Shown here piece after piece: positions 1 through 64,000 of a stretch of 64,000 nucleotides of DNA; the first letter of the stretch is position 1, and the number at the start of each line of letters is the position of its first letter. The stretch is from positions 1 to 64,000 of the IMG/VR virus record IMGVR_UViG_3300028920_002938; one strand, written 5' to 3'. Under the pieces are notes generated by a model, which made no database searches, had not been told where the DNA came from, and worked only from the letters and a program-made list of their open reading frames with translations. The position numbers and the translations under genes were made by a program. The stretch is from a virus.

Positions 1-183
1 CATAATATCTCTTGATTTATTATTTCTTGAATATTTTTGTGATGCATGCTGGCATACTCTAGTATGTATACTCATACTTTGTCCTATATATACTATTTCA
101 TCTCCCTTATACAAGAAATACACACTAGGAATAGTTTCTGGTCTTTTTATTCTATTTAAATCCTTTAATTTTCTATTTTCCAT
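1..183 (-). CDS. GIY-YIG nuclease-domain protein, 3' end outside window
   Basis: The first 61 codons are visible on the minus strand, beginning at the ATG at 183 and running off the left edge. Residues around 19-40 read VYFLYKGDEIVYIGQS followed by R and H, the layout of the GIY-YIG nuclease core (VYFLY is the GIY-like strand, VYIGQS the YIG strand, then the catalytic Arg region). Family members cut or nick DNA in homing endonucleases, repair and restriction. It lies just downstream of a GC-rich structured element (199-317) and of the SNase-like gene, so it may be a free-standing homing-type nuclease or a virion nuclease. The catalytic Glu and the C-terminus cannot be seen, so the subfamily is open. 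Confidence 0.75.
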   Translation of the reverse strand, partial: MENRKLKDLNRIKRPETIPSVYFLYKGDEIVYIGQSMSIHTRVCQHASQKYSRNNKSRDIM

Positions 184-198
184 TTAAACACCATTTTA

Positions 199-317
199 AG
201 CCATTCTGAGGCGTTTTACCCCCCTTACTAGTACCCTACCATTACCCAGAGGGAGTTTTGAGCTTAGAGACCCGTTTCCGTTGATCCTCAGCGATGATTT
301 CACCCTATCCTCGACCT
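199..317 (-). ncRNA. GC-rich structured element, copy 1
   Basis: A GC-rich island in AT-rich DNA between the SNase-like gene and the GIY-YIG gene. Read on the minus strand it starts GGTCGAGGA and ends CTCAGAATGGCT; the same blocks in the same order and almost the same length (119 versus 118 bases) occur at 21974-22091. The best conserved block is TAATGGTAGG followed by GTACTAGTAA, which forms a UGGUA-GGG-UACUA hairpin with one G-U pair on the minus strand. No open reading frame explains the conservation. It could be a regulatory leader, a small stable RNA or a mobile miniature element. Confidence 0.5.
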
Positions 318-379
318 ATATTTGCATATCCTCAAAAAGTACAAAAAACGCCCTTTTATCAAAATGCTTACGCAAGAAC

Positions 380-730
380 TTATGGCCAAGGAAGTCTCTT
401 ACCACCATCATACTTTCTAGCGTATCCTCTATCTATCATCATTTGATTAACGTGACTATCTAATCTATATACGTCTGCGAGATACCTACCATACTTTCCA
501 GCCTTACTAGTAACTACAATAACTTCTTTATCTAGCACTAGACCCTTGAGATAATCTCTAGCCTCTTTTGCTAGCTCCTTTTCTAACATAAGATGAGAAC
601 GTAATTCTGGTGTATCAATACCAGCTAGTCTTAATTTTTGTATAGTAAATAGATTGAATCCTAAATCTATCCTAGCTGTTATAGAATCCCCGTCATATAC
701 ATCAGTAATAACAGCATTATATTTATACAT
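380..730 (-). CDS. Staphylococcal-nuclease-like (SNase/TNase) protein
   Basis: A 116-residue protein with the SNase fold signature: a Ca-site DGDS (residues 13-16), RLAGIDTPE (34-42) holding the first catalytic Arg34 and Glu42, and GKYGRYLA (79-85) holding the second catalytic Arg82. SNase-family enzymes hydrolyse DNA and RNA with calcium to give 3'-phosphates. There is no signal peptide, so it would act in the cytoplasm or be packaged. It follows the cysteine-peptidase-like gene by 4 bases in the distal tail operon, so it may degrade host nucleic acid or enter with the virion. Length is that of the minimal SNase domain. The family call is secure; the target is inferred. Confidence 0.88.
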   Translation of the reverse strand: MYKYNAVITDVYDGDSITARIDLGFNLFTIQKLRLAGIDTPELRSHLMLEKELAKEARDYLKGLVLDKEVIVVTSKAGKYGRYLADVYRLDSHVNQMMIDRGYARKYDGGKRLPWP

Positions 731-734
731 TATA

Positions 735-1169
735 TCACATTATTATAATCCACGGTTCCCAATTTTTTGGTAGTTTGAATATACTGTCATTTTGTGGTTC
801 AACTACCCATACTTCTCTATCTTCATCAATAAAACAATTAATAGCATGACCACCATTAGGTGTACCCGACCATAGTATTCCGAATGCTAGAGAAGACCAT
901 CCGGGTATTGAGAATTGACCATGTAATCTATAACTGAAATCATCACAATCATAATACTCTGATACATATTTCTCTTTATCACTATCATCTAATGACAAGA
1001 ACCGTACTATTTCTGCTTTAGATGTAACTTGATAATCTGCATCTGACAAATAAATCACACATTCTGTACCCATCTCTGCTCTTAATATAGACATAACTTC
1101 TGTATTATCTATATTGATTAGAGGACTAGGTTTTCCTAACTTATCTTTACTAAATATATTCCAACACAT
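735..1169 (-). CDS. Transglutaminase/papain-like cysteine peptidase candidate
   Basis: A 144-residue protein counted from the ATG at 1169, which shares the TAATG overlap with the previous stop and has GGGAG upstream; an in-frame start 48 bases earlier exists but lies inside the neighbour. YDCDDFSYRL (Cys75), GGHAINCF (His108) and VVEPQND (Glu124/Asp128) form a Cys-His-acid order typical of transglutaminase-like and NlpC-like folds. Phage relatives of this fold are often tail-tip hydrolases, so a role in breaching the envelope or in protein processing is possible. No signal peptide is seen. The fold call is moderate; activity and substrate are inferred from the triad and position only. Confidence 0.5.
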   Translation of the reverse strand: MCWNIFSKDKLGKPSPLINIDNTEVMSILRAEMGTECVIYLSDADYQVTSKAEIVRFLSLDDSDKEKYVSEYYDCDDFSYRLHGQFSIPGWSSLAFGILWSGTPNGGHAINCFIDEDREVWVVEPQNDSIFKLPKNWEPWIIIM

Positions 1170-1669
1170 TATACATGACTCCCTGATTTTACTCCTTCGA
1201 TTTTTACATTCATCCATAATCTATTACCCTCTATAGGGCTAGTAGTTATGTTTTTAACATATATTATTGTAGGTTGCCTCATACTTCTTAGAGTACTGTT
1301 GACTGTACCATATGATATTGAACCAGACATTACAAATATTTTACGTGTATTTGGTACCAGTTTTATTGTATTCTCCCCAGACCAAGTCTTATCATAGTGA
1401 GTTTTAGAACCTAATACATCTAATAGTTCACCCACTGCTCCAGGTGTTGTGTTGTCTAATAGAATTTGTACGTTGTCTTTCTTTAGCCAAGTCTCTACTG
1501 TTATATTCCAATCTACCTGATCCCATCTAGAACATCTACAATCTATATGATGAGGCTCTGATAATGAAGAATAATAAATTAATAAATCTCCAGTGTATTC
1601 ATATTCTTTAGAAAAGGTAATTCCCTTTGTATCACCAAATGTATAGTTAAAATTATAGTGCTTGCTCAT
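1169..1669 (-). CDS. Distal tail protein, paralogue of the 2993-3655 C-terminal domain
   Basis: This 166-residue protein has no function I recognise. Residues ~27-58 (GDLLIYYSS, IDCRCSRWD, WNITVETW) align with GNALIYYSC, LECNIGRWD and YDITIETY in the protein of 2993-3655, and both continue with a PGAVxEL motif and an IxVKNI/VKSI then VKIEG end. So this gene is the C-terminal module alone, without the N-terminal carboxypeptidase-regulatory-like sandwich. It sits among fibre genes and is therefore most likely a receptor-binding or fibre-tip module. It overlaps its neighbours on both sides by TAATG, meaning translational coupling. Confidence 0.6.
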   Translation of the reverse strand: MSKHYNFNYTFGDTKGITFSKEYEYTGDLLIYYSSLSEPHHIDCRCSRWDQVDWNITVETWLKKDNVQILLDNTTPGAVGELLDVLGSKTHYDKTWSGENTIKLVPNTRKIFVMSGSISYGTVNSTLRSMRQPTIIYVKNITTSPIEGNRLWMNVKIEGVKSGSHV

Positions 1670-1818
1670 TAATTCACCTTTTTGTATTCTTCTAGTACTT
1701 TGTCTCTTAAGTCAGTTATTGCATTAAGTTGATCTTTAGTAAGATTAGTAATTCTTAACTGACCAAGAAGATTAAGTATAATTTCCATCTCTTCTTTTTT
1801 TAATTCTATATTAATCAC
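1669..1818 (-). CDS. Small conserved-looking charged protein
   Basis: A 49-residue helical, charged protein (INIELKKEEMEIILNLL, then LTKDQLNAITDLRDKVLEEY). The start is uncertain: the GTG at 1818 sits in a Shine-Dalgarno-like AAAGGGGTGAT and the first ATG is ten codons further in. The stop forms a TAATG overlap with the following tail gene, which supports real coupled translation. No domain is recognised. It may be a chaperone or spacer for the neighbouring fibre proteins. Confidence 0.5.
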   Translation of the reverse strand: MINIELKKEEMEIILNLLGQLRITNLTKDQLNAITDLRDKVLEEYKKVN

Positions 1819-1848
1819 CCCTTTAGATTCATCAAAAACATAATAAAA

Positions 1849-2958
1849 TTAAGACACTACAGCAAGCTTACGAGTATTACCAGAAGCATCTTTAATAGTT
1901 ATATAACCTGTGACACTTTCACCACCAAGTGCTGTATGACTTCCAAATTTAACCACACCACTACCATTAGGATTAAGGTAAATATTTTTATCACTATATG
2001 TACCAATAATTGAATCTGTATCTTCTTGGAAATACATAAAATTAGTATTATTTTCATCAAGTATAAAATATCGACCACTAGCTACACGAAGTTCAATATC
2101 ACCAACATCAAATAATACAAAATTTGGATATGTATCTGTATCATTAACCTGTAGTTTCATATTACGGTCAGTAGCACCACCTTCAATAACGCAAGAAGTT
2201 CCATCATCAGTAAATTTAAAAGTACCAGTACCCCCTTCACTAAATTGTATATAGCCAGAAGACGTATTTAGTTGTACTCTATCGTTATCAGCATCAAGAA
2301 AGATATATGGATTATTTGCAGAACTGTTAGCATAAATATAAAGATCATCTCCAGCATCACTACCACCATATATACGGCTATTATCACTATTTAAATCAAA
2401 TTTAAACAGTTGTGAACCTTGTCTATTAAAGATTATATCAGAATATGTATCAATAGTTATACCAGCTCCGTCAGACAACAACATATACGGATATGTATCA
2501 GTTGTATTAACACGCAGTCTTAAATTTTTTGTAGCAATAGTGCCATCACCACCAGCTAATGTAGTAGTTGTACCATCACAATAAAATCTAAAAAATGATG
2601 TACCATCATAATATCCCCCAAAATATCCATCAGTCTCTAATCTAAAAGTCACTCTAGAATTATCAAGCATTCGTAATTGTGGATAATTCGTACTATTAGC
2701 AGTAAGATACAAATCACCACCAGCGCCACCGCCAGTAATAATACTATTGTCATCTGAAAGTTCGAAAGTGAACATTGTAGTGCCATCATCTTTCATTACA
2801 ACCTCACTACTAGCATCTAGTGTTATGTCATCTGGGGCATCCATATTATACCAATCAGAACCAGTGTTGTTATGTCTAATTTCTGGAACCATTGTATTCC
2901 AATTAGAGTAAGACACATTATTTCCGCTAGCCATTGTGTCATACCAATTTGTTGCCAT
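1849..2958 (-). CDS. Repetitive beta-rich tail fibre
   Basis: A 369-residue protein made of about four degenerate ~70-residue repeats, each with F.F...DNSIITGG, GDLYLxANST and YPxLxL segments (for example residues ~65-100, 190-230, 245-285). This is typical of trimeric beta-helical tail fibres. The C-terminus GYITIKDASGNTRKLAVVS closely resembles the terminal tag of many phage and archaeal-virus fibres. It probably binds the host surface at the distal tail. GGAGG is placed upstream of the ATG, and the recurrent AT-rich late motif lies at 2972-2994. Composition is rich in Asn, Thr, Gly and Asp. Confidence 0.75.
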   Translation of the reverse strand: MATNWYDTMASGNNVSYSNWNTMVPEIRHNNTGSDWYNMDAPDDITLDASSEVVMKDDGTTMFTFELSDDNSIITGGGAGGDLYLTANSTNYPQLRMLDNSRVTFRLETDGYFGGYYDGTSFFRFYCDGTTTTLAGGDGTIATKNLRLRVNTTDTYPYMLLSDGAGITIDTYSDIIFNRQGSQLFKFDLNSDNSRIYGGSDAGDDLYIYANSSANNPYIFLDADNDRVQLNTSSGYIQFSEGGTGTFKFTDDGTSCVIEGGATDRNMKLQVNDTDTYPNFVLFDVGDIELRVASGRYFILDENNTNFMYFQEDTDSIIGTYSDKNIYLNPNGSGVVKFGSHTALGGESVTGYITIKDASGNTRKLAVVS

Positions 2959-2971
2959 TCTATTCTACCTC

Positions 2972-2994
2972 CATTATAAATAAAAACATACATT
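2972..2994 (-). promoter_or_regulatory. Recurrent late AT-rich motif (copy a)
   Basis: On the minus strand this reads AATGTATGTTTTTATTTATA. It starts at the stop of the preceding gene and lies just upstream of the fibre gene. The same motif precedes at least twelve other structural genes, so it is a candidate virus-specific late promoter. Confidence 0.5.
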
Positions 2995-3655
2995 ATAGTG
3001 GGCTTAATATCTTACCCTCTATTTTTACAGCAAAGAAATTCTTAGTGAGAAATGTGTCACTAATAGATTTGACTGCTACAATTCTCCTTTCTCTTATACT
3101 AGATATATTATATCCCCCTTTTGGTGATATTATAATACTATTAGCAGAACAATATGTAGAGTCAATAAATGTAGGCTTACCTAATACCTTATATAACTCT
3201 CTTACAGCTCCAGGTCTTAGATTTCTGTAGAGAGTATCTCTAACACCAGATACCATATATGTCTCTATTGTTATATCGTAGTTGTTTTCATCCCACCTAC
3301 CTATATTACACTCAAGATGATAGTTAGGATATTGGTTGCAGGAATAATAGATTAGAGCATTACCTGAATATCTATATGATGACTTTAGATTAAAGTTAAG
3401 ACTCTTGCCTGGGTCTACAATATCAAATGTAAATGTTGTTGATAGTTTTTGTGAACCAACACTATTCTTTATTTTAGCCTTTGCGGTACATCCTGAATCT
3501 ACAACATCTTGTATATTGATATAATACTTACCATCACTATCACTATATCCAGTGACAGAACCATCATATGTAATTGTTATTGTAGCATTAGCAGTGGGAT
3601 TACCACTCTTATCATAAACATATCCATATAAGGCATATGGAAATGAAAGTGCCAT
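2993..3655 (-). CDS. Tail adhesin: regulatory-like Ig sandwich plus shared C-terminal module
   Basis: A 220-residue protein. Residues ~1-95 (YALYGYVYDKSGNPTANA, YYINIQDVV, FDIVDPGKSLNF) resemble the carboxypeptidase regulatory-like / Cna-B beta-sandwich; a closely related domain starts the I-D-x-L-I repeat protein of 24568-27816 (YVVYGLVEKEGSPL, YYAIDIQNSADNG, LDISGPAEEINF). Residues ~96-220 match the whole protein of 1169-1669. So tail genes here share exchangeable modules. Probable role: fibre or fibre adaptor. It overlaps the preceding giant gene at the stop/start junction (3655). Confidence 0.6.
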   Translation of the reverse strand: MALSFPYALYGYVYDKSGNPTANATITITYDGSVTGYSDSDGKYYINIQDVVDSGCTAKAKIKNSVGSQKLSTTFTFDIVDPGKSLNFNLKSSYRYSGNALIYYSCNQYPNYHLECNIGRWDENNYDITIETYMVSGVRDTLYRNLRPGAVRELYKVLGKPTFIDSTYCSANSIIISPKGGYNISSIRERRIVAVKSISDTFLTKNFFAVKIEGKILSPL

Positions 3656-6600
3656 TACTTACCACCTATATTTAATGTTTCTGCATCACTTACTGCAACC
3701 ATTATAACATCATCCTCATATACATCAATACTTGGCTCGTAAAATCCTACAATATATATATTCCAAACATAATTAGTTTCGTTCCAGTAGTATATGGCTT
3801 CTCCACTATCTAATGTTGTAGATATATGAGTATCAGCTATATCTTTAAGTGTTGTTGCTGCATTGTCAGTCCATCCAACATAATTCTTACCAGCAGTAGA
3901 TGTAGTTAAACTAACTGACCTAGAATTAGAGTAGGACATATCTGCATTACCAACCATATCTATCTGTGTATCACCACCAGATTCAGTTAGATATATCTTA
4001 ACTATGTCGTATGTATGTATGTCAAAGTTGTCTCCAGAGTCATTATATGGATGATATTCATACCACCATCCATTCACATACCAATCATTGTTGTAATTTC
4101 CACTCTTATTCCATATAGATATATACTCTCCACTATTAAATGTTATACCAGAAGAATTATCTATAATGTCAGCACAATCCACCGCAGTAGTATTATCACC
4201 CAACCACACAAAGTATTCTAGTCCGTTTGTCCTAATAGTAGTATTGTATGTTTCAGGAGGTGATGGGGGCTGGTACTCATGGATACCTATATCAGTTGTG
4301 CCGACTCTACTGTTACCCCAGAAATCTGTAGATGGTGCATTTACATCAGTACCGTTATTGATGCATGGAGAAGTGGCAGTAATGTTAAAGTTACCATTAT
4401 CTGAATTAACAAATTGTGGGTTGCCGTATACAGCTTCTTCTCCAAAGTTCCAATCAGTAAGGTTAGTATAAGTAGTTTCATCCCAACGGTTTTTATATGT
4501 ACCAGAGGCACGATAATAACAATTATTACCTATATTAAGGTCTGTTGGTAATAAAAAGTGTCCACCAATAAAATTACTACTACCGTCGTATTTGGTTAAA
4601 AATATGTTATTGTAGATATAAAACTCATCAATTGTCGTACCATTTATCTGATCTTGGCTATAATGACCTATTTGAATGAGATTATAATTATTATTACTCC
4701 CAAGATGAACAACGTTATTATAAATATAGATATGATGGAATAAATCACCAGAGAAACCAGTGTTAGATATTCCAAGTGGTTCTGGATATGTGAGACTTGT
4801 AACGTCGTCTGGTTTTGTAAGGTTAATTATGTTGTTATAAATATATATGTATTCATAATGACCAGTAGTTTCAGTATTCAAAGAAATTCCAGATGCATTA
4901 CCATATATAATATTATTAAAAATACTAATATTATGAGATACGCCACGAGCGTCAAGCATTATTGCCGGTCCACCATAATAATCTCCACCTACTTGCTTTT
5001 GTAAAATACCTGTACCTGTATTGTTAATTGTATTATAACAACAATAACCGCCATTACACCCACCTTTCATATCAATATTTTCAGCGCGGTTATTAATTAA
5101 TGTATTATTATTGATACTAAAATCAGTAACATTCTCAAAGCTTACTGTCTCCTGAGTGCTTTTAACCGCGCCAGTCCAATTATTGAAATTATCATAAAGA
5201 TAATTCCATTCAAATGTGATATTGTTATTCCCGTTTTTACTTTTTATAGCATGTCCTGAACTATTTGAAATAGTGCAATTATCAACACGTATATTATTTA
5301 CAGGGTCTTCACCTGCTAATACGCCAAGTGATATTCCGCCACTAGCACTATGATTAATTGTAAGACCAGTAATTCGAATATAATTACTTTCGTGAATTTG
5401 AAATACAGCATTAATACCATTGCTATATTGTGTAGGACAATTAGTTCCATCAACTATTACGACATCGTTTAAGTAATTTTGTATTGTTAGCCAATCGGAT
5501 GACGCATCTTTACTTGTAATATCTATATGTCCACTCCACGGTGTATATGTTCCAGCCATGATATGAATTGTATCTCCATTCGTACTCTCATTTACGGCTT
5601 TCCAAATTGTTTTAAAGGGATATATTAAACTTCCGTTATAATTATTATCGTCGCCAGATGTTGTATTAACGTAATAATCTGGACCTGAATATGGTCCACA
5701 TGATATATCGTATTCGTGTATTCCGATATCTGTGATACCGATTCTACTGTTCCCCCAGAAGTCTAATAACGGTGCGTCTACATTGCTACCATTGTTGATG
5801 GCAGGTGAATTAACTGTTATGTTAAAATCGCCACCGTCTGGGTCAACAAACGCAGGGGAAGCATTGATTTCATCTGTTCCCCAATACCTAGAGTCCGACA
5901 CGTTGAAAAGGTTATGGTCTACATTGTGGTATTGTAGCAATAATTTATCAGATTTATCTGGGATATAAATACCATATGAAGCACCAGCAGAGTTATTATC
6001 CATAATGTTGTTTCTTATAGTTAAATTTACAAAGCTACTATTTACGTCAGTAATAAAAATTCCTACGCTAATGTTATACATAACATTGTTCCAAAAACCA
6101 CAATTTGTTTTAAGATGTGACCCTGGTTCACTTGTATGATTATTTACATGAAATGCGTCGCTATCTCCTGATCCGTTGTAAATATTATTATAGAACGATA
6201 TATTGTCTAATGTTCCGCCCTGTTCAGTCCCCATTGTATATCCTGTTGTATTGCCCCAAACAATATTATTGTATATCGAAATATTACTGGCATCATCGTC
6301 AAAGGCGTCAACGTATATACCGCCATTACCTAAGTTGCCACCTACAATTGTGACATTAACTCTATTATTATAGATAAAACCATCGCGAGCAGTGTTTTTA
6401 GCATCTATATTAAGTTTATAATTGTGATAAAGGTAATTATCCCTAACCCAAAACCGTGTTACATTTGATATGGTTATAACCTCATTTGGAGCTGGATTAT
6501 GTGCAGGATTCCAACTGTTCTGACAATTGTATAGAGTGTTATTCTCAACTATAATGTCTTCTATATATCCATATGCTGGATTTCCCGGATAAAAATATAT

Positions 6601-9600
6601 TCCTGAATCACTACAATTATAGAATGTACAGTTATCAACAGTTATGTTATGTGTTCCTGGTCCTAATGAACCATCAGCTCTAAAACCATTACAACTCGAA
6701 TTAGCAAATGTCAATCCAGTAATGCGAATATATGATTCATTAATTAACCATATCAATCCATCTGTTGCATCATTATCGCCACTACCATCAATGGTTACAT
6801 CATCATTTTCATAATTAGTATAAGTAATCCAATTATCAGACGTTCCACTATTAGCAGTTACTCCCCATGCAGATACATATTCTTGATAATTTCCTTTCAT
6901 TATATATAAAGTATCTCCAGCGTCTATTAAGTCCATACCATGAGTGATTGTTAACCAAGGACTTATAAGACTTCCATTATTAGTATCTAATCCTGATGTT
7001 GCGTTTACATAATAATTAGGTCCTGCATATGAATCATCTTGTGTTTCAAAATGATAAGTTTCGTTGCACCAATCTTCTTCATCTGTTAAATTTACTGACC
7101 AATAATATGTTGTGCCGTAATCTGAAAAGTTACTGTTTGTTTGATATATAACACCACCGTCTGATAATGATGAATTCTCAGTACCAAATTGAACCCAAGT
7201 ACCACTACTATTACTATACCATTTAGCACTCATAGTATCATCGTCTTCGTCATTAACTGTTACATTTAATGTAGGAGTTGTCGCTATATTAGCAGATGCG
7301 TTAGTTGGACTTTCACCCTGTATCGTTGGTGCATTGTTTATTGGCGATTCTTCAGTTGTAAAGTTATATTCTGTATTAAGCCAATTAACGTCGTCACTGC
7401 AATTAATCCACCAAGTGTATTCAGTATCATAAGACAATCCACTAACAGTACATGTTTTTGTTCCTTCAGTTTCTCCCCATCCTTCATCACTACCGATATC
7501 TGGACTAGTCTCGATATACCAATAAACTAAATCATTATCTGGTTCATCTATATCAACGCTTAAAGTTGTAGTAGAAATAGAAACATCTTCTGTGTCGTCA
7601 CTTGGTGATTCGCTACTTAATGAACACTTGCCACCTATCTTTGGAATATATACGCCTGTAGCTAACCTTCTTTCGCTATAATGACAAGTATCTGTCCTAA
7701 CAGGATAATCTATTGGTGCATATGCAAACGTATCGTAACATGAAAAATTACCTACTGTAGAACTCATTCCACAAACTTCATTAAGCCCGTCATTATCTAC
7801 ATCTTGGACGACAAAATATACACCATAGCCTTCAGTAATTTCTCCAACATTTGTATAATTGGCGTCGTATATATCATAAGCACCATCTTCCCATACAGAC
7901 CCTGAAAGTATATCTAACGAACTATCATTTATTATGTTTACAAAATCTGGCGGTTCACTCATGCGTTCAAGAGTACCCTCACTTTGCCAATCAGTCCAAT
8001 CCCAGATTTCTCCATCTTCAGTAGCACCATAATATCCATCTGCAATTTCAACATGACCATCTTCGTCAACGTCGTAAACTGCGAGAGTATGATGAACAGA
8101 TAAACCAAGAGTTGAGTCGCATTTACCTGCTATTTGTGACCCATTAGCCCAAAAAGAATATATTCCACCATTGGTATTTGAATTAGAAGCTATCAATACT
8201 TCTAAATCTTCGTCGCCTGTTAAATTAATTAAAGCTGCACAGTGGGATTCGGAACCAAAACTTGCAGTCGTCCATAAGTTCTCTAAATCTTCATTATAAC
8301 ATATACTGTCACCACTGTCACTCATAACTATCTCAAATTCTCCGTCTCTATCCAAATCAGCTATTGACACACCACCATAGCATGTGTAGCTCGTGTTAGT
8401 ACTAGTGGCAACTAGCGCACCTGTCGTACCATTAAGTTTACTTGTCGCTGCGCTACCGCCAAATGCAGTGTTGTCAGAAACCCAAACATATGGATAATTA
8501 TTGTCGTCAGTATCGGCAATAGCTACGTATCCCCAACCAGAATCGGTAGCGACATCCCAAAAGATAGAACCATCTTCTGCATTACGTGCTACAGACCTAT
8601 AACCTGCTGCATGAACAAGTTCATAATCGCCATCGTTATCTAAATCATCGCAAGCAAGTGGTATATGCCAATCAACTAAATAACTGGCAGACATAAACTT
8701 TTGCCATATTATTTCACCTGTTGAACCATTAAGACAAAAGATAGTAGCATTATCAAAATCTGGGTCATCAGTCCCAGCGTGAAATATTTCATATATTCCA
8801 TCGTCGTCGATGTCTACTGCAATTGGTTCGGCTGTTGGAGCATAGTTACGCACTCCAGTCATAATACCTGATGTTCTCCATTTAAGTTTTCCCCACTTAT
8901 CAGTCATTGTAAAATGATAAGTCTCATTCTTCCATGTTCCTGCACCGTCTGTAACGTTAGCACTCCACCAATACTTTGTATCTTTATCAGAAAAATTAGA
9001 ATTAAATCCGCTTATGTTAGTATTATTAGCAACAGAACTTTCAGAATCAAATTGTACCCAAGAACCAGTAGAGTTAGACCACCATGTTATGTCCATAGCA
9101 TCTCCAGTAGAATGTTCTATATTAACGTATAATCTTGGAATCGGACCAATGTCACTAGAATCGTTTGTTGGTGCTTCATTAGATAATGTAATTTCTGGCA
9201 CACTTGTGTTAAAAGTATAAACAAAATTCTTCCAGTTTACATTATCAGAAACATTAACGTACCATGTATATTCAGTATCAATTGCTAAATCACTTACAGA
9301 ACACGAAATAGTTCCTTCTGCATCGCCCTCACCACTATCTGAACCTATATCAGGACTTGTCTCTATTGACCAATATATTGGGTCATCATCTGGTTCATCA
9401 ACTGATACACTTAAAGTAGATGTTGCAGTAGATACGTCACTAGCTCCGTCACTTGGTGATTCACTTGACAATACACATTTTCCACCAATCTTTGGTATGT
9501 ATATGCCAGCAGCTTGTCGTCTTTCACTATAGTATGTAGTATCTGTTCTAACTTGAGGACTATTAACTTCTGTTAAAAGGTCATAGCATGAAAAATTATG

Positions 9601-12600
9601 ATAATTAGTAGCAGATTTTCCACCGCCAAAAATACAAAGCTCATTAAGTCCATCATCGTCAACATCTTGTACGATGAAATAAGGACCATAACACCAATTA
9701 ATTTCAGGATTAGAACCTATTTCATCCACATTATCATAGCTTGAATCATAAATATCCATATATGCATCAACCCAAGAACCACCTGAAAGTATTTCAAGGT
9801 CGCTATCACCAATAACGTTCACAAAATCTGGAGGTTCACTACCCTTTTCAAGAATTGTATCATTATCCCAATCGTCTACGTCAAATACGTAAACTGTATC
9901 TGGATATGATGGTGGGTCTAATTTTCCAATTACGACTTCAATACTTCCATCTTTATCTATATCATAAGCAGCTGGTTGACAATGACATGTATCAGCTGCC
10001 CATATGCTACTATCTCCTTTCCAAAGAGTTCCGTTGGCATAATAAATATACATACCATCAGGACCCACGTCAGCTCCATTTTGATTTAGCATGATAACTT
10101 CAAGGTCGGCGTCACCAGTACAATTAATTAGTACAGCGCAATGACTTTCAGAACTAAACGATGCTGTAGTCCAAAGGTTTTCCAAATCTTCATTGTAGCA
10201 GATGCTATCGCCACTATCGCTCATTACTATTTCAAATTCACCATCTCTATCAAGGTCTGCGATAGATACACCGCCATAACAAGTATAAGATGTATTTGTA
10301 CTAATAGCAACTAATGCTCCTGTAGTGCCATTGAGTTTTCTAGTTGCGGCAGAACCCTCAAAACCAGTATTACTAGAAACATATACATAAGGCCATCCAT
10401 TATCATCTGTATCTGCTATAGCGGGGGTTCCCCAGCCACTATCTTGCGCAACTTCCCATAAAATAGTGCCATTCATACCATGTCTAGCAGTTGTAGTAGT
10501 TCCCGAAGCATGAACAAGTTCCTTGACACCATCATTATTAATATCGCCTATAGCCATAGGAATATGATACCCAGTAAGAGTTGTAATGTTTTTTTGCCAG
10601 TTTAATTCGCCTGTTGAACCATTGAAACAAACTATACCACTCTTCCAACTTCCATCATAAGTCCGATGTCCATGAAAAATTTCGTATATACCATCCCCAT
10701 TTATATCATCAGCAACAGGATTAGTATAGCTCGATGGTGTACCTATATTAGGGTCATAATTAATATTTCTCCATTTAAGTTGCCAATCATCTGTTTGACT
10801 AGTGAAATGATATGTCGTATTAGTCCAATTACCTATACCATCAGTTGCATTAACACTCCAATAGTAAGTTGTATCTTTACTAGAGAAATTTGAATTAAAA
10901 GTGGTTATATTTGTATTGTTAGATACACTAGAAGCAGAATCAAATTGTGCCCAAGAACCTGATGAATTGCTCCACCATTCAACATCCATCGACACATCAT
11001 TATTATTTGAAACAATTACATAAAGATATGGAATTAGTCCTACATCTGTAGTTTCATTTACAGGAGACTCGCCAGACTGTGAAATAATTGTTTGTGAAGG
11101 TGTTTCAGTAGTAAAATGAAACGTCTCATTATTCCAATATTCGCCATCTGTAACATTCATTGACCAATAGTATGTTTCTGAAAAATCACTAAAATTAGAA
11201 TTTAATTGACTTATATTAGTATTATTTACGACACTTGTATTTGTACCAAACAATGCCCATGAACCTTCACTATTGCTATACCATGTAACGGTCAAATAAT
11301 CGCCATCTGGGTCAGAAACAATCCCAGCAACTAAGGAGTTAACAGCAATATCAGTAGAACTATTTGTTGGAGATTCGCCAGAAATTGCATTTGGCGCACT
11401 ATTTATCATTGGTTCTTCCATTCCAATTGTTAAGAAACCCTCCTCTTGATTTTGGTTGCTAAAAGTAGCATTAATCCATGCTGGGTCTAAAGTGCCATTC
11501 ATTATTACAACTTCATCTACAGTTCCATTAAAATCATAATCACTAGTTGTATCTTTTGTCCATGTTGTTGAACAACCAATACCCCACGGATACGCTGAAA
11601 AATTAAGATTATCATTCGACGCAGCACTTGTATCATCAACTAAATAAGTAGTGTCATTTCCAATAGTTATAATTTCGCCTCGATTTGCCACCATAGCACA
11701 GAAATACCAAAAATGCGCTGTGGCGCCTGTGGTATGGCAAAAGTTGTCATAAACAACATCGTCTAGTTTTAATCTAGTTAGTAAAGACCCATTATTAGCT
11801 GTACCACAGCGTATACCATCATTCGCATAATATCTAGAAATAATACCTCGATTTGTAAGAAATCCGTCATTAATATCTGGGTCCCCAATTTCCCAATATG
11901 CATCTGACCTAACCCAACAATATATCGTTATTGGTTGGTCTTCATTTATCGCATCTAAAACTAAAGCGTCATCTACGTTTGAGAAGTTACAGGCATATCC
12001 TACTTTGCCTTCACTCCTATATGGGTCTCCTGCATAATTAGTTGTAGCAGATGCGTCATTATTATTAGAAGTAGAGTCTGTATAATGGTCGGCATCGGCA
12101 CTATATTCTTCTTCTAAATGCTGTACCATGCGAAAATTACTATTCCATGTATTTTCAATATCCCACTGATTTCCTATAGAATCATTACCATAGTACATAT
12201 TAAAGTGGGTATCTGTATCATCAGAAATACTTGTAACATTTACCCATGCCCAAAGTGTGCCATTCGTACTATCATAATACTCTATTTCATGATTGAATTT
12301 AGTAACATTATACGTATCAACAAATATTATATCCCCACCATCAGATTGTGCATGTGATTGTAAACCAGAATCATTATCCATATATACTAATAATGGAAAG
12401 TTTGTCAATTCACTATCAATTTGACTACTATCAATCGTTATATCTCTTCTATAATCAAAATCACTACTATACCATCCAGCGTCGCTAACTTCGTATGTGC
12501 AATACATACAATATCTATAACCACTAGATGATTCACCAGTTAATGGGTCATCCCAGTCACCGTAATAATCATATTTGTAAAAACTCCATCCCGTATATTG

Positions 12601-13176
12601 TTCTCTATATAACGCTGAATAACCACTCGTTTCTTCTGCCCAACATACTAAATAATAATCAGTATTATTTGTGATTGTGGGTCCATCTCCAGTAAAATTA
12701 AATTCTATCCAATGGTTTCCAGTACCTATTGTAGAAAAATCAACTTCTTCAGTTTCAGCTAATAAATCCCCAGCATAAGAAGAAGTATTATCAACATATT
12801 CATACAATGCACATTTAGCACTACCAGTCCATTCATTGTCTAAAATTCTAGCTGTGATTGATACTCCTACACCATCACCACTTGTAGGAGTAGCCCGAGA
12901 ACCTATTTGAAAATCTTCAGCACCCAGAGAAGTTGTTCCTGTACTTTCAAATCCAAAATTAAATTCTGGACCAGCAGGAGGATTAATAGGTGGACCATCT
13001 TCACCATCATATAGAATTAACCCACCAGCAGATAAACTACCAGCTAGAATGAAACCAATAATCTTTTTCCAATTTTTCTTTATCCATTTCTTTATACTAT
13101 CAATTCTTGGAATAACTATAATTGCAGTTAGTCCAACTAATAGTAGGAGGATAAGTATTGGTATTATTAAACTCAT
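3655..13176 (-). CDS. Giant 3173-residue multidomain surface protein
   Basis: Domain order by approximate residue: two N-terminal membrane helices (3-22 and 40-56) around a Lys-rich loop (WIKKNWKK); a beta domain (70-220); DUF2341 (232-332, YRRDITI); a LamG-like lectin domain (340-575); two Ig-like repeats (585-790, GESPTN); FG-GAP propeller 1 (792-1235); Ig-like repeats; FG-GAP propeller 2 (1425-1850), nearly a copy of the first; Ig-like repeats; two NosD-type right-handed beta-helices (2049-2490 and 2498-2975, both opening with YYVN); and a C-terminal module (2978-3173, TTIRTNGLEYFVWLG) shared with the 27801-33665 protein. Family knowledge says these are adhesive, sugar-binding domains. The helices suggest anchoring in the host membrane or virion. 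The middle is CpG-normal while the C-terminus and neighbours are CpG-poor, which suggests acquired modules. Confidence 0.8.
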   Translation of the reverse strand: MSLIIPILILLLLVGLTAIIVIPRIDSIKKWIKKNWKKIIGFILAGSLSAGGLILYDGEDGPPINPPAGPEFNFGFESTGTTSLGAEDFQIGSRATPTSGDGVGVSITARILDNEWTGSAKCALYEYVDNTSSYAGDLLAETEEVDFSTIGTGNHWIEFNFTGDGPTITNNTDYYLVCWAEETSGYSALYREQYTGWSFYKYDYYGDWDDPLTGESSSGYRYCMYCTYEVSDAGWYSSDFDYRRDITIDSSQIDSELTNFPLLVYMDNDSGLQSHAQSDGGDIIFVDTYNVTKFNHEIEYYDSTNGTLWAWVNVTSISDDTDTHFNMYYGNDSIGNQWDIENTWNSNFRMVQHLEEEYSADADHYTDSTSNNNDASATTNYAGDPYRSEGKVGYACNFSNVDDALVLDAINEDQPITIYCWVRSDAYWEIGDPDINDGFLTNRGIISRYYANDGIRCGTANNGSLLTRLKLDDVVYDNFCHTTGATAHFWYFCAMVANRGEIITIGNDTTYLVDDTSAASNDNLNFSAYPWGIGCSTTWTKDTTSDYDFNGTVDEVVIMNGTLDPAWINATFSNQNQEEGFLTIGMEEPMINSAPNAISGESPTNSSTDIAVNSLVAGIVSDPDGDYLTVTWYSNSEGSWALFGTNTSVVNNTNISQLNSNFSDFSETYYWSMNVTDGEYWNNETFHFTTETPSQTIISQSGESPVNETTDVGLIPYLYVIVSNNNDVSMDVEWWSNSSGSWAQFDSASSVSNNTNITTFNSNFSSKDTTYYWSVNATDGIGNWTNTTYHFTSQTDDWQLKWRNINYDPNIGTPSSYTNPVADDINGDGIYEIFHGHRTYDGSWKSGIVCFNGSTGELNWQKNITTLTGYHIPMAIGDINNDGVKELVHASGTTTTARHGMNGTILWEVAQDSGWGTPAIADTDDNGWPYVYVSSNTGFEGSAATRKLNGTTGALVAISTNTSYTCYGGVSIADLDRDGEFEIVMSDSGDSICYNEDLENLWTTASFSSESHCAVLINCTGDADLEVIMLNQNGADVGPDGMYIYYANGTLWKGDSSIWAADTCHCQPAAYDIDKDGSIEVVIGKLDPPSYPDTVYVFDVDDWDNDTILEKGSEPPDFVNVIGDSDLEILSGGSWVDAYMDIYDSSYDNVDEIGSNPEINWCYGPYFIVQDVDDDGLNELCIFGGGKSATNYHNFSCYDLLTEVNSPQVRTDTTYYSERRQAAGIYIPKIGGKCVLSSESPSDGASDVSTATSTLSVSVDEPDDDPIYWSIETSPDIGSDSGEGDAEGTISCSVSDLAIDTEYTWYVNVSDNVNWKNFVYTFNTSVPEITLSNEAPTNDSSDIGPIPRLYVNIEHSTGDAMDITWWSNSTGSWVQFDSESSVANNTNISGFNSNFSDKDTKYWWSANVTDGAGTWKNETYHFTMTDKWGKLKWRTSGIMTGVRNYAPTAEPIAVDIDDDGIYEIFHAGTDDPDFDNATIFCLNGSTGEIIWQKFMSASYLVDWHIPLACDDLDNDGDYELVHAAGYRSVARNAEDGSIFWDVATDSGWGYVAIADTDDNNYPYVWVSDNTAFGGSAATSKLNGTTGALVATSTNTSYTCYGGVSIADLDRDGEFEIVMSDSGDSICYNEDLENLWTTASFGSESHCAALINLTGDEDLEVLIASNSNTNGGIYSFWANGSQIAGKCDSTLGLSVHHTLAVYDVDEDGHVEIADGYYGATEDGEIWDWTDWQSEGTLERMSEPPDFVNIINDSSLDILSGSVWEDGAYDIYDANYTNVGEITEGYGVYFVVQDVDNDGLNEVCGMSSTVGNFSCYDTFAYAPIDYPVRTDTCHYSERRLATGVYIPKIGGKCSLSSESPSDDTEDVSISTTTLSVDIDEPDNDLVYWYIETSPDIGSDEGWGETEGTKTCTVSGLSYDTEYTWWINCSDDVNWLNTEYNFTTEESPINNAPTIQGESPTNASANIATTPTLNVTVNDEDDDTMSAKWYSNSSGTWVQFGTENSSLSDGGVIYQTNSNFSDYGTTYYWSVNLTDEEDWCNETYHFETQDDSYAGPNYYVNATSGLDTNNGSLISPWLTITHGMDLIDAGDTLYIMKGNYQEYVSAWGVTANSGTSDNWITYTNYENDDVTIDGSGDNDATDGLIWLINESYIRITGLTFANSSCNGFRADGSLGPGTHNITVDNCTFYNCSDSGIYFYPGNPAYGYIEDIIVENNTLYNCQNSWNPAHNPAPNEVITISNVTRFWVRDNYLYHNYKLNIDAKNTARDGFIYNNRVNVTIVGGNLGNGGIYVDAFDDDASNISIYNNIVWGNTTGYTMGTEQGGTLDNISFYNNIYNGSGDSDAFHVNNHTSEPGSHLKTNCGFWNNVMYNISVGIFITDVNSSFVNLTIRNNIMDNNSAGASYGIYIPDKSDKLLLQYHNVDHNLFNVSDSRYWGTDEINASPAFVDPDGGDFNITVNSPAINNGSNVDAPLLDFWGNSRIGITDIGIHEYDISCGPYSGPDYYVNTTSGDDNNYNGSLIYPFKTIWKAVNESTNGDTIHIMAGTYTPWSGHIDITSKDASSDWLTIQNYLNDVVIVDGTNCPTQYSNGINAVFQIHESNYIRITGLTINHSASGGISLGVLAGEDPVNNIRVDNCTISNSSGHAIKSKNGNNNITFEWNYLYDNFNNWTGAVKSTQETVSFENVTDFSINNNTLINNRAENIDMKGGCNGGYCCYNTINNTGTGILQKQVGGDYYGGPAIMLDARGVSHNISIFNNIIYGNASGISLNTETTGHYEYIYIYNNIINLTKPDDVTSLTYPEPLGISNTGFSGDLFHHIYIYNNVVHLGSNNNYNLIQIGHYSQDQINGTTIDEFYIYNNIFLTKYDGSSNFIGGHFLLPTDLNIGNNCYYRASGTYKNRWDETTYTNLTDWNFGEEAVYGNPQFVNSDNGNFNITATSPCINNGTDVNAPSTDFWGNSRVGTTDIGIHEYQPPSPPETYNTTIRTNGLEYFVWLGDNTTAVDCADIIDNSSGITFNSGEYISIWNKSGNYNNDWYVNGWWYEYHPYNDSGDNFDIHTYDIVKIYLTESGGDTQIDMVGNADMSYSNSRSVSLTTSTAGKNYVGWTDNAATTLKDIADTHISTTLDSGEAIYYWNETNYVWNIYIVGFYEPSIDVYEDDVIMVAVSDAETLNIGGK

Positions 13177-13190
13177 ATTTAACCTTTCTT

Positions 13191-13209
13191 ATATAAACAT
13201 TTAAACATT
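13191..13209 (-). promoter_or_regulatory. Recurrent late motif / TATA box (copy b)
   Basis: On the minus strand AATGTTTAAATGTTTATAT, directly upstream of the giant surface-protein gene and overlapping the stop of the preceding one. It contains a good archaeal TTTATAT box and an AAAGG ribosome site follows. Confidence 0.5.
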
Positions 13210-13564
13210 ATTCTATCTCCTTTGATATAAAGGGAATGTAAACTTTTTTACCCTTAATTCGAATTGGTAAAGCTCCAAATACTTCTGTATTGTTTCTTAT
13301 CCAATCCCATGATACCCCAGAAGGTCTAACAAACCTGTCTGGTAATTCACTAAAGTCTATATTATTACTATCTAATTTGATGTTTCCGCCTACAATATTT
13401 ACACTACCAGATTTATCCACTTCTATGAGAGAGTTCTTACCTTTTATTATAAATGTACCCTCTCCTGTACTAGCTATGTATGTTCCGTAGTCATCGAGAT
13501 ATATTCTCTTTGCTAATATATATTCTTGTCTATTCTTTTTTGCCATCTTTTCTCTATATCCCAT
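13208..13564 (-). CDS. Small baseplate/tail protein of unknown function
   Basis: A 118-residue protein. The ATG at 13564 overlaps the stop of the tail-hub gene (TAATG) and has CAGGAG upstream; a second Met at residue 7 is possible. The N-terminus is basic (REKMAKKNRQ) and the middle has short beta repeats (GTFIIKGKNSLIEVD, GSVNIVGGNIKLDSNNIDF) like those in small baseplate spikes and fibre adaptors. The position between hub and giant surface protein suggests a connector between them. No family is recognised. Confidence 0.55.
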   Translation of the reverse strand: MGYREKMAKKNRQEYILAKRIYLDDYGTYIASTGEGTFIIKGKNSLIEVDKSGSVNIVGGNIKLDSNNIDFSELPDRFVRPSGVSWDWIRNNTEVFGALPIRIKGKKVYIPFISKEIE

Positions 13565-13566
13565 TA

Positions 13567-16455
13567 TTATTCTGTCTCCTGTGCATGTTCTAATTCACTA
13601 ACCTTCCTAACTATATCAAATGGTTGCTTACCATAATTAATAGTAGTAGTAAATCCAGACTTTTGGTCTATCTTTTGTGTATAAGACACAACATTCCATA
13701 ATTCATTAATATTAAAGTTTGCTAAATTAGATGAAAACCTATAGTTTGTTCCTATATTTATAGTTCCATCTATTGTAATAGTACCTTTCTTTGGTATAGC
13801 AGTCATACCAGATACTTCTTTTTCTGCTCTTTCCCTTGCCTGTTCTAGACTTGTATAGCTTGAGTCATATACTTTCTTAAAGTGTCTACCAAATGAATCT
13901 ATACTAGCTTGATTTGAGGCTCTATATGATATTTCTCCCTGTTTCCAACCCAATTTAAATGACATATTTCCAGCAGGTACTTTATTTGGTGCTTCTGAAT
14001 TTGAACTCCAATTAACTCCACCATCCCAAGAGTACGCAACATTAGCAGCATACTCAGAATTCGGATCATAGTAATAGTTCCAGTATTTACTACTACCTGA
14101 TGGATATTCAAATATCATCCAATATTTCTCATTATTTGTTAATGCTAATTTTGGACTAGTATAAGATTGCCAAGATGACCATGATGGAGGATATATAACA
14201 TCACCAGCGTTCCAAGATATATCATCTGACCATTCTACCTTTGAACCAGAACGTGGTGATCCCCCTCCTTGATTATAATATGCAGTTAATTTAGCTCCAC
14301 CAATCATAGGTCCCTTAACTATAGTTTTTGTACCAGATATATCCCATCCATTACCACTTCTAGTAAAGAAGTACTTAAGTAATACCTCATTTCCTGCTAC
14401 ATCCATTAGTACCGTACTTCCAGGAGTTAGCTTTTTCCAATTAGCTCCTTTATCTAAGCTACCCGAATATGTAATATATTCAGTACTTCCTATTGCTCCA
14501 TTATCTTCAGTTGTTTCTAGTTTAAGAGTAGTGAAGTCTTCATTTCCTAAAGATACAAGTTCTGATACAGCAGAACCACTCTTTTTATAGAGTGGAAAGT
14601 ATCTAAGTCTCAAATCTCTAAACCATACCCACCAACAATTACAAGCACCTCCATTTAGTTGCATCGTCATTCTGGCTTTCTTCACCCGAGTATAGTACTT
14701 ACCACCACCAAAGTCTCTTGTTTTTGATATATATTGGGTTCTGTCATCGGCATCAGTATATGAAGCATCGCATACATGAGTCCATCCATACCCTTGTCCT
14801 GATAAATATAATTTGAATGTATATGAGTGAGAACCACAAGCACATCCTTGTTTGATAGTAAATCTTGCTCCATCAACAGCCCCACTAGCTATAGAAGAAT
14901 TACAAGAGAATTTTACATACTGATATATAGTACTATACGAACCACCATCATCTTTGTATAATATATAATCACTAGAAGTATTATTAATCATGTTAATTGG
15001 TGATCCACTCCAATCATCACCATCATATTTTGTTCCTGACATCCAAGTAGCTGTACTAGGATACACCCATTCTCTATCATTAGTTATATATTTACTAGGA
15101 GTTAAAGGCTCAAGAAACATCTTTCCACCAGTTATCTCTATAGAATTTAGACTAGTTGATGATATATATGTCTCGTCTGAAAAGTCATCATCAAATATTT
15201 CTTGTTCAAACCCACCAGAATCATCTGCTATGGTTAGCGTAGCTTTATTTATTTTTGGTGTAAATGTTCCATCACTCTTCATATGGTATCTAACTTTCAC
15301 ACCATGTCTTTCTTCTCCAAATGCAACCCAAGTACTACTAGTCATCCCACTCCATTTAACTCCACTAACATTAGTACCAGATATGTGTATTGAGTTTGAT
15401 GATATCATTTCAGTTAAGTCTAATTTCATATATTTGCATGGATAGCCAACATCTTCATTTCCATATTTTCCATAGAACTCACTACTTTCAATCATACCAG
15501 ATGTGGCATAAACACCAGAAACCGCTTTTAGTTGTAGATAACCACCAGTAACTTCCATATTATATGAGTTACCAGTATTTAAGTATGTATAGTTATCAAA
15601 GTTATCTTCAAATACTTCCCTTTGTGAGTTTCTCCATATTTCAAATGACAATGTACTTGGTTGATTATCACCTTTGCTTCTGTTAAGATATAGTTTCACT
15701 GAATGTAATCTTGTATCTGAAGCAGTAAATTGTTGTCCAACCAAAACACCATCTGGAAATGTAGCTGTATTTGGATGTGTGGTAGAGACTTTATCTAAAT
15801 CAGAATAATCAGTACCACCAATAACTAAACAATCGTTAACTAAATCTTCATCTGATTGTTCTACTGGATTCATACTAACTAAATCACTCTCTTTAATAGA
15901 GAACGCATATGTACCACTTTGTTTATAGTATTTTAGCTGACTATCAGTATCAACATAGAAACTATATCCATCTATTTCTGTAAGTCTAACTATTGCATCT
16001 CCAACTTGCATATCAGTTAAATCTATGTCATTAACTAATCTAACACCTTTAGCTGGCTTTACTCCACCACCAGATATTCCTGGACAGTATGTAGAAACTA
16101 GTGAGCTTGCTATGAAAGCTGTAGTACCAGAATATATTGCGTTTGCATCAGTTACATATCTCCACAAATCATATGTCTTTCCTACTAATTGGTATGTATA
16201 TGTTCTAGTACCCTTATCTATACTCTGTTGAACTCTTGAGATATATCCATTAAATTGTAAGACTCCATCTATTAATACCTTTGTTTCTGCTCCTATATTT
16301 TGTGAGGACTTTTCACCATATACTTGAACCTTTCCTGATTGATAATATTGTTGATTTGAGTTAGTTATCTCAACTAAACTCACTTTGTTTCCAGGCTGGT
16401 AGTGTTTTGCACTAGCCTGCCCAGAGTTGAACCAAATATCATATTTGTTAGTCAT
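13567..16455 (-). CDS. Tail hub / tail-tip (gp27/Tal-like) protein with inserted beta domains
   Basis: A 962-residue protein downstream of the tape measure, where tailed viruses encode the baseplate hub. Residues ~1-240 (KYDIWFNSGQ, VQVYGE, VLIDGVLQFNGYISRV, YQLVGKTYDLWRY, ISGGGVKPAKG) look like the first hub domains of gp27/Tal-type proteins, and the last ~90 residues (GTITIDGTINIGTNYRF, NELWNVVSYTQKID, FDIVRKVSELE) close the hub. Between them lie large beta-rich inserts with two VFEDNFDN/IFDDDFSD segments, resembling carbohydrate-binding modules, and a Cys-containing patch (GCACGS, GGACNCWW). It probably forms the tail tip ring and contacts the host. Function is inferred from order and fold-like motifs. 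Confidence 0.65.
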   Translation of the reverse strand: MTNKYDIWFNSGQASAKHYQPGNKVSLVEITNSNQQYYQSGKVQVYGEKSSQNIGAETKVLIDGVLQFNGYISRVQQSIDKGTRTYTYQLVGKTYDLWRYVTDANAIYSGTTAFIASSLVSTYCPGISGGGVKPAKGVRLVNDIDLTDMQVGDAIVRLTEIDGYSFYVDTDSQLKYYKQSGTYAFSIKESDLVSMNPVEQSDEDLVNDCLVIGGTDYSDLDKVSTTHPNTATFPDGVLVGQQFTASDTRLHSVKLYLNRSKGDNQPSTLSFEIWRNSQREVFEDNFDNYTYLNTGNSYNMEVTGGYLQLKAVSGVYATSGMIESSEFYGKYGNEDVGYPCKYMKLDLTEMISSNSIHISGTNVSGVKWSGMTSSTWVAFGEERHGVKVRYHMKSDGTFTPKINKATLTIADDSGGFEQEIFDDDFSDETYISSTSLNSIEITGGKMFLEPLTPSKYITNDREWVYPSTATWMSGTKYDGDDWSGSPINMINNTSSDYILYKDDGGSYSTIYQYVKFSCNSSIASGAVDGARFTIKQGCACGSHSYTFKLYLSGQGYGWTHVCDASYTDADDRTQYISKTRDFGGGKYYTRVKKARMTMQLNGGACNCWWVWFRDLRLRYFPLYKKSGSAVSELVSLGNEDFTTLKLETTEDNGAIGSTEYITYSGSLDKGANWKKLTPGSTVLMDVAGNEVLLKYFFTRSGNGWDISGTKTIVKGPMIGGAKLTAYYNQGGGSPRSGSKVEWSDDISWNAGDVIYPPSWSSWQSYTSPKLALTNNEKYWMIFEYPSGSSKYWNYYYDPNSEYAANVAYSWDGGVNWSSNSEAPNKVPAGNMSFKLGWKQGEISYRASNQASIDSFGRHFKKVYDSSYTSLEQARERAEKEVSGMTAIPKKGTITIDGTINIGTNYRFSSNLANFNINELWNVVSYTQKIDQKSGFTTTINYGKQPFDIVRKVSELEHAQETE

Positions 16456-16457
16456 AT

Positions 16458-19400
16458 TTATCTAGTGTTCCTATACCTATACTTGAATTCTTCTACCATA
16501 TCATCTACGTTTGCTATAGCATTTACAGTAACTGGACCCAATACATTAAACTCTTCTCTACTACTATTATCAATATTACTTATACCACCTTCCTGCCTAG
16601 TCATTTCTGGGAAGTATGTAGGTATGATATGTTGTAGAATATCTCTACCTCTATCTTTGAATGCACCAGCTAGAGGTACAACAGCTTCTGGTCCTCTCTC
16701 TCCTATCATAGCAAATTGTGGTCCTCTAGTAGTAGCTATTCCTTTTTGTAATCCAGCAATTACACCTTTTGCTCTTTTCATTGGTGGTATAGGTATAAAT
16801 ATAGTAGTATGTGTATGTTCAACTTTTATTGGTGTTACATCTTCTACTGCCTTCTTGAATGCATCAACTACTCCAATCATACCTAAGACTAATACATCAG
16901 CAGCATCTCCTACCCTAGTATGGAATGCATCTGCTGAACTTTTTATTCCAGAAAGTGAATCCTCTATATTAGTCTTAAATCCAGTTCCTGCTTCCTCTAT
17001 CTTAGGTATTATAGTCTCAATCATAGATGTATTGAATAGAGTAATTGCATCTGCTAATTCAGTAGCTTGTAGATAAATCTCCATATTTATCTTCTTGCCA
17101 CCCTGTCTTACTGTAACTAATGCATTGAATATACCACCATTAGCACTTGAACTAGCTCCTGCTCCACCACCTTCTCCTTGCTCTACTGTTTCAGTAGTTC
17201 CTCTTCTAAATGGTAATCCAGTGTCAGTTGCAGGTGTTTGAGTTACATTCTTTATTGGTAATCCGTCTGTTGGTATTATTATATTAATTCCTGTAGACAA
17301 TATAGAATTTATACTTTCTAACAAATTATTTATAGATGATATGTCTTCTAGTAGAGTTTTAATACTTGCTATTTTAGTTAGTGCATTATTAACTGAAGCT
17401 ACTCCACCAGTTTGCATTGGAGTCAAATCTGGGAAGTATTTTGGTATAATCTTCTCTAGTATTTGTTTTCCGTATTTTCTATTTGCTCCTTCTAATGGAA
17501 CTACTGCTTCTGCACCATTTTCTCCTATCAATGCTTGTATTGGTTGTGTTGTTTCAGTAATACCAGTCTTTAGTTTTGGAATTATTCCACTTTCTCCGTG
17601 TAATTCTTCCCATTTTTTCCTTGCATCCTCAATAGCATTTTTAGCTCTCTTACTAGGATTTAAGAAATCCCACATATTGCCTAGTGTGTCAAAGAATCCA
17701 CCGTCGCCACCGTCATCATCCTTATCTTTTGTTCTTCTCTCTACTTCTTCAACAAGATGTATTATAAACTCTTCTTGTCCTAACTTTATTAATTCATCTC
17801 TTATATTTCCTATTCTGTCTATTGTAGTTTGTAGTTTTTTATTAACAGTGTCAGCATCAGATGATATTGATGACAATCCTGACTGTCCATACTTAGCTAC
17901 TTGTTTAAAGTCACCACCTACTATTCTTAATATTTCGTCTTCATCTTCACCACGTTCTACCAATTCTTTCATTGTAATAGCTGCTATAGCAGTAGCACTT
18001 GAATATGCTTCTGTTTCAGGAACCCATTGTGATACATATTTTAAATATGCATCAAGAACTGTAGCTGAATCAGCAGACTTATCTGTAAAGTATCCAGTTT
18101 GTTTATTAATATTATATAATGCTTCTTCAAATGCCTCTGAACCTCTAGTAATTGTATCAAAGTCTATGAAGTCTCCACCCCTTAATTGTAAATCATCTAT
18201 ATCCTTTTGACTTAAACCTTGTTCCTTTAGCCAATCCTTTGTTATAAGTCCTTCTGGTATATCACTTGGTAACATACTAAATTCATTTATCAGTATATCA
18301 CGTATAGTATCTAAGCCTACTCCAAATTTTCCTCTTAGAAATTCTATTTGGTCTCCAGTAAATCCTTGTGAAGCTAGCCACTCATCATCTATAATATTTG
18401 GTATTTCACCTTCTATTTCTATATTATCTGGCATAACCCATTTCGGATATCCTAATTGATTCCAAGCATCATCAAATCCACTTAATTCTTTTTTGAATGA
18501 ATCAAATTTACTCTCATAGCCAGCTAAATCAAATTCTGGAAACTGCACTTTTGGAAATCCACTCAATGCTACCCACATCTCTGAAGCTGTCTGTGCTACA
18601 CCTTTAAGAGCTAATTTTAGGAGTTCATGTTCTTCTCTAGTATCTTCTACAGACACATCAAGATCATGTAATGTTTCCATATAATCGTTATATGCACTAA
18701 TTACCTCGTATGAAGCTAGTTCATTATCTACCAAGTCTTCAGAGAAGTCACCTATAGTATCTCCTGCTTTATCAACAGCTTTCTCTGCTTCATATGTAGC
18801 ATTAGCAAAATTCATTACAACTTCAAATGCACCAACATCTGCTCCTGTAAGCAATAACTCTACATTTCCAACATCTTGATTAGCCAATTTTAAAGCTTCT
18901 GCTTCTGTCTTCCCTTGCCCTAAATAATCAACATATGATTCAATCCAGTCTGTTAGTTCTTCATCTGTCTCTATTTGATCTAATACTTTAGCAAACTTAA
19001 CACCAGTCTTTATAGCTTCTCCTTCAGCCTTTTCTTTATCTACGTAACTATCTATAACTTCTTTTGTGAGCATACCTTCTTTGGCTAATGCTTCAAACAT
19101 CTCATCTATCTTACTAGATTTGTCTTTTTGTAATTTATATCTCTTTAGTTCTATCTCTAATAGTTTCCATTTCTCTTCTTTAAGTCTCTTTGTTCCTTCT
19201 TCTAATATTTTATTCCAATCAGCTTCAGTTCTCTGAAATATTATCTGTTCTCCTTCCAGTTTATTCATTCTTTCTATTTGGTTTATCAAATCAACTCTTA
19301 AATCATAGAATAACTTACCTTGTTCTATTGCTTCTCTATATTCCTTGTTTGTCTTTTCAAGCACTTCATTATATTTAGCTTCATTCTCTGCAGCAGTATC

Positions 19401-21887
19401 AGATAAATCTGTTAATCTACTAAGCATACTGGTTCTGTCATCTTCTAATGAAAGTAATTCATTCTGTATTGATAGAAATTCTTCACTATCTGTTGTATAT
19501 ATTGACCTAACATCAGCTAATTCATGTTCTTTCTTAAGTATATCTTTATCAACCCGACTCAATTGATTATGAACATCTATTAATTGACTTTCAGCATCAT
19601 AATATCTTTGGTAATAACTTATTCCATCAGAAACTACACTATTTGTATCCTTTAATGAATTTATTAGATATGTAGTGAATTTTATTACTTCCTCTTCAGA
19701 CTCATATATATCTTTATTAACTCTAGATAATTGAACTAGAGTATCACTATATTTATCTGTATCTGTCTGTCCTGCCTGTTCTAGTCCTAATAGTATACCT
19801 TTTAATCTAATTTGTTCCTTTATTGCTAAATTAAGACTCTTTATTGAATCCTTATATTTGGAAACAACAGAATCTTGTTCACTATATGCAACCTTTAAAT
19901 TTTTAAGAACACTTCTAACTTGTTTTAATTCTTCGCTTTGCTCTTCTGATTTACCTATAAATGAACTTACAATAGCTACTAATGCTCCTACTCCAGCAAT
20001 TATCCAACCTATTGGACCAAGCATTGCAGCAAATGCTGTTGATAACATTGGGAGTTGGGTTAATAGCTTAGACACAACAAATCCAACACCTATTAAAGCT
20101 ATTGCTAATGTATCGATAGCCGTTCCACTACCACTTATTACTCTAAAAAGTGCCATTAGAAATCCAGAAAGTACCATAAACTTTGCTGCTGTAACTGCTA
20201 ATGATGCATTTAAGTATTTTAAATCATTAGTCATTATTGCACACCAAATAGCAGCTATTTTAGCTTTCGCAGCAAATAATGCCTGCATTGCAGCAACTAT
20301 TGCTGACCATTTAGCTGCCAATTTTGCATATATAACATAAGATATTAGAGTAACTACTAGAAATTCAAGTATTGGAGCTAATCCCATTATTACACTTGCC
20401 ATTGTTTTGAATGAATTTATTAATGGTCCCTTTATAAAGTCTGCTATTGACTTTAGTATTGGTTTTAAAGATTCTCCCATGTCTAGAGCTGCTTGATAAA
20501 ACGCTTGTTGCATTTGTGCAAATGTTCCCCATTGTGTATTCTGCATTTCTTCTGCAATATCAGATGTTATTCCTTGTGAAGCCTTTAGTAATTTAATATA
20601 TGTAGAAATCTCATCTGTAGACTCAACTAGTGCAACTGCTGAAGCTGCAGTTCTTGCTCTAAACATAGCCGAAGCTTCTGCTGCTCCAAACTGAACTGCT
20701 CTTAATTTCTCTAATACAGTAACTAATGAATAAAATCTTGGATTTAAATCTGTTAGAGATAATCCCATACCTTCTAACATCTCTTTAGCCTCATCAGTAG
20801 GTTTAAGTAGTTTAGTAAATACCATATTTAACCTTTGACCAATTTGACCTCCTTCCATACCAGTATTTGATAGAGTTGCAATTGCTGCAGTAGTGTCTTG
20901 TATTCTCTGTCCTAGAATACCTGCAATAACACCAACATACTTCATAGCATTTGCTAGTTTTTGTTGAGTTAAGAAAGAGTTTGTAATAGCAGCAGTAAAT
21001 GTGTCTGTAACCATTTCTGTATCATCTAGTGTTAGATTGAATTGTTTTATAGCTACAGTAACTGAATACACTGCTTCTCTTAATTCTGTTGCTGTTGCTG
21101 TGGCATAATCCATCATTTGCCTGAAATTTTCCATACCAGATTCACCTTCTTCAGCCATAGCAACTACATCATAACCTGCTGAAGCTAAATCGTATAATGC
21201 TTTACTAGCATCTCCAGCAGTAAATACTGTTCCTTGTACTGACTCAGTAGCAAAATTAGATAAAACAGTTGTAGCTCTTCCAAATGATTGACTTAAATAC
21301 CCAGATACAGAAGCCGCTTGATAAATAGCCTTCTCAAATTCTGTAAATTGTTCAATTGCAGAACTTATGGCTTGTCTAATACCCATAACCAATTGAACAC
21401 CAATACTAAATGTGATATAGTGTATAATCTTCATAGCAAATGTCTTAAAGTTAAGCATTGCCTTAAGCATATGTCCGAATGATTCTTGTGTAGAAGTAGT
21501 AATCTTTCTATTTGTTTCAACCCATTGCTTACCATTCCATTCCATTGTTTGTACTACTTGTCCATATACACCATTTAATTTATCATAATATTTATTAATT
21601 CTTTTTGTAGAGTCACCTGTTGATTGCTCTACTCTTTTTACTCCAGTCTCCATTCTATGCATCCAGTCACCAAATGCCTGTGCATTTCTTGTCAAGTTCT
21701 TATTCATTGAAACTGAATTTCTTGATATAGTATTAGTTATAGCAGAGAATGCAGCTCTCATTTCTTTAGGAACTTTCCTACATGCTATAGCAAAGTTTTC
21801 CATTGCTTTCGTAGCAATGCCTACATTTTTACTAAAGCCTTGTACATTGGCTGTGAATGTTGCAGATATATTACCTATGCTAGGCAT
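16458..21887 (-). CDS. Tail tape measure protein
   Basis: At 1809 residues this is the longest gene of the tail-tube section, and it has the TP901/PhageMin-tail core near residues 160-480 (FEKAIYQAASVSGYLSQ, LYDLASAGYD, TAAIATLSNTGMEGGQIG). Hydrophobic segments follow (~500-610) and then long coiled coils (~680-1100). Two related C-terminal segments carry GENGAEAVVPL and GERGPEAVVPL, each followed by an IIPxYFP motif, which is a hallmark of tape measures. Tape measures set tail length and are ejected ahead of DNA. At roughly 0.15 nm per residue the tail would be near 270 nm. The start ATG at 21887 follows the copy-2 GC-rich element. Confidence 0.9.
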   Translation of the reverse strand: MPSIGNISATFTANVQGFSKNVGIATKAMENFAIACRKVPKEMRAAFSAITNTISRNSVSMNKNLTRNAQAFGDWMHRMETGVKRVEQSTGDSTKRINKYYDKLNGVYGQVVQTMEWNGKQWVETNRKITTSTQESFGHMLKAMLNFKTFAMKIIHYITFSIGVQLVMGIRQAISSAIEQFTEFEKAIYQAASVSGYLSQSFGRATTVLSNFATESVQGTVFTAGDASKALYDLASAGYDVVAMAEEGESGMENFRQMMDYATATATELREAVYSVTVAIKQFNLTLDDTEMVTDTFTAAITNSFLTQQKLANAMKYVGVIAGILGQRIQDTTAAIATLSNTGMEGGQIGQRLNMVFTKLLKPTDEAKEMLEGMGLSLTDLNPRFYSLVTVLEKLRAVQFGAAEASAMFRARTAASAVALVESTDEISTYIKLLKASQGITSDIAEEMQNTQWGTFAQMQQAFYQAALDMGESLKPILKSIADFIKGPLINSFKTMASVIMGLAPILEFLVVTLISYVIYAKLAAKWSAIVAAMQALFAAKAKIAAIWCAIMTNDLKYLNASLAVTAAKFMVLSGFLMALFRVISGSGTAIDTLAIALIGVGFVVSKLLTQLPMLSTAFAAMLGPIGWIIAGVGALVAIVSSFIGKSEEQSEELKQVRSVLKNLKVAYSEQDSVVSKYKDSIKSLNLAIKEQIRLKGILLGLEQAGQTDTDKYSDTLVQLSRVNKDIYESEEEVIKFTTYLINSLKDTNSVVSDGISYYQRYYDAESQLIDVHNQLSRVDKDILKKEHELADVRSIYTTDSEEFLSIQNELLSLEDDRTSMLSRLTDLSDTAAENEAKYNEVLEKTNKEYREAIEQGKLFYDLRVDLINQIERMNKLEGEQIIFQRTEADWNKILEEGTKRLKEEKWKLLEIELKRYKLQKDKSSKIDEMFEALAKEGMLTKEVIDSYVDKEKAEGEAIKTGVKFAKVLDQIETDEELTDWIESYVDYLGQGKTEAEALKLANQDVGNVELLLTGADVGAFEVVMNFANATYEAEKAVDKAGDTIGDFSEDLVDNELASYEVISAYNDYMETLHDLDVSVEDTREEHELLKLALKGVAQTASEMWVALSGFPKVQFPEFDLAGYESKFDSFKKELSGFDDAWNQLGYPKWVMPDNIEIEGEIPNIIDDEWLASQGFTGDQIEFLRGKFGVGLDTIRDILINEFSMLPSDIPEGLITKDWLKEQGLSQKDIDDLQLRGGDFIDFDTITRGSEAFEEALYNINKQTGYFTDKSADSATVLDAYLKYVSQWVPETEAYSSATAIAAITMKELVERGEDEDEILRIVGGDFKQVAKYGQSGLSSISSDADTVNKKLQTTIDRIGNIRDELIKLGQEEFIIHLVEEVERRTKDKDDDGGDGGFFDTLGNMWDFLNPSKRAKNAIEDARKKWEELHGESGIIPKLKTGITETTQPIQALIGENGAEAVVPLEGANRKYGKQILEKIIPKYFPDLTPMQTGGVASVNNALTKIASIKTLLEDISSINNLLESINSILSTGINIIIPTDGLPIKNVTQTPATDTGLPFRRGTTETVEQGEGGGAGASSSANGGIFNALVTVRQGGKKINMEIYLQATELADAITLFNTSMIETIIPKIEEAGTGFKTNIEDSLSGIKSSADAFHTRVGDAADVLVLGMIGVVDAFKKAVEDVTPIKVEHTHTTIFIPIPPMKRAKGVIAGLQKGIATTRGPQFAMIGERGPEAVVPLAGAFKDRGRDILQHIIPTYFPEMTRQEGGISNIDNSSREEFNVLGPVTVNAIANVDDMVEEFKYRYRNTR

Positions 21888-21973
21888 GGTATCACTTGGC
21901 TGTTATAGCCATTATTTATAATGTTTTTCTTCATTTTCATCAAAATATTGATTTTGCTCGAGGATCGTCATAG

Positions 21974-22091
21974 AGCGATTCTGAGACGTTTTGGGGGGGT
22001 CACTGGTATCCTACCATTAGTGGCGGAGGGTTTTTGCGTTAGCGTGGCTCTTTACCCCCTTCTCGTGCATGATTTTGAGGGGTCCTCGACC
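21974..22091 (-). ncRNA. GC-rich structured element, copy 2
   Basis: A GC-rich island between the 106-residue gene and the tape measure, homologous to 199-317: it opens GGTCGAGGA, has AAATCAT then TAATGGTAGGATACCAGTGA, and closes AAAACGTCTCAGAATCGCT. The conserved hairpin is UGGUA-GGA-UACCA, with a G-C where copy 1 has G-U. A wider arm pair (CTCGAGGATC at 21957-21966 and GTCCTCGA at 22082-22089) closes the element in this copy. It has no reading frame of its own. Confidence 0.5.
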
Positions 22092-22104
22092 CAAATTAAC
22101 ATAT

Positions 22105-22425
22105 TCAATCTTGTGTATCCACAATCTGAATTAAATCTCTCTGTATTATCGGTTTATATCCATATGATCCACCTAATGAATGATATCCACTCCATTGGAT
22201 TACATATATACCCAATGGATCAGTTGAAGATGTATTAAAGTAATAATGATATTCTCCAGTTCCATCTCTTGTAGCTCCACTTGCATTTACTAATGTTGTA
22301 CCATCTGGTTTTATTACTGTTACAAATGCTTTGTTTCCTGATGGATCTGTGAGTACTCCACTAGATTTAAAATCTATGTCTGTCTTAACAGTATTGCCTC
22401 TTTCAAAACGGTCCGTTCTAATCAC
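22105..22425 (-). CDS. Small Ig-like virion protein
   Basis: A 106-residue protein starting with FERGNTVKTDIDFKSSG, then LTDPSGNKAFVTVIKPDG and GTGEYHYYFNTSSTDPLGIYVIQWSG. This is a single Ig/Fn3-like sandwich of the type often found beside fibre genes in tailed viruses (Pro-Leu-Gly before the last strand). The start is GTG at 22425, overlapping the previous stop (GTGA). It probably decorates the tail or links the repeat proteins to the tip. Family call by resemblance only. Confidence 0.6.
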   Translation of the reverse strand: MIRTDRFERGNTVKTDIDFKSSGVLTDPSGNKAFVTVIKPDGTTLVNASGATRDGTGEYHYYFNTSSTDPLGIYVIQWSGYHSLGGSYGYKPIIQRDLIQIVDTQD

Positions 22426-24557
22426 CCCGCTGCCAAATAATTATTAGTACATTCAAACATACTACTATTTGTAGGTTTTGCATAATTAATCCATATAAGA
22501 TTAAATATATTAGCATCGATAAGATAATTAACATCAAGTGTATCTCTTCCAGACTTAAAGTCTATGTTATATGGTTGTGATAATATAGATTTTGTTGTAT
22601 AGTTGATTTCCATATTTCTATTATAAACTCTATTTATTATAATATCTATTATATTATTTTTATTTGCATTTGATAGTTCTATTAGAGTATTTATAATAAA
22701 AGATTTATATAAATTATGTTTCTTCAGTATCATATCTATATCAATGTTTCTTTCTTTTATTAAACCAACAACAATATCTATTATAATTGATTTGTCTATG
22801 CCAAAATTACTAAACATAGAATCTATTAAGTTTGATTTTGTTTTATTTATATCACGCAAATAAGTATCAAATAGTACATTAGCCTCATTATTAGTCTCTT
22901 TTGATAATAGGTCAAATAATATTTGGCGATTACCTGTCTCTTTTATTAAAACATCTATATCAATATTATTTTCTATGAACTTACTTAGTAATAAGTCTAT
23001 ATCAACATTTAAATCCTTCTGTTCTAAAATTGATTGTATTAATAAATCGATTCTAATACCAATGTCCTTACCAGAACCAATAACTAAGTCTATTAATAAA
23101 TCCATATCATATTCTCCTTTTATATTAGCATCTATATATTCTTTTTTAGTATTAAATAAAGATAATAATGTATCCATCTTAATATCTCTTTCTAATAATC
23201 CATTCATTATCAGTTGATCTATTAGATAATTAATATTGCCTTGTTTTGATATTAGTATATCTACAAGTTCATTAGCAGTATAGTTTTTATATTTAGTTAG
23301 TATATCAATGTTATATTTTTTAGATAACTCTTCTTTTATTATTACATCTATTAAACTATCTTTGTCTAATGATTCACTCTTAATCATCAAGTCTATAATA
23401 TTGTTTATATTTAATCCTGCTTCTGTACTTATTAAATCTATGCTGGGTTTTAAAGTGTTAGACTTCTGGACTAATATATTAATCAACTCACTTCTTGTCT
23501 TGTTTGAATTTAATACTATTAAGTCCACTAAGTTACTAATATCTAAATCGGAAGATTCAATTAATATGTCTATAATCTCACTTTGTGTTATATTTAGATC
23601 ACTGACTATGTAGTCAATTAATTCAGTTATATTATATCTTCTGAATGAAATTAAATCTTGTATCATTGATATTTCTAGGTTTGTATTAGATTGTAGAATA
23701 TCTTGACTGTATGAAATTGCATTATTTATTTCAGATAAGAGAACATCTGTTTTATACAAAATACTATATCCAACCTCAGTGTGATATGTATAATAATCCT
23801 CATGCCAATCATCACCACCACCATCTGGTGAAGAATTGTCTTTATCTGGATTATCACAAGTAAAATTGGCAATTAGTATTCCAGAGCCATTAATTTTAGC
23901 TTCAGCACCCCAGTTTCCGCCTTCATATGGAGAAGGGTCAAGACATGATGCTGCAAGTGGATGGTCAGCATTTGAATCACCTAATTGTGGATTACCAGAA
24001 CCATATGAAAGTTGAGTTGTTCTTGTACCTGAACGTACCTTTACTCCATTTACCCATAAACCCATATCTCCCTGTGCACCACCTTCTGAGCAATATTGAA
24101 AACTAACAACAAACCAACCAGGTAAGTCCGCATCAGGTATTTCATAGATAACATTATCTTGAGGTGTACCACCAGCATTATGAGTACAGCATATCTCAAC
24201 ACCCGTTTCTGTAGCCCTTAAAAAACCAGCTTGTGCATGGGTTCCACCACCATTGTGAAATAGTCCATAAACTTGACTATGTGTTAACCCAGCTGGAATA
24301 TATAATAACATCGCTGCATCAGTAATGATGTAGATATCCATCCATCCACTAGCAGGTGGATTGTTGTTACTATTCATTCCCTCATAATCTTCCTGAGTGG
24401 ATATATCACCAGAGCCTACATTTGTATTATTGTCATTACCTGATTCATCCCTACCGAAATTGGTACCGAGATTGGTACTGTTTAATTCCCAATAAGTATG
24501 AGGGTTTTGTGCTGCAATAAAGTCTTCTCTTCCATTTTTAGGTGTTATAGAAGTCAT
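22422..24557 (-). CDS. LamG-like domain plus I-D-x-L-I repeat protein
   Basis: A 711-residue protein. I prefer the ATG at 24557, with GGTGGTGA five bases upstream, over an in-frame start at 24584 that lies inside the previous gene. Residues ~1-260 form a concanavalin/LamG-like lectin domain (YWELNSTNLG, WMDIYIITDAAMLLYIP, FVVSFQYC, GLWVNGVKV). The rest (~270-680) is about two dozen degenerate 14-19 residue repeats around (I/L)(I)D(I/L)LI, for example ITQSEIIDILIESSDLD and ISNLVDLIVLNSN. The C-terminus WINYAKPTNSSMF matches FIDYAKATESSML of the next protein. Probable fibre or surface protein; the repeat fold is unknown to me. Confidence 0.6.
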   Translation of the reverse strand: MTSITPKNGREDFIAAQNPHTYWELNSTNLGTNFGRDESGNDNNTNVGSGDISTQEDYEGMNSNNNPPASGWMDIYIITDAAMLLYIPAGLTHSQVYGLFHNGGGTHAQAGFLRATETGVEICCTHNAGGTPQDNVIYEIPDADLPGWFVVSFQYCSEGGAQGDMGLWVNGVKVRSGTRTTQLSYGSGNPQLGDSNADHPLAASCLDPSPYEGGNWGAEAKINGSGILIANFTCDNPDKDNSSPDGGGDDWHEDYYTYHTEVGYSILYKTDVLLSEINNAISYSQDILQSNTNLEISMIQDLISFRRYNITELIDYIVSDLNITQSEIIDILIESSDLDISNLVDLIVLNSNKTRSELINILVQKSNTLKPSIDLISTEAGLNINNIIDLMIKSESLDKDSLIDVIIKEELSKKYNIDILTKYKNYTANELVDILISKQGNINYLIDQLIMNGLLERDIKMDTLLSLFNTKKEYIDANIKGEYDMDLLIDLVIGSGKDIGIRIDLLIQSILEQKDLNVDIDLLLSKFIENNIDIDVLIKETGNRQILFDLLSKETNNEANVLFDTYLRDINKTKSNLIDSMFSNFGIDKSIIIDIVVGLIKERNIDIDMILKKHNLYKSFIINTLIELSNANKNNIIDIIINRVYNRNMEINYTTKSILSQPYNIDFKSGRDTLDVNYLIDANIFNLIWINYAKPTNSSMFECTNNYLAAG

Positions 24558-24567
24558 TTCACCACCA

Positions 24568-27500
24568 TTAGTCTGCAGCCTCAACTGTATTAGTTAAAGT
24601 AAACAAATCACTGTTAGTAGTTGTAGATGTAAACAAATCAGAATTTGTAGGTGTCATAGTAAATAGACTTGTATTACTTAATGGAAATGATAACATAGAT
24701 GACTCTGTAGCTTTAGCATAATCTATAAATGTAATTGTTAATGGAATTATTCCAATACTATATATAATTGACAAATTAGTACCAAATGTAGAATAATCAG
24801 CTAAATAACTCACTAAATTAACTCCTTCAGTTGTATAATCTATATTATATGCTTTAGATAAAGCTAATGAAAGTAATGTACTAATTGTACTACTTATTGT
24901 AGTATTAGTATTTTTTAGTAATAAATCAAATAAACTATTCAAAGTCTCTTCTGATTTATTAAGAATATCTATCCTTTCTGATATTGTATTTTCTCCAGTT
25001 AGTTCTTGAGTTATATCATAATTAACTGACTTATTAGGTGTTTTAATTAATGTATCTATTATGTAGTTAGAAGTGTTGTTTGAAACGAGCACAAAGAATG
25101 TTATTAAATAGTCTAGTGATAAGTTATTTGCCTTAACTATGTAGTCAATTAATGAGCTTATAGAATATACTTCTCCAGATATGAAATCTATTAGATTTCT
25201 TGTAGTTACTCCTAAATCTTCTAAAAGATTATCGATAGTATAATTCTCAGACTTACTTTCTATTGTAATTAAGTCAGATAATAAATTCATATCTAGCCCA
25301 GCACTCTGAGCATATAGATTAATTATATATGACTTATCTAGTCCTAGATTCTGTAAGAGAGTATCTACAGTTATGTTTTTTGACGTGATTATAGACATTA
25401 GAATATCAATCTTTTCTTTCTCTGTTAAATCTACTGTTTTAGTTAAATAATCAATATTATAGTCTATACTCAATCCTGCTGTTCCAAATATAGCATCTAT
25501 TAATACATTATTAGAGAATGAATCTTTGAGTAGTGTATCTATATCATAATTCAATTCTGATATTCTACCAACAACTAAATCTATTATTGTATTTAATGTA
25601 TGAGTATCTTTAATCACAACATCTATGTCATAGTCTAGAGTTATCCCAAGTTCTTCTAGTAGTATATCTATGTCTTGTTTCTTTTCAGTTGCTGACTGTA
25701 TTATAATTTCAATTAGTTGATTTATAGTTATACCTGAATTTTGTAGTATCATATCTATATTGTTTAGCTTGAGTATTGTTAGCTTCATAAGAATAGATAT
25801 TATATTTTGTATTGATTTGTCTTTACTACTTATGATTAAAGTTATTAGTTCATTCCTATCTATACCAATGTTTTTTATTAGAGAGTCTATGTCATATTTC
25901 TTTGATGATGTATATTTTCTCAAGAAATCTATTACTTGATTCAGTGTAATGTATTCTCCCATTGTAATGCTAATATCATGATTCCTTATTTGTGTATAGA
26001 ATGTAGAATAATCTATGTTATGTCCTCTTATATTACTTATATATGTAATAATATCAATTATCTCATTAATGTTATGTGTTTGTTTTATTAGTAGAGCTAT
26101 TAACTCATTTATATCTAGTGACTCATTTTTGATTAGCATATCTTCTAGATTGTTTTGTGTGGATTGATACTCTGTCATATAGTCAATTAAATTGTGTTTA
26201 GTCTTTATTCCACCACATATAAACTCTAATTTATTATGGAGTGTTTCTGTCTTGAATGTGGCATAGTCTATATCATAATTAAGTATGTGTACCTTTTCAG
26301 CAAATAAATCAATTAAATTAACAATATCTAAATCCTTATTCTTTATTAATGTATTTATATCCACTTTCAACATATTACTTATATTGGATATTAGCATATC
26401 AATATCTATTTTTAATTCCTTTGATGACTCTATTAATAGATTAATCTTTTCCTTTAGTGTAATATCCTTTGCTTTTACTAATAAATCAATTTTGATTGAT
26501 TCGGAAATTAATATATATATTAATAAATCTATTGTTTCTTTTCTATATATATTTTTATTGGAAGTTAGTATATCAATAATTTCATTCATAGATAGTTGTT
26601 CTTTTATCTCTTGTATCAACATATCTATTTTCATACTAACATCTAAGTTTTCTACTTTAGCAAATAAATCAGTTAGATTATTCTTATCTATTCCTGATTG
26701 TTCTATTAATATATCAATTACTTCTGATATGTCTAAATTCTTGTTCTTTATTAATTGAGTGATTATGTTTCTTATTGTTAAACCTTCAGATTGAATTAAG
26801 TCTATTAAATTACTAATTTCACTATTTTTTGAATAAATTAGTGAGTCAATCTCACTTTTTCTTTGATTTGAAGCCATTTGCAATATATCAATTATGTTAT
26901 TTGTTATGTCTTCCTTTGATATTAAAGTGCTTATATCTATACCTACTGAATTATCTACTTTTTTTATTAGCAAGTCAATATCCATTTTTATTAGATTGTC
27001 TGATGAGGAAGCAATTAAGTCAGTTATATACGATTCACTTTTCTGTGACTGAAATAGGGTATCTATTAGAAAATTTATATCATTGTTTTTTTGTACTATT
27101 AACAAATCAACTAATTGGTTAATATCTTTATCATCCGATTTTAGTATTTCATCAATCTTTGGTGTTATATCCATTGATTGTTTGATTAGCAAATCAATAT
27201 CGTAATCCTCACTACTCTCTAATTTAGTAAGAACATCTACTGTAATATATCTTTTTATATCACTTAGTATTTGTATTAAGTCCTGTTTGTTTGATTGTGA
27301 TAACTCTTGTTTTATTATTATATCAATTATCTTATGTATTTGGATATTAGAGCCAGCTATTAGAGTATCTATCTTTTCTTTTAGTGTTAAATCCTCTATA
27401 GAAACTAATAAATCACTTAAATTATTAATTGTCTTACTCTCATCCATTGTCAATAAATCAGTTTTTGAGTACCTTGGAATGTCTATATGTTGTAGTAAGG

Positions 27501-27816
27501 TATCTGTTTTGTATAAGCCTGTCTTATCTGGATATATATCAAAATTTATTTCTTCTGCTGGTCCACTTATATCTAATGTAAATGATTGTGACCAAGTAGT
27601 ATCTGATTCTGTAAAATGAACTCTTTCTGTATTGCCATTATCAGCAGAATTTTGTATGTCTATTGCATAATATCCACTAGCATTAGTCTGACCAGAGGCA
27701 GATAGAGCATTTTCTATATCCTCTATATATATCCAATGAGTAGTAAGTGGACTACCTTCTTTCTCTACTAAACCATAAACTACGTAGGGGTGAGCTAAAC
27801 TCATGACTGATCCCAA
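24568..27816 (-). CDS. Large I-D-x-L-I repeat protein
   Basis: A 1082-residue protein. After a carboxypeptidase-regulatory-like sandwich (residues ~5-100) come more than fifty back-to-back repeats of ~14-19 residues centred on IDxLI (DISEVIDILIEQSGI, DKNNLTDLFAKVENL, DVSMKIDMLIQ). The tail (FIDYAKATESSML, then SNTSLFT, TNSDLFT, TNSDLFT) contains a short triple repeat. No signal peptide is seen. The regular spacing of hydrophobic pairs points to an elongated solenoid or amphipathic helix array, so a fibre shaft is likely. It overlaps the start of the giant FG-GAP gene's 3' end (27801-27816). Function is inferred from position. Confidence 0.6.
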   Translation of the reverse strand: MGSVMSLAHPYVVYGLVEKEGSPLTTHWIYIEDIENALSASGQTNASGYYAIDIQNSADNGNTERVHFTESDTTWSQSFTLDISGPAEEINFDIYPDKTGLYKTDTLLQHIDIPRYSKTDLLTMDESKTINNLSDLLVSIEDLTLKEKIDTLIAGSNIQIHKIIDIIIKQELSQSNKQDLIQILSDIKRYITVDVLTKLESSEDYDIDLLIKQSMDITPKIDEILKSDDKDINQLVDLLIVQKNNDINFLIDTLFQSQKSESYITDLIASSSDNLIKMDIDLLIKKVDNSVGIDISTLISKEDITNNIIDILQMASNQRKSEIDSLIYSKNSEISNLIDLIQSEGLTIRNIITQLIKNKNLDISEVIDILIEQSGIDKNNLTDLFAKVENLDVSMKIDMLIQEIKEQLSMNEIIDILTSNKNIYRKETIDLLIYILISESIKIDLLVKAKDITLKEKINLLIESSKELKIDIDMLISNISNMLKVDINTLIKNKDLDIVNLIDLFAEKVHILNYDIDYATFKTETLHNKLEFICGGIKTKHNLIDYMTEYQSTQNNLEDMLIKNESLDINELIALLIKQTHNINEIIDIITYISNIRGHNIDYSTFYTQIRNHDISITMGEYITLNQVIDFLRKYTSSKKYDIDSLIKNIGIDRNELITLIISSKDKSIQNIISILMKLTILKLNNIDMILQNSGITINQLIEIIIQSATEKKQDIDILLEELGITLDYDIDVVIKDTHTLNTIIDLVVGRISELNYDIDTLLKDSFSNNVLIDAIFGTAGLSIDYNIDYLTKTVDLTEKEKIDILMSIITSKNITVDTLLQNLGLDKSYIINLYAQSAGLDMNLLSDLITIESKSENYTIDNLLEDLGVTTRNLIDFISGEVYSISSLIDYIVKANNLSLDYLITFFVLVSNNTSNYIIDTLIKTPNKSVNYDITQELTGENTISERIDILNKSEETLNSLFDLLLKNTNTTISSTISTLLSLALSKAYNIDYTTEGVNLVSYLADYSTFGTNLSIIYSIGIIPLTITFIDYAKATESSMLSFPLSNTSLFTMTPTNSDLFTSTTTNSDLFTLTNTVEAAD

Positions 27817-30800
27817 GTTCTATCTGTACTTATTTTTGTAATACATACATCCCACAAATCAACTGCTTGATTTGTATTTATTGGGGTTCCTTGTATGTGG
27901 AATATCCACTCATAAGTTGAATTATCCCAAACACCTATAAAATATCCATTAGACATACTCATAGCATCAGCCTCTGTACCTAAATCACTACTAACCCCAC
28001 TACTAAATCCAGTATAATTATATCCATTGCCAACATTAGTTAATACAAATGTACGGTTTTCATAATTATCAGTATAATCAGAGTTCTCAGTCATATTAAA
28101 AGATAGGTCTCCTGTATCATCAGATAAATTAGTTTTTATTACATCAAAAGTATAAATATCTATATCGTCAACTCCACCACTATCACTAGAAGTATAGTTA
28201 ACAAAATGACCTGTATCATCTAGATGACATATTTCATCAATTCCATCAAAAGTATAACCTGTCATATTTTCAACAACCCCACTCATAGATGTATTACCAC
28301 CTAACCACACAAAATAGTCTATTCCATTAGTACGGATAGTTGTACTATACGCTGTTGCAGCCCAACTCACATTCCAACTACTAAAATTAACAGCACCATC
28401 AAAACTTCCAAAGATTTTGATTTCTTGGTCGTTTACACTGCTTATATCTGAACCATCGGAAAGACCTGTGAGTATGTCTGCACCTGTTGTTGCATTAATT
28501 ATTTTAAACGTACTATTTGCTGTATTATTTACCTGTGCATAAAATTTATCCCAAGTACCAGTATCACTCCTGTTTTTTGATATACTTGTAATGTTTCCCT
28601 CATAAAAACCAAGTTTAAGTGCTGATATACTACCGTGGTCTACTGTTATACTTCCACTGTTACCATACTGTTTTACTTCCATACTAATGTCGTCACCATT
28701 TGTAAGGTCAAATAACGCACCTATACAATATCCTACTTCATCTGCACCACTATCACGGTTATATCTTCCACCTATACACCACGGTGCTACTACATCATTA
28801 ATGGAAAACTGTCCTGCTGGTTTTGCTCTTGCTACCCCACCTGCATCTGCTTGAACACTAGCCATTACAAGATATGTTGCATCACTGTCAACCTCGAAAT
28901 AACTGTTACTTGCTGAAAAAGTAAATGTATCCTCTGAAATGAATTCCTCTGTTGATAAAGCTAGTTCTGTTAGACTTGCAGGGTTCATATCAACATTGCT
29001 TGTTGTTGCACGAAAGGTTTCTGCTGTATCAGGTAGTTTTACTATTTCAATACTTGTACCTGTATCAATCATTAATGTACCATCTGTTTCATAGGCTTGA
29101 AAGTTTAATACATCATCTGTGCTTACGTTTATTATTCCTACCCAACTTGTTGCACCATCGTTATCATTCTCGAAGTCACGGTTATACATAGATACGTGAC
29201 TTCCTTCTACTTCTGTATCATCAAGAGTTAGACGAAATACACCCTCTGTTCTACCATTTGCATCATAGGTTTTTACTGTATAAGCTACTAAGTATTTACC
29301 TGCGTCACTAATGGTTATATCACTACCACTAAGACTGAAACCAGTATCTTCCTCTACAACCTGAAGATTAATTATATCCTCCCAAGTATTAAGAGTACAA
29401 GCATTATCCTGTGCTGATGTATTGTATCTTCCATAGTTCCAAGTATCATCAAGTTTCAATATTGATATACCTGCATAATTAGCAATACGGTTAAGACTAC
29501 CACTTGTTGTTGCATCAAGTCGCCAGTAACCAATTTTCATATCAGTAGATGTTGTTATATCAATTATACTTGCACCAGTTGGGAAACATTCTTGGTCACC
29601 ATTGGCTTTACGAATATAATAACCACTATGCCCAGTGTCAAGAAGCTTGTATCCACCTCCTTCATCTATGAATATTCCACCAAGTCCTTGTACACGTTCA
29701 TTAGCTGTTGTATCTGCTGTATAGAAATAATCATTGTACATTACCAAGTATTTACCAGTTGCAAGTGTAAACTCACCTGCATTATATGTTATATCGCTTC
29801 CTTCTGATTTTACCTCGTTATCATAGTTTACATAAGTGATACTGCCACCTTCAGCAATCTCAGTGGTATCAGCACTATTATTCCGTATCAGATAACTAAG
29901 AACACCACCACCACCTGATTCATCAACTGTATACCAACCTTTAGAGTTATATGTCAAATTAGTTGTACTACTAATGTTTTCCTCGTTGAGAAATGTATCA
30001 TTGTTATAGTTTACCCAGAAAAAATTTGAATCACTTGTATTGCTATTTCCAAAGCTATCATTAACAATTACATACCAATTATGATAACCACCATTAATTG
30101 TCCAATCATAATAATATGTACCATTTGCTTTGTTTGAATGTGTAAATAGATGACTACTGTCACCATAGAAACTGATATTCATCGTATCTCCTTCAGGGTC
30201 AGCTACTGTTGCTGAAAGATTTACAGGACTTATCTGTCCACTGTTATCAAGTGGTGAATTAATTGTAATCTCTGAAGTGCTATTAGACCAACCAATAGTT
30301 GTAAATGTAAATGTTTTATTTTTCCATCCACCTTCTCCATCAGATACATTCATAGACCACCAATATTGTGTATTACCATCGGAAAAATTTGAAGTCACTT
30401 GTGTAACATTTGTATTACCAGAAACACTGGTATTTGTGTCACCAAATTGTATCCATGCTCCACTAGAATTGCTGTACCATGTTACATTAAGTGTGTCACC
30501 ATCTAAATCATCAACGATTCCAGCTACTGTAGGATTAGTTTGAACATCAATAGTACCATTCGTGGGTGACTCTCCTAAAATAGCCAATGGATGTCTATTT
30601 ATTAACGAGCTTGTTTTTTGATGATTATATCCTTGTTCAGTCCAATCGTTATCAGCGCTATTTGCGCCATGTGTGCCAAAAATATATAATTCATTGCCAT
30701 TAGGGTCTCCGCAATTTGCAACTACAACTTCGGTTATTCCATCATCGTCAATATCTGCTACAACCGGTGTTGTGATAGCAGAGAAAAATATTGGACATGC

Positions 30801-33665
30801 CGATACTAGCGATATGTCAGAACCGTCGTGCGTAAAAATTTGTAGTTGTTGATTTGCACATACTAAAAATTCTAACGTACCATCATTGTTTAAATCTGAT
30901 ATTGAAACAGGTCCAGATACAGTACCACAATTATAATTATCTTCTTCTGTAATTGTAGACCCATCATGACTTAATACATATACATATCCACCACCACCAA
31001 CAACTATTTCTATAGTGCCATCATCATCAATGTCTGCTATAGCTGCGGCTTTTGCATTTCCATCAGTTGTAAAATTATCTTCTTCTACTAAACTTGAACC
31101 TGTACTATGAAGAATATATACATTATCGTCTTCACTTGGCGCAATTATTTCATTTACTCCATCTTTATCAATATCTGCTACTGAAACTTGATATGCGTCA
31201 TGTGATAAATCGCTAAAATTTGATTCTTCAATTAAATCAATTCCATTATGTTCAAAAACATATACAAGAGGCGCCTCATTAGGACCGATAATTTCTATTT
31301 CTGCATCATCATCTAAATTTGCTACTGTAGATGTATATAAAAAACCATCTTCACATACAAATATAGATTCGTTACTTATGTCGCCATCACTATAATTAAA
31401 TACGTACATTACATCGTTACCAAAATTTCCAATAGCTATTTCATAATTTCCATCTCTATCAATGTCTGCTACAGCTGGTGAACAATCTTTAAACTCATTT
31501 CCTAATAGTTCTGTAGCTTCATAGTAATCTTCTAAACTAATCGTAGTACCAGAATGATTAAATATATAAAATCGAGTACCAGCATTAGCAATAAGTATTT
31601 CTATCTCATCGTCTCCATCTATATCAATTAATGTTGGATGCGCATCTACATTACCATTAGTGTTATAATCATCTTCCTTTGTAATTGTTGAACCATCGTG
31701 ATACAATACACTTACATCCTCATCTATATCACCAATTACAATTTCCATGTCATCGTCATCATCTATATCGCCAAGCGCGGGCGTTGTCCACATAGTGTTG
31801 CCTGTTGCATACTTGGCTTCAAATGATAATGTTATACCTGACGGTCTATCAGTATTATTATTTGCTTCCGTATTAGCATAATATTCTGCATAATCAGTAT
31901 AGCCGTCATTATCTGTATCAGCAACAAATGGATTTGTGTATGAACCCCATGTTGTATTCAATTCTACATAATCAGATAATCCATCTCCATCTGTATCGGT
32001 AGAATTATCGCTACCAGATTTAATATCACTTGGAACATCCCATATTATAAACGACTGAACGCTTTGATTGCAAATGACTGATGGGTAACCCTGCGCTGCT
32101 GATTTACAGACATGAAAATAAGCTTCATACACGTCATTATCTTGAAACGAAAAATCTGTTATATCAACGTAACCTGCAAATAAATTAAATTCTTTATTAT
32201 CTCTAAAACATCCATCCCAAAGCATATCTTCGAGACTATCAGCGACTTTTGTAATAGTCCAACCAGTATTATCTAATGTTGCTGCTCCTCGTTTTTTGCC
32301 AAATGTTATTTGAAGGTTTACCGATTCAAAGTGTAACCAAGTGTGCACGTATGGTTCTGTTACAGTCATGTTTTGAGCACATACATCATCTGCAAACCAA
32401 TGACCAACAAAGGCACTACACCATATCTGGTTCATATCATCAGTTAATGTGTCATTAGCCAAATAACCTGTGTCATTCCAACTACCGTCAGGACCTTGGT
32501 CGTTTAACAATCTATCTGCTTTATTTTCATCTCCAGAACCATATGTAAGAAACGGACCAGTCCGATACGTAGAATTTAACATATAATATGGTTCGTAACT
32601 AATATTTTGTGCAGTACAATTTAATTGCACCCATCGCCTAGTGTTAGAACCACCTACACCAGTTTTATTCCAGAATACTATATTTGTATTAGAGTTATCA
32701 CTTGAATCCGTTGCGAATATGTCAAAACTATAATTGCTTCCCGCTACTGTTGCGTTAGCTACTGGAAATGATGTTACAATAGCCCATACATCATCACCCT
32801 GGTCAGATAATGTAGAACTATTATACCATGTAGTGACGCCGTTTGTTTCATTAACCCAATGCAAATATACGGAATCCAATCCAGAATCGTCTGTTATAGT
32901 CGCAACAATATTTATATATCCTTCATGCTGATAACTGCTATTAGTATAATAACCATCATCGGCAGTTGTAGTCGCCTCTAATGGCGGTTGATATAATGGT
33001 CCACCATCATCGGATGAATTACCTGCGAACGTTATTGTTATTGACGGTGGTGTTGTATCTTCTGTAGCAACTTCCCACATTTGTACTTCTGCAAGTCTAG
33101 CAGTTTTAGACATAAGTGAATTACTATTATGAAATCGTACACGACATCTATCTCTAGTAGATTCGGTAAATGATTTCTCTATATCTGAACCTGTAGTAAA
33201 TGCACCTTCGTAAACGTTAGTCCATACAGCTCCGCCATTAGATACATCTATGTCTATCTCGTCTATGCCACTTGCAGTTTGCGTCAATGTTCCAATATAA
33301 TATTGAACTTTGCTACTAGTTATAGCAGAATCTAATATAAAACTACAAAAACCACCCCAATTACCACCAGGGCCTCCACTAACCGTATTAACAGCATCAG
33401 TTCCATTATTTCCATCATACGCATTTGTTTCAGTAGTCCATTGACTATCGTGGTCTGTATAACTAGTGGGACTTATCCATTCATCACCTGCAGGTGGTTC
33501 TGGTATTGGTGAAGTGTATATCAATCCACCAGTTATTGTAACTCCACCTAATATTAAAGCCAAAAATGCTTTTTTATGTTTTTTAATCCAAGGAATGATG
33601 TCCTTTCCAAAAATAATCGTACCCGTAATGAGTAATAATAATCCTAATATCAACCAAATAATCAT
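27801..33665 (-). CDS. Giant 1954-residue FG-GAP/C1q-like surface protein
   Basis: Domain order by approximate residue: two N-terminal membrane helices (1-20 and 33-50) around WIKKHKK; an F5/8-type-C-like beta domain (60-198); Ig-like (200-338); an unrecognised domain (340-540); Ca-binding DxDxDG repeats (550-608); an eight-bladed FG-GAP propeller (618-1001, repeated DIDDDGxxEIVV); Ig-like repeats (1022-1220); three C1q/TNF-like jelly rolls (1232-1690, DAGKYLVAYTV); and the C-terminal TTIRTNGIDYFVWLG module (1772-1954). The N-terminal anchor and C-terminal module match those of the 3173-residue protein, so both belong to one family with swapped interiors. Integrin-like propellers bind Ca and ligands. 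Probable surface adhesin or receptor-interacting protein. Confidence 0.8.
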   Translation of the reverse strand: MIIWLILGLLLLITGTIIFGKDIIPWIKKHKKAFLALILGGVTITGGLIYTSPIPEPPAGDEWISPTSYTDHDSQWTTETNAYDGNNGTDAVNTVSGGPGGNWGGFCSFILDSAITSSKVQYYIGTLTQTASGIDEIDIDVSNGGAVWTNVYEGAFTTGSDIEKSFTESTRDRCRVRFHNSNSLMSKTARLAEVQMWEVATEDTTPPSITITFAGNSSDDGGPLYQPPLEATTTADDGYYTNSSYQHEGYINIVATITDDSGLDSVYLHWVNETNGVTTWYNSSTLSDQGDDVWAIVTSFPVANATVAGSNYSFDIFATDSSDNSNTNIVFWNKTGVGGSNTRRWVQLNCTAQNISYEPYYMLNSTYRTGPFLTYGSGDENKADRLLNDQGPDGSWNDTGYLANDTLTDDMNQIWCSAFVGHWFADDVCAQNMTVTEPYVHTWLHFESVNLQITFGKKRGAATLDNTGWTITKVADSLEDMLWDGCFRDNKEFNLFAGYVDITDFSFQDNDVYEAYFHVCKSAAQGYPSVICNQSVQSFIIWDVPSDIKSGSDNSTDTDGDGLSDYVELNTTWGSYTNPFVADTDNDGYTDYAEYYANTEANNNTDRPSGITLSFEAKYATGNTMWTTPALGDIDDDDDMEIVIGDIDEDVSVLYHDGSTITKEDDYNTNGNVDAHPTLIDIDGDDEIEILIANAGTRFYIFNHSGTTISLEDYYEATELLGNEFKDCSPAVADIDRDGNYEIAIGNFGNDVMYVFNYSDGDISNESIFVCEDGFLYTSTVANLDDDAEIEIIGPNEAPLVYVFEHNGIDLIEESNFSDLSHDAYQVSVADIDKDGVNEIIAPSEDDNVYILHSTGSSLVEEDNFTTDGNAKAAAIADIDDDGTIEIVVGGGGYVYVLSHDGSTITEEDNYNCGTVSGPVSISDLNNDGTLEFLVCANQQLQIFTHDGSDISLVSACPIFFSAITTPVVADIDDDGITEVVVANCGDPNGNELYIFGTHGANSADNDWTEQGYNHQKTSSLINRHPLAILGESPTNGTIDVQTNPTVAGIVDDLDGDTLNVTWYSNSSGAWIQFGDTNTSVSGNTNVTQVTSNFSDGNTQYWWSMNVSDGEGGWKNKTFTFTTIGWSNSTSEITINSPLDNSGQISPVNLSATVADPEGDTMNISFYGDSSHLFTHSNKANGTYYYDWTINGGYHNWYVIVNDSFGNSNTSDSNFFWVNYNNDTFLNEENISSTTNLTYNSKGWYTVDESGGGGVLSYLIRNNSADTTEIAEGGSITYVNYDNEVKSEGSDITYNAGEFTLATGKYLVMYNDYFYTADTTANERVQGLGGIFIDEGGGYKLLDTGHSGYYIRKANGDQECFPTGASIIDITTSTDMKIGYWRLDATTSGSLNRIANYAGISILKLDDTWNYGRYNTSAQDNACTLNTWEDIINLQVVEEDTGFSLSGSDITISDAGKYLVAYTVKTYDANGRTEGVFRLTLDDTEVEGSHVSMYNRDFENDNDGATSWVGIINVSTDDVLNFQAYETDGTLMIDTGTSIEIVKLPDTAETFRATTSNVDMNPASLTELALSTEEFISEDTFTFSASNSYFEVDSDATYLVMASVQADAGGVARAKPAGQFSINDVVAPWCIGGRYNRDSGADEVGYCIGALFDLTNGDDISMEVKQYGNSGSITVDHGSISALKLGFYEGNITSISKNRSDTGTWDKFYAQVNNTANSTFKIINATTGADILTGLSDGSDISSVNDQEIKIFGSFDGAVNFSSWNVSWAATAYSTTIRTNGIDYFVWLGGNTSMSGVVENMTGYTFDGIDEICHLDDTGHFVNYTSSDSGGVDDIDIYTFDVIKTNLSDDTGDLSFNMTENSDYTDNYENRTFVLTNVGNGYNYTGFSSGVSSDLGTEADAMSMSNGYFIGVWDNSTYEWIFHIQGTPINTNQAVDLWDVCITKISTDRTWDQS

Positions 33666-33694
33666 AATATTCTTGTGTTAACTAACATCAATAA

Positions 33695-33709
33695 GTACAT
33701 AAAAACATT
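33695..33709 (-). promoter_or_regulatory. Recurrent late motif (copy c)
   Basis: On the minus strand CAATGTTTTTATGTACTT, about 30 bases upstream of the 1954-residue gene. It has the same TGTTTTTAT core as the other copies. Confidence 0.4.
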
Positions 33710-33721
33710 GAAATAAGATTA

Positions 33722-33775
33722 AAAGAGGTCTAAGCGACATTGTTATAAAATGATGCTATTGGCATTAGACTTATT
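33722..33775 (-). terminator. Stem-loop with T-rich 3' flank after the zinc-ribbon gene
   Basis: GTCTAA (33728-33733) pairs with TTAGAC (33765-33770) around an inner AUGC/GCAU helix. On the minus strand the stem is followed by CCTCTTTTAATCTTATTTC. This fits a transcription end for the preceding gene ahead of the giant surface-protein gene. Confidence 0.4.
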
Positions 33776-33790
33776 AATTACTTACTCCAC

Positions 33791-34471
33791 CTAACTATAA
33801 GTTACTTCCACATCGCCATTCTCTTGTATGTTCATAATGGTTTTGTGGTTAACTCCCTTAACTGTTTTTTGGTATCCCAATTTATAGATTCTCCACCTTT
33901 CAACTACTGAGTCTTCAGTAAATTGTAATCTCCTTCCACCAACTCTTGTACCGCACTCTACACATTTCCAATCGTTGGTTTCCTTTATATGATTATAAGA
34001 CTTTCCACAATTCTTGCATACCCAAGTAGATTGTGCTTTACAGTTTGGACATATATATGTCTTTATTCTCCCACCAATGTCTTTTAATCTAAATTCGGAA
34101 ATTAAAAATCTACCCCTACAGTTAGGACATATTAAGTATGTAGTTGTTCTAACAAAGTTAGTAGTTAAGGCTCCTATAACTCTCCTTCCTCCACTTATAT
34201 TAACCTCATATTTAGGAAGAAATATATTAGACCTTACATTTATTCCTTTTTCTTTAACTAATCTATTGGCTAATGTAGGAGGAAATGGATATAATCCAAA
34301 TTTAATAAGTTTATCCTGTTTTACCTCATCAAACAGGTGTGTATTTAAATTATATGGATCGTATTGTGGTAGTGAAGTTCCATCATTATAATGAGCAACC
34401 CACATAAATACCCACGCACCATCCCTTTTTTGGTGAGACACCTGAGGTTTGTATACCATTTTATCTTGCAT
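33791..34471 (-). CDS. Multi-zinc-ribbon structural-region protein
   Basis: A 226-residue protein; a Met at residue 5 is an alternative start. The N-terminal part (WVAHYNDGTSLPQYDP, LFDEVKQDKLIKFGLYPF) resembles a domain found in many phage proteins of unknown role. Three zinc-binding pairs follow: CPNC (~115), CPNC (~142), and CKNC/CVEC (~152 and ~170), giving two ribbons. Basic stretches GRRL and RWRIYKLGYQ follow. Ribbons of this sort bind nucleic acid or proteins. It sits between tail-tube/chaperone genes and the giant surface protein, so it could regulate late transcription or assemble the tail; I cannot decide. Confidence 0.55.
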   Translation of the reverse strand: MQDKMVYKPQVSHQKRDGAWVFMWVAHYNDGTSLPQYDPYNLNTHLFDEVKQDKLIKFGLYPFPPTLANRLVKEKGINVRSNIFLPKYEVNISGGRRVIGALTTNFVRTTTYLICPNCRGRFLISEFRLKDIGGRIKTYICPNCKAQSTWVCKNCGKSYNHIKETNDWKCVECGTRVGGRRLQFTEDSVVERWRIYKLGYQKTVKGVNHKTIMNIQENGDVEVTYS

Positions 34472-34498
34472 TTTATTGCACGACTCCTCGATTTATCA

Positions 34499-34515
34499 AA
34501 TAAAACATTATAACA
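34499..34515 (-). promoter_or_regulatory. Recurrent late motif (copy d)
   Basis: On the minus strand GTTATAATGTTTTATTT, just after the stop of the 208-residue gene and 28 bases upstream of the zinc-ribbon gene. Confidence 0.4.
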
Positions 34516-34518
34516 TAT

Positions 34519-35145
34519 TTAACTAACTTCATCCCAAACCCAAGTGAATGTTTCTGTTCCTGGATTTCCTGAAGCTGCATTTGCTCCTATCCAAGCCTGA
34601 TGAACTAATGCTTTTGAATAGACAAATCCTGCTGAATCATTTGGCGTAATCTTTCTATTGTCAACTGCAAACGCACTACCTAATGCATTTGCTGTTTCTG
34701 CATTTGAAGAAGCTGAATTCCAAGCAGAGTGTTCACCTAATTTAGCACCAGATGTTCCTACTGCACCATATGCTTGGTCATAATTTCCACTAGCTAAACC
34801 ATATTCACTTCCATCACCAGATACATCCATCACTATTACCTGACCTGAAGCAATATCACTTCCCCAGTTAAACAGATCACCATCACAATACCATCTTATT
34901 GACGATATATACGTGAAGTCATATGTTCCACCATTCTGTCCACTAATGTATAGGAAATGGGTTTTCCAATAACTTGGATTATAACCAGAATCTGGAATTG
35001 GTATAGGATTTGAATCTCCTGGAGTTGCACTATCCATTGTACAATATCTAGCTGTAACTGAAACACCTTGACCACTGAGTAAAGTCATATTAGCAAAACT
35101 CCAAGCCGAACCATTCATTTCGGCTACAAATACTCCTGCTGGCAT
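34519..35145 (-). CDS. Virion structural protein, beta-rich, function unknown
   Basis: A 208-residue protein rich in Ala, Gly, Ser and Asn with no charged coiled coil. An early segment (WSFANMTLLSGQGVSVTARYC) resembles SGDGVGVSITARIL near the start of the 3173-residue protein, and both may be the same kind of beta domain. The C-terminal half (YGAVGTSGAKLGEHSAW, AFAVDNRKITPNDSAGFVY, FTWVWDEVS) reads like a capsid or tail decoration protein. It lies between the tail chaperone and tail-tip genes. No catalytic motif is visible. Confidence 0.5.
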   Translation of the reverse strand: MPAGVFVAEMNGSAWSFANMTLLSGQGVSVTARYCTMDSATPGDSNPIPIPDSGYNPSYWKTHFLYISGQNGGTYDFTYISSIRWYCDGDLFNWGSDIASGQVIVMDVSGDGSEYGLASGNYDQAYGAVGTSGAKLGEHSAWNSASSNAETANALGSAFAVDNRKITPNDSAGFVYSKALVHQAWIGANAASGNPGTETFTWVWDEVS

Positions 35146-35165
35146 ATTTATTTCCTTATTCTAAA

Positions 35166-35183
35166 CATAATATAAATACATTA
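35166..35183 (-). promoter_or_regulatory. Recurrent late motif (copy e)
   Basis: On the minus strand TAATGTATTTATATTATG. Its TAA is the stop codon of the frameshifted chaperone product, and the 208-residue gene follows 20 bases on. Confidence 0.45.
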
Positions 35184-35372
35184 TCTACGTTTCCTCGCAC
35201 TACGTGCCTTCTTACTAGCTTCTATTTCTTTTTGCCTAGTATCTAAGATGTAATACTCAAGAAAAGCAATTCCGTCTGGGTTTTTTTCTCTAAGTTCTGA
35301 TATTTCTATTGGGGATTTACATAGTAACTTGCAAACCTCAAACTCAATAAAGCCATACCCACTATTTACGAA
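35181..35372 (-). CDS. Tail assembly chaperone, frameshifted C-terminal extension
   Basis: A 63-codon frame without its own start, overlapping the end of the 157-residue chaperone by four codons and lying in the +1 (or -2) frame. It reads FVNSGYGFIEFEVCKLLCKS and continues to SELREKNPDGIAFLEYYIL and a basic end. That is the usual content of the G-T type extension: a short helical domain with FLE, then a charged tail. The predicted slip site is AAA TTT CGT at 35368-35376: tRNA-Phe on UUU can re-pair with UUC one base on. The fusion would be about 217 residues. Tailed viruses commonly express both forms for tail assembly around the tape measure. Confidence 0.7.
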   Translation of the reverse strand, partial: FVNSGYGFIEFEVCKLLCKSPIEISELREKNPDGIAFLEYYILDTRQKEIEASKKARSARKRR

Positions 35373-35835
35373 ATTTCTTTAATTCTGACTCAGTGACTCC
35401 AGTGCCCTTTTGGGATTCTGTGATTAATTCAGTAATGAAGTTTTGTAGAGTAGAGAACGAAACTTTCTCATTCCAGAATTCTTCGTCTAATGTTTCGTCT
35501 ACTGAAAGTTTTGAAGCTATACCACTTAATCTCTCGTATATCTCAACCATTTTGATTAAAGCTTCTGGGTCTGCACTCCCTTCATACTTTGCAGCTTCTG
35601 CTGATAGCTTCATTATAGTAATCATTTCTTTATTAGTCGGTCGTCTTGCAAGAATAGTTCTATGAGTTTCTGATGAAGTATCAAATGATACCTTAAGCAA
35701 GTCTGCATCATAGTCTCCTTCTATTTTAGACCTAGTAGAGATGAGTCTTGTTGCATCTTCCATTCTTTTCTCTTGTGTTGCTTTTCTCTTTTCTTGGAGT
35801 TGTTCCATCTTATTCTTTTTAGTTTCTTCAGACAT
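35362..35835 (-). CDS. Tail assembly chaperone, short form
   Basis: A 157-residue protein between the tail-tube genes and tape-measure region, as in most siphovirus-like clusters. It has a charged helical N-terminus (ETKKNKMEQLQEKRKATQEKR), a middle with RRPTNKEMITIMKLSAEAA and a helical end (LSVDETLDEEFWNEKVSF), and resembles lambda gpG-like chaperones in size and layout. It ends at the TAG at 35362 just after a slippery UUU-C, with a long extension in another frame. The ribosome binding site is GGAGG upstream. Identification rests on synteny, size and the overlapping extension. Confidence 0.7.
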   Translation of the reverse strand: MSEETKKNKMEQLQEKRKATQEKRMEDATRLISTRSKIEGDYDADLLKVSFDTSSETHRTILARRPTNKEMITIMKLSAEAAKYEGSADPEALIKMVEIYERLSGIASKLSVDETLDEEFWNEKVSFSTLQNFITELITESQKGTGVTESELKKFRK

Positions 35836-35845
35836 AACGAACCTC

Positions 35846-35869
35846 CATTATAAAATAAAAAAATACATT
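35846..35869 (-). promoter_or_regulatory. Recurrent late motif (copy f)
   Basis: On the minus strand AATGTATTTTTTTATTTTAT followed by AATG, directly after the stop of the first tail-tube gene and upstream of the chaperone. Confidence 0.5.
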
Positions 35870-35876
35870 AAAACAT

Positions 35877-36323
35877 TTAGTCTGATATTCTTACACCAGA
35901 ACCTGCTACAGGTCTTTTTGTTATATTGTATGGATCCAGAACTGTAAAGTCTACTGAACCTTCTGTCACTGTACTAGCATCTCCTAGTGCTAAGTCGAAT
36001 CCTGTAATTTGGCAAGATTTGAATACAAACCTTAAACTATGTGGTCCTGCACAACCAGAAATCTTAACTTTTGTACCGTTAATTAAAGCACCAACTGTAG
36101 TTTCTGCTACTTCGTCAGCCCATTCTGCGTTTGTGAATGACCCTTCAATGGACATTGATCCTTGACTAAACGAATTACCAGCTTCACCTAATAGTTCTTG
36201 TTCTACGGTACCTCTTGTTATACTAAGTGTAAAATTACCTAGTCCACAAGTTGTATGACTTTGACCACTAATCCAAATTTTTGCATTTTCACCAGTATAC
36301 GTTTTTGGGGTTACAGCTGCCAT
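35877..36323 (-). CDS. Major tail (tube) protein, copy 1
   Basis: A 148-residue protein with the tail-tube pattern TRGTVEQELLGEAGNSF, QGSMSIEGSFTN, KVKISG and a C-terminal TVTEGSVDFTVLDP. It is a clear paralogue of the next gene upstream (36326-36748), sharing TRGTVEQEL(L/V)G, SxSIEGSxTN, GDAST(V/I)TExSxDFTVxDP. Tube proteins polymerise as hexameric rings around the tape measure. It lies right after the tail terminator genes, as expected. Confidence 0.75.
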   Translation of the reverse strand: MAAVTPKTYTGENAKIWISGQSHTTCGLGNFTLSITRGTVEQELLGEAGNSFSQGSMSIEGSFTNAEWADEVAETTVGALINGTKVKISGCAGPHSLRFVFKSCQITGFDLALGDASTVTEGSVDFTVLDPYNITKRPVAGSGVRISD

Positions 36324-36325
36324 AT

Positions 36326-36748
36326 TTAATCACTCACCAATTCACTAGAATAAGTGACATTCTTCGGGTCCATAACTGTGAAATCGATTGAGGCTTCTGT
36401 AATTGTTGAAGCATCACCTATGTTGACATCGTAGCCAGTAACTTGGCATGATGCGAAACAAAACTTTAATGCACCAGTTCCGATACTACCTGATATCTTG
36501 ATAACAGAACCATCTACGATACTGTCTAAGAATTCTGAGTTACCTGAAGCAGCAAATCTACAATTAGTTATGGAACCTTCAATACTTAAAGATCCTTGCG
36601 TAAAGTAGTTTCCAGCCTTACCAACTAACTCTTGTTCTACTGTCCCTCTTGTAAATGAGAAACTAATATCAGATACCCCGTATACAATAATATCTTGTGA
36701 CGCAGCACCAATGTATATGGTTGCATCTTCTCCTGTTAATAATGCCAT
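36326..36748 (-). CDS. Major tail (tube) protein, copy 2
   Basis: A 140-residue protein counted from the ATG at 36748, which has AGGTGAT seven bases upstream; an in-frame GTG 12 bases earlier sits inside that ribosome site and is less likely. The sequence parallels copy 1 through its length (SFTRGTVEQELVGKAGNYF, SLSIEGSITN, DASTITEASIDFTVMDP). One of the pair may build the tube and the other cap or alternate with it, or the tube may be a heteropolymer. Tandem tube paralogues are uncommon. Confidence 0.72.
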   Translation of the reverse strand: MALLTGEDATIYIGAASQDIIVYGVSDISFSFTRGTVEQELVGKAGNYFTQGSLSIEGSITNCRFAASGNSEFLDSIVDGSVIKISGSIGTGALKFCFASCQVTGYDVNIGDASTITEASIDFTVMDPKNVTYSSELVSD

Positions 36749-36767
36749 ATTATCTATCACCTATTTT

Positions 36768-36785
36768 TAAATTAAAACATACATC
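36768..36785 (-). promoter_or_regulatory. Recurrent late motif (copy g)
   Basis: On the minus strand TGATGTATGTTTTAATTT, following the stop of the tail terminator gene and upstream of tail-tube copy 2. Confidence 0.45.
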
Positions 36786-37173
36786 ATTTATTATAAATAT
36801 CATATTTGTTCCATCTTGTCATTTTTCTATTAGCAGATAATTTATCATCCCAGATATCTGTATCTGTAAGTTTTTGGTATCCAGATGATATCATAGTCTT
36901 AGTTAATTGTGTTAATATATCATAATTCTGTTTTAGACTTTGTCTCGAGTATATATCAATTTGTACACCAAAATCTTCTGCTATTTGTCCTGAAGCAACT
37001 AAGTATCCTAATCTACCTACTGCATTACCACCTATTTGTATAATAGTTATACAAGGATATCCCTGTATTTCATTTTGCCATCCTAACTTTACATTACTAG
37101 CTGATACATGAGCAGTTATATTAGGAGTAGTAGTTATTGTATCGTATAGACTCTTAAGATGTTGATATGACAT
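36784..37173 (-). CDS. Tail terminator / completion protein
   Basis: A 129-residue protein in the classic slot between the neck protein and the tube. Its layout (LKSLYDTITTTPNI, LGWQNEIQGYPCITIIQIGG, FGVQIDIYSRQSLKQNYDIL) fits gpU/gp17-type terminators: an N-terminal helix, a strand with PC(I/V)T, and a central FxVQIDIYS strand. These cap the tube and join it to the head. No catalytic residues are expected. Confidence comes from synteny plus motif layout. Confidence 0.65.
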   Translation of the reverse strand: MSYQHLKSLYDTITTTPNITAHVSASNVKLGWQNEIQGYPCITIIQIGGNAVGRLGYLVASGQIAEDFGVQIDIYSRQSLKQNYDILTQLTKTMISSGYQKLTDTDIWDDKLSANRKMTRWNKYDIYNK

Positions 37174-37174
37174 A

Positions 37175-37654
37175 TTATCTAATTAATCCATTTACACGTG
37201 TTCCAACATATCTTTTTAAGTTTCTTGCCCATCTATCTCTTTGATAATATAATGCATCACCAAGAAAATGTTTTGGCTCTTGTCCTCTAACTTCCTCTAC
37301 TAATACATCCTTACCAAGATATAGATAGTTTCCTTTCTTTGGTTTTATTGGAGTTCTAGAACCACACTCTACTGGAGCTGCGTGTTCTGACCTATTCCAT
37401 AGCTTCCACTGTACATAGCCTTCACTAACTCCAATCTTCTCATAGTCCCACAAGTCTAAATTATCTGTTAATTTATCTTGTGGTTGTCCGTGTGATGTAG
37501 TTTCTCCTATTAAATTATTTCTTAAATTTTCCATTGCTGTATCTACAACATCACTCATAAGTTCTTGTATTGAATCACTAACCATATACTTAAACCCAAC
37601 TCTAAGCTTTTTAAATCTATATAAAGACGGGTCTAATCCAGTTATCTTTATCAT
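37175..37654 (-). CDS. HK97 gp10-like neck / tail-completion protein
   Basis: A 159-residue protein with the HK97-gp10 pattern: a long N-terminal helix (SIQELMSDVVDTAMENLRNNL), a charged central loop, WNRSEHAAPVECGSRTPIKP (the AxxVExGT-like segment), and a C-terminal GQEPKHFLGDALYYQRD (the PxxFLxxA helix). Such proteins complete the neck between the head connector and tail. It overlaps the previous gene by ATGA. Confidence 0.7.
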   Translation of the reverse strand: MIKITGLDPSLYRFKKLRVGFKYMVSDSIQELMSDVVDTAMENLRNNLIGETTSHGQPQDKLTDNLDLWDYEKIGVSEGYVQWKLWNRSEHAAPVECGSRTPIKPKKGNYLYLGKDVLVEEVRGQEPKHFLGDALYYQRDRWARNLKRYVGTRVNGLIR

Positions 37655-37977
37655 TTTATACCTAGTAAAGTTTTTCTAACATATCCACTTGAATCGTCAT
37701 ATACTTCTCTAACTCTATATGTATTTCCACCGTAATGTATTTCATCATCAGTAGTTATCGCTTGGCTACTAAGAAAATAACCATTGAATTTGACATCCTC
37801 AAACTCACCAGGTAGTTCTCTTAATTGTTCTGCACTTACTGGAACCAATCTACATTTTATTCCAGATGTATCAAATGTCATAGTTACTACATCCTCACCT
37901 AATGCATTCGAAGATATAGTCTGCGTATACCGTGCTACAGTCTTGTTTAGCAAAGACTCATAATAACTTTCTGTCAT
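37651..37977 (-). CDS. Head closure / head-tail joining protein
   Basis: A 108-residue protein. VARYTQTISSNALGEDVVT, IKCRLVPVSAEQLRELPGEF and YGGNTYRVREVYDDSSGYV follow the small beta-barrel pattern of SPP1 gp16 / HK97 gp7-like head closure proteins. It sits next to the HNH gene and the connector, with ATGA overlaps on both sides. It would seal the connector pore after packaging. Confidence 0.65.
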   Translation of the reverse strand: MTESYYESLLNKTVARYTQTISSNALGEDVVTMTFDTSGIKCRLVPVSAEQLRELPGEFEDVKFNGYFLSSQAITTDDEIHYGGNTYRVREVYDDSSGYVRKTLLGIK

Positions 37978-38228
37978 TTTTTCTCTAAATATTCTTTATG
38001 AACTAATCTATGACATCTCTTACATAGTGTTTGTAAGTTATTCCAAGTATGTTTACCACCATACTTAACTGGAACAATATGATGACAGTGTGGTGCCCTA
38101 TTTCCACCACCTATCCTACATTTAACTCCACACATTTGACATATGTAGTTATCTCTATTAAATATAGCAAACCTTAATTTATTCCAGTTCTGTGGATATA
38201 ATTTACTAGGTCTCTTATATCTACTCAT
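37974..38228 (-). CDS. HNH endonuclease
   Basis: An 84-residue protein with CQMCGVKC (zinc knuckle), CHHIVPVKYGG (HNH catalytic His pair), NNLQTLCKRCH (Asn and second zinc knuckle) and a final H. This is a minimal HNH domain like HK97 gp74, which works with the terminase in packaging. It is embedded between connector genes by ATGA overlaps. The N-terminus is basic (SRYKRPSKLYPQNWNKLR). Role in packaging is inferred from relatives; a homing role is possible but less likely with such tight overlaps. Confidence 0.9.
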   Translation of the reverse strand: MSRYKRPSKLYPQNWNKLRFAIFNRDNYICQMCGVKCRIGGGNRAPHCHHIVPVKYGGKHTWNNLQTLCKRCHRLVHKEYLEKK

Positions 38229-38634
38229 TAGCTAGTACAATACGCCACCTATTCTTTCCCCTAGAATATAACATATCTTCAGCCATTTGCTCCCATGATT
38301 TAGCTGATTCTGTAGCTGAAACGTGTTGTCCTCTTCCAGAATGAGCATATGTTACTTTATAGTCGCCTAGAGATAAAGACTCAACTATTCCATATTTCTT
38401 AATGAGACTGGGATTACCCTTAATTATCTTTGACATTACTATTAGTAATGCAGGTATTCTACCTTCAGCAACGGGAACACTAGTATCATTATAATATGTT
38501 GCTTTGATATAATCTTCGACAGCTTCTATCTTAAGTAGTAACTCTGCTTTTGTCACATCATTGTAACTTAATGGAGGTGTAAAAGCATTTCTTACCTCAT
38601 ACTCCCTAACTAGGCTTGGATTATAATCAACCAT
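38221..38634 (-). CDS. Head-tail connector / adaptor protein
   Basis: A 137-residue mostly helical protein (LSYNDVTKAELLLKIEAVEDYI, IPALLIVMSKIIKG, SWEQMAEDML) in the slot of gp15/gp6-type adaptors, which form a ring under the portal. The basic C-terminus (YSRGKNRWRIVLANE) fits DNA or ring contacts. It overlaps the following HNH gene by 8 bases. Family by synteny. Confidence 0.55.
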   Translation of the reverse strand: MVDYNPSLVREYEVRNAFTPPLSYNDVTKAELLLKIEAVEDYIKATYYNDTSVPVAEGRIPALLIVMSKIIKGNPSLIKKYGIVESLSLGDYKVTYAHSGRGQHVSATESAKSWEQMAEDMLYSRGKNRWRIVLANE

Positions 38635-38897
38635 TATTCTTCCTCTCCTTCTCCTAATCCATATTGAGGTATTTTTCTTCTATCTACCTTTCTAGAGCTT
38701 CTATCTGCTGGTATTGGTATATTATCAAAGATATATATTTTATCTTCATCAGTTCTACCACCACCCTGATCATCTTCAGTTATGTCAGCTTTTATTCTAT
38801 CTGCAGCAGATAACTTGTTTCTATCCAATAATCCTTTTTCTCTGAGTTTTTGGTAGGTTTTAGTTAGTTTAAATTGATTTCCTCTACCATGTAACAT
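38634..38897 (-). CDS. Small charged head protein, unknown
   Basis: An 87-residue, very hydrophilic protein (LTKTYQKLREKGLLDRNK, then ADITEDDQGGGRTDED, and an acidic GEGEEE end). It lies between the second capsid protein and the connector, separated from the capsid gene by a terminator-like hairpin and the late motif. It may be a small head-completion or regulatory protein. No domain is recognised. Confidence 0.5.
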   Translation of the reverse strand: MLHGRGNQFKLTKTYQKLREKGLLDRNKLSAADRIKADITEDDQGGGRTDEDKIYIFDNIPIPADRSSRKVDRRKIPQYGLGEGEEE

Positions 38898-38920
38898 ATC
38901 TTTATCTCTCTAATTTTATG

Positions 38921-38940
38921 TTAACATAAGGACATACATT
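38921..38940 (-). promoter_or_regulatory. Recurrent late motif (copy h)
   Basis: On the minus strand AATGTATGTCCTTATGTTAA, between the capsid terminator hairpin and the 87-residue gene. Confidence 0.45.
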
Positions 38941-38950
38941 AAAAAATAAA

Positions 38951-38980
38951 GATGTGATATTTTGGAAATATCCCATCATC
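38951..38980 (-). terminator. Hairpin terminator after capsid protein
   Basis: An almost perfect stem: GATGTGATATTT pairs with AAATATCCCATC across TTGG. On the minus strand it is followed by TTTATTTTTTAATG. It comes directly after the capsid stop codon, as expected for a strongly expressed gene needing its own transcript end. Confidence 0.6.
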
Positions 38981-38982
38981 AT

Positions 38983-39963
38983 TTAGTGTTCAATTATGCA
39001 TGCTTTCTCTGGCTGAACTGTTTTCACACCATATCTCATAGTAGCTGCTAAGCCAATCAAGTCGTGAATTGGATCGTCATACTGTTCTACTGTGATATCA
39101 CGTCTCATTCCTATGAAACAGAATGATGGGTCGCAAATCAATGCATGTACATCGTGTTGTGTATCATTTCCACTATTCCACTTGTATGTTCCAGTTGTCC
39201 AACCATCTACAGTTAGTCTGTGTAGTTTTAGTCCGAATATCTTACCAACATCATAATTCCTCAATGCAGCATCACTACCAGCCATATGAGCTTGTAGTAA
39301 ATTATTTGAAGAAATTAATAGGTTTTCTGCAAATGGAGTCATTATCATATCAGTTGGAATCCAATCTCTGTTAAGTATCTCTTTTATACCTGTAAGCATA
39401 TTTGCTAGTGTGAATCCTGCTCCTGCATCTACAGTAGCGATTTGACTATATGTAGACTTGTCTGTTGCCTCATTGATTACATCATAGTTTAGTTTGTGTT
39501 CAATCTTTTGTCCTGCTCTCATTAACTCAAATTCTACCATATCCCATAGACCATCTTCAATCATCTCATTTGTAATGAGAGGTCGTGTACCGACTTTCTT
39601 GATTTTCAAGTCACAGGTATGGAAAGTCTCTGTGTCAATTGGTATAGCTGCTCCTTCTGCTACATCAACTGCTTTTCCTAGATTACCACTCTCTTTGGTA
39701 ATTCTGATTTGGTATGTGTTAGTCTTAACAATTGGAAACACTTGCCTTACGCATTGTAATGGCTTTGAACCTTCTAGAATTGTATTGTATACTTCCTCTT
39801 GAAGTAAGGTATCAGATTCTAATCCCTCACTCATCAAAAGTTCTTTTCGTTCTTTTGGTAGAGTATCTAATACAACTGTTTTGAAGCTCTCGGTGTTTGC
39901 GAGTTTCTTCCTTTCTACGTTGCCAGCATAAGCATACTCAAGCATTTTTGTTAGTTTAGACAT
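38983..39963 (-). CDS. HK97-fold major capsid protein, copy B
   Basis: A 326-residue protein with HK97-fold features: a cleavable-looking N-terminal helical part, VFPIVKTNTYQIRITKESGN, AVDVAEGAAIPIDTETF (E-loop region), VGTRPLITNEMIEDGLWDMVEFEL (spine helix), and the C-terminal GLAATMRYGVKTVQPEKACII. It aligns along its length with the capsid-like protein at 42665-43627 (LEYxYAGxxERK, VxEGAAxP, IxxExIEDGxWDxxE, MRxDIxxE, AxMRxGVKxxxxxAxxI). It follows the protease/scaffold and decoration genes in the usual order and has its own terminator, so it is probably the main shell protein. Confidence 0.82.
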   Translation of the reverse strand: MSKLTKMLEYAYAGNVERKKLANTESFKTVVLDTLPKERKELLMSEGLESDTLLQEEVYNTILEGSKPLQCVRQVFPIVKTNTYQIRITKESGNLGKAVDVAEGAAIPIDTETFHTCDLKIKKVGTRPLITNEMIEDGLWDMVEFELMRAGQKIEHKLNYDVINEATDKSTYSQIATVDAGAGFTLANMLTGIKEILNRDWIPTDMIMTPFAENLLISSNNLLQAHMAGSDAALRNYDVGKIFGLKLHRLTVDGWTTGTYKWNSGNDTQHDVHALICDPSFCFIGMRRDITVEQYDDPIHDLIGLAATMRYGVKTVQPEKACIIEH

Positions 39964-39986
39964 ATTGTCACCTAAATTATTTTCAA

Positions 39987-40005
39987 CATAATAAGAACAT
40001 ACATA
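39987..40005 (-). promoter_or_regulatory. Recurrent late motif (copy i)
   Basis: On the minus strand TATGTATGTTCTTATTATG, upstream of capsid copy B. An AGGTGAC ribosome site follows before the ATG. Confidence 0.5.
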
Positions 40006-40025
40006 GTATCATTATAATAATGAAT

Positions 40026-40436
40026 TTAAATTAATAGTGCTTTACCATAGGCACCGTCTGTAATATCCTGTAATGCAATAGCTTGTATATTTGCACCAGA
40101 ACTTCTAGCGAGTAAAGCTCGTCTGAAGAAACCTTTTGGATATGCACAAAGTGCCATTCCAGCTTTTACCGCACCAGAAACTCTAACCCTAACTTTGTTT
40201 CCTGGTCCAGCAACTGCAACCATGTCATTATGAGCTGCAGGATATAAAGCAACACCAACATAACCTGCGTCCCAAGTGTATTGGCATTTCTTAGCGCAAA
40301 CTCTTACCGCTTCTGTAGCACCAGAACAACAAACAGCCTCTCCACCCTTAATAGCACCAGAAGCCTTGTAATTCATAGTAAATGTGCCTTCTTCAACTAA
40401 TACTGGGTCGTTAGCAATTGCTGTAAATGTCATTGC
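40026..40436 (-). CDS. Capsid decoration / head-fibre protein (DUF2190-like)
   Basis: A 136-residue protein from the ATG at 40436, which has GGAGTGAT just upstream. Alternating small-residue strands (YKASGAIKGGEAVCC, YVGVALYPAAHNDMVAVAG, KVRVRVSGAVKAGMALCA, DGAYGKALLI) match the DUF2190 / lambda gpD-like decoration layout, where repeated GAIKAG-type turns define a beta barrel. Position between the scaffold-protease and capsid fits. It would stabilise the expanded shell. Confidence 0.65.
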   Translation of the reverse strand, partial: AMTFTAIANDPVLVEEGTFTMNYKASGAIKGGEAVCCSGATEAVRVCAKKCQYTWDAGYVGVALYPAAHNDMVAVAGPGNKVRVRVSGAVKAGMALCAYPKGFFRRALLARSSGANIQAIALQDITDGAYGKALLI

Positions 40437-40470
40437 CATATATATCACTCCAATTATTTATAACTTCTTG

Positions 40471-40488
40471 AAATAAATAAAAACATTG
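40471..40488 (-). promoter_or_regulatory. Recurrent late motif (copy j)
   Basis: On the minus strand CAATGTTTTTATTTATTT, between the protease-scaffold stop and the decoration gene. Confidence 0.45.
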
Positions 40489-40497
40489 TTAGATGGA

Positions 40498-41994
40498 TTA
40501 ACTTCTATATACTCGTCCATGTCTTTTGTCTACAATAATACCAGTGTCTTTTTGATAAGTAACTTCTTCTTCTTTCTTAGTCTTTGGTTTTTCTTCCGTT
40601 TCTTCTAGTTTCTTGACTTGTTCTTTGAGTTTTTTGATTTCATCCTTGAAACCATCAATTGCTTCGTCTCTTGCTTTTAAAGCCATCTCAACTTCTTTGT
40701 CAGATTCTTCCACAGTTTCTTCCTCTTTAGGTTCTTCTGTTTCTGGTTCCTTTTCCTCTAGTTCTTTTTCGTGTAGTGACTTTAGTGTTTCTGTAATGGT
40801 TTCTTTTATTGTTTCTATGATATCTGACTTTGTAAGAATATCTTCTGTTGGAATATCCTCTGGCTCTGATTTTTCTTCAGTCTCTGGTTCTTCTTCTTCT
40901 TCTTCGTCATCTTCGTCTTCAGCCTCAACTTTTGGCTCTTCTTCGTCTGATTTCTTAATCTCTTCTGGATTGCAATCTTTGCACTCTTCATCTTCTGATT
41001 TCTTAACGACTGGTTTATTTTCTTTCTTTTTCATGTCTTTCATATAATTTTCTAACATTTCTACTTCACATTTGTTTATTATTTTAAAGCCCGAATCCTT
41101 ATTTACAGGATTTGAACAAACAGAAATCTCAAATAGATTTATCTTATCAATAACTTTGATACATTTATCATCGTCACATTCTTCATGATCTTCTATAATT
41201 TCTCCACCTATTGAGAATCCTCTAATCTCACCATCTTCAATTTTCTTCCATACTTCCTTTGCAATCTCTAAGTCATATCTTATTTCTGCTACTATGAATA
41301 ATCCATTGTCGTCAACGTGTGTTTCTAACCCACCATATTTGTTTATGATTTTACCTATTTGAATATTTTTGTGAACAAGCATTATGTTTGCATATGATTC
41401 GTCAGTTATTAATGTCTCTAGTCCATCTTTTAATACTGCTGGAGGTATATATTCATTTTCTGTATCTACAACTGCTAGAGAAGCATACCCAGCAATTATC
41501 TTTCTATCATCTGTCTTACTTAATAAATTAATATTTCCAAATAAGTCAATATGTATATGTTTTTTATTTATATTTAGTTCTTCACCAGTTTTACTTGATG
41601 TCATTGTTCTTATTCCACGAATGAAATTTTCTATTGGTATGAATGAATTATTGATTGTGAAACTTAATAATGAATTTTCTTTATTCTCACCAACAAGAGA
41701 AGATCCACATTCTGGACAAGTCTTTTCATTACAAGGAACTCCCTTTTCGTGTTCGGTTTTATATCCACACTCTGGACAAACGCAATAGTCGGCTCCACCA
41801 TCACCTTGTCTGTCTCCATCTTGTCCTTGCCCGTCACCTCTTGCCTTCTCTTTAGCTCCTGGGTGTTTCTTTCTCCACATACTATAACACATAGCCACAG
41901 CCTGATCTTTTGGATAACCCTCACTTACGTAAACAGGGACACACCTCTTTATAAAATCAGACTTACTCTCATCTTCTTTTGGCGGACTTGGCAT
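40498..41994 (-). CDS. Prohead protease fused to acidic scaffold, copy B
   Basis: A 498-residue protein in three parts. Residues 1-100: [20 protein letters not shown] and CYSMWRKK, as in protease N-termini of several phages, then a zinc ribbon ([13 protein letters not shown]). Residues ~165-300: an S78-type protease, with [16 protein letters not shown], catalytic His208 (LVHKN), Ser261 ([10 protein letters not shown]) and [11 protein letters not shown]. Residues ~315-498: a Lys/Glu-rich coiled coil typical of scaffolds. The enzyme cleaves scaffold and capsid N-termini during head maturation. The start shares a TAATG with the previous gene. A second protease occurs at 44145-44675. Confidence 0.82.
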
Positions 41995-42221
41995 TACTTA
42001 ATCCCTCCTACAATTGCAATTATTAAACCTAATATAGTTACCATAATTCCAACGAAATATTTCCAGCTCTTAAGATTGGTTTCTAGTATTGTTAGTCTTT
42101 CTTGTGTATGCATTGTGTGGTTTGTTAGTAATAACTCAATTTTCTCATATCTTTCATTGAGTGATTTGAGTTCTGCTAGAACATACTTACTCCATTCAGT
42201 CCAACTATTACTCGCATCCAT
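41994..42221 (-). CDS. XhlA-like coiled-coil membrane protein
   Basis: A 75-residue protein: an N-terminal coiled coil ([33 protein letters not shown]) and one C-terminal membrane helix ([19 protein letters not shown]). The layout is that of XhlA/haemolysin-type accessory lysis proteins. Position inside the head cluster between the PAS-like and protease genes is unusual for lysis. It could instead anchor assembly to the membrane. Confidence 0.6.
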
Positions 42222-42642
42222 TCTTACTACTCCATATCTCTATAATTGCACATACTCCATTTACCCTTAGTGGTAATATAACGACATCAAATATTTCTCC
42301 AGACCAAGGACTTTTAATATCATTAAATATATTAATCTTGGATTTATCTGACCATATATTGTCACAATGATTTTGTAATGGACATTTATTATTTATCCCA
42401 GAACATTTCTTGAATATTAAATCACTTGTATCTATATTGGTGCATTTTTTTAATCTTTCAATTAATCTGTTATTTAGGAATATTACTGTCTTATCTTCTC
42501 TAACAATTGCTACACAAACATTAAGTGTATCAAAGAAGTTACACATACATCGAAATACTTGATGTGGGTGTGTTGGATTATCTATACTATTAGATAGCTC
42601 TTCTGTAAGAACCTCTAATCTCTTGAGTCTTTCATTCATCAT
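42208..42642 (-). CDS. PAS-like, cysteine-rich sensor-type protein
   Basis: A 144-residue protein. A helix (NERLKRLEVLTEELSNSI) precedes a PAS-like fold: FFDTLNVCVAIVREDKTVIFLNNRLIERL is the canonical sequence for the first strands and helices, and IFDVVILPLRVNGVCAIIEIW the last strands. A Cys-rich insert (KKCSGINNKCPLQNHC) resembles the cluster- or disulphide-bearing loops seen in some PAS domains. PAS domains bind haem, flavin or small ligands, or act in protein contacts. No output domain is attached. Finding it in a head cluster is odd. Confidence 0.6.
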   Translation of the reverse strand: MMNERLKRLEVLTEELSNSIDNPTHPHQVFRCMCNFFDTLNVCVAIVREDKTVIFLNNRLIERLKKCTNIDTSDLIFKKCSGINNKCPLQNHCDNIWSDKSKINIFNDIKSPWSGEIFDVVILPLRVNGVCAIIEIWSSKNGCE

Positions 42643-42644
42643 AT

Positions 42645-42664
42645 CAATAAATAGACATACATCA
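42645..42664 (-). promoter_or_regulatory. Recurrent late motif (copy k)
   Basis: On the minus strand TGATGTATGTCTATTTATTG, immediately after the stop of capsid copy A and next to the PAS-like gene's start. Confidence 0.45.
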
Positions 42665-43627
42665 CTACTTACTTAATATCCTAACAGCGGCTTGACTATT
42701 AATAACTTTAACTCCAAATCTCATTGAAGCCACTAATTTGGTTAAATCAAATGCAGGGTCTTTTATATTACTCTCAATTTTTATGTCTTGTCTCATACCT
42801 ATAACAGCATAATTATCTGAATCAATAACCATTCCATAATAGTGATTTGCTGAGTCAGTTGCATCCCAATAACTTGTAGCACCAACCTCTAATGGAGTCA
42901 TTAATTCATACACTTCAACTCCACAAATATCATCTCCAGTATTTGGTGTTATTCCTAATTCTGTAGAACCACTAACACTAGATTTAGATAATAGATATCT
43001 AATAGCTGTTGGGTAACCTATGAATGACATTCTACTATTACCCCAATATAGTTTCTTTAGATATTCACGAGCTAAAGCTATGTCATATGTAGTTATGTGT
43101 GATTCTGCTGGATCTATATCTGCTGGTTTAGTAGCATGATGACCATCTAGTAACTGAGTCATACCAACCTTATTAAGAGTGTTTTCTAGTAGTGCTCCTG
43201 CTCTCTGAACTAATATTTCAATTATATCCCATTGTCCATCTTCTATTAGCTCGTGGGTAATTGGAATTGACGTAGCATATTTGTTTATTTCCACAGTTCC
43301 AGAAGCGAATGTAGCTTTCATAGTTGGAAATGCTGCACCTTCAGAAACCTTATCTACACACCCACTAGGGGATATCATAGACGGAACAACCGCTCTGTAC
43401 TCATTTACATCTATTGTTGGAATTAATTTCCTTATGACTGATCTCTTTTCTGCTCCTACATGTAATGCATTTTCTAACTCAATATTGAGTAGATTATCAC
43501 TACCTGTTCCTTCTTCAGATAATAGGAGTTGCTTAATGTCTTTAGGGAAATTTGATTGATTCAATATCTCTTTTCTCTCATTATCTCCTGCATAGGTATA
43601 TTCTAGTACTTTTGCTAATTTTCCCAT
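42665..43627 (-). CDS. HK97-fold capsid protein, copy A
   Basis: A 320-residue protein homologous to the capsid protein at 38983-39963: both begin MxKLxKxLEYxYAGxxERK, share KVSEGAAFP-type E-loop sequence, an IPITHELIEDGQWDIIEILV spine and end with KLVASMRFGVKVINSQAAVRIL. Divergence is high, so the duplication is old or one copy came from a related virus. It may form a second shell component (for instance pentons) or a minor capsid protein. It follows the portal and first protease in the packaging order. Confidence 0.75.
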   Translation of the reverse strand: MGKLAKVLEYTYAGDNERKEILNQSNFPKDIKQLLLSEEGTGSDNLLNIELENALHVGAEKRSVIRKLIPTIDVNEYRAVVPSMISPSGCVDKVSEGAAFPTMKATFASGTVEINKYATSIPITHELIEDGQWDIIEILVQRAGALLENTLNKVGMTQLLDGHHATKPADIDPAESHITTYDIALAREYLKKLYWGNSRMSFIGYPTAIRYLLSKSSVSGSTELGITPNTGDDICGVEVYELMTPLEVGATSYWDATDSANHYYGMVIDSDNYAVIGMRQDIKIESNIKDPAFDLTKLVASMRFGVKVINSQAAVRILSK

Positions 43628-43634
43628 ATTTTCT

Positions 43635-43658
43635 CATTATATTAAACATTATAACATT
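43635..43658 (-). promoter_or_regulatory. Recurrent late motif (copy l)
   Basis: On the minus strand AATGTTATAATGTTTAATAT then AATG, overlapping the stop of the HIT-like gene and seven bases from the start of capsid copy A. No clear ribosome site lies between. Confidence 0.45.
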
Positions 43659-44004
43659 ACTTTCTTAAATCTTTTATATTTCTTGTGTTTTTTGATATAT
43701 CAGTTATATGAGCATGCCAATGATCTGTTATTTTTCTTCTATTTGTTCTTAACTTTATTCCATTTCCAAATAAAGTTCGACTTCTATATAGTATTCTCCC
43801 CCATTGCTCACGACCGATTTCTGTAACATGATCTGCAACCACAACCATTGGTGTTTTACAAGTAAGACAATCTACTATTACAAAATCATCTTCATTTAAT
43901 ATTTCATCCTTTTCAGGATAATATAATTTAGTTTTTATATTTAATTTAGTGAAGATATCACAAAGAGGACATCCATCAACTCTAAATGTTTTGACTCCCT
44001 TCAT
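43657..44004 (-). CDS. HIT-like (histidine-triad) small protein
   Basis: A 115-residue protein from the ATG at 44004, preceded by GGTGATT; an in-frame GTG nine bases earlier lies within that site. It has CPLC near the start, CLTC in the middle, VVVADHVTEI, and DHWHAHITD near residue 100, where HxHxH-like spacing resembles the histidine triad. HIT proteins hydrolyse nucleotide conjugates, with zinc at the CxxC pairs. The third His of the triad is not certain, so activity is in doubt. It sits between the first protease and capsid copy A. Confidence 0.5.
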   Translation of the reverse strand: MKGVKTFRVDGCPLCDIFTKLNIKTKLYYPEKDEILNEDDFVIVDCLTCKTPMVVVADHVTEIGREQWGRILYRSRTLFGNGIKLRTNRRKITDHWHAHITDISKNTRNIKDLRK

Positions 44005-44152
44005 TTGAATCACCCAAGTACTTTACTGTCTTATCCCCTTTCTTCATAACTAAATAGTTCTTTAGTCTTATTCCCTTATTAAAGGTACACTTTTCACAAT
44101 ATATACCATAGTTTTGGCATACGTTTGCAAATTCACAAATAACTTCACTCAT
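43982..44152 (-). CDS. 56-residue cysteine-rich small protein
   Basis: ATG at 44152 lies within the end of the protease gene (stop at 44145) and the stop lies 23 bases inside the HIT-like gene, so translation is coupled on both sides. The sequence starts MSEVICEFANVCQNYGIYCE and continues KCTFNKG, giving four Cys in CEFANVC and CEKC, a likely zinc finger. The GGTGATT ribosome site of the next gene is inside it. Function unknown. Confidence 0.6.
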   Translation of the reverse strand: MSEVICEFANVCQNYGIYCEKCTFNKGIRLKNYLVMKKGDKTVKYLGDSNEGSQNI

Positions 44153-44675
44153 ATAAAAACTCTGGTGGTTTAGGTCCTTCCTCTGATATTAATGCATCCT
44201 TACACGCTGGTGCAGTAACCACAGCAAGTCCAATATATTCCATATCTTTAACATACCTATTATCTCCTTTATCCCAAGCATCTTCTGTCATAATCTCAAC
44301 AGATAGCCAATTTATTAAACCCTTATCTATTAGACGTATTGTATCTCTTGCATTTTCAGTAATGGGATGGATATATAAATCTCCTTTTACCTTACCATCA
44401 TCGTAGTAGACATTTTCTACTGTACCTATCCTATCTAATACTCCGTGAGAGTGATCTATATTAAGATAATTAGATTGCCATACATTTGCTGTTCTTTCTA
44501 ACACATCTCTATTATAGGCAACTCCTTCTCTAGTGAGTGAGTCAGAGAAAACTCCTTCACTAAGTAATGTGACATCCCGATATATTCTAACATCAGTAGT
44601 TTTACCTATAAGTCTTTTATTATATTTAAACTCTACATATGGTGTATGGAGAGTTTTTATTTGTTTCTTACTCAT
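44145..44675 (-). CDS. Prohead protease, copy A
   Basis: A 176-residue protein with S78-like features: LNIDHSHGVLDRIGTVEN (catalytic His75 or His77), GKVKGDLYI, INWLSVEIMTED (Ser125), and YIGLAVVTAPACKDA (the third conserved region). It immediately follows portal (ATGA overlap), the standard place for this enzyme. Unlike copy B at 40498-41994 it has no scaffold extension. It would cleave the N-terminus of capsid copy A or of the scaffold. Confidence 0.78.
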   Translation of the reverse strand: MSKKQIKTLHTPYVEFKYNKRLIGKTTDVRIYRDVTLLSEGVFSDSLTREGVAYNRDVLERTANVWQSNYLNIDHSHGVLDRIGTVENVYYDDGKVKGDLYIHPITENARDTIRLIDKGLINWLSVEIMTEDAWDKGDNRYVKDMEYIGLAVVTAPACKDALISEEGPKPPEFLYE

Positions 44676-46009
44676 TCTTCCTCCTCTTTTTTTGGTTCTG
44701 GTTCTTCTTCTGGTTCCTCTTCTTCTTCCTCTTCTTCTTCTTCCTCATCAACATCTTCCTGTTCTTCATTAGGTTCATTTGTTGAGTATCCTTCATATAT
44801 GATTGTGTTAGCCTCATCTTCATCTATTGGCTTCATACCAAATTTCTTTCTTATCTCGTTAATTGTGAATGGTTTATATTTAGAAGACCTAAATCCTCTT
44901 ATTAGATTACCCATCCATTTAGCTTTTTCTGATTCATCTGCTGAACTAACACTTCTAAACTCAATTGATACAATATCTGGATCAAATCTATTCTCTTCTA
45001 ACACTCTATTAAATAATTGTTTTTCTATAATTCTAGATAGTCTTAACTGGAATGATTGAATCATTCTCTCATACATAATTGCCTTAATCTTTGCAGTTGC
45101 TTCTGTTGAACCCCTACCTAATCCAAGAGCCTCTTCTGGACATAGTAATCCAATAATCACTTGTGTCTGGAAGTAATTGAAATATTCTTCTATTCCAGCT
45201 ATTCCTTTCTCGTCTATTGTATCTATAGAAACATTCCAAGGAACTATAAATTCATTTTTCTCGTCTATATCTTCTACTTCGTCTCTTATCTCTTTTAATA
45301 CACTCTCTGGGGGTAGTTGTCTATCTTTCTCATTTCCAACTGTAAATACAGTCTTAGTAGTACCGTGTCTTATGATTGCATTAGCAATTGCATTATCTGT
45401 CTTTATTTTCTTATCTATAGTATCTCTTGATGCTTGTAGTAATGATATTCCATATGGAGTCTCTGGATTTGAAAAGAACTTAATGTGACATATAGTTTCT
45501 TTATCAAGTTTTGGTATTCCAGACTTATCTCTAACACCAAGACTTTGCTGATACGACTGAACTATGCCATGTTCATCATATACTATTTCCATAGACTTTG
45601 GATCAACATCAAGTAATGAAGAAGGTTCTTTCTTTCTATTTAGAACAATTTCCATAAATGCATCTCCTAGAACTAAAGCATATCTAGTATTATCTACTAG
45701 ATGTGAGTCTAAATCTACTTTCTTGCACCATTGAATTATTAAATCTCTAGCTTTGGGATTCTCTGATTCTATATCATATCCAACCATAACTGTATTGAAT
45801 GCTATTGAATTAACAGCTGCCCATACAGTATCTTCGTTTGAATAGTAATCCCAATATTTTTGGAGTTGAGATTTTGTTCTAACTCCCTTCTGCATACCAA
45901 ATGACTTTTTCTTTCCAGTTTGTATTACCGACTTTGGTCTACCTTCATCATCCAGATATTTAATAGTTTGAAATGGATTTAATCTTTTAATTGAATCAAT
46001 TATTGACAT
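44672..46009 (-). CDS. Portal protein
   Basis: A 445-residue protein with the portal fold order: SNEDTVWAAVNSIAFNTVMVGYDI, DTRYALVLGDAFMEIV-like region (NTRYALVLGDAFMEIVLN), PKSMEIVYDEHG, IPKLDKETICHIKFF, PETPYGISLLQ, and GSTEATAKIKAIMYERMIQSFQLRLSRIIEKQL as the long helix. It forms the dodecameric DNA gate and sits between Alba/large terminase and the protease. The last ~35 residues are almost pure Glu/Asp/Pro, unusual for portals, and could bind scaffold or basic proteins. Confidence 0.92.
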   Translation of the reverse strand: MSIIDSIKRLNPFQTIKYLDDEGRPKSVIQTGKKKSFGMQKGVRTKSQLQKYWDYYSNEDTVWAAVNSIAFNTVMVGYDIESENPKARDLIIQWCKKVDLDSHLVDNTRYALVLGDAFMEIVLNRKKEPSSLLDVDPKSMEIVYDEHGIVQSYQQSLGVRDKSGIPKLDKETICHIKFFSNPETPYGISLLQASRDTIDKKIKTDNAIANAIIRHGTTKTVFTVGNEKDRQLPPESVLKEIRDEVEDIDEKNEFIVPWNVSIDTIDEKGIAGIEEYFNYFQTQVIIGLLCPEEALGLGRGSTEATAKIKAIMYERMIQSFQLRLSRIIEKQLFNRVLEENRFDPDIVSIEFRSVSSADESEKAKWMGNLIRGFRSSKYKPFTINEIRKKFGMKPIDEDEANTIIYEGYSTNEPNEEQEDVDEEEEEEEEEEEPEEEPEPKKEEEE

Positions 46010-46019
46010 TATATCTATC

Positions 46020-46301
46020 TCATTCCTTTTCTTCTACTTTCTTTTTCTTACCCTCAAGAATTATAGTTATAGTTGAGACTTTTCTATCTTCGTAGTCTTC
46101 ACTATCTATTTCTATATTTACTTTTGGGTTTATCATCTGTCGCTTTAATATTTCAGCAGTATCAACTGTTGTTTTGATATTGCCACCACGACCTAATAAT
46201 CTAACTGGTTTTTTAGCCTTATTACCTAAAGCCCAAACACCAGCATTTATGTAGCTAATAACAGGCTTATCGCCTATATATACATCCTCATATTCCGACA
46301 T
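46020..46301 (-). CDS. alba: Alba-family nucleic-acid-binding protein
   Basis: A 93-residue protein from the ATG at 46301 (GGTG upstream); a longer in-frame GTG start would add 12 residues not found in the family. YIGDKPVISYINAGVWAL matches the Alba opening (IGKKPVMNYVLAAL), RLLGRGGNIKTTVDTAEIL matches the nucleic-acid binding loop and helix (KARGRAISKAVDTVEI), and KVSTITIILEGK matches the last strand. Alba dimers coat DNA and RNA in archaea. The gene sits between portal and terminase, so it may compact genomic DNA, be packaged, or act in packaging. This is one of the firmest archaeal markers in the window. Confidence 0.88.
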   Translation of the reverse strand: MSEYEDVYIGDKPVISYINAGVWALGNKAKKPVRLLGRGGNIKTTVDTAEILKRQMINPKVNIEIDSEDYEDRKVSTITIILEGKKKKVEEKE

Positions 46302-46338
46302 ACTGACACCGACTATTTTAACATTGGTTGAAACCACA

Positions 46339-47733
46339 TTATGCCTTTATAACAAAAGGAAGTTTTCTTTTTCTTGCAGTAAATACACTAGTTACCTTAT
46401 CCCAATCAACTGGATCTAAATCGTCTTCTGAAGCCTGTATAGCAAAAGCAAGACTGTCTATAGCATCATCGTGCATCCCTCTTGGATAACTTATTAGCTC
46501 ATCAGCTAAAAAGTCTAAACTTGGGTTTATTGTTATTCTATTTGTCTCAAGTAATACACTCAATCTCTGTAATCTAGACCACTTGTCATTAACCCAAGAA
46601 GATTTTAGTTGTTTAATTGGAAGATTGGTAGTATCCTTCCATTCATCAGTTATTATTCTCTGAGCAGCATTAGACTCTATTCCAATCATTCTTGGTGCCC
46701 ATTTTTCACTTAATGATTTTATTATTCGTAGTTGTTGACTCATAGATACTTTATCCCTTATACTCTCAACCACGTAGTAGTTATTTGACTTTGTTTTAGC
46801 TACTACGGTAGCTACAAAATAGTCACCTTCAATACTCTTTGAAGCTAAATCTACGCCAATAAATCTCTCGGTATCAGATGGAAATCGTGTCTCATCCCAT
46901 CTAGATATTGCGTTATCAACCCATTCTTTCTTTACTGGGGAATCTTCAGTTTGTATTATGTTATTTTGGTACTGCATTTCAAATGCTACTTTACCAATAT
47001 GATCGTCACGTAGACGAATCAAATCATCATAGCTAAATCTATCTGGCCAAAGAACCTTCTTTTCCTTGTCATCTAATATAGCTTTAAATCTTTTTGCTTC
47101 GTATAAGTCTTTTGTAGAGAGATAGTTGTGTAAGTCGTCTTCATGCCATCTAGTAGCTATATTTATTATCTTACCCTCAGGTTCAAGCATCTCTAGTAAT
47201 TCAGTTTCATACCATTCTTTTAGTTGTCTTCTTCTGTGAGCTGTTTGGGTATTCTTCCTGTCACACACATCATCTAATATTATTATATCATAGTGAGATG
47301 ATATCTGTGAAGATGTCACTCCTAGAACCTGTAGTGTAGGTTCTTTGTGGATTATTCCACCACCCTTGTTCTTAACTCGTAGTTTTGAACGAGACCATAA
47401 ATTGGATTTCTGTTCCCCAAATAACTCAACTAGCTTTTCATTGTACTCGAGATGGTGACTTATGAAAGTCATCATTTCTTCAGCTTTATTTTGGTTTACT
47501 GTAGTAATTAATATTCTAATTGACGGATCTATTATGATACGCCAAATGATGTACCCCTCAACAATGGTACTCTTACCATGTCCTCTCGGGGCAAGTAAAC
47601 AGACAAATTCATTGTCTTCGAATAAATCTAACCATTCTTCGTGGAAGTCCTTTACTGTTAAATTTAGTACTTCTTCCATGAAGGATTTACAATTAGTAGT
47701 ATACTCCAATATCTTCAGATAGTTGTCAGCCAT
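46339..47733 (-). CDS. Terminase large subunit
   Basis: A 464-residue packaging motor. Walker A APRGHGKST (48-56), Walker B DIIILDD (149-155), motif III IATRW (~192-196). The RNase-H-like nuclease has FIGVDLASK (Asp295), MIGIESNAA (Glu353) and GMHDDAIDSLAFA (Asp422/423). This is the full set for ATP-driven translocation and headful or site-specific cutting. It precedes Alba and portal in reading order. Resembles terminases of tailed archaeal viruses and phages (TerL gp17/GpA-like). Confidence 0.95.
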   Translation of the reverse strand: MADNYLKILEYTTNCKSFMEEVLNLTVKDFHEEWLDLFEDNEFVCLLAPRGHGKSTIVEGYIIWRIIIDPSIRILITTVNQNKAEEMMTFISHHLEYNEKLVELFGEQKSNLWSRSKLRVKNKGGGIIHKEPTLQVLGVTSSQISSHYDIIILDDVCDRKNTQTAHRRRQLKEWYETELLEMLEPEGKIINIATRWHEDDLHNYLSTKDLYEAKRFKAILDDKEKKVLWPDRFSYDDLIRLRDDHIGKVAFEMQYQNNIIQTEDSPVKKEWVDNAISRWDETRFPSDTERFIGVDLASKSIEGDYFVATVVAKTKSNNYYVVESIRDKVSMSQQLRIIKSLSEKWAPRMIGIESNAAQRIITDEWKDTTNLPIKQLKSSWVNDKWSRLQRLSVLLETNRITINPSLDFLADELISYPRGMHDDAIDSLAFAIQASEDDLDPVDWDKVTSVFTARKRKLPFVIKA

Positions 47734-47740
47734 TTCAATT

Positions 47741-47767
47741 ATATAAATAAATAAACATTATAACATG
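47741..47767 (-). promoter_or_regulatory. Recurrent late motif (copy m)
   Basis: On the minus strand TTATAATGTTTATTTATTT then ATATAATT, 7 bases upstream of the terminase ATG. No ribosome binding site is visible, so a leaderless or short-leader transcript is possible. Confidence 0.45.
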
Positions 47768-47795
47768 TATTGGTTGTATTTGATACTCAATGTGT

Positions 47796-48002
47796 TTATT
47801 CTTCGGTAGGGTCAGAGTCAGAGAATCCCATAAGGATACCGACTATACCACCTAAGAATGTTACGAATTCTTGCCAAGGTAATACGTCTGTATATATTCC
47901 CATGCCTTCGAATACTCCACCAGCCATATAGCCGAATGCAATACCAATCAAACCTAGGAATATAGACTTCAGTAACTTTGCCAACAGTAACTTACTTAGC
48001 AT
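47796..48002 (-). CDS. Small two-helix membrane protein, holin-like
   Basis: A 68-residue protein with two membrane helices (FLGLIGIAFGYMAGGVF and FVTFLGGIVGILMGF), a basic N-terminus and an acidic end (SDSDPTEE). This is the size and topology of small holins. It precedes the terminase with the other membrane gene. Holin function is a guess from size and topology. Confidence 0.55.
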   Translation of the reverse strand: MLSKLLLAKLLKSIFLGLIGIAFGYMAGGVFEGMGIYTDVLPWQEFVTFLGGIVGILMGFSDSDPTEE

Positions 48003-48058
48003 ATTTCTTCCTTTCCCTTATTTATTACAGTTTAATATACATATCGTTGTATAGTTGT

Positions 48059-48307
48059 CTATTCTGTGAGACCATCTTTGTAGTGCATCACGATATTATA
48101 TATTGTTTGTAATATTGCTAGTGTCAAACCAGAATATGCAAGGAACTCTTGTGGTATTAACGGACTACCACTCTCGATTATTGCGATTACTGCATTTAAT
48201 CCACCAGCCATGAATGTTAGAAATAACATTAAAATGAATTTCTTCATAGCTATAGTTAGCTTAAATGCTGGACCTGGTTGATACCAAGCTACTTGATCTT
48301 TTTTCAT
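48059..48307 (-). CDS. Small two-helix membrane protein
   Basis: An 82-residue protein with an amphipathic start (KKDQVAWYQPGPAFKLTIAM) and two membrane helices (FILMLFLTFMAGGLNAVIAII and FLAYSGLTLAILQTIYNIV). It overlaps the upstream small-terminase candidate by 4 bases. Together with the following 68-residue gene it could be a two-component holin or membrane anchor. No family recognised. Confidence 0.55.
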   Translation of the reverse strand: MKKDQVAWYQPGPAFKLTIAMKKFILMLFLTFMAGGLNAVIAIIESGSPLIPQEFLAYSGLTLAILQTIYNIVMHYKDGLTE

Positions 48308-48870
48308 TCACTATCCTCCTTTAATTTTTCTTTTATTTTGTTTCTACACTCTTTACAGAGATCTCGTGAAATATCAAGGAGTAAATTTTTAATATTTATT
48401 TCCTTCTTGTAGATTATGTTTTGTGTTGGCTTGATTATTCTATTGTCAGCAAACTCCCTTAACGAGACCAAATTCTTTCGATATTGATCATTCACCTTTT
48501 GCCAAGAACTTATAATCTTCTGTACATCTGTAGACTTTAAGTCCTCATTCTTAAGTTTAGACATATAACTTTCTATAGTTCGTCTAGCATTTTCTGAGTC
48601 TAGAATAGATTCTCTCATCTTTATATTGAATTCTTTTTCCATCAGTTCTGTTGGATCTTTGCTTTCATCTAGTTTAATCTCAAGTCTATCCTCGTCTTTT
48701 TTCTTTAAGAATCTATGTATAGACATAGGACTGATTTCATTTAGTTCTGGTATGTCTGTGTATTTGGTTGATATAGCTTCTGCTATGGCATGAGTACTCT
48801 TGCCTTCGCTATCCAAGCGAATAACTTCATCTTCCAAATTCCATTTTATTATTTTATTTTTCTTTGTCAT
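48304..48870 (-). CDS. Terminase small subunit candidate
   Basis: A 188-residue protein, first gene of the virion operon. Residues ~10-55 (DEVIRLDSEGKSTHAIAEAIS, SPMSIHRFLKKK) form a clear helix-turn-helix of the type seen in small terminases. The centre is long helices (ESILDSENARRTIESYMSKL, VQKIISSWQKVNDQYRKNL) and the end has CKEC. Small terminases recognise the packaging site and recruit the large subunit. Membrane-protein genes lie between it and the large subunit, which is unusual. TAGGAGAAAC is the ribosome site. Confidence 0.6.
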   Translation of the reverse strand: MTKKNKIIKWNLEDEVIRLDSEGKSTHAIAEAISTKYTDIPELNEISPMSIHRFLKKKDEDRLEIKLDESKDPTELMEKEFNIKMRESILDSENARRTIESYMSKLKNEDLKSTDVQKIISSWQKVNDQYRKNLVSLREFADNRIIKPTQNIIYKKEINIKNLLLDISRDLCKECRNKIKEKLKEDSE

Positions 48871-49477
48871 ATATAGTTTCTCCTATATATAATTTAGAAT
48901 CGAAATATCCCACCATCTACCCGACTTTTCTTGTCACTCCTGTTCGATTATCTATTGTGAGGCAGTGGAATATATAGCTATATACCCTCTCTCATATATA
49001 TATATGCAGTCGTAAACCTAGTCATAGTATATAAAGGTTTCCCCTCTATGTATACACCTATATATACACTTTTCGTTATCCTAGTAGAATTTTGGCTGGA
49101 AGAGGAGAATGCCTTTTTTCTCTTTTCGTTACCCTATGTTGTGGTGACTTAGCGATTAGAAGATACTCCTGTTGCTTAAGGCGTGTTAATGTTTCTCACA
49201 ATATCATTTTTATTAACCATTTTTATATTTAAACTAACAATTGTTAAATTTTAACATTGATTATTGTAATATCATATCTAATATGATATATATATTTAGA
49301 TATTTTTATAATATGAGAAATGGCACATTTTTTTGTTTCGACAATTTTTTATTGTTTTAAGTCTTATTTACACCATTATTCCTTCTTACACTATTTTATT
49401 AACGATTGTTAATTTGGATAGTCTATTCTCAAACCAAAAACCATATAACAATTTATGCTTAAGTTTTTTGTATTATC

Positions 49478-49507
49478 ATAATATCTAATATTATAATATC
49501 TAATATT
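49478..49507. repeat. Tandem 15-base repeats with internal symmetry
   Basis: Two adjoining exact copies of ATAATATCTAATATT. The core TATCTAATAT occurs a third time at 49276 inside a perfect inverted repeat. This is typical of operators or origin iterons. Confidence 0.7.
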
Positions 49508-49651
49508 GATATATTGTTATTCTACATTATTTTGATATTACTATTTTACATATTTTTTAATGGTATAATTCCTTATTTTATTTGGTATTTTTATATAAAT
49601 ATCATAATGTTCAATTTTGTGCATTCTCTCCTGTTGGCACAAATCGACAAC

Positions 49652-49659
49652 TATATAAG
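49652..49659 (+). promoter_or_regulatory. TATA box of the leaderless HNH-like gene
   Basis: TATATAAG centred about 28 bases before the ATG at 49683. With the usual archaeal spacing transcription starts at or next to the ATG, and no ribosome site is present, so the message is leaderless. A 7-bp inverted repeat (49616-49643) lies just upstream and could be an operator. Confidence 0.7.
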
Positions 49660-49682
49660 TAAACATTGCTTACAGTAATTCC

Positions 49683-50267
49683 ATGAAACAAAATAAATCA
49701 ACCGGAATATTTGAGGCAAACGAATTTGCAGAAATACGGGATTTATTGCTTGACGTGGCAAACAATCCCATTAAATACATTGACTATGAATATAAGGAAC
49801 AAAATAATTTATTAGATGATTTTAAAGAATTAATAAAATCATCTGTAAAATATGGTATTCAATTTAGATATACAAATCCAGAGTCAAAAAAACAAATGAT
49901 TTACATTGATAAAAAAGACAACAGAATAAAACTATTAGGGGTTAATGGCAATGTAACAAAATCAAATACAATCTTCCACTACAGCAGATTAAAATACATT
50001 ATCGCAAAAGGTCAAAACACATTAAGCATAAAGGCAATAACAAAAATTATTGCTGATAGAAAAACAGTTAAAACCATTGATATAGACCACTTTGATAATA
50101 ATAAACAAAACAATCAATTGTCAAACTTAAAACCAGTTCCTCATTCAATCAACGTAAACAATAATTATGATAAACTCAAAAAACTCATTGCAGAAGGCAA
50201 AATCCACCAAGCAAAACAAACAGCAAAAAAATTAGATGTAAGTTACCTTCTAACTTACATCCTCTAA
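49683..50267 (+). CDS. HNH-like endonuclease (HNH_3 type), leaderless
   Basis: A 194-residue protein. The motif IDIDHFDNNKQNNQLSNLKP near residues 136-155 matches the HNH_3 core (DHxDxNxxNNxxxNL) found in homing and phage-encoded nucleases; the His, second Asp and Asn residues are present. A preceding region (QMIYIDKKDNRIKLLGVNG, FHYSRLKYIIAKG) fits the strand-rich N-terminal part. The C-terminus lies inside a terminator hairpin. Codon use is AAA/ATA-heavy, like the neighbours. Could be a mobile nuclease inserted between repeat clusters. Confidence 0.65.
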   Translation: MKQNKSTGIFEANEFAEIRDLLLDVANNPIKYIDYEYKEQNNLLDDFKELIKSSVKYGIQFRYTNPESKKQMIYIDKKDNRIKLLGVNGNVTKSNTIFHYSRLKYIIAKGQNTLSIKAITKIIADRKTVKTIDIDHFDNNKQNNQLSNLKPVPHSINVNNNYDKLKKLIAEGKIHQAKQTAKKLDVSYLLTYIL

Positions 50268-50280
50268 TCTTTTTTCTTTT
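50231..50280 (+). terminator. Terminator hairpin inside the end of the HNH-like gene
   Basis: GATGTAAGTTA (50235-50245) and TAACTTACATC (50251-50261) make a perfect 11-bp stem with a five-base loop. The stem encodes the last residues of the gene, and a TCTTTTTTCTTTT tract follows. The downstream small gene begins right after, so partial read-through would set its level. Confidence 0.65.
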
Positions 50281-50291
50281 AAGGTGATGAA

Positions 50292-50468
50292 ATGAAAAAA
50301 ATATGGAAAACAAAAACCTTCCCAACAAGGAGAGGTGCAATAAATTTTGCAAAAGCGAAAAGTATATCAAAACCCCCATACTGGGATAAAGCAATTATAC
50401 CAGATAAGAAAGGTAGACTAATTCAAACTAAAGTTTTTAAGGTTGATTACTTAGGTATTCAATCTTAA
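50292..50468 (+). CDS. 58-residue basic protein, unknown
   Basis: Starts at ATG 50292 with AAGGTGAT upstream. It reads MKKIWKTKTFPTRRGAINFA and continues KAKSISKPPYWDKAIIPDKK with a short strand-rich end. No domain is recognised; the size and basic charge suit a small DNA- or RNA-associated protein. A T-rich tract (50469-50486) ends the transcript. Confidence 0.6.
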   Translation: MKKIWKTKTFPTRRGAINFAKAKSISKPPYWDKAIIPDKKGRLIQTKVFKVDYLGIQS

Positions 50469-50486
50469 TCTTTTCTTTTTATTTTT

Positions 50487-50588
50487 GCCATTCCTCTTTA
50501 TATCTGCAATCCAATATATTAATCGCCATTCCTCTTATTATTCCACTTTCAGAATATTAATCATTTTACATTCCCAGAACATTAACAA
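50487..50588. repeat. Promoter-type repeat cluster 1 (orphan)
   Basis: Two full units and one degenerate unit of the ~37-base repeat: on the plus strand GCCATTCCTCTTTATAT... ending AATATTAAT (50487-50523 and 50525-50561) and a partial third. Other clusters sit just upstream of a minus-strand TATA box. This one faces the convergent plus-strand genes, so it has either lost its gene or acts at a distance. Confidence 0.7.
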
Positions 50589-50632
50589 TTGTTTAATCTT
50601 ATTAAAATGAAAGAAAGAAAAAAAAGATGACC

Positions 50633-50764
50633 TTATTGCCATCTTTCATATTTTGGGCTGAGCGTATGACCGCAATCACATACGAACTCTTCATTTTGGT
50701 ATTTCTTTATTAGTTCTCTTATGTAATATGCTGTCTTACATTTCTTACATATTATTTTTATCAT
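50633..50764 (-). CDS. 43-residue zinc-ribbon microprotein, leaderless
   Basis: Begins MIKIICKKCKTAYYIRELIK and has a second pair CDCG, forming a single zinc ribbon (Cys6, Cys9, Cys29, Cys31). The ATG at 50764 is 26-27 bases from the TATA box centre at 50790, with no ribosome site, so the message is leaderless. Upstream lies one copy of the shared promoter repeat. A T/A-rich tract follows the stop. Confidence 0.65.
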   Translation of the reverse strand: MIKIICKKCKTAYYIRELIKKYQNEEFVCDCGHTLSPKYERWQ

Positions 50765-50786
50765 AATATCATATATAAGATATTAG

Positions 50787-50794
50787 TATATAAA
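50787..50794 (-). promoter_or_regulatory. TATA box of the 43-residue gene
   Basis: TTTATATA on the minus strand, ten bases from the repeat unit at 50805-50841. The distance to the ATG fits a leaderless transcript. Confidence 0.7.
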
Positions 50795-50804
50795 CTTATG
50801 TATT

Positions 50805-50841
50805 GCAGTTCCTCTTATTATTTCAGATCTTATATATTAAT
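50805..50841 (-). repeat. Promoter-associated repeat, cluster 2
   Basis: One full unit (plus strand GCAGTTCCTCTTATTATTTC ... ATTAAT) followed by a degenerate one (50843-50865). Ten bases separate it from the TATA box, the same arrangement as clusters 3 to 5. Confidence 0.7.
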
Positions 50842-50892
50842 ACCCATATTCTTATATCCTGCATATGTGAAAAAAATAAAGAAAAAAAAGAA

Positions 50893-51108
50893 TTAATGAG
50901 ATAAAAGCGTATCAATTTTATCAATGAAACCACTAATGATTAATGAATGGTAGCGTAACTCATCACTTGTTGTTAATAGTTTACAGTTATTTGCATCATG
51001 CCTTATCATACTGCGTAATTCATATAAGTATTCCTGTAGTATTTTGAAATTTCTCTGTGTTCCAGATAAAGATACATTTGTTATATCTGCTAATGCTATT
51101 CCGTCTAT
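50893..51108 (-). CDS. 71-residue helical protein without a normal start codon
   Basis: The frame is open from an in-frame TAG just upstream to the stop at 50893. It encodes IDGIALADITNVSLSGTQRN and further helical sequence ending in DTLLSH. There is no ATG, GTG or TTG at the expected site: the ideal GGAGGTGAT is followed by AAA-ATA-GAC. Initiation at AUA, a -1 shift from the nine-codon leader frame at 51131-51105, or a recent loss of ATG are the options. The similar gene at 51554 has the same GGAGGTGAT and then a normal ATG. Confidence 0.5.
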   Translation of the reverse strand: MDGIALADITNVSLSGTQRNFKILQEYLYELRSMIRHDANNCKLLTTSDELRYHSLIISGFIDKIDTLLSH

Positions 51109-51131
51109 TTTATCACCTCCTTTAATTTCAT
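51105..51131 (-). CDS. Eight-residue leaderless upstream frame
   Basis: ATG at 51131 lies 25 bases from the TATA box centre, at the expected transcription start. The frame encodes MKLKEVIK, contains the GGAGGTGAT of the next gene, and ends at a TAG that overlaps the ATA of the 71-residue frame. AAAA before the stop would allow a -1 slip into that frame. Confidence 0.3.
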   Translation of the reverse strand: MKLKEVIK

Positions 51132-51152
51132 ATATCTAATATAGATTATTAG

Positions 51153-51160
51153 TATATAAA
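51153..51160 (-). promoter_or_regulatory. TATA box of the 71-residue gene
   Basis: TTTATATA on the minus strand, ten bases from the repeat unit at 51171. Transcription should start near 51130. Confidence 0.7.
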
Positions 51161-51170
51161 CCTTGTGTTT

Positions 51171-51247
51171 GGCATTCCTCATTATATTTTCATTCCAGAA
51201 TATTAATATCCGTCATTCCTCTTTATATCCTAAGATCCAAATATTAA
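51171..51247 (-). repeat. Promoter-associated repeat, cluster 3
   Basis: Two units: plus-strand GGCATTCCTCATTATATTTT ... AATATTAAT (51171-51207) and GTCATTCCTCTTTATATCCT ... AATATTAAT (51212-51247), 41 bases apart start to start. Confidence 0.75.
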
Positions 51248-51290
51248 TAACTAAATAAAAAAAATATAAAGAAAAAAAAGATAAAGATGT

Positions 51291-51554
51291 TTACTGAAAA
51301 CCAACATCTGAATTTGGAACATTTTGTTTGCTGTTTATCATATCTGCAAAGTTCTTGATTTTTGTTATTAATTCCTTATTGACAATTACTACTAATTCAT
51401 CTTTTGTAAATTCGCTCTGTAACTTATTGACAATATCTTTCCCAGATATTCCGTCATCTGTATTCATTTTGCTGAATATTTCATCTGTGAGTTTGATTAA
51501 TTTGTCGTTTGTTGTTCTCATTACTGCTTGGAATTCTTCAAAGGTTTTTATCAT
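51291..51554 (-). CDS. 87-residue helical protein, unknown
   Basis: Reads MIKTFEEFQAVMRTTNDKLI, then a coil-forming DEIFSKMNTDDGISGKDIVN and NKLQSEFTKDELVVIVNKEL. All-helical and moderately acidic. AAAGGAGGTGATAAAGA lies just before the ATG. It belongs to the set of tiny minus-strand genes each with its own repeat-driven promoter, so it is likely co-regulated with them. Poly-T follows the stop. Function unknown. Confidence 0.6.
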   Translation of the reverse strand: MIKTFEEFQAVMRTTNDKLIKLTDEIFSKMNTDDGISGKDIVNKLQSEFTKDELVVIVNKELITKIKNFADMINSKQNVPNSDVGFQ

Positions 51555-51600
51555 TCTTTATCACCTCCTTTTGTTTCTATTATTAAGAATGTGTTACAAG

Positions 51601-51608
51601 TATATAAG
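51601..51608 (-). promoter_or_regulatory. TATA box of the 87-residue gene
   Basis: CTTATATA on the minus strand, ten bases from the repeat unit at 51619 and about 50 bases from the ATG. Confidence 0.65.
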
Positions 51609-51618
51609 TGTTTTGGTT

Positions 51619-51731
51619 GTCATTCCTCTTATTATTTGTCATATGGAATATTAATCCAGCCTTCCCCATTCCTCTTATTATTTTCCAATCCAGATATTAA
51701 TGGTCATTCTGGGCATTCCTCTTATTATCTG
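51619..51731 (-). repeat. Promoter-associated repeat, cluster 4
   Basis: Two full units (51619-51655 and 51664-51701) and one half unit (51712-51731) of the CATTCCTCTTATTAT ... AATATTAAT repeat. Starts are 46-47 bases apart. Confidence 0.75.
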
Positions 51732-51807
51732 AAAAAAAATATAAAAAAGATCTAATCATATATGATTGTCTAAAATTAAACAAAAGAAAAAAAAGAGATT
51801 AAAAAAC

Positions 51808-51870
51808 TTATTTGTGTTTTTCAATCCAAGTTTTAATTTCTATCCAAGTTTTTGGTAGTGCATACTGCAT
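51808..51870 (-). CDS. 20-residue peptide frame
   Basis: Directly follows the 99-residue gene (stop and ATG 2 bases apart) with AAAAAGGA upstream. It encodes MQYALPKTWIEIKTWIEKHK, an amphipathic helix with twin K-T-W-I-E repeats. Too short to trust without expression data, but the position and ribosome site suit a coupled peptide. Confidence 0.35.
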   Translation of the reverse strand: MQYALPKTWIEIKTWIEKHK

Positions 51871-51872
51871 AT

Positions 51873-52172
51873 TTATTTTTCCTTTTTAATTTTGTTTATC
51901 TGTTTCTGTAATTGTTTTATGTGTTCTAATAGTGTTTGCTCATTGTTTGATTGTTCTGTTTCTGTGTTATTCCATTGTAGTTTTTGCATTTGTTCAAAGA
52001 CTTTTGGGAAAATATCCCTTGAGATATTAACGCTATTTCTACCACATCTGTAATTAATGAATTCACTTCCACCATTAACCATACTTCTTATAGTATGTGT
52101 TCTTGTTTTTGTATTTCCATTATAGGTGTATTTTTCGCTTACCTCTTTTGTATCTAATACTTTACTTTCCAT
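51873..52172 (-). CDS. 99-residue protein with C-terminal coiled coil
   Basis: ATG at 52172 follows GGTGATAAAAAAC; an earlier in-frame ATG (52187) overlaps that site. Sequence: an N-terminal strand-rich part (YTYNGNTKTRTHTIRSMVNG, EFINYRCGRNSVNISRDIFP) and a C-terminal coiled coil (LLEHIKQLQKQINKIKKEK) after a Gln/Asn-rich linker. The sandwich-plus-coil layout suits a small regulator or oligomeric binding protein. It is the first gene of the repeat-promoter set. No family recognised. Confidence 0.6.
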   Translation of the reverse strand: MESKVLDTKEVSEKYTYNGNTKTRTHTIRSMVNGGSEFINYRCGRNSVNISRDIFPKVFEQMQKLQWNNTETEQSNNEQTLLEHIKQLQKQINKIKKEK

Positions 52173-52206
52173 GTTTTTTATCACCATATAGTAATAGACT
52201 TATGTA

Positions 52207-52214
52207 TATATAAA
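52207..52214 (-). promoter_or_regulatory. TATA box of the 99-residue gene
   Basis: TTTATATA on the minus strand, eight bases from the repeat unit at 52223. Confidence 0.7.
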
Positions 52215-52222
52215 GTTTATGG

Positions 52223-52380
52223 TTGCTATTCCTCTTTTTATTTTGTATGCAGAATATTAATAGTTCTCAATCACTATTCCTCTTATTATATTAATCCAAG
52301 AATATATATGCTGTTCCTCTTTTTATCTACCTACTCATATTTAATTAGTTCCTCTTTTTATTCAACCTATCTTATAAAAC
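52223..52380 (-). repeat. Promoter-associated repeat, cluster 5
   Basis: Four head-to-tail units starting at 52223, 52271, 52311 and 52346. The first is complete; the later ones keep the TTCCTCTTATTAT or TTCCTCTTTTTAT half and lose the AATATTAAT half step by step. The largest cluster of the set. Confidence 0.75.
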
Positions 52381-52425
52381 TATCTATATATATAGTCTAT
52401 GGTTAGTCTAAATACTAGTCTAGGT

Positions 52426-52515
52426 ATGCGTGAAACAAAAGGCAATCTAAAATACGGGCTTAAAATTATGTATATAGTAGTGCTTATGGAAATGAAAAGA
52501 TGTATATATAAGTAA
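52426..52515 (+). CDS. Possible 29-residue peptide
   Basis: MRETKGNLKYGLKIMYIVVL followed by a basic end. A TATA-like box (about 52386-52394) lies at roughly the right distance and CTAGGT precedes the ATG. Weak evidence; it may be chance. Confidence 0.2.
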   Translation: MRETKGNLKYGLKIMYIVVLMEMKRCIYK

Positions 52516-52616
52516 CTAAGTCTAAACACAACATACAACTAATACACACTTAATTTATTACTCTATACAACACTATGTTGTTTTCTCCTTATAGACTATC
52601 TTATATTCTCTCCTTA

Positions 52617-52674
52617 TACTACCCAAAAATAGGTAGAATTAATCACCTATCTACTACCCAAAATTGAGTAAGTA
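52617..52674. promoter_or_regulatory. Operator-like repeats
   Basis: Two copies of TACTACCCAAAA (52617 and about 52652) each run into a reversed half-site (ATAGGTAG, TTGAGTA), with CACCTATCTAC between them. The pair lies ~70-120 bases upstream of the promoter at 52738. Likely binding sites for a regulator of the 52787 operon. The rest of 52381-52786 shows no other gene I can support. Confidence 0.5.
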
Positions 52675-52737
52675 TCGTTACATGTTCCGTTATAAGTTTA
52701 TGCTCACTATTCTATACTATACTCTATACTAAGATCA

Positions 52738-52756
52738 CCGAAAAGTATTTAAATCA
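52738..52756 (+). promoter_or_regulatory. BRE/TATA promoter
   Basis: CCGAAAAGTATTTAAATCA: a BRE-like purine element next to TATTTAAA. The expected start is ~52776, giving a short leader with GGTGAA before the ATG at 52787. Confidence 0.7.
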
Positions 52757-52786
52757 CCTGCACTCTAATAGGAATGGTGAAACAAA

Positions 52787-52981
52787 ATGACTAACAATAA
52801 GAAAATAGAACATAAGGCAACCGACAACACTATCTATGATAGTAGTGATAATGAAAGAATAGGATATAGGATAGGTATGAGTGATAAGGAATTTAATGAT
52901 TACCTAAACTATAAATTAACTGAAGGTATGAGTAAGAAGAATAGATTACTTATACTAAAATATGAAAAGGAGATAGATTAA
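52787..52981 (+). CDS. 64-residue charged protein, unknown
   Basis: Hydrophilic: MTNNKKIEHKATDNTIYDSS, then ERIGYRIGMSDKEFNDYLN and a basic helical end. First gene of a two-gene operon; the next starts 2 bases after its stop, with the AAAAGGAGAT ribosome site inside this gene. Possibly a small ribbon-helix or antitoxin-like DNA binder, but no motif proves it. Confidence 0.55.
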   Translation: MTNNKKIEHKATDNTIYDSSDNERIGYRIGMSDKEFNDYLNYKLTEGMSKKNRLLILKYEKEID

Positions 52982-52983
52982 AA

Positions 52984-53871
52984 ATGAAAACAAATAGAGT
53001 GCATATAATAGAAAATAGTAAAGTCTTTACTAATGAAGTAAAGAAACTAAATAAGAAGGAAATAGAATATGAAAGAGTAGATGGTGAAAACTATATATGT
53101 TTAATTACTAATCACCACAGTTATCTATTCTATTCAAGTAAGCAGAATGTAAACCATATATTCTTTGTTAGAGTATTTGGCAAAGATAATATACAACAAA
53201 GACTAATATCTAAAACAAGTAAGAATGTAACAGAAAAGACTTGGCATGATAAGGATATAGTAGTCTATAAAGATGAGAAAATATCTACATATAGGAATAC
53301 AGATGTAGGTAATACTACTAATGTGCATAGAGTAGAAAATACAAATGAAACATTAGGTTATCCTTTTAAAAGGAAAATATCATTTGCCTTTATTAAGGAT
53401 AGTAAGGATAGATTACAGTATAGGAGAGAATGTATAGAATTATCTAAATACAATAGACAAGGTAAAAGAAAAAAGATGTTAGATGATGTATTCTGCACAA
53501 GAGTATTAAGACTATTCCTTAATCTAAAAGGGCATACAAATACAGAGATATATAATATACTAAGGGCAGAAGAAACTATATCTGGATATGCAGTAGTAGA
53601 AATAATGGAATACTTATATCAGGTAATAAGCAGTTATCACCCATATTTCTATCATAAGAATGGAACATGTAAGTATAACAAATATATTCTAAAGGAACAG
53701 ATAAGACAGATAAAACAAATAGGATTATTAGATTGTGATTATACTTTATGTAAGGTAAATAGAAATGTTCATAAGGATAGTAATCAAATAAAACAAGAAG
53801 ATGTTCAGGATTGGCTTAAACAAAGACAAGCACTATTAGATAAGGGTGAATTGTGGGAAGATATAGATTAA
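52984..53871 (+). CDS. 295-residue protein, unknown, possible replication or regulatory factor
   Basis: Not recognised. The N-terminal half (~1-110) is strand-rich (YICLITNHHSYLFYS, IFFVRVFGKDNIQQRL). The second half is helical and basic, with LRLFLNLKGHTNTEIYNILR and YAVVEIMEYLYQVISSYHPY resembling winged-helix arrangement, then Cys pairs (CKYNKY, LLDCDYTLCK). It lies between an operator cluster and a large repeat region with strong secondary structure, which would suit an initiator or repressor acting on it. Strong T-rich terminator follows at 53875-53910. Confidence 0.5.
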   Translation: MKTNRVHIIENSKVFTNEVKKLNKKEIEYERVDGENYICLITNHHSYLFYSSKQNVNHIFFVRVFGKDNIQQRLISKTSKNVTEKTWHDKDIVVYKDEKISTYRNTDVGNTTNVHRVENTNETLGYPFKRKISFAFIKDSKDRLQYRRECIELSKYNRQGKRKKMLDDVFCTRVLRLFLNLKGHTNTEIYNILRAEETISGYAVVEIMEYLYQVISSYHPYFYHKNGTCKYNKYILKEQIRQIKQIGLLDCDYTLCKVNRNVHKDSNQIKQEDVQDWLKQRQALLDKGELWEDID

Positions 53872-53874
53872 TAT

Positions 53875-53910
53875 CTTTCCTTTTCTTTTTTTTTTATCTT
53901 TTTATATATA
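53875..53910 (+). terminator. Poly-T terminator
   Basis: TTTCCTTTTCTTTTTTTTTT then ATCTTTTTA right behind the stop of the 295-residue gene; typical archaeal T-rich transcript end. Confidence 0.6.
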
Positions 53911-54195
53911 GTATTACTTACTTTATCTGGGATTTTTGATTGAAAAAACTTAATTCTTATTATTACTTAGTGATTACCTACTAATGTATTTGGCTTATTA
54001 TTAATTATCTATCCTACTATACTATATACTTAATATGGATACAATTATTATATTAATAATTCTATCCTACTTATACTTAAATCAATATACTATATATTAT
54101 AATATTATTAATACATATATTATTAGATATAATAGGTTACCTGATTGTTATTAATATAATTATATATAGTAATAGATATAGATATAAGGCGTTTG

Positions 54196-54254
54196 GCGAA
54201 ACATTTAAATATTTTGTCATCATCATATTTAAATCTTTCCGAAAACTTTAAATA
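54196..54254 (+). promoter_or_regulatory. Three tandem TATA boxes
   Basis: GCGAAACATTTAAAT (54196-54210), ATATTTAAAT (54226-54235) and CCGAAAACTTTAAATA (54239-54254), 22-24 bases apart. The first and last carry BRE-like purine elements. No protein gene starts within 550 bases, so the product is probably untranslated RNA or a primer. Confidence 0.6.
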
Positions 54255-54275
54255 CGATTGAGTTTTTTTGCAGTA

Positions 54276-54745
54276 TTAATGGAATGAAAAATTTCAATTA
54301 TTATTAATTATATATATATTATTAAATCCCATTAATATTTATATCTATTTAATAATTGTAATTATAATTCATTCCCAACCTATTATTTAATTTGGGAGAT
54401 TATCTAATAGGTTTAAAATAAATCTTATTTTCACACTTAAATCTTAGATAGGTTTTAAAGGTTTAACTATCCAGAATAGTTGCGATATATCAGTATATAC
54501 AAGTTATTACTGATGACAACAGGTGTTCGATAGAATAGGTATCTTAGATTTTTTAGGTTATGTTGATAGTATTATCATATTCTGTAACCCAACCTATTCT
54601 ATCTAAAATCTCAAATACATTATGCTTATACTTTAGTTTCAATACTAAGTATAGGATTTAAACAATAGGTTTCTTGTTCTTTAGCAGGTTTCTTTATCCT
54701 ATATTTTCTTTATCACCAAAATAAAAAAGAAAACCTGCTTTTTTT
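54276..54745 (+). ncRNA. Candidate ~470-base structured non-coding RNA / origin region
   Basis: The stretch 53911-54790 has no supportable gene. From the promoter at 54239 to a terminator-like stem at 54673-54745 it holds: a 27-base imperfect inverted repeat (54281-54307 with 54349-54375); a nested hairpin with a perfect 12-bp outer stem, GATAGAATAGGT (54529-54540) and ACCTATTCTATC (54592-54603), a GGTTA/TAACC inner stem and a TGATA/TATCA tip; an ATCAGTA/TACTGAT stem (about 54489-54513); and six AACCTATT/AATAGGTT sites. The end is AGCAGGTTT pairing with AAACCTGCT plus seven T. It could be a stable RNA, or an origin with iterons. Confidence 0.45.
54673..54745 (+). terminator. Long stem plus T-run
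   Basis: AGCAGGTTTCTTT (54673-54685) pairs with AAGAAAACCTGCT (about 54727-54739) and TTTTTTT follows. This fits a transcript end for the region upstream. Confidence 0.5.
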
Positions 54746-54792
54746 CTCCTATTATTTAGACTTACTATATGTAAGAGTGGCTTATAGTTCCC

Positions 54793-54802
54793 ACTTTAAA
54801 TA
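54793..54802 (+). promoter_or_regulatory. TATA box of the 62-residue gene
   Basis: CACTTTAAATAG, about 30 bases before the ATG at 54828; AAAAGGAG lies between. Confidence 0.6.
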
Positions 54803-54827
54803 GAATAACTTAAAAGGAGTAAATATT

Positions 54828-55016
54828 ATGGCAAATATTGTAAAGTTAGGGCAATCTAAAAATGGTAACCCTAAGGTTGCTGTTGAAGTAGGCACTATTA
54901 CAGGCACAGTAGGAAAGTCATCTAAGGGTAATAAAACCATTAGACTATTTGGTAGTCATGTAATAGACGGAAAAATTTACTACCTAACTGGTAATCTTAC
55001 ACAAGGTAGTAAATAA
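54828..55016 (+). CDS. 62-residue basic protein, unknown
   Basis: Reads MANIVKLGQSKNGNPKVAVE, then TITGTVGKSSKGNKTIRLFG and a strand-rich end (IYYLTGNLTQGSK). Small, basic and beta-rich, like OB- or SH3-fold nucleic-acid binders, but no signature is decisive. It has a clean promoter and AAAAGGAG and is followed by the attenuator-like leader of the next gene. Confidence 0.6.
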   Translation: MANIVKLGQSKNGNPKVAVEVGTITGTVGKSSKGNKTIRLFGSHVIDGKIYYLTGNLTQGSK

Positions 55017-55041
55017 TCTTGCTGATTACTTCTATTAAGTT

Positions 55042-55120
55042 AGTGCTATCCCTAAAGCACAATTAAATTAGTGCTTTAAATGACATGACGGGATAGGCGT
55101 AATCCTATCATTTTATTTTA
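55042..55120 (+). promoter_or_regulatory. Attenuator / riboswitch-like leader
   Basis: TATCCC (55047-55052) can pair with GGGATA (55090-55095) around a TAAAGCAC/GTGCTTTA hairpin (55053-55078). The same GGGATAGG can instead pair with CCTATC (55104-55109), making a stem followed by ATTTTATTTT. The two folds exclude each other, as in transcription attenuators and riboswitches. The ribosome site of the next gene follows. Confidence 0.45.
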
Positions 55121-55134
55121 AGGAGATGATATAC

Positions 55135-55554
55135 TTGGCTACTATACCAAAGTATGTATATGAAGATCTTAAGAGTAAAGCAAATCAAAAAGTGAATAGA
55201 ATAGTTGATGAAATAATAGAACCATTAAGAGAAAGAATAGAAAAAGAAAAAAAGGATATGGAAAATGAATTAGTAAGTAATATTACTAATAATATTAAAA
55301 AGTTTAAAACAAGTGTGCAAAAAAACTATAGGTCATCATACATTGAGATAGATATTCCAAAAGAATATCATAATAAAATGTATAAAAAATTCAGAGATTT
55401 AGATAATAAACTAAATGCAATTAAGACACAAATACATGAAGATTTACATGAACAAGTAGATACATGGCTATTAAGTATATACTCAAAAGCAAGTGATAAT
55501 CAGGTAATAAAATTACCAGAGTTTAAAATAGACAAAGGAAAATATAAACTATGA
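55135..55554 (+). CDS. 139-residue coiled-coil protein, unknown
   Basis: I place the start at the TTG at 55135, seven bases after GGAGATGAT; an in-frame ATG at 55126 lies inside that ribosome site. The protein is mostly helical (YVYEDLKSKANQKVNRIVDE, IEPLRERIEKEKKDMENELV, FRDLDNKLNAIKTQIHEDL) with a short strand-rich end. No domain is recognised. Its mRNA probably passes through the attenuator-like leader, so expression may be conditional. It opens the long right-hand operon with an ATGA overlap to the next gene. Confidence 0.6.
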   Translation: MATIPKYVYEDLKSKANQKVNRIVDEIIEPLRERIEKEKKDMENELVSNITNNIKKFKTSVQKNYRSSYIEIDIPKEYHNKMYKKFRDLDNKLNAIKTQIHEDLHEQVDTWLLSIYSKASDNQVIKLPEFKIDKGKYKL

Positions 55555-55673
55555 TTGTATATTGTGAATGTGTATCCTGCAAATACAATAATAATAAGCG
55601 ATGTTTAGTAGATGATATACTTGTAATTGAAGAAAAAGGTCATTGTAAAAATAGAGTGATAAACTATGAGTGA
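55551..55673 (+). CDS. 40-residue cysteine-rich microprotein
   Basis: ATG overlaps the previous stop (ATGA). Sequence MIVYCECVSCKYNNNKRCLV then an acidic helix and HCKN; Cys5, Cys7, Cys10, Cys18 and Cys32 could bind zinc. Overlaps the next gene's start. Function unknown. Confidence 0.6.
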   Translation: MIVYCECVSCKYNNNKRCLVDDILVIEEKGHCKNRVINYE

Positions 55674-55794
55674 ATTAGGCAATTGTTCATTATGTAAAAA
55701 ACCATTACGCAAATACTATTGTTGCTGTGGGGGTAAAAAGTATTTAGGATGTAGTGATTTATCTGGTTGTGGATATAAAAAGGAGATAGATTAA
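55666..55794 (+). CDS. 42-residue zinc-ribbon microprotein
   Basis: MSELGNCSLCKKPLRKYYCC then CGGKKYLGCSDLSGCGYK: four Cys groups in ribbon spacing (CSLC, CCC, GCS, GCG), like a topoisomerase-type zinc ribbon. The ATG overlaps the previous gene. Likely nucleic-acid or protein contact role. Confidence 0.65.
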   Translation: MSELGNCSLCKKPLRKYYCCCGGKKYLGCSDLSGCGYKKEID

Positions 55795-55896
55795 ATGGAT
55801 TACTTACTATTAGGAACAGTTATCTTCATCGGAACATTTATTGCAAGATTAGTATATGATTTAATTAAAAAGAAAATGTATCGGGTATTAAAATGA
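55795..55896 (+). CDS. 33-residue single-helix membrane peptide
   Basis: MDYLLLGTVIFIGTFIARLV then a basic end (YDLIKKKMYRVLK). The AAGGAGAT ribosome site lies in the end of the previous gene. Small viral membrane peptide, role unknown. Confidence 0.55.
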   Translation: MDYLLLGTVIFIGTFIARLVYDLIKKKMYRVLK

Positions 55897-56033
55897 GAAA
55901 ACATAAGTGCATATATATATGGGATTCGAATGAAGAAGGATATTACTGTAGAATATGTGGTAGATTTTATAGACCTAAAAAAAGACTATCTTCAGGGGTT
56001 GATTATGGAGAAAAAAATATGTCAAGATTGTAA
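55893..56033 (+). CDS. 46-residue cysteine-containing basic microprotein
   Basis: MRKHKCIYIWDSNEEGYYCR then ICGRFYRPKKRL: Cys6, Cys19 and Cys22 with His4 can make a zinc finger. ATGA overlap with the previous gene. Confidence 0.55.
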   Translation: MRKHKCIYIWDSNEEGYYCRICGRFYRPKKRLSSGVDYGEKNMSRL

Positions 56034-56100
56034 AATGATGAATGATATTAAGAATAAAGAATGCTGGGTATGTGGATATAGATTTAAATCAGATGATTAA
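56005..56100 (+). CDS. 31-residue zinc-ribbon microprotein
   Basis: MEKKICQDCKMMNDIKNKEC then WVCGYRF: two CxxC pairs. The start lies inside the previous gene with AGGGGTTGATT upstream. A minimal zinc ribbon. Confidence 0.55.
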   Translation: MEKKICQDCKMMNDIKNKECWVCGYRFKSDD

Positions 56101-56102
56101 AA

Positions 56103-56432
56103 ATGGCATGGATTAGTGAAGAAAAGAAAAGAGAAAAGAGAAATGCAAGAAGAAGAATGATATACAGGGTAGCAAAAGACTATGTTAAAAATATAAATAG
56201 ACAATTCTATAATGAAGAAGTAGTAGAAAGATTAGGAACATTTGACACATCACCATATAGGGGTGAAGTTAGTAAAATAATAAGAGATAAAAATGGTAAT
56301 CCAGATTGGGAAAAAGAAAAGAAATTTGTAAAGAAACTAAAGAAAAGAACATTAAACAAAAGATATAGATATGATTATAAACCTACAGAAGGAGATAAAA
56401 AAAGAAATAGAAAATTAAAATATGAGGAATAA
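56103..56432 (+). CDS. 109-residue very basic protein
   Basis: Lys/Arg make up about a third of the residues (EEKKREKRNARRRMIYRVAK, EKKFVKKLKKRTLNKRYRY). Predicted helical at both ends with a short middle (YNEEVVERLGTFDTSPYRGE). Probably binds DNA or RNA. The start is two bases after the previous stop. No family seen. Confidence 0.6.
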   Translation: MAWISEEKKREKRNARRRMIYRVAKDYVKNINRQFYNEEVVERLGTFDTSPYRGEVSKIIRDKNGNPDWEKEKKFVKKLKKRTLNKRYRYDYKPTEGDKKRNRKLKYEE

Positions 56433-56433
56433 A

Positions 56434-56568
56434 ATGATAATAACATTTCTATATTTAGTGGTATGCTTTATATCGGATACTATATCAGTTAATACAGATA
56501 TCTTTATACCACTTATTGTAATAGAAGGAATAGTAAATATAGCATACTATATATTTAGAACAGATTAA
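56434..56568 (+). CDS. 44-residue membrane protein
   Basis: Two hydrophobic segments: MIITFLYLVVCFISDTISV and IFIPLIVIEGIVNIAYYIF. Follows the basic-protein gene by one base. Role unknown. Confidence 0.5.
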   Translation: MIITFLYLVVCFISDTISVNTDIFIPLIVIEGIVNIAYYIFRTD

Positions 56569-56578
56569 AGGAGATAGA

Positions 56579-56665
56579 ATGAGTAGAGATAGTGAAGATT
56601 GTATATGTTTAGGAATAGGATTTGCAATAGGTATCTTTGTAACTTCAATGTTTTGTATATTTTAA
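56579..56665 (+). CDS. 28-residue membrane peptide
   Basis: Begins MSRDSEDCICLGIGFAIGIF and ends SMFCIF; three Cys and one hydrophobic stretch. AAAGGAGATAGA ribosome site. Plausible coupled peptide. Confidence 0.45.
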   Translation: MSRDSEDCICLGIGFAIGIFVTSMFCIF

Positions 56666-56679
56666 AAGGAGAAAAGAAT

Positions 56680-56949
56680 ATGGGAACAAATTATTATATA
56701 GTATGTAATTGTTGTAATACTGCATTAAAACATATAGGAAAACAAAGTGCAGGTTGGGATTTTCTATCTAACATATCAAAGAATGACTTGATTGATTATA
56801 TTAAGAATATGGATAAACAATGGCATATACAAGATGAATATGGAAAGGATTATACATTAGAACAATTTCTTAAAAAAGTTACAGATAAGTGGAGATTACA
56901 TGAATCCTGTAGACAATGGTTTAATGCAGGTGAAAGTGGTTGGTGTTAA
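56680..56949 (+). CDS. 89-residue 'MGTNYY' phage-type protein
   Basis: ATG at 56680 follows GGAGAAAAGAAT; longer in-frame readings overlap the previous peptide. It begins MGTNYYIVCNCCNTALKHIG and continues SAGWDFLS, then DEYGKDYTLEQFLKKV and a Cys/His/Trp end. The MGTNYY..C..C....HIG..SAGW pattern is shared by a widespread family of small tailed-virus proteins of unknown role. Two Cys and a His may bind a metal. Confidence 0.7.
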   Translation: MGTNYYIVCNCCNTALKHIGKQSAGWDFLSNISKNDLIDYIKNMDKQWHIQDEYGKDYTLEQFLKKVTDKWRLHESCRQWFNAGESGWC

Positions 56950-57061
56950 ATTGTTTTGTGAAGATTGCACAGAAAGATTAACTGAAAAGGAAAAAGAAAA
57001 GTGTGATTTAAAATACAAAGGTAGACATTACTATTGTAGTATATGCAGAAAGATTGATTGA
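56936..57061 (+). CDS. 41-residue zinc-ribbon microprotein
   Basis: Reads VKLFCEDCTERLTEKEKEKC and ends YYCSICRKID, with CEDC and CSIC pairs. The start is uncertain: GTG at 56930 or 56936 or TTG at 56951; AGGTGAA lies nearby. It overlaps the end of the MGTNYY gene. Confidence 0.5.
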   Translation: MVGVKLFCEDCTERLTEKEKEKCDLKYKGRHYYCSICRKID

Positions 57062-57062
57062 A

Positions 57063-57131
57063 ATGTTTAGAAAAAAGAAAAGAAGATACACATTAGAATT
57101 AAAGCAAACTCAAATATGGGCTTTAAAATAG
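57063..57131 (+). CDS. Possible 22-residue basic peptide
   Basis: MFRKKKRRYTLELKQTQIW then ALK; starts one base after the previous stop and overlaps the next gene by 16 bases. No clear ribosome site. Weak. Confidence 0.3.
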   Translation: MFRKKKRRYTLELKQTQIWALK

Positions 57132-57361
57132 AAGGTGATATTATAACAACACAAAAAGTATATGGATACTGCACAAAGTGTAGGCAAAGAATAATAAGTG
57201 TCACTAAGTCAGATCAAGTAGATAATAAGAATGATTTATACTACTGTTCTCATTGTGATGCTTATAGAACATTTGACTTTAGTATATCTACTAAAGTTAA
57301 AAAGGCAAGTGATAAACTAAAAAATGTTATATTAGAAAATGAAGATAAGAAGGTGAAATAA
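57116..57361 (+). CDS. 81-residue zinc-ribbon protein
   Basis: GYCTKCRQRI (~17-27) and YYCSHCDAYR (~42-52) form one zinc ribbon between short strands, followed by a Lys-rich helix (KVKKASDKLKNVILENEDKK). The layout resembles small transcription-factor-like ribbons (TFIIS/TFB type), but no further motif supports that. It ends in a TAATG overlap with the next gene. Confidence 0.6.
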   Translation: MGFKIEGDIITTQKVYGYCTKCRQRIISVTKSDQVDNKNDLYYCSHCDAYRTFDFSISTKVKKASDKLKNVILENEDKKVK

Positions 57362-57657
57362 TGAGTGAACCAAAAATAAAATTGAAAGTATTAGAAATAC
57401 CTTATGAAGATTTTTGTTCTTGGTATTTTGACAAAAACACTATTGAAACAACAATAGAAAATTTGATAGCTTCTGGTTATGAAGATGTAGAAGAAATTGC
57501 CAATAATGTTGGATATATGCCTTTGAGCTTAATTATTAATCAGGAGATTATTGATAAACATGATGTATTTGAAGGTGTTGAATTGAATGGGGAACTTATA
57601 GGAATAAAATATAAAGTAAAATTATTAAACAATCCAAAAGAAACTAAGGAGGACTAA
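57361..57657 (+). CDS. 98-residue acidic protein, unknown
   Basis: Overlaps the previous stop (TAATG). Sequence runs KLKVLEIPYEDFCSWYFDKN, IENLIASGYEDVEEIANNVG, and a strand-rich end. Acidic and globular-looking; candidate anti-host or partner protein in this small-gene operon. No domain recognised. Confidence 0.55.
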   Translation: MSEPKIKLKVLEIPYEDFCSWYFDKNTIETTIENLIASGYEDVEEIANNVGYMPLSLIINQEIIDKHDVFEGVELNGELIGIKYKVKLLNNPKETKED

Positions 57658-57658
57658 A

Positions 57659-57928
57659 ATGAAAAAAATTGAAAAAGAAACAATAGAAGTAGATGTATAT
57701 TATAGTGATTTCTCAAACAAAAAAATTGAGGAATATGATCGGCATTTTCATCAATGTGTAAAATGTGGAAAACATATGGCAGATGATGAAATTGGAGATA
57801 CTGAAGAAGATGGTAGTCTTTGTAAAAAATGCTGGGAAGCAGGTTATTCATTTGACTACAATTCAGAACCAGGTGCAGTAGGAATAATTGACAAAGATGG
57901 AAATTCTGTAAAAGCACAATGGCTATAA
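57659..57928 (+). CDS. 89-residue zinc-finger protein
   Basis: HQCVKCGKHM and SLCKKCWEAG make a treble-clef or ribbon-like zinc site around residues 32-60, followed by GYSFDYNSEPGAVGIIDKDG. GGAGGAC precedes the ATG. The first third is acidic (EKETIEVDVYYSDF). Role unknown; a protein- or nucleic-acid-binding adaptor is likely. Confidence 0.6.
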   Translation: MKKIEKETIEVDVYYSDFSNKKIEEYDRHFHQCVKCGKHMADDEIGDTEEDGSLCKKCWEAGYSFDYNSEPGAVGIIDKDGNSVKAQWL

Positions 57929-57952
57929 AATAAATAAAAGGAGATGATAAAA

Positions 57953-58162
57953 ATGGTAGAAGTAGAAGTATATTTAGATGATGAATTCGAAACAGATGTA
58001 GAGATAAATCCAAATGAAATGACACATGATGAAAAGGAAGAATTAATATCTGCTTTAAAACAGGGAAAGAAATATATACTAAAAGGGATAACTGTTCATA
58101 TAGTAGGAACAACATATTCAGAATATGAACCTGAACCAATGTATAATGAGGGATACTATTAA
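57953..58162 (+). CDS. 69-residue acidic protein
   Basis: ATG at 57953 lies after AAGGAGATGATAAAA; an in-frame ATG at 57944 lies in the ribosome site. Reads MVEVEVYLDDEFETDVEINP, then EEKEELISALKQGKKYILKG and a Tyr/Glu-rich end. A small alpha/beta protein. ATGA-type overlap to the next gene. Confidence 0.55.
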   Translation: MVEVEVYLDDEFETDVEINPNEMTHDEKEELISALKQGKKYILKGITVHIVGTTYSEYEPEPMYNEGYY

Positions 58163-58401
58163 TGAAAGATAAAGAAATAATGAAATTAAGTAAGAAATGC
58201 ACTACAATAAGAGATAAGATAATAAAACAAAAACTAAAAACAGAAGATGAAATACTTACACACATAAAAAAGAAAATGTCACAAGAAGAAATAGAAGAAC
58301 TTGCAAAACAATTTCTTCTTAAGGAAGCAATAAACCTTATGCTATCTGAAATGACAGAAGAATATAAAGACAATCAAGATAATGAAATGATGTATGTGTG
58401 A
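58162..58401 (+). CDS. 79-residue helical protein
   Basis: Charged amphipathic helices throughout (KLSKKCTTIRDKIIKQKLKT, MSQEEIEELAKQFLLKEAI). Looks like a small helical-bundle regulator. The start overlaps the preceding stop. Confidence 0.55.
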   Translation: MKDKEIMKLSKKCTTIRDKIIKQKLKTEDEILTHIKKKMSQEEIEELAKQFLLKEAINLMLSEMTEEYKDNQDNEMMYV

Positions 58402-58406
58402 TAGAT

Positions 58407-58571
58407 ATGATGCCTAAAGACTTAGATGAATTAATAGCAACATTAATAAACAATGATTGGGAATATTCAGGCACACAATCATATGCAAATGGTGTATTCT
58501 ATACAAATCTCAAAAAAGGTAATGAAAAAGTGCATATAGAATATGATTGCTTTAGTGATGAATATGAATAA
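58407..58571 (+). CDS. 54-residue small protein
   Basis: MMPKDLDELIATLINNDWEY, then GTQSYANGVFYTN and a strand-forming end with CFSDEYE. The start may be the ATG at 58407 or the GTG at 58398, which overlaps the previous stop. Unknown. Confidence 0.45.
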   Translation: MMPKDLDELIATLINNDWEYSGTQSYANGVFYTNLKKGNEKVHIEYDCFSDEYE

Positions 58572-58794
58572 ATGGAAAGGCAGATATATAAAAGTAATAC
58601 ATGGTCCACATTGTGGCACAATATTACATGTCTTAAAGTATGTCGGTAGAAACGAAGAAAATGAAGTAGAAATTATGGCAAATGAATATTGTAATAAAAG
58701 AAAAAAGAAAGAACAGATATGGATTATTGATATGCCAGAACATGAATATTGGGAATACATACCACAGGAACAGTTCGTAGCAGAACTATTGTAG
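58558..58794 (+). CDS. 78-residue small beta protein
   Basis: MNMNKWKGRYIKVIHGPHCG, then TILHVLKYVGRNEENEVEIM and MANEYCNKRKKKEQIWIID. KVIHGPHCG resembles the KOW-type RNA-binding start (GPxxG) of SH3-like folds. Overlaps the previous gene by 14 bases. Ends with FVAELL. Confidence 0.5.
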   Translation: MNMNKWKGRYIKVIHGPHCGTILHVLKYVGRNEENEVEIMANEYCNKRKKKEQIWIIDMPEHEYWEYIPQEQFVAELL

Positions 58795-58804
58795 GAATGA
58801 TAGA

Positions 58805-58897
58805 ATGAAAAAAGAAAATAAAGAATTAGAAAAAATATGGGAAGCATTGATAGAACTTCAAAATGATATTAATAGATTAAAAAATAAAAGGAGATAA
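58805..58897 (+). CDS. 30-residue helical peptide
   Basis: MKKENKELEKIWEALIELQN then DINRLKNKRR: one coiled-coil heptad series. The ribosome site AAAAGGAGAT of the ATPase gene lies in its end, so the two are coupled. Confidence 0.45.
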   Translation: MKKENKELEKIWEALIELQNDINRLKNKRR

Positions 58898-58899
58898 TT

Positions 58900-60039
58900 A
58901 TGGGTGAAGTAAAATTAAATCACACTCAATTAGAAAGTGTGATAAGAGAATATATTAAGGCTGGTGTTTCATTATATCTATGGGGAACGACAGGTATAGG
59001 TAAAAGCCAAACTGTCGAAAAGATAGCAAGAGAGAAGGCAGAAGAATTAAAAAGGAAATTAATGATTTGGCATAAGTTAAGTAAACAGGAAAAGAATGAA
59101 GTGATTGCTAACCCTGAACACTACTACATACTTATTGACAAAAGACTTTCACAAATGGATCCATCTGACTTAAGAGGATTACCTGCACTAAATGGTAAAG
59201 ATACAGTTGAATGGAAACCACCTATGTGGTTGATGGCTATATCTAATCCAAAAGCAAAAGGAATACTGTTCTTAGATGAGATTAACTTATCACCACCAAG
59301 TTTACAATCATCTGCATATCAAATAATAAATGACCATGCATTAGATGAGTTAAGTATTTCAGATGATGTTGCTATCATAGCAGCAGGAAATAGAAAATCA
59401 GATAGAGCAAATACATTTGAAATCCCAAAACCATTACAGAATAGATTTGGTCATGTTATACTAAAGGTTCCACATATAGATGATTGGATTAATTGGGCAA
59501 TCAAACACGATATAGATTCTAGAATTATAACATTCCTAAAATTTAAGAATACTGCACTATTTAGATTTGACCCAGATAGTAAGGAACATGCGTTTCCTAC
59601 ACCAAGAAGTTGGGGTGAATTTTGTAATAGACTTATAAAAGGAAAACCAGATAAGACAGAAGAACAGAGAGATATAATCAAAATGCTTTCATCATCTGCA
59701 ATAGGTAGTGGAACTTCAATTGAGTTTGTTGCATTCCTTAAATTAAAGGAAAGTATAGACTTGAATAAAATACTAAGGAATCCACAAGAAGTAGAAAGCA
59801 TAAAACAACTTGACTTAAAGTATTCACTTATATCATTGATATCTGAATGGTATGAAAAGAATTTCAAAAGGGAAGATTTGGAAAAGGTATTACAAATTGC
59901 ATCACATATGGAAGATGAATTTGCTATCCTTCTATTAGGTATGGCAAGAGAAAAACATAAATCTTCATTTATGAATCAAGTAGTTAAAATAGATATATGG
60001 AAAAAAATTAATGAAAAATATGGTATCTATCTAATATAG
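58900..60039 (+). CDS. MoxR-type AAA+ ATPase
   Basis: A 379-residue ATPase: Walker A GTTGIGKS (29-36), Walker B GILFLDE (121-127) followed by INLSPPSLQSSAYQII, sensor 1 AAGNRKSDRA (Asn164), and an arginine-finger region PKPLQNRFGHV. The insert and C-terminal lid are typical of the MoxR/RavA family, which act as chaperones with von Willebrand A partners to remodel metal sites or protein complexes. The next gene encodes that partner, separated by 11 bases. Viral copies may modify host or virus complexes; the client is unknown. Confidence 0.88.
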   Translation: MGEVKLNHTQLESVIREYIKAGVSLYLWGTTGIGKSQTVEKIAREKAEELKRKLMIWHKLSKQEKNEVIANPEHYYILIDKRLSQMDPSDLRGLPALNGKDTVEWKPPMWLMAISNPKAKGILFLDEINLSPPSLQSSAYQIINDHALDELSISDDVAIIAAGNRKSDRANTFEIPKPLQNRFGHVILKVPHIDDWINWAIKHDIDSRIITFLKFKNTALFRFDPDSKEHAFPTPRSWGEFCNRLIKGKPDKTEEQRDIIKMLSSSAIGSGTSIEFVAFLKLKESIDLNKILRNPQEVESIKQLDLKYSLISLISEWYEKNFKREDLEKVLQIASHMEDEFAILLLGMAREKHKSSFMNQVVKIDIWKKINEKYGIYLI

Positions 60040-60050
60040 AGTTGAATTAA

Positions 60051-61256
60051 ATGTGGAAACTAACTACAGAAAAAAAGATTACAAAAGCAAGAGTAAAACT
60101 TAATGACAGAAATCCATTCTTTGGGTATCTAACAATGAGATTAGAATTCGAAAGAAAAGATGATGAAGTTGATAGGATATCCGTTAATAAGTTTGGTCAT
60201 TGCAAATACAATGGAACATTTATAGATTCACTACCACAAGAACAAATAATAGGTGCAATAGCACATGAAGTAATGCATTGTGCATTAAATCACTTTGATA
60301 GAATGCAGGGAAAAGATAAACAATTATGGAACATATCAACAGATATAGTTATAAATGCACTACTTGCAGTAGATGGATTAGTGCCACCAAAAAATGGTTA
60401 TAATCCTAATGGAGGTGGATATATAAATATTTGGGGCATTGAATTATATGAGTGCCATAAAAAGAGTGCAAATGAAGTATATGACAAACTATATAATGCA
60501 TATAAAAAACAAGAAAAATCAGGATTAGAAGAAGGATTTGACATACATATATACGATGATGATAATCAAGGTAAAGAAGGTAAGAAGAAAAATAAATCTG
60601 GTAATACTAATGATATTCCTACTGATTGGGAAAAAGAAATAGTAGAAGCAGCAACCTTTGCTAAAATGCAAGGTAAACTACCAGCAGGAATAAAAAGACT
60701 TGTTAATGAATTGCTTGGAAATGTGATTGATTGGCGTGGATTGTTATACAAATACATACAATCAACATTACCATTTGATTATACTTGGATTAAACCAAAT
60801 AAAAAATCATATGCAACTGGAATATATATGCCAGATGTAGTAAGAGAACAAATTGATATCATATGTAGCATAGATACATCAGGTAGTATATCTGAAGAAG
60901 AACTTACAGAATTTTCAAGTGAGTTACTTGGAATTATAAACTCATTTGAGAATATAAACCTAACAATTATATATAATGATACAGAAGTATATGGTCCACA
61001 TAGATTACAAAATCCTACACCAAGTGATATAATTAAACTAAAACCAGAAGGTGGTGGTGGAACAAATCACATACCTGTATTTGAATGGGTAAATAAAAAT
61101 AATGAGAATGCTTCATTATTAATTTGCTTTACAGATGGGTATACCTCTTATCCAAATAATTCAAGTATAGATACCATTTGGGTATTAGCAGGTCATCATT
61201 GTGATAAAGACACAATACCATTCGGTAGGGTAATAGAATTACCAAGAACACACTAG
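60051..61256 (+). CDS. VWA-like / DUF2201 metallopeptidase, MoxR partner
   Basis: A 401-residue protein: N-terminal DUF2201-type part with zinc-protease motif HEVMHCALNH (72-81), a Lys-rich linker (~165-190), and a C-terminal von Willebrand A domain with MIDAS DTSGS (275-279), GGGGTNHIP for the Thr, and FTDGY. Family members pair with MoxR ATPases, as in the classic MoxR-VWA operons. The HExxH could be catalytic; in many relatives its substrate is unknown. The neighbouring coiled-coil gene may be the third component. Confidence 0.88.
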   Translation: MWKLTTEKKITKARVKLNDRNPFFGYLTMRLEFERKDDEVDRISVNKFGHCKYNGTFIDSLPQEQIIGAIAHEVMHCALNHFDRMQGKDKQLWNISTDIVINALLAVDGLVPPKNGYNPNGGGYINIWGIELYECHKKSANEVYDKLYNAYKKQEKSGLEEGFDIHIYDDDNQGKEGKKKNKSGNTNDIPTDWEKEIVEAATFAKMQGKLPAGIKRLVNELLGNVIDWRGLLYKYIQSTLPFDYTWIKPNKKSYATGIYMPDVVREQIDIICSIDTSGSISEEELTEFSSELLGIINSFENINLTIIYNDTEVYGPHRLQNPTPSDIIKLKPEGGGGTNHIPVFEWVNKNNENASLLICFTDGYTSYPNNSSIDTIWVLAGHHCDKDTIPFGRVIELPRTH

Positions 61257-61266
61257 AGGTATTATT

Positions 61267-62130
61267 ATGAAATATGAAGAAATAATAGCAGAAATAGAAG
61301 AACTACAAGAAGAAGAATGTAGATATAGAAAGAAGTTAGATTATTTTGAAAAAAACAAAGACAAAATAACTGAAAAATATTTCAAAGCAAAGTGTGGAAA
61401 TAAGTATAATGAGATATATGAGTTATTGTCAGAAATTAAATCATACATATATGAAGGAGGTGAAACATCTTTAACTAAACAACGTAAAAGAATGAGTTCT
61501 ATGGTTATTAAATCTATACATAAATTAATTTCTAGAAAAACATTAATAGTAGAAGATGGTAACAGAGGAATATATGCAGGTCCATATGGAATAGGTGAAC
61601 AAATAAAATATTACGACAGAGCAAATCCAGTAACAAATATGTATCAATTAATACAAATATTCAAAAGGTATCCTACTGCTGATTTTGGAAAAAAGATAAA
61701 GAACTATCCAAAAAAAACACTTATTAGAGAATATCAAAAAACATTAGTCAACTATAAATTCTTAGACGATATTAGTAAGAAAATAAATGTAAATAATGCT
61801 AATATACATTTAAGAGATCCAGATAGTTCATTATCAATGAAATCAAAGATAGTATCCGAGATATCCATTTCTGTTGGTCGTTGGAGTAATTACATAACTC
61901 TTGGTAGTAATAATTATTCTTATTATTCAGACAAGAATAATAAAATATTATTTAATACAGAAACTATAACTCCATACGAATGCTATTTAGCATCACAAGT
62001 ATGGGAATATTTAAAACCAAAGTTAATTGAAATACTAGATATATTAAAACAAATATATGACAACAATGAGAAATTAAAAGAAACTATACTAGATAAACTA
62101 GGATATATATTAGTTGCACAACAATTATAG
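61267..62130 (+). CDS. 287-residue coiled-coil protein linked to MoxR-VWA pair
   Basis: Starts with a strong coiled coil (EEIIAEIEELQEEECRYRKK, to ~80), then a mixed globular part (GNRGIYAGPYGIGEQIKYYD, WSNYITLGSNNYSYYSD) and a helical end (YLKPKLIEILDILKQIYDNN). It follows the VWA gene by ten bases. No known domain is recognised. It may be the substrate adaptor or a third subunit. Ends LGYILVAQQL, like two neighbours that end VAMLL and VAMAL. Confidence 0.55.
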   Translation: MKYEEIIAEIEELQEEECRYRKKLDYFEKNKDKITEKYFKAKCGNKYNEIYELLSEIKSYIYEGGETSLTKQRKRMSSMVIKSIHKLISRKTLIVEDGNRGIYAGPYGIGEQIKYYDRANPVTNMYQLIQIFKRYPTADFGKKIKNYPKKTLIREYQKTLVNYKFLDDISKKINVNNANIHLRDPDSSLSMKSKIVSEISISVGRWSNYITLGSNNYSYYSDKNNKILFNTETITPYECYLASQVWEYLKPKLIEILDILKQIYDNNEKLKETILDKLGYILVAQQL

Positions 62131-62138
62131 GTGAATAA

Positions 62139-62471
62139 ATGACAATAGGTATACAAGTTCCAGATAAAATAAATATAAAAGGCTCAATACAAAGAGGTAA
62201 TCTAATTATGCTTAAGAAACACAAAGATTTATTTACTACCTATACTTGGCATAAGAATAATCCAAATGTTAATTTTATTGCTATGGTAGTAGATGTAATA
62301 AGTGGTTGGAGTTATTGCATGTTAGAACTACAAATAGTATATCCTTGTTTAGATATGGAAATGTGGATAGATGAAACATTATCATATGGTAAAGAGGATA
62401 TAGAAAAGAGAATAGAATTAGAAGATTTAAATGAAGAACAATATAGTATTATAGTGGCGATGTTATTATGA
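62139..62471 (+). CDS. 110-residue protein, unknown
   Basis: Reads IGIQVPDKINIKGSIQRGN, LFTTYTWHKNNPNVNFIAMV, GWSYCMLELQIVYPCLDMEM, then an acidic helix. Ends YSIIVAMLL. Strand-rich front with conserved-looking aromatic residues. Overlaps the next start by 4 bases. No family identified. Confidence 0.5.
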   Translation: MTIGIQVPDKINIKGSIQRGNLIMLKKHKDLFTTYTWHKNNPNVNFIAMVVDVISGWSYCMLELQIVYPCLDMEMWIDETLSYGKEDIEKRIELEDLNEEQYSIIVAMLL

Positions 62472-62818
62472 AAAAAAGAATAGGATATGCATTACTTGAA
62501 GGAATGAAAAAGAAACCCATATGGGGAACTGTTTATTCTTGGGAAACAGATATTTATATGTCGATATACTTTAATATACCAGATAATCCAGTTAATTGTA
62601 ATTGGTATATGGATTTAAAAGCAAGATATAATTTTAAGACTATAGAGAAAGGAGGCTATAGGTATGGCTTTTATTATAAAATAATCTGTTCAAGAAAAAT
62701 AGATGACATGAGACACTTACTTAAAGAATTAAAGAAATGGGAATATTCAGATAATAAATTTAATATTAAACTTGATGTTGATGAAGTATTAAGTTGTGCA
62801 GTATTAAATAAACTATAG
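62468..62818 (+). CDS. 116-residue protein, unknown
   Basis: Reads KRIGYALLEGMKKKPIWGTV, MSIYFNIPDNPVNCNWYMDL, then YRYGFYYKIICSRKIDDMRH and a helical end (LKELKKWEYSDN). The front is beta-rich. ATGA overlap with the previous gene. Unrecognised. Confidence 0.5.
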   Translation: MKKRIGYALLEGMKKKPIWGTVYSWETDIYMSIYFNIPDNPVNCNWYMDLKARYNFKTIEKGGYRYGFYYKIICSRKIDDMRHLLKELKKWEYSDNKFNIKLDVDEVLSCAVLNKL

Positions 62819-62829
62819 GAGAATATTGT

Positions 62830-63105
62830 ATGAATGATTTATTATGTAAGGAAGCAAAGAAAATAATTATTGATGTAGCCAGTGATATAATTCAAGTAGA
62901 GGATTATAGTTACTATCTATGGCTCTTTAATAATGACAATGAAATGATTGGTGTAGTCCATGGTGGTGAAGGTAAACCATTTGAACTAAAGGTGATTAAT
63001 ATAGGTGATTATAAAATTGTAGACTTTCAGTTTCATAACTGGTGTGACTTTAAAGACTTTCTTAAAAATAAAATGAGAAATTATATAGTGGCGATGGCTC
63101 TATGA
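62830..63105 (+). CDS. 91-residue protein, unknown
   Basis: Reads LCKEAKKIIIDVASDIIQVE, YSYYLWLFNNDNEMIGVVHG and a strand-rich end with FHNWCDFKDFLKNKM. A short alpha/beta fold. Ends NYIVAMAL and forms an ATGA overlap with the next gene. ATAGGAG upstream. Confidence 0.5.
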   Translation: MNDLLCKEAKKIIIDVASDIIQVEDYSYYLWLFNNDNEMIGVVHGGEGKPFELKVINIGDYKIVDFQFHNWCDFKDFLKNKMRNYIVAMAL

Positions 63106-63224
63106 AAGAAAAATATAGATGGTATTGCTTAAAGTGTAATGAATTCTTTAGTAGTTTAGGAAATGAATTTGATTGTCCATTATGTGGAAGTCATAATATA
63201 CTATTTATTAAAATATTAAAGTGA
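63102..63224 (+). CDS. 40-residue zinc-ribbon microprotein
   Basis: MKEKYRWYCLKCNEFFSSLG then DCPLCGSHNILF: CLKC and CPLC pairs eight to twelve residues apart make one ribbon. It sits directly before the methyltransferase gene, separated by eight bases. Confidence 0.6.
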   Translation: MKEKYRWYCLKCNEFFSSLGNEFDCPLCGSHNILFIKILK

Positions 63225-63232
63225 GTGAAACT

Positions 63233-64000
63233 ATGAAATATTTTAGTATGTTTTCAGGTATAGGTGGATTTGATTTAGCACTCAATAGTTTAGGTCATAA
63301 ATGTATAGGCTATTGTGAGATAGATAAATATGCTATATCTGTATATAAATATAATTTTGGAAAAGAGGTGAAAAATTATGGAAATGCAAAAGAATTTAAA
63401 CCAAATGAATTACAAGATTTTGATTTACTTGTTGCAGGATTTCCTTGCCAAGCATTCAGTATTGCTGGAAAACGGGAAGGTTTCAGAGATACCAGAGGAA
63501 CATTGTTTTTCGATATTGCAAGAGTTATTCAAACTAAAAAACCTAAGATTATACTCCTTGAAAACGTCAAAGGCTTACTCAATCACAAGAAAGGGAAAAC
63601 TTTCTCAATCATCATTCAAACGCTGGATGAATTGGGGTATGCAGTTGAATGGATGGTACTTAACAGCAAATTTTTCGGAGTACCCCAGAATAGAGAAAGA
63701 GTCTTCATTATCGGATATCTTAGAGGAACAAGTAGACAGCAAGTATTACCTATCAGAGAATATGCAAAAAAGGTTTCAGGAATATCTAAAGAAAAAACAT
63801 ACAAATACCACAGAGCAAAAGAAATAAGAGAACATGATGGTAGTCCTACACTAACACAAAATATGGGAACAGGTGGGCATAATGTTCCTATAGTAATGAG
63901 TCTACAAAAGAGAGATATAAATAGACCATCTATAAAAAAGAGAATAGATGCAGGATTAAAACCTAATGCAGGTAGTGGTACTATAGGTAAAGAAGATGAA
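63233..64000 (+). CDS. DNA (cytosine-5) methyltransferase, 3' end outside window
   Basis: Open for 256 codons and truncated by the window. Motif I FSGIGGFDLAL (7-17), motif IV GFPCQAFSIAG with the catalytic Cys72, motif VI ENVKG (110-114), motif VIII QNRERVFIIG (152-161), then the start of the target-recognition region. These are the defining motifs of C5-cytosine methyltransferases; the enzyme flips and methylates C using S-adenosylmethionine. It probably protects viral DNA from host restriction or marks it; specificity cannot be read. The gene has more CpG than its left neighbours. No nuclease partner is visible. Confidence 0.93.
   Translation, partial: MKYFSMFSGIGGFDLALNSLGHKCIGYCEIDKYAISVYKYNFGKEVKNYGNAKEFKPNELQDFDLLVAGFPCQAFSIAGKREGFRDTRGTLFFDIARVIQTKKPKIILLENVKGLLNHKKGKTFSIIIQTLDELGYAVEWMVLNSKFFGVPQNRERVFIIGYLRGTSRQQVLPIREYAKKVSGISKEKTYKYHRAKEIREHDGSPTLTQNMGTGGHNVPIVMSLQKRDINRPSIKKRIDAGLKPNAGSGTIGKEDE

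Follow-up and report, generated by a model that had tools for sequence, protein, structure and literature searches.

Bipartite repeat units upstream of archaeal-type promoters as candidate regulator sites in a group of related head-tail viruses

Analysis of a 64,000-base window of a 66,890-base virus record (labelled G000) identified a bipartite, 36 nt unit that is repeated on the minus strand ahead of archaeal-type promoters, each heading one small gene. At an estimated probability of roughly 0.55, we read these units as sites of a single sequence-specific regulator, most likely a virus-encoded activator, that would act upstream of the BRE/TATA elements of a block of accessory genes; this reading is built on sequence patterns in the window virus and six relatives. 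The virus is probably a tailed virus of archaea, the archaeal host being judged from the BRE/TATA promoters and poly-T gene ends only.

Repeat units and their distribution

The unit comprises a first box, ATTAATAT, a variable stretch of approximately 12 nt, and then ATAWWAN followed by a core, which is GAGGAAY in the window; across viruses the second box reads ATAWWANG(A/C)G(G/T)AA. Scanned over the 66,890-bp record, a 36-nt matrix picked out 12 sites that score 26.8-40.0 bits; every one of them is on the minus strand and within 50490-52383. The next-best site in the whole record scored 15.1 bits and the best site across ten Markov (randomised) genomes 13.7 bits. As the matrix was trained on the same 12 sites, and 26.8-40.0 bits were computed with those sites included, the gap to the remaining sites is what counts. 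GAGGAA[CT] was found 22 times genome-wide, with 12 of the occurrences inside the 1.9-kb block and those 12 on one strand. The sequence-only reading had counted fourteen units in five clusters, with one to four copies at promoters; the matrix scan reduced the units to 12 complete ones and bore out the clusters (4+3+2+1+2 in A, B, C, D and E, respectively), within which neighbouring units are 35-48 nt apart. That reading had also regarded occurrence of the unit elsewhere without a TATA box as evidence against itself, and genome-wide this was seen only at the orphan cluster (E) at the end of the block. The units are as follows.

52348-52383, minus strand: cluster A unit 1, weak first box, core GAGGAAC, 26.8 bits
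52313-52348, minus strand: cluster A unit 2, 31.8 bits
52276-52311, minus strand: cluster A unit 3, 30.8 bits
52228-52263, minus strand: cluster A unit 4, promoter-proximal, 13 nt to TATA
51715-51750, minus strand: cluster B unit 1, from the matrix
51668-51703, minus strand: cluster B unit 2, from the matrix
51622-51657, minus strand: cluster B unit 3, promoter-proximal
51215-51250, minus strand: cluster C unit 1, from the matrix
51174-51209, minus strand: cluster C unit 2, promoter-proximal
50808-50843, minus strand: cluster D, single unit, from the matrix
50528-50563, minus strand: orphan cluster E unit 1, no TATA box
50490-50525, minus strand: orphan cluster E unit 2, no TATA box

In the matrix, information content sits in the two boxes and the spacer between them is variable, which argues for selection on contacts. 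An origin of the units by recent tandem duplication or gene conversion was rejected, since the inter-box spacers are not homogenised.

Promoters and the genes behind them

In clusters A-D, the last unit (measured from the end of GGAAY) lies exactly 13 nt from a TATA octamer in four of four cases. Each of these clusters has an archaeal-type BRE/TATA, TTTATATA or CTTATATA, with purine-rich BRE-like bases upstream, and each BRE/TATA heads one small frame followed by a poly-T tract. The lengths of 99, 87, 71 and 43 aa, one gene per box, agree with those first read from the sequence. A gap of 8-10 bases had been given at the same time; its constancy held and its value did not, 8-10 having been counted from a longer unit. 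None of the other TTTATATA-like boxes of the window has a unit, and no TATA box is present at the fifth cluster (50490-50563). The promoters and genes of the block are given below.

52207-52214, minus strand: TATA box TTTATATA of the 99-aa gene
51873-52172, minus strand: 99-aa gene (104 aa if started at an upstream ATG, 52187)
51766-51797, minus strand: poly-T tract after the 99-aa gene, terminator-like, family D4
51601-51608, minus strand: TATA box CTTATATA of the 87-aa gene
51291-51554, minus strand: 87-aa gene, homologue in relative G003 (43 %)
51251-51282, minus strand: poly-T tract after the 87-aa gene, family D4
51153-51160, minus strand: TATA box TTTATATA of the 71-aa gene
50893-51108, minus strand: 71-aa reading frame, begins at ATA, preceded by GGAGGTGATAAA
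50861-50892, minus strand: poly-T tract after the 71-aa gene, family D4
50787-50794, minus strand: TATA box TTTATATA of the 43-aa gene
50633-50764, minus strand: 43-aa CxxC-type zinc-ribbon-like gene, weak matches only, homologue in G003 (33 %)
50597-50628, minus strand: poly-T tract after the 43-aa gene, family D4

Three of the four array-driven genes have a Shine-Dalgarno-like leader and the 43-aa gene alone looks nearly leaderless, so that, of the earlier description 'leaderless or short-leader', the first term fits at most one gene in four. The 71-aa gene displays no ATG, GTG or TTG at its start and has a GGAGGTGAT Shine-Dalgarno sequence ahead of ATA. Shine-Dalgarno GAGGTGAT followed by ATA was observed in two array-driven genes, namely at window positions 51106-51108 (minus strand) and in a locus of G003 (L008, approximately 1299-1304, plus strand). 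In both, homologues or position call for a start codon and there is no ATG, GTG or TTG nearby; AUA initiation or lost starts are possible explanations.

The array-driven proteins yielded no confident match to Pfam or PHROGs, and no HTH family matched any of the four when scanned singly; an Aca8-type wHTH regulator, which in the Sulfolobales viruses marks the Aca8 group only, was not seen among them. The 99-aa protein is predicted to comprise four strands, a helix and a C-terminal coiled coil. The structure model of the 99/104-aa protein was good; against PDB folds it gave no significant match (weak COMM, TnsE and PURA hits), and matches to PDB sequences were mostly designed coiled coils. PADLOC, run on 39 proteins of G000, returned only DNA methyltransferase models among the 25 best-represented families, with the matching protein not specified. 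A C-5 cytosine DNA methyltransferase-like frame is present at L005:1222-2436 (genome 63221-64435, plus strand), and Pfam, PHROGs and PADLOC scans of the set including this frame listed DNA methylase families. Outside the block, a late promoter before the small terminase gene (window 49035, minus strand; GAAACCTTTATATACTATGACT) is kept in relatives and has no array unit.

Related viruses and the layout of the block

Terminase and pattern scans identified six related viruses with the whole or a partial block in the same place, their terminases being 51-86 % identical (G001 86 %, G002 78 %, G003 70 %, G009 68 %, G008 67 % and G013 51 %). In all six, the block shares the strand of the terminase gene and immediately precedes the late genes. 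Terminase scans of genome contigs returned no related provirus, and protein searches of phage records gave no close relative. A promoter pattern scan of viral contigs returned 48 stretches, two of them from known relatives; a generic unit-pattern screen of the rest revealed no block.

Our spacing and core statistics cover seven genomes, the relatives being mostly fragments. Core and TATA octamer are separated by 13 nt at every one of the 23 promoter-proximal units in G000, G001, G002, G003 and G009 (the 9-letter TATA matches in this count start one base before the octamer). The gap was approximately 11 nt in G013, versus 13 in those five viruses, and the gap from element to TATA was variable in G008 (16, 16, 18-19 and 23 nt). 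An inverted core was present approximately 47 nt upstream at some single-unit clusters, three in G009 and two in G003. The 104-aa, 87-aa and 43-aa families occur in the same order in the window and in G003, with other cassettes interposed, and the 104-aa family, to which the window's 99-aa gene belongs, was array-driven in five of five genomes covering the region (eight copies). One G003 cassette (L008:3425-3545) contained no evident protein gene; it is GC-rich and RNA-like in an AT-rich virus, and its predicted folding is stronger than that of shuffled sequences (z -4.4). In G001, an array promoter is likewise followed by a short, hairpin-containing stretch (z -3.8). Both are putative RNA-like cassettes, and Rfam searches of three relatives gave no match above gathering scores.

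Further repeats were observed beyond the block. A second module at L008:5240-6480 displayed AATCGGGGC-like core units and has, besides an end array of its own, a second HNH gene. Related units with the core AATCTGGC, akin to those of this module, were found in L066, with no clear promoter layout worked out. A more distant relative, L068, carried an unrelated repeated palindrome, GGTAGGNATACCTACC, at 2417-5958.

We also considered whether the units are iterons of a replication origin at the junction of the two transcription arms. The cumulative GC skew minimum falls at 50-52 kb, and the block lies between divergent arms in relatives whose sequence spans both. However, the skew turns where the coding strand switches, which accounts for it without an origin, and the units keep an exact distance from each promoter, are spread over as much as 4 kb and have genes between them. 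On this spacing we rejected iterons as the main role of the units and consider such a role extremely improbable.

Core differences between viruses

The core differs between viruses at this shared layout. It is GAGGAAY in the window virus and predominantly GCGGAAY in G001 and G003; G002 cores are mixed, G009 has GCGTAAK, and G013 mostly GCGTAAC. G008 carries GGCGGACCCC, an unrelated element without a clear first box. The majority core of its own virus was fitted by 65 of 71 units, versus at most 43 in 10,000 label shuffles, a descriptive comparison given that units of the same virus are not independent. The 104-aa family sits behind GAGGAAT, GCGGAAT, GCGTAAK or GGCGGACCC, depending on the virus, and duplicate 104-aa genes in one virus share the core of that virus. 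The sister viruses G008 and G009 (terminase 76 %, support 1.0) have a 66-aa gene that is closely similar at the DNA level, and the element upstream of its TATA box is GGCGGACCCC in G008 and GCGTAAG in G009. A similar gene behind differing elements indicates that the element goes with the virus and not with the gene. Furthermore, GCGTAA is common to G009 and the most distant virus, G013, and the core therefore does not simply track the terminase tree. This pattern is what a swap of regulator specificity would produce, though it is not proof of one. We found no protein covarying with the core.

A host transcription factor, with cores that differ by host species, would yield an identical pattern if its specificity differed among hosts, and related tailed viruses could have switched host. 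The sisters G008 and G009 weigh against this, as unrelated elements before their similar 66-aa gene would imply that the host factor became very different within a short distance. We regard a host factor as improbable.

The end array and its neighbours

The orphan cluster faces convergent genes, and a divergent operon flanks the block.

49683-50267, plus strand: HNH endonuclease-like gene, 194 aa, convergent with the block
50292-50468, plus strand: gene for a 58-aa basic protein, convergent with the block, with 22 bp between its end and the orphan cluster
52984-53871, plus strand: 295-aa protein in a divergent operon, conserved in G008 and G009, regulator candidate only

In G000, G002, G003 (twice), G008, G009 and G013, a convergent HNH gene or small-protein/HNH pair has its 3' end 22-100 bp from an array that lacks a TATA box. 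In G001, an AT-rich box is present at the end array, at a different spacing. The end array might be a promoter severed when the HNH gene inserted, might keep convergent transcripts apart, or might serve as the site where cassettes enter. HNH types in the position that corresponds to window 49683-50468 differ in G013 and G008.

Two neighbouring proteins were considered as the factor that binds the element and rejected. Covariation with the HNH protein was hinted at by G008, which has another element and lacks the window-type HNH, but G013 combines a different HNH with a G009-like core. The 295-aa divergent neighbour is conserved but does not track the core. Its AlphaFold model was poor (mean pLDDT 40), the C-terminus showing no more than a winged-helix-like succession of elements, and it had no match among PDB sequences.

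The recurrence of the TATA-less array near convergent HNH pairs in these six viruses could also mean that the arrays are sites of recombination or cassette exchange, with the convergent HNH driving gene gain and n genes accompanied by n+1 arrays, the last TATA-less. Homologues do keep their order while cassettes appear and vanish between them. Recombination sites would, however, have no need of a fixed 13-nt gap to TATA, the spacers and flanks are not homogenised, and HNH type does not track the core, as G013 illustrates. Cassette exchange as the function of the arrays is thus very doubtful. A broader and speculative picture, to which we give a small chance, is that of a switchable code in which each virus has its own regulator and core, accessory genes would be active only behind local arrays, and the TATA-less array on the HNH side would be the entry point for cassettes.

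Comparison with known systems

Comparable arrays in this type of virus were not described in the literature searched, coverage of which was incomplete. Closest among published cases are the virus-specific early-gene motifs of Sulfolobales viruses, which share the logic and differ in anatomy and virus group. In SIRV2, SIFV, SMV2 and others, one virus-specific regulatory sequence precedes small early genes, and several motif-bearing genes are known or predicted anti-defence genes, some of them tested (PMC11065993). As in those viruses, each virus has one sequence, which precedes many small genes, each standing singly behind its own BRE/TATA; the TATA/BRE is constant while the flanking motif changes from virus to virus; and one gene bears the motif wherever looked for, aca8 there and the 104-aa family here (PMC11065993). 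In contrast, the Sulfolobales motif encompasses the core promoter, whereas the unit described here is separate and bipartite, in arrays of 1-4, 13 nt upstream of TATA. The Sulfolobales motif was reported for rod-shaped, filamentous, bicauda-type and spindle-shaped viruses (PMC11065993), and ours is found in head-tail viruses. By analogy, the array-driven genes may have an anti-defence role.

Aca8 in SIRV2 is proposed to silence after the early burst (PMC11065993), and the units could likewise be the operators through which a virus-specific repressor shuts down the accessory genes, either once an early burst is over or in a carrier state, with the core as its immunity specificity. We consider this rather unlikely. 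In the nearest archaeal case, Aca8 is the presumed repressor (PMC11065993), and the 104-aa family, like Aca8 genes, is present wherever the region is covered and always with the element. Virus-specific cores that switch between sisters while the layout is kept resemble L5-clade repressor sites (PMC6550527). The units also share with L5/Bxb1 stoperators of cluster A mycobacteriophages their asymmetry, their orientation mostly with transcription, and their uniformity within a phage and divergence between related phages (PMC6550527). Unlike the units, stoperators are genome-wide, mostly off promoters and block elongation (PMC6550527); the units are promoter-linked and confined to one block, at 50.5-52.4 kb. 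Moreover, the proximal core ends 13 nt upstream of TATA and need not cover BRE/TATA, most copies are 40-170 bp upstream, too far for occlusion to operate, and neither a repressor nor an integrase was recognised in a non-exhaustive search of the genome.

An activator site is more likely than a repressor site, favoured by a position outside the TBP/TFB space, the copies far upstream and the precedents of EarA and Ptr2 (PMC5512572). Binding upstream of BRE is typical of archaeal activators; at the fla promoter of Methanococcus maripaludis, four 6-bp sites used by EarA directly precede the BRE (PMC5512572). The EarA (fla) and Ptr2 (Methanocaldococcus jannaschii) sites resemble the arrays as multiple sites just upstream of BRE/TATA (PMC5512572). 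They differ in that EarA has 6-bp sites at one host operon, whilst bipartite units are repeated here at many viral promoters. No EarA or Ptr2 relative was identified in this virus.

Proposed mechanism and significance

The sequence-only reading had taken the repeat for the site of an activator or repressor. Its regulator-site interpretation gains from the constant spacing to BRE/TATA, the single small gene per promoter, the regulon-like block and the six relatives alike; it loses, as far as an activator is concerned, from the inconstant gaps of G008 (16-23 nt), the gap of approximately 11 nt in G013 and the orphan array, which promoter activation leaves unexplained.

Under the activator reading, a regulator, probably of viral origin, would bind just upstream of BRE/TATA and help to place TBP/TFB on the promoters of single-gene accessory cassettes, which might be expressed as one temporal class and include anti-host genes. 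Its site would have two components. ATTAATAT and ATAWWA, separated by approximately two helical turns, would form the constant one, and a core (GMGKAA for most members) the one that sets specificity; this core has changed between related viruses with position and register kept. Cooperative binding at additional upstream copies, in direct or inverted orientation, would increase occupancy, so that copy number would set promoter strength.

To our knowledge, few regulators of archaeal head-tail viruses have been characterised. The present data describe a compact promoter grammar, in which a first box is followed by a second box whose core is exchangeable, a gap of 13 nt and BRE/TATA, across seven related genomes, among them sister viruses with unrelated elements before a shared gene. 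This grammar provides a means of tracking down the regulator and may, if the analogy with the Sulfolobales viruses holds, serve to pick candidate anti-host genes in viruses without cultured relatives.
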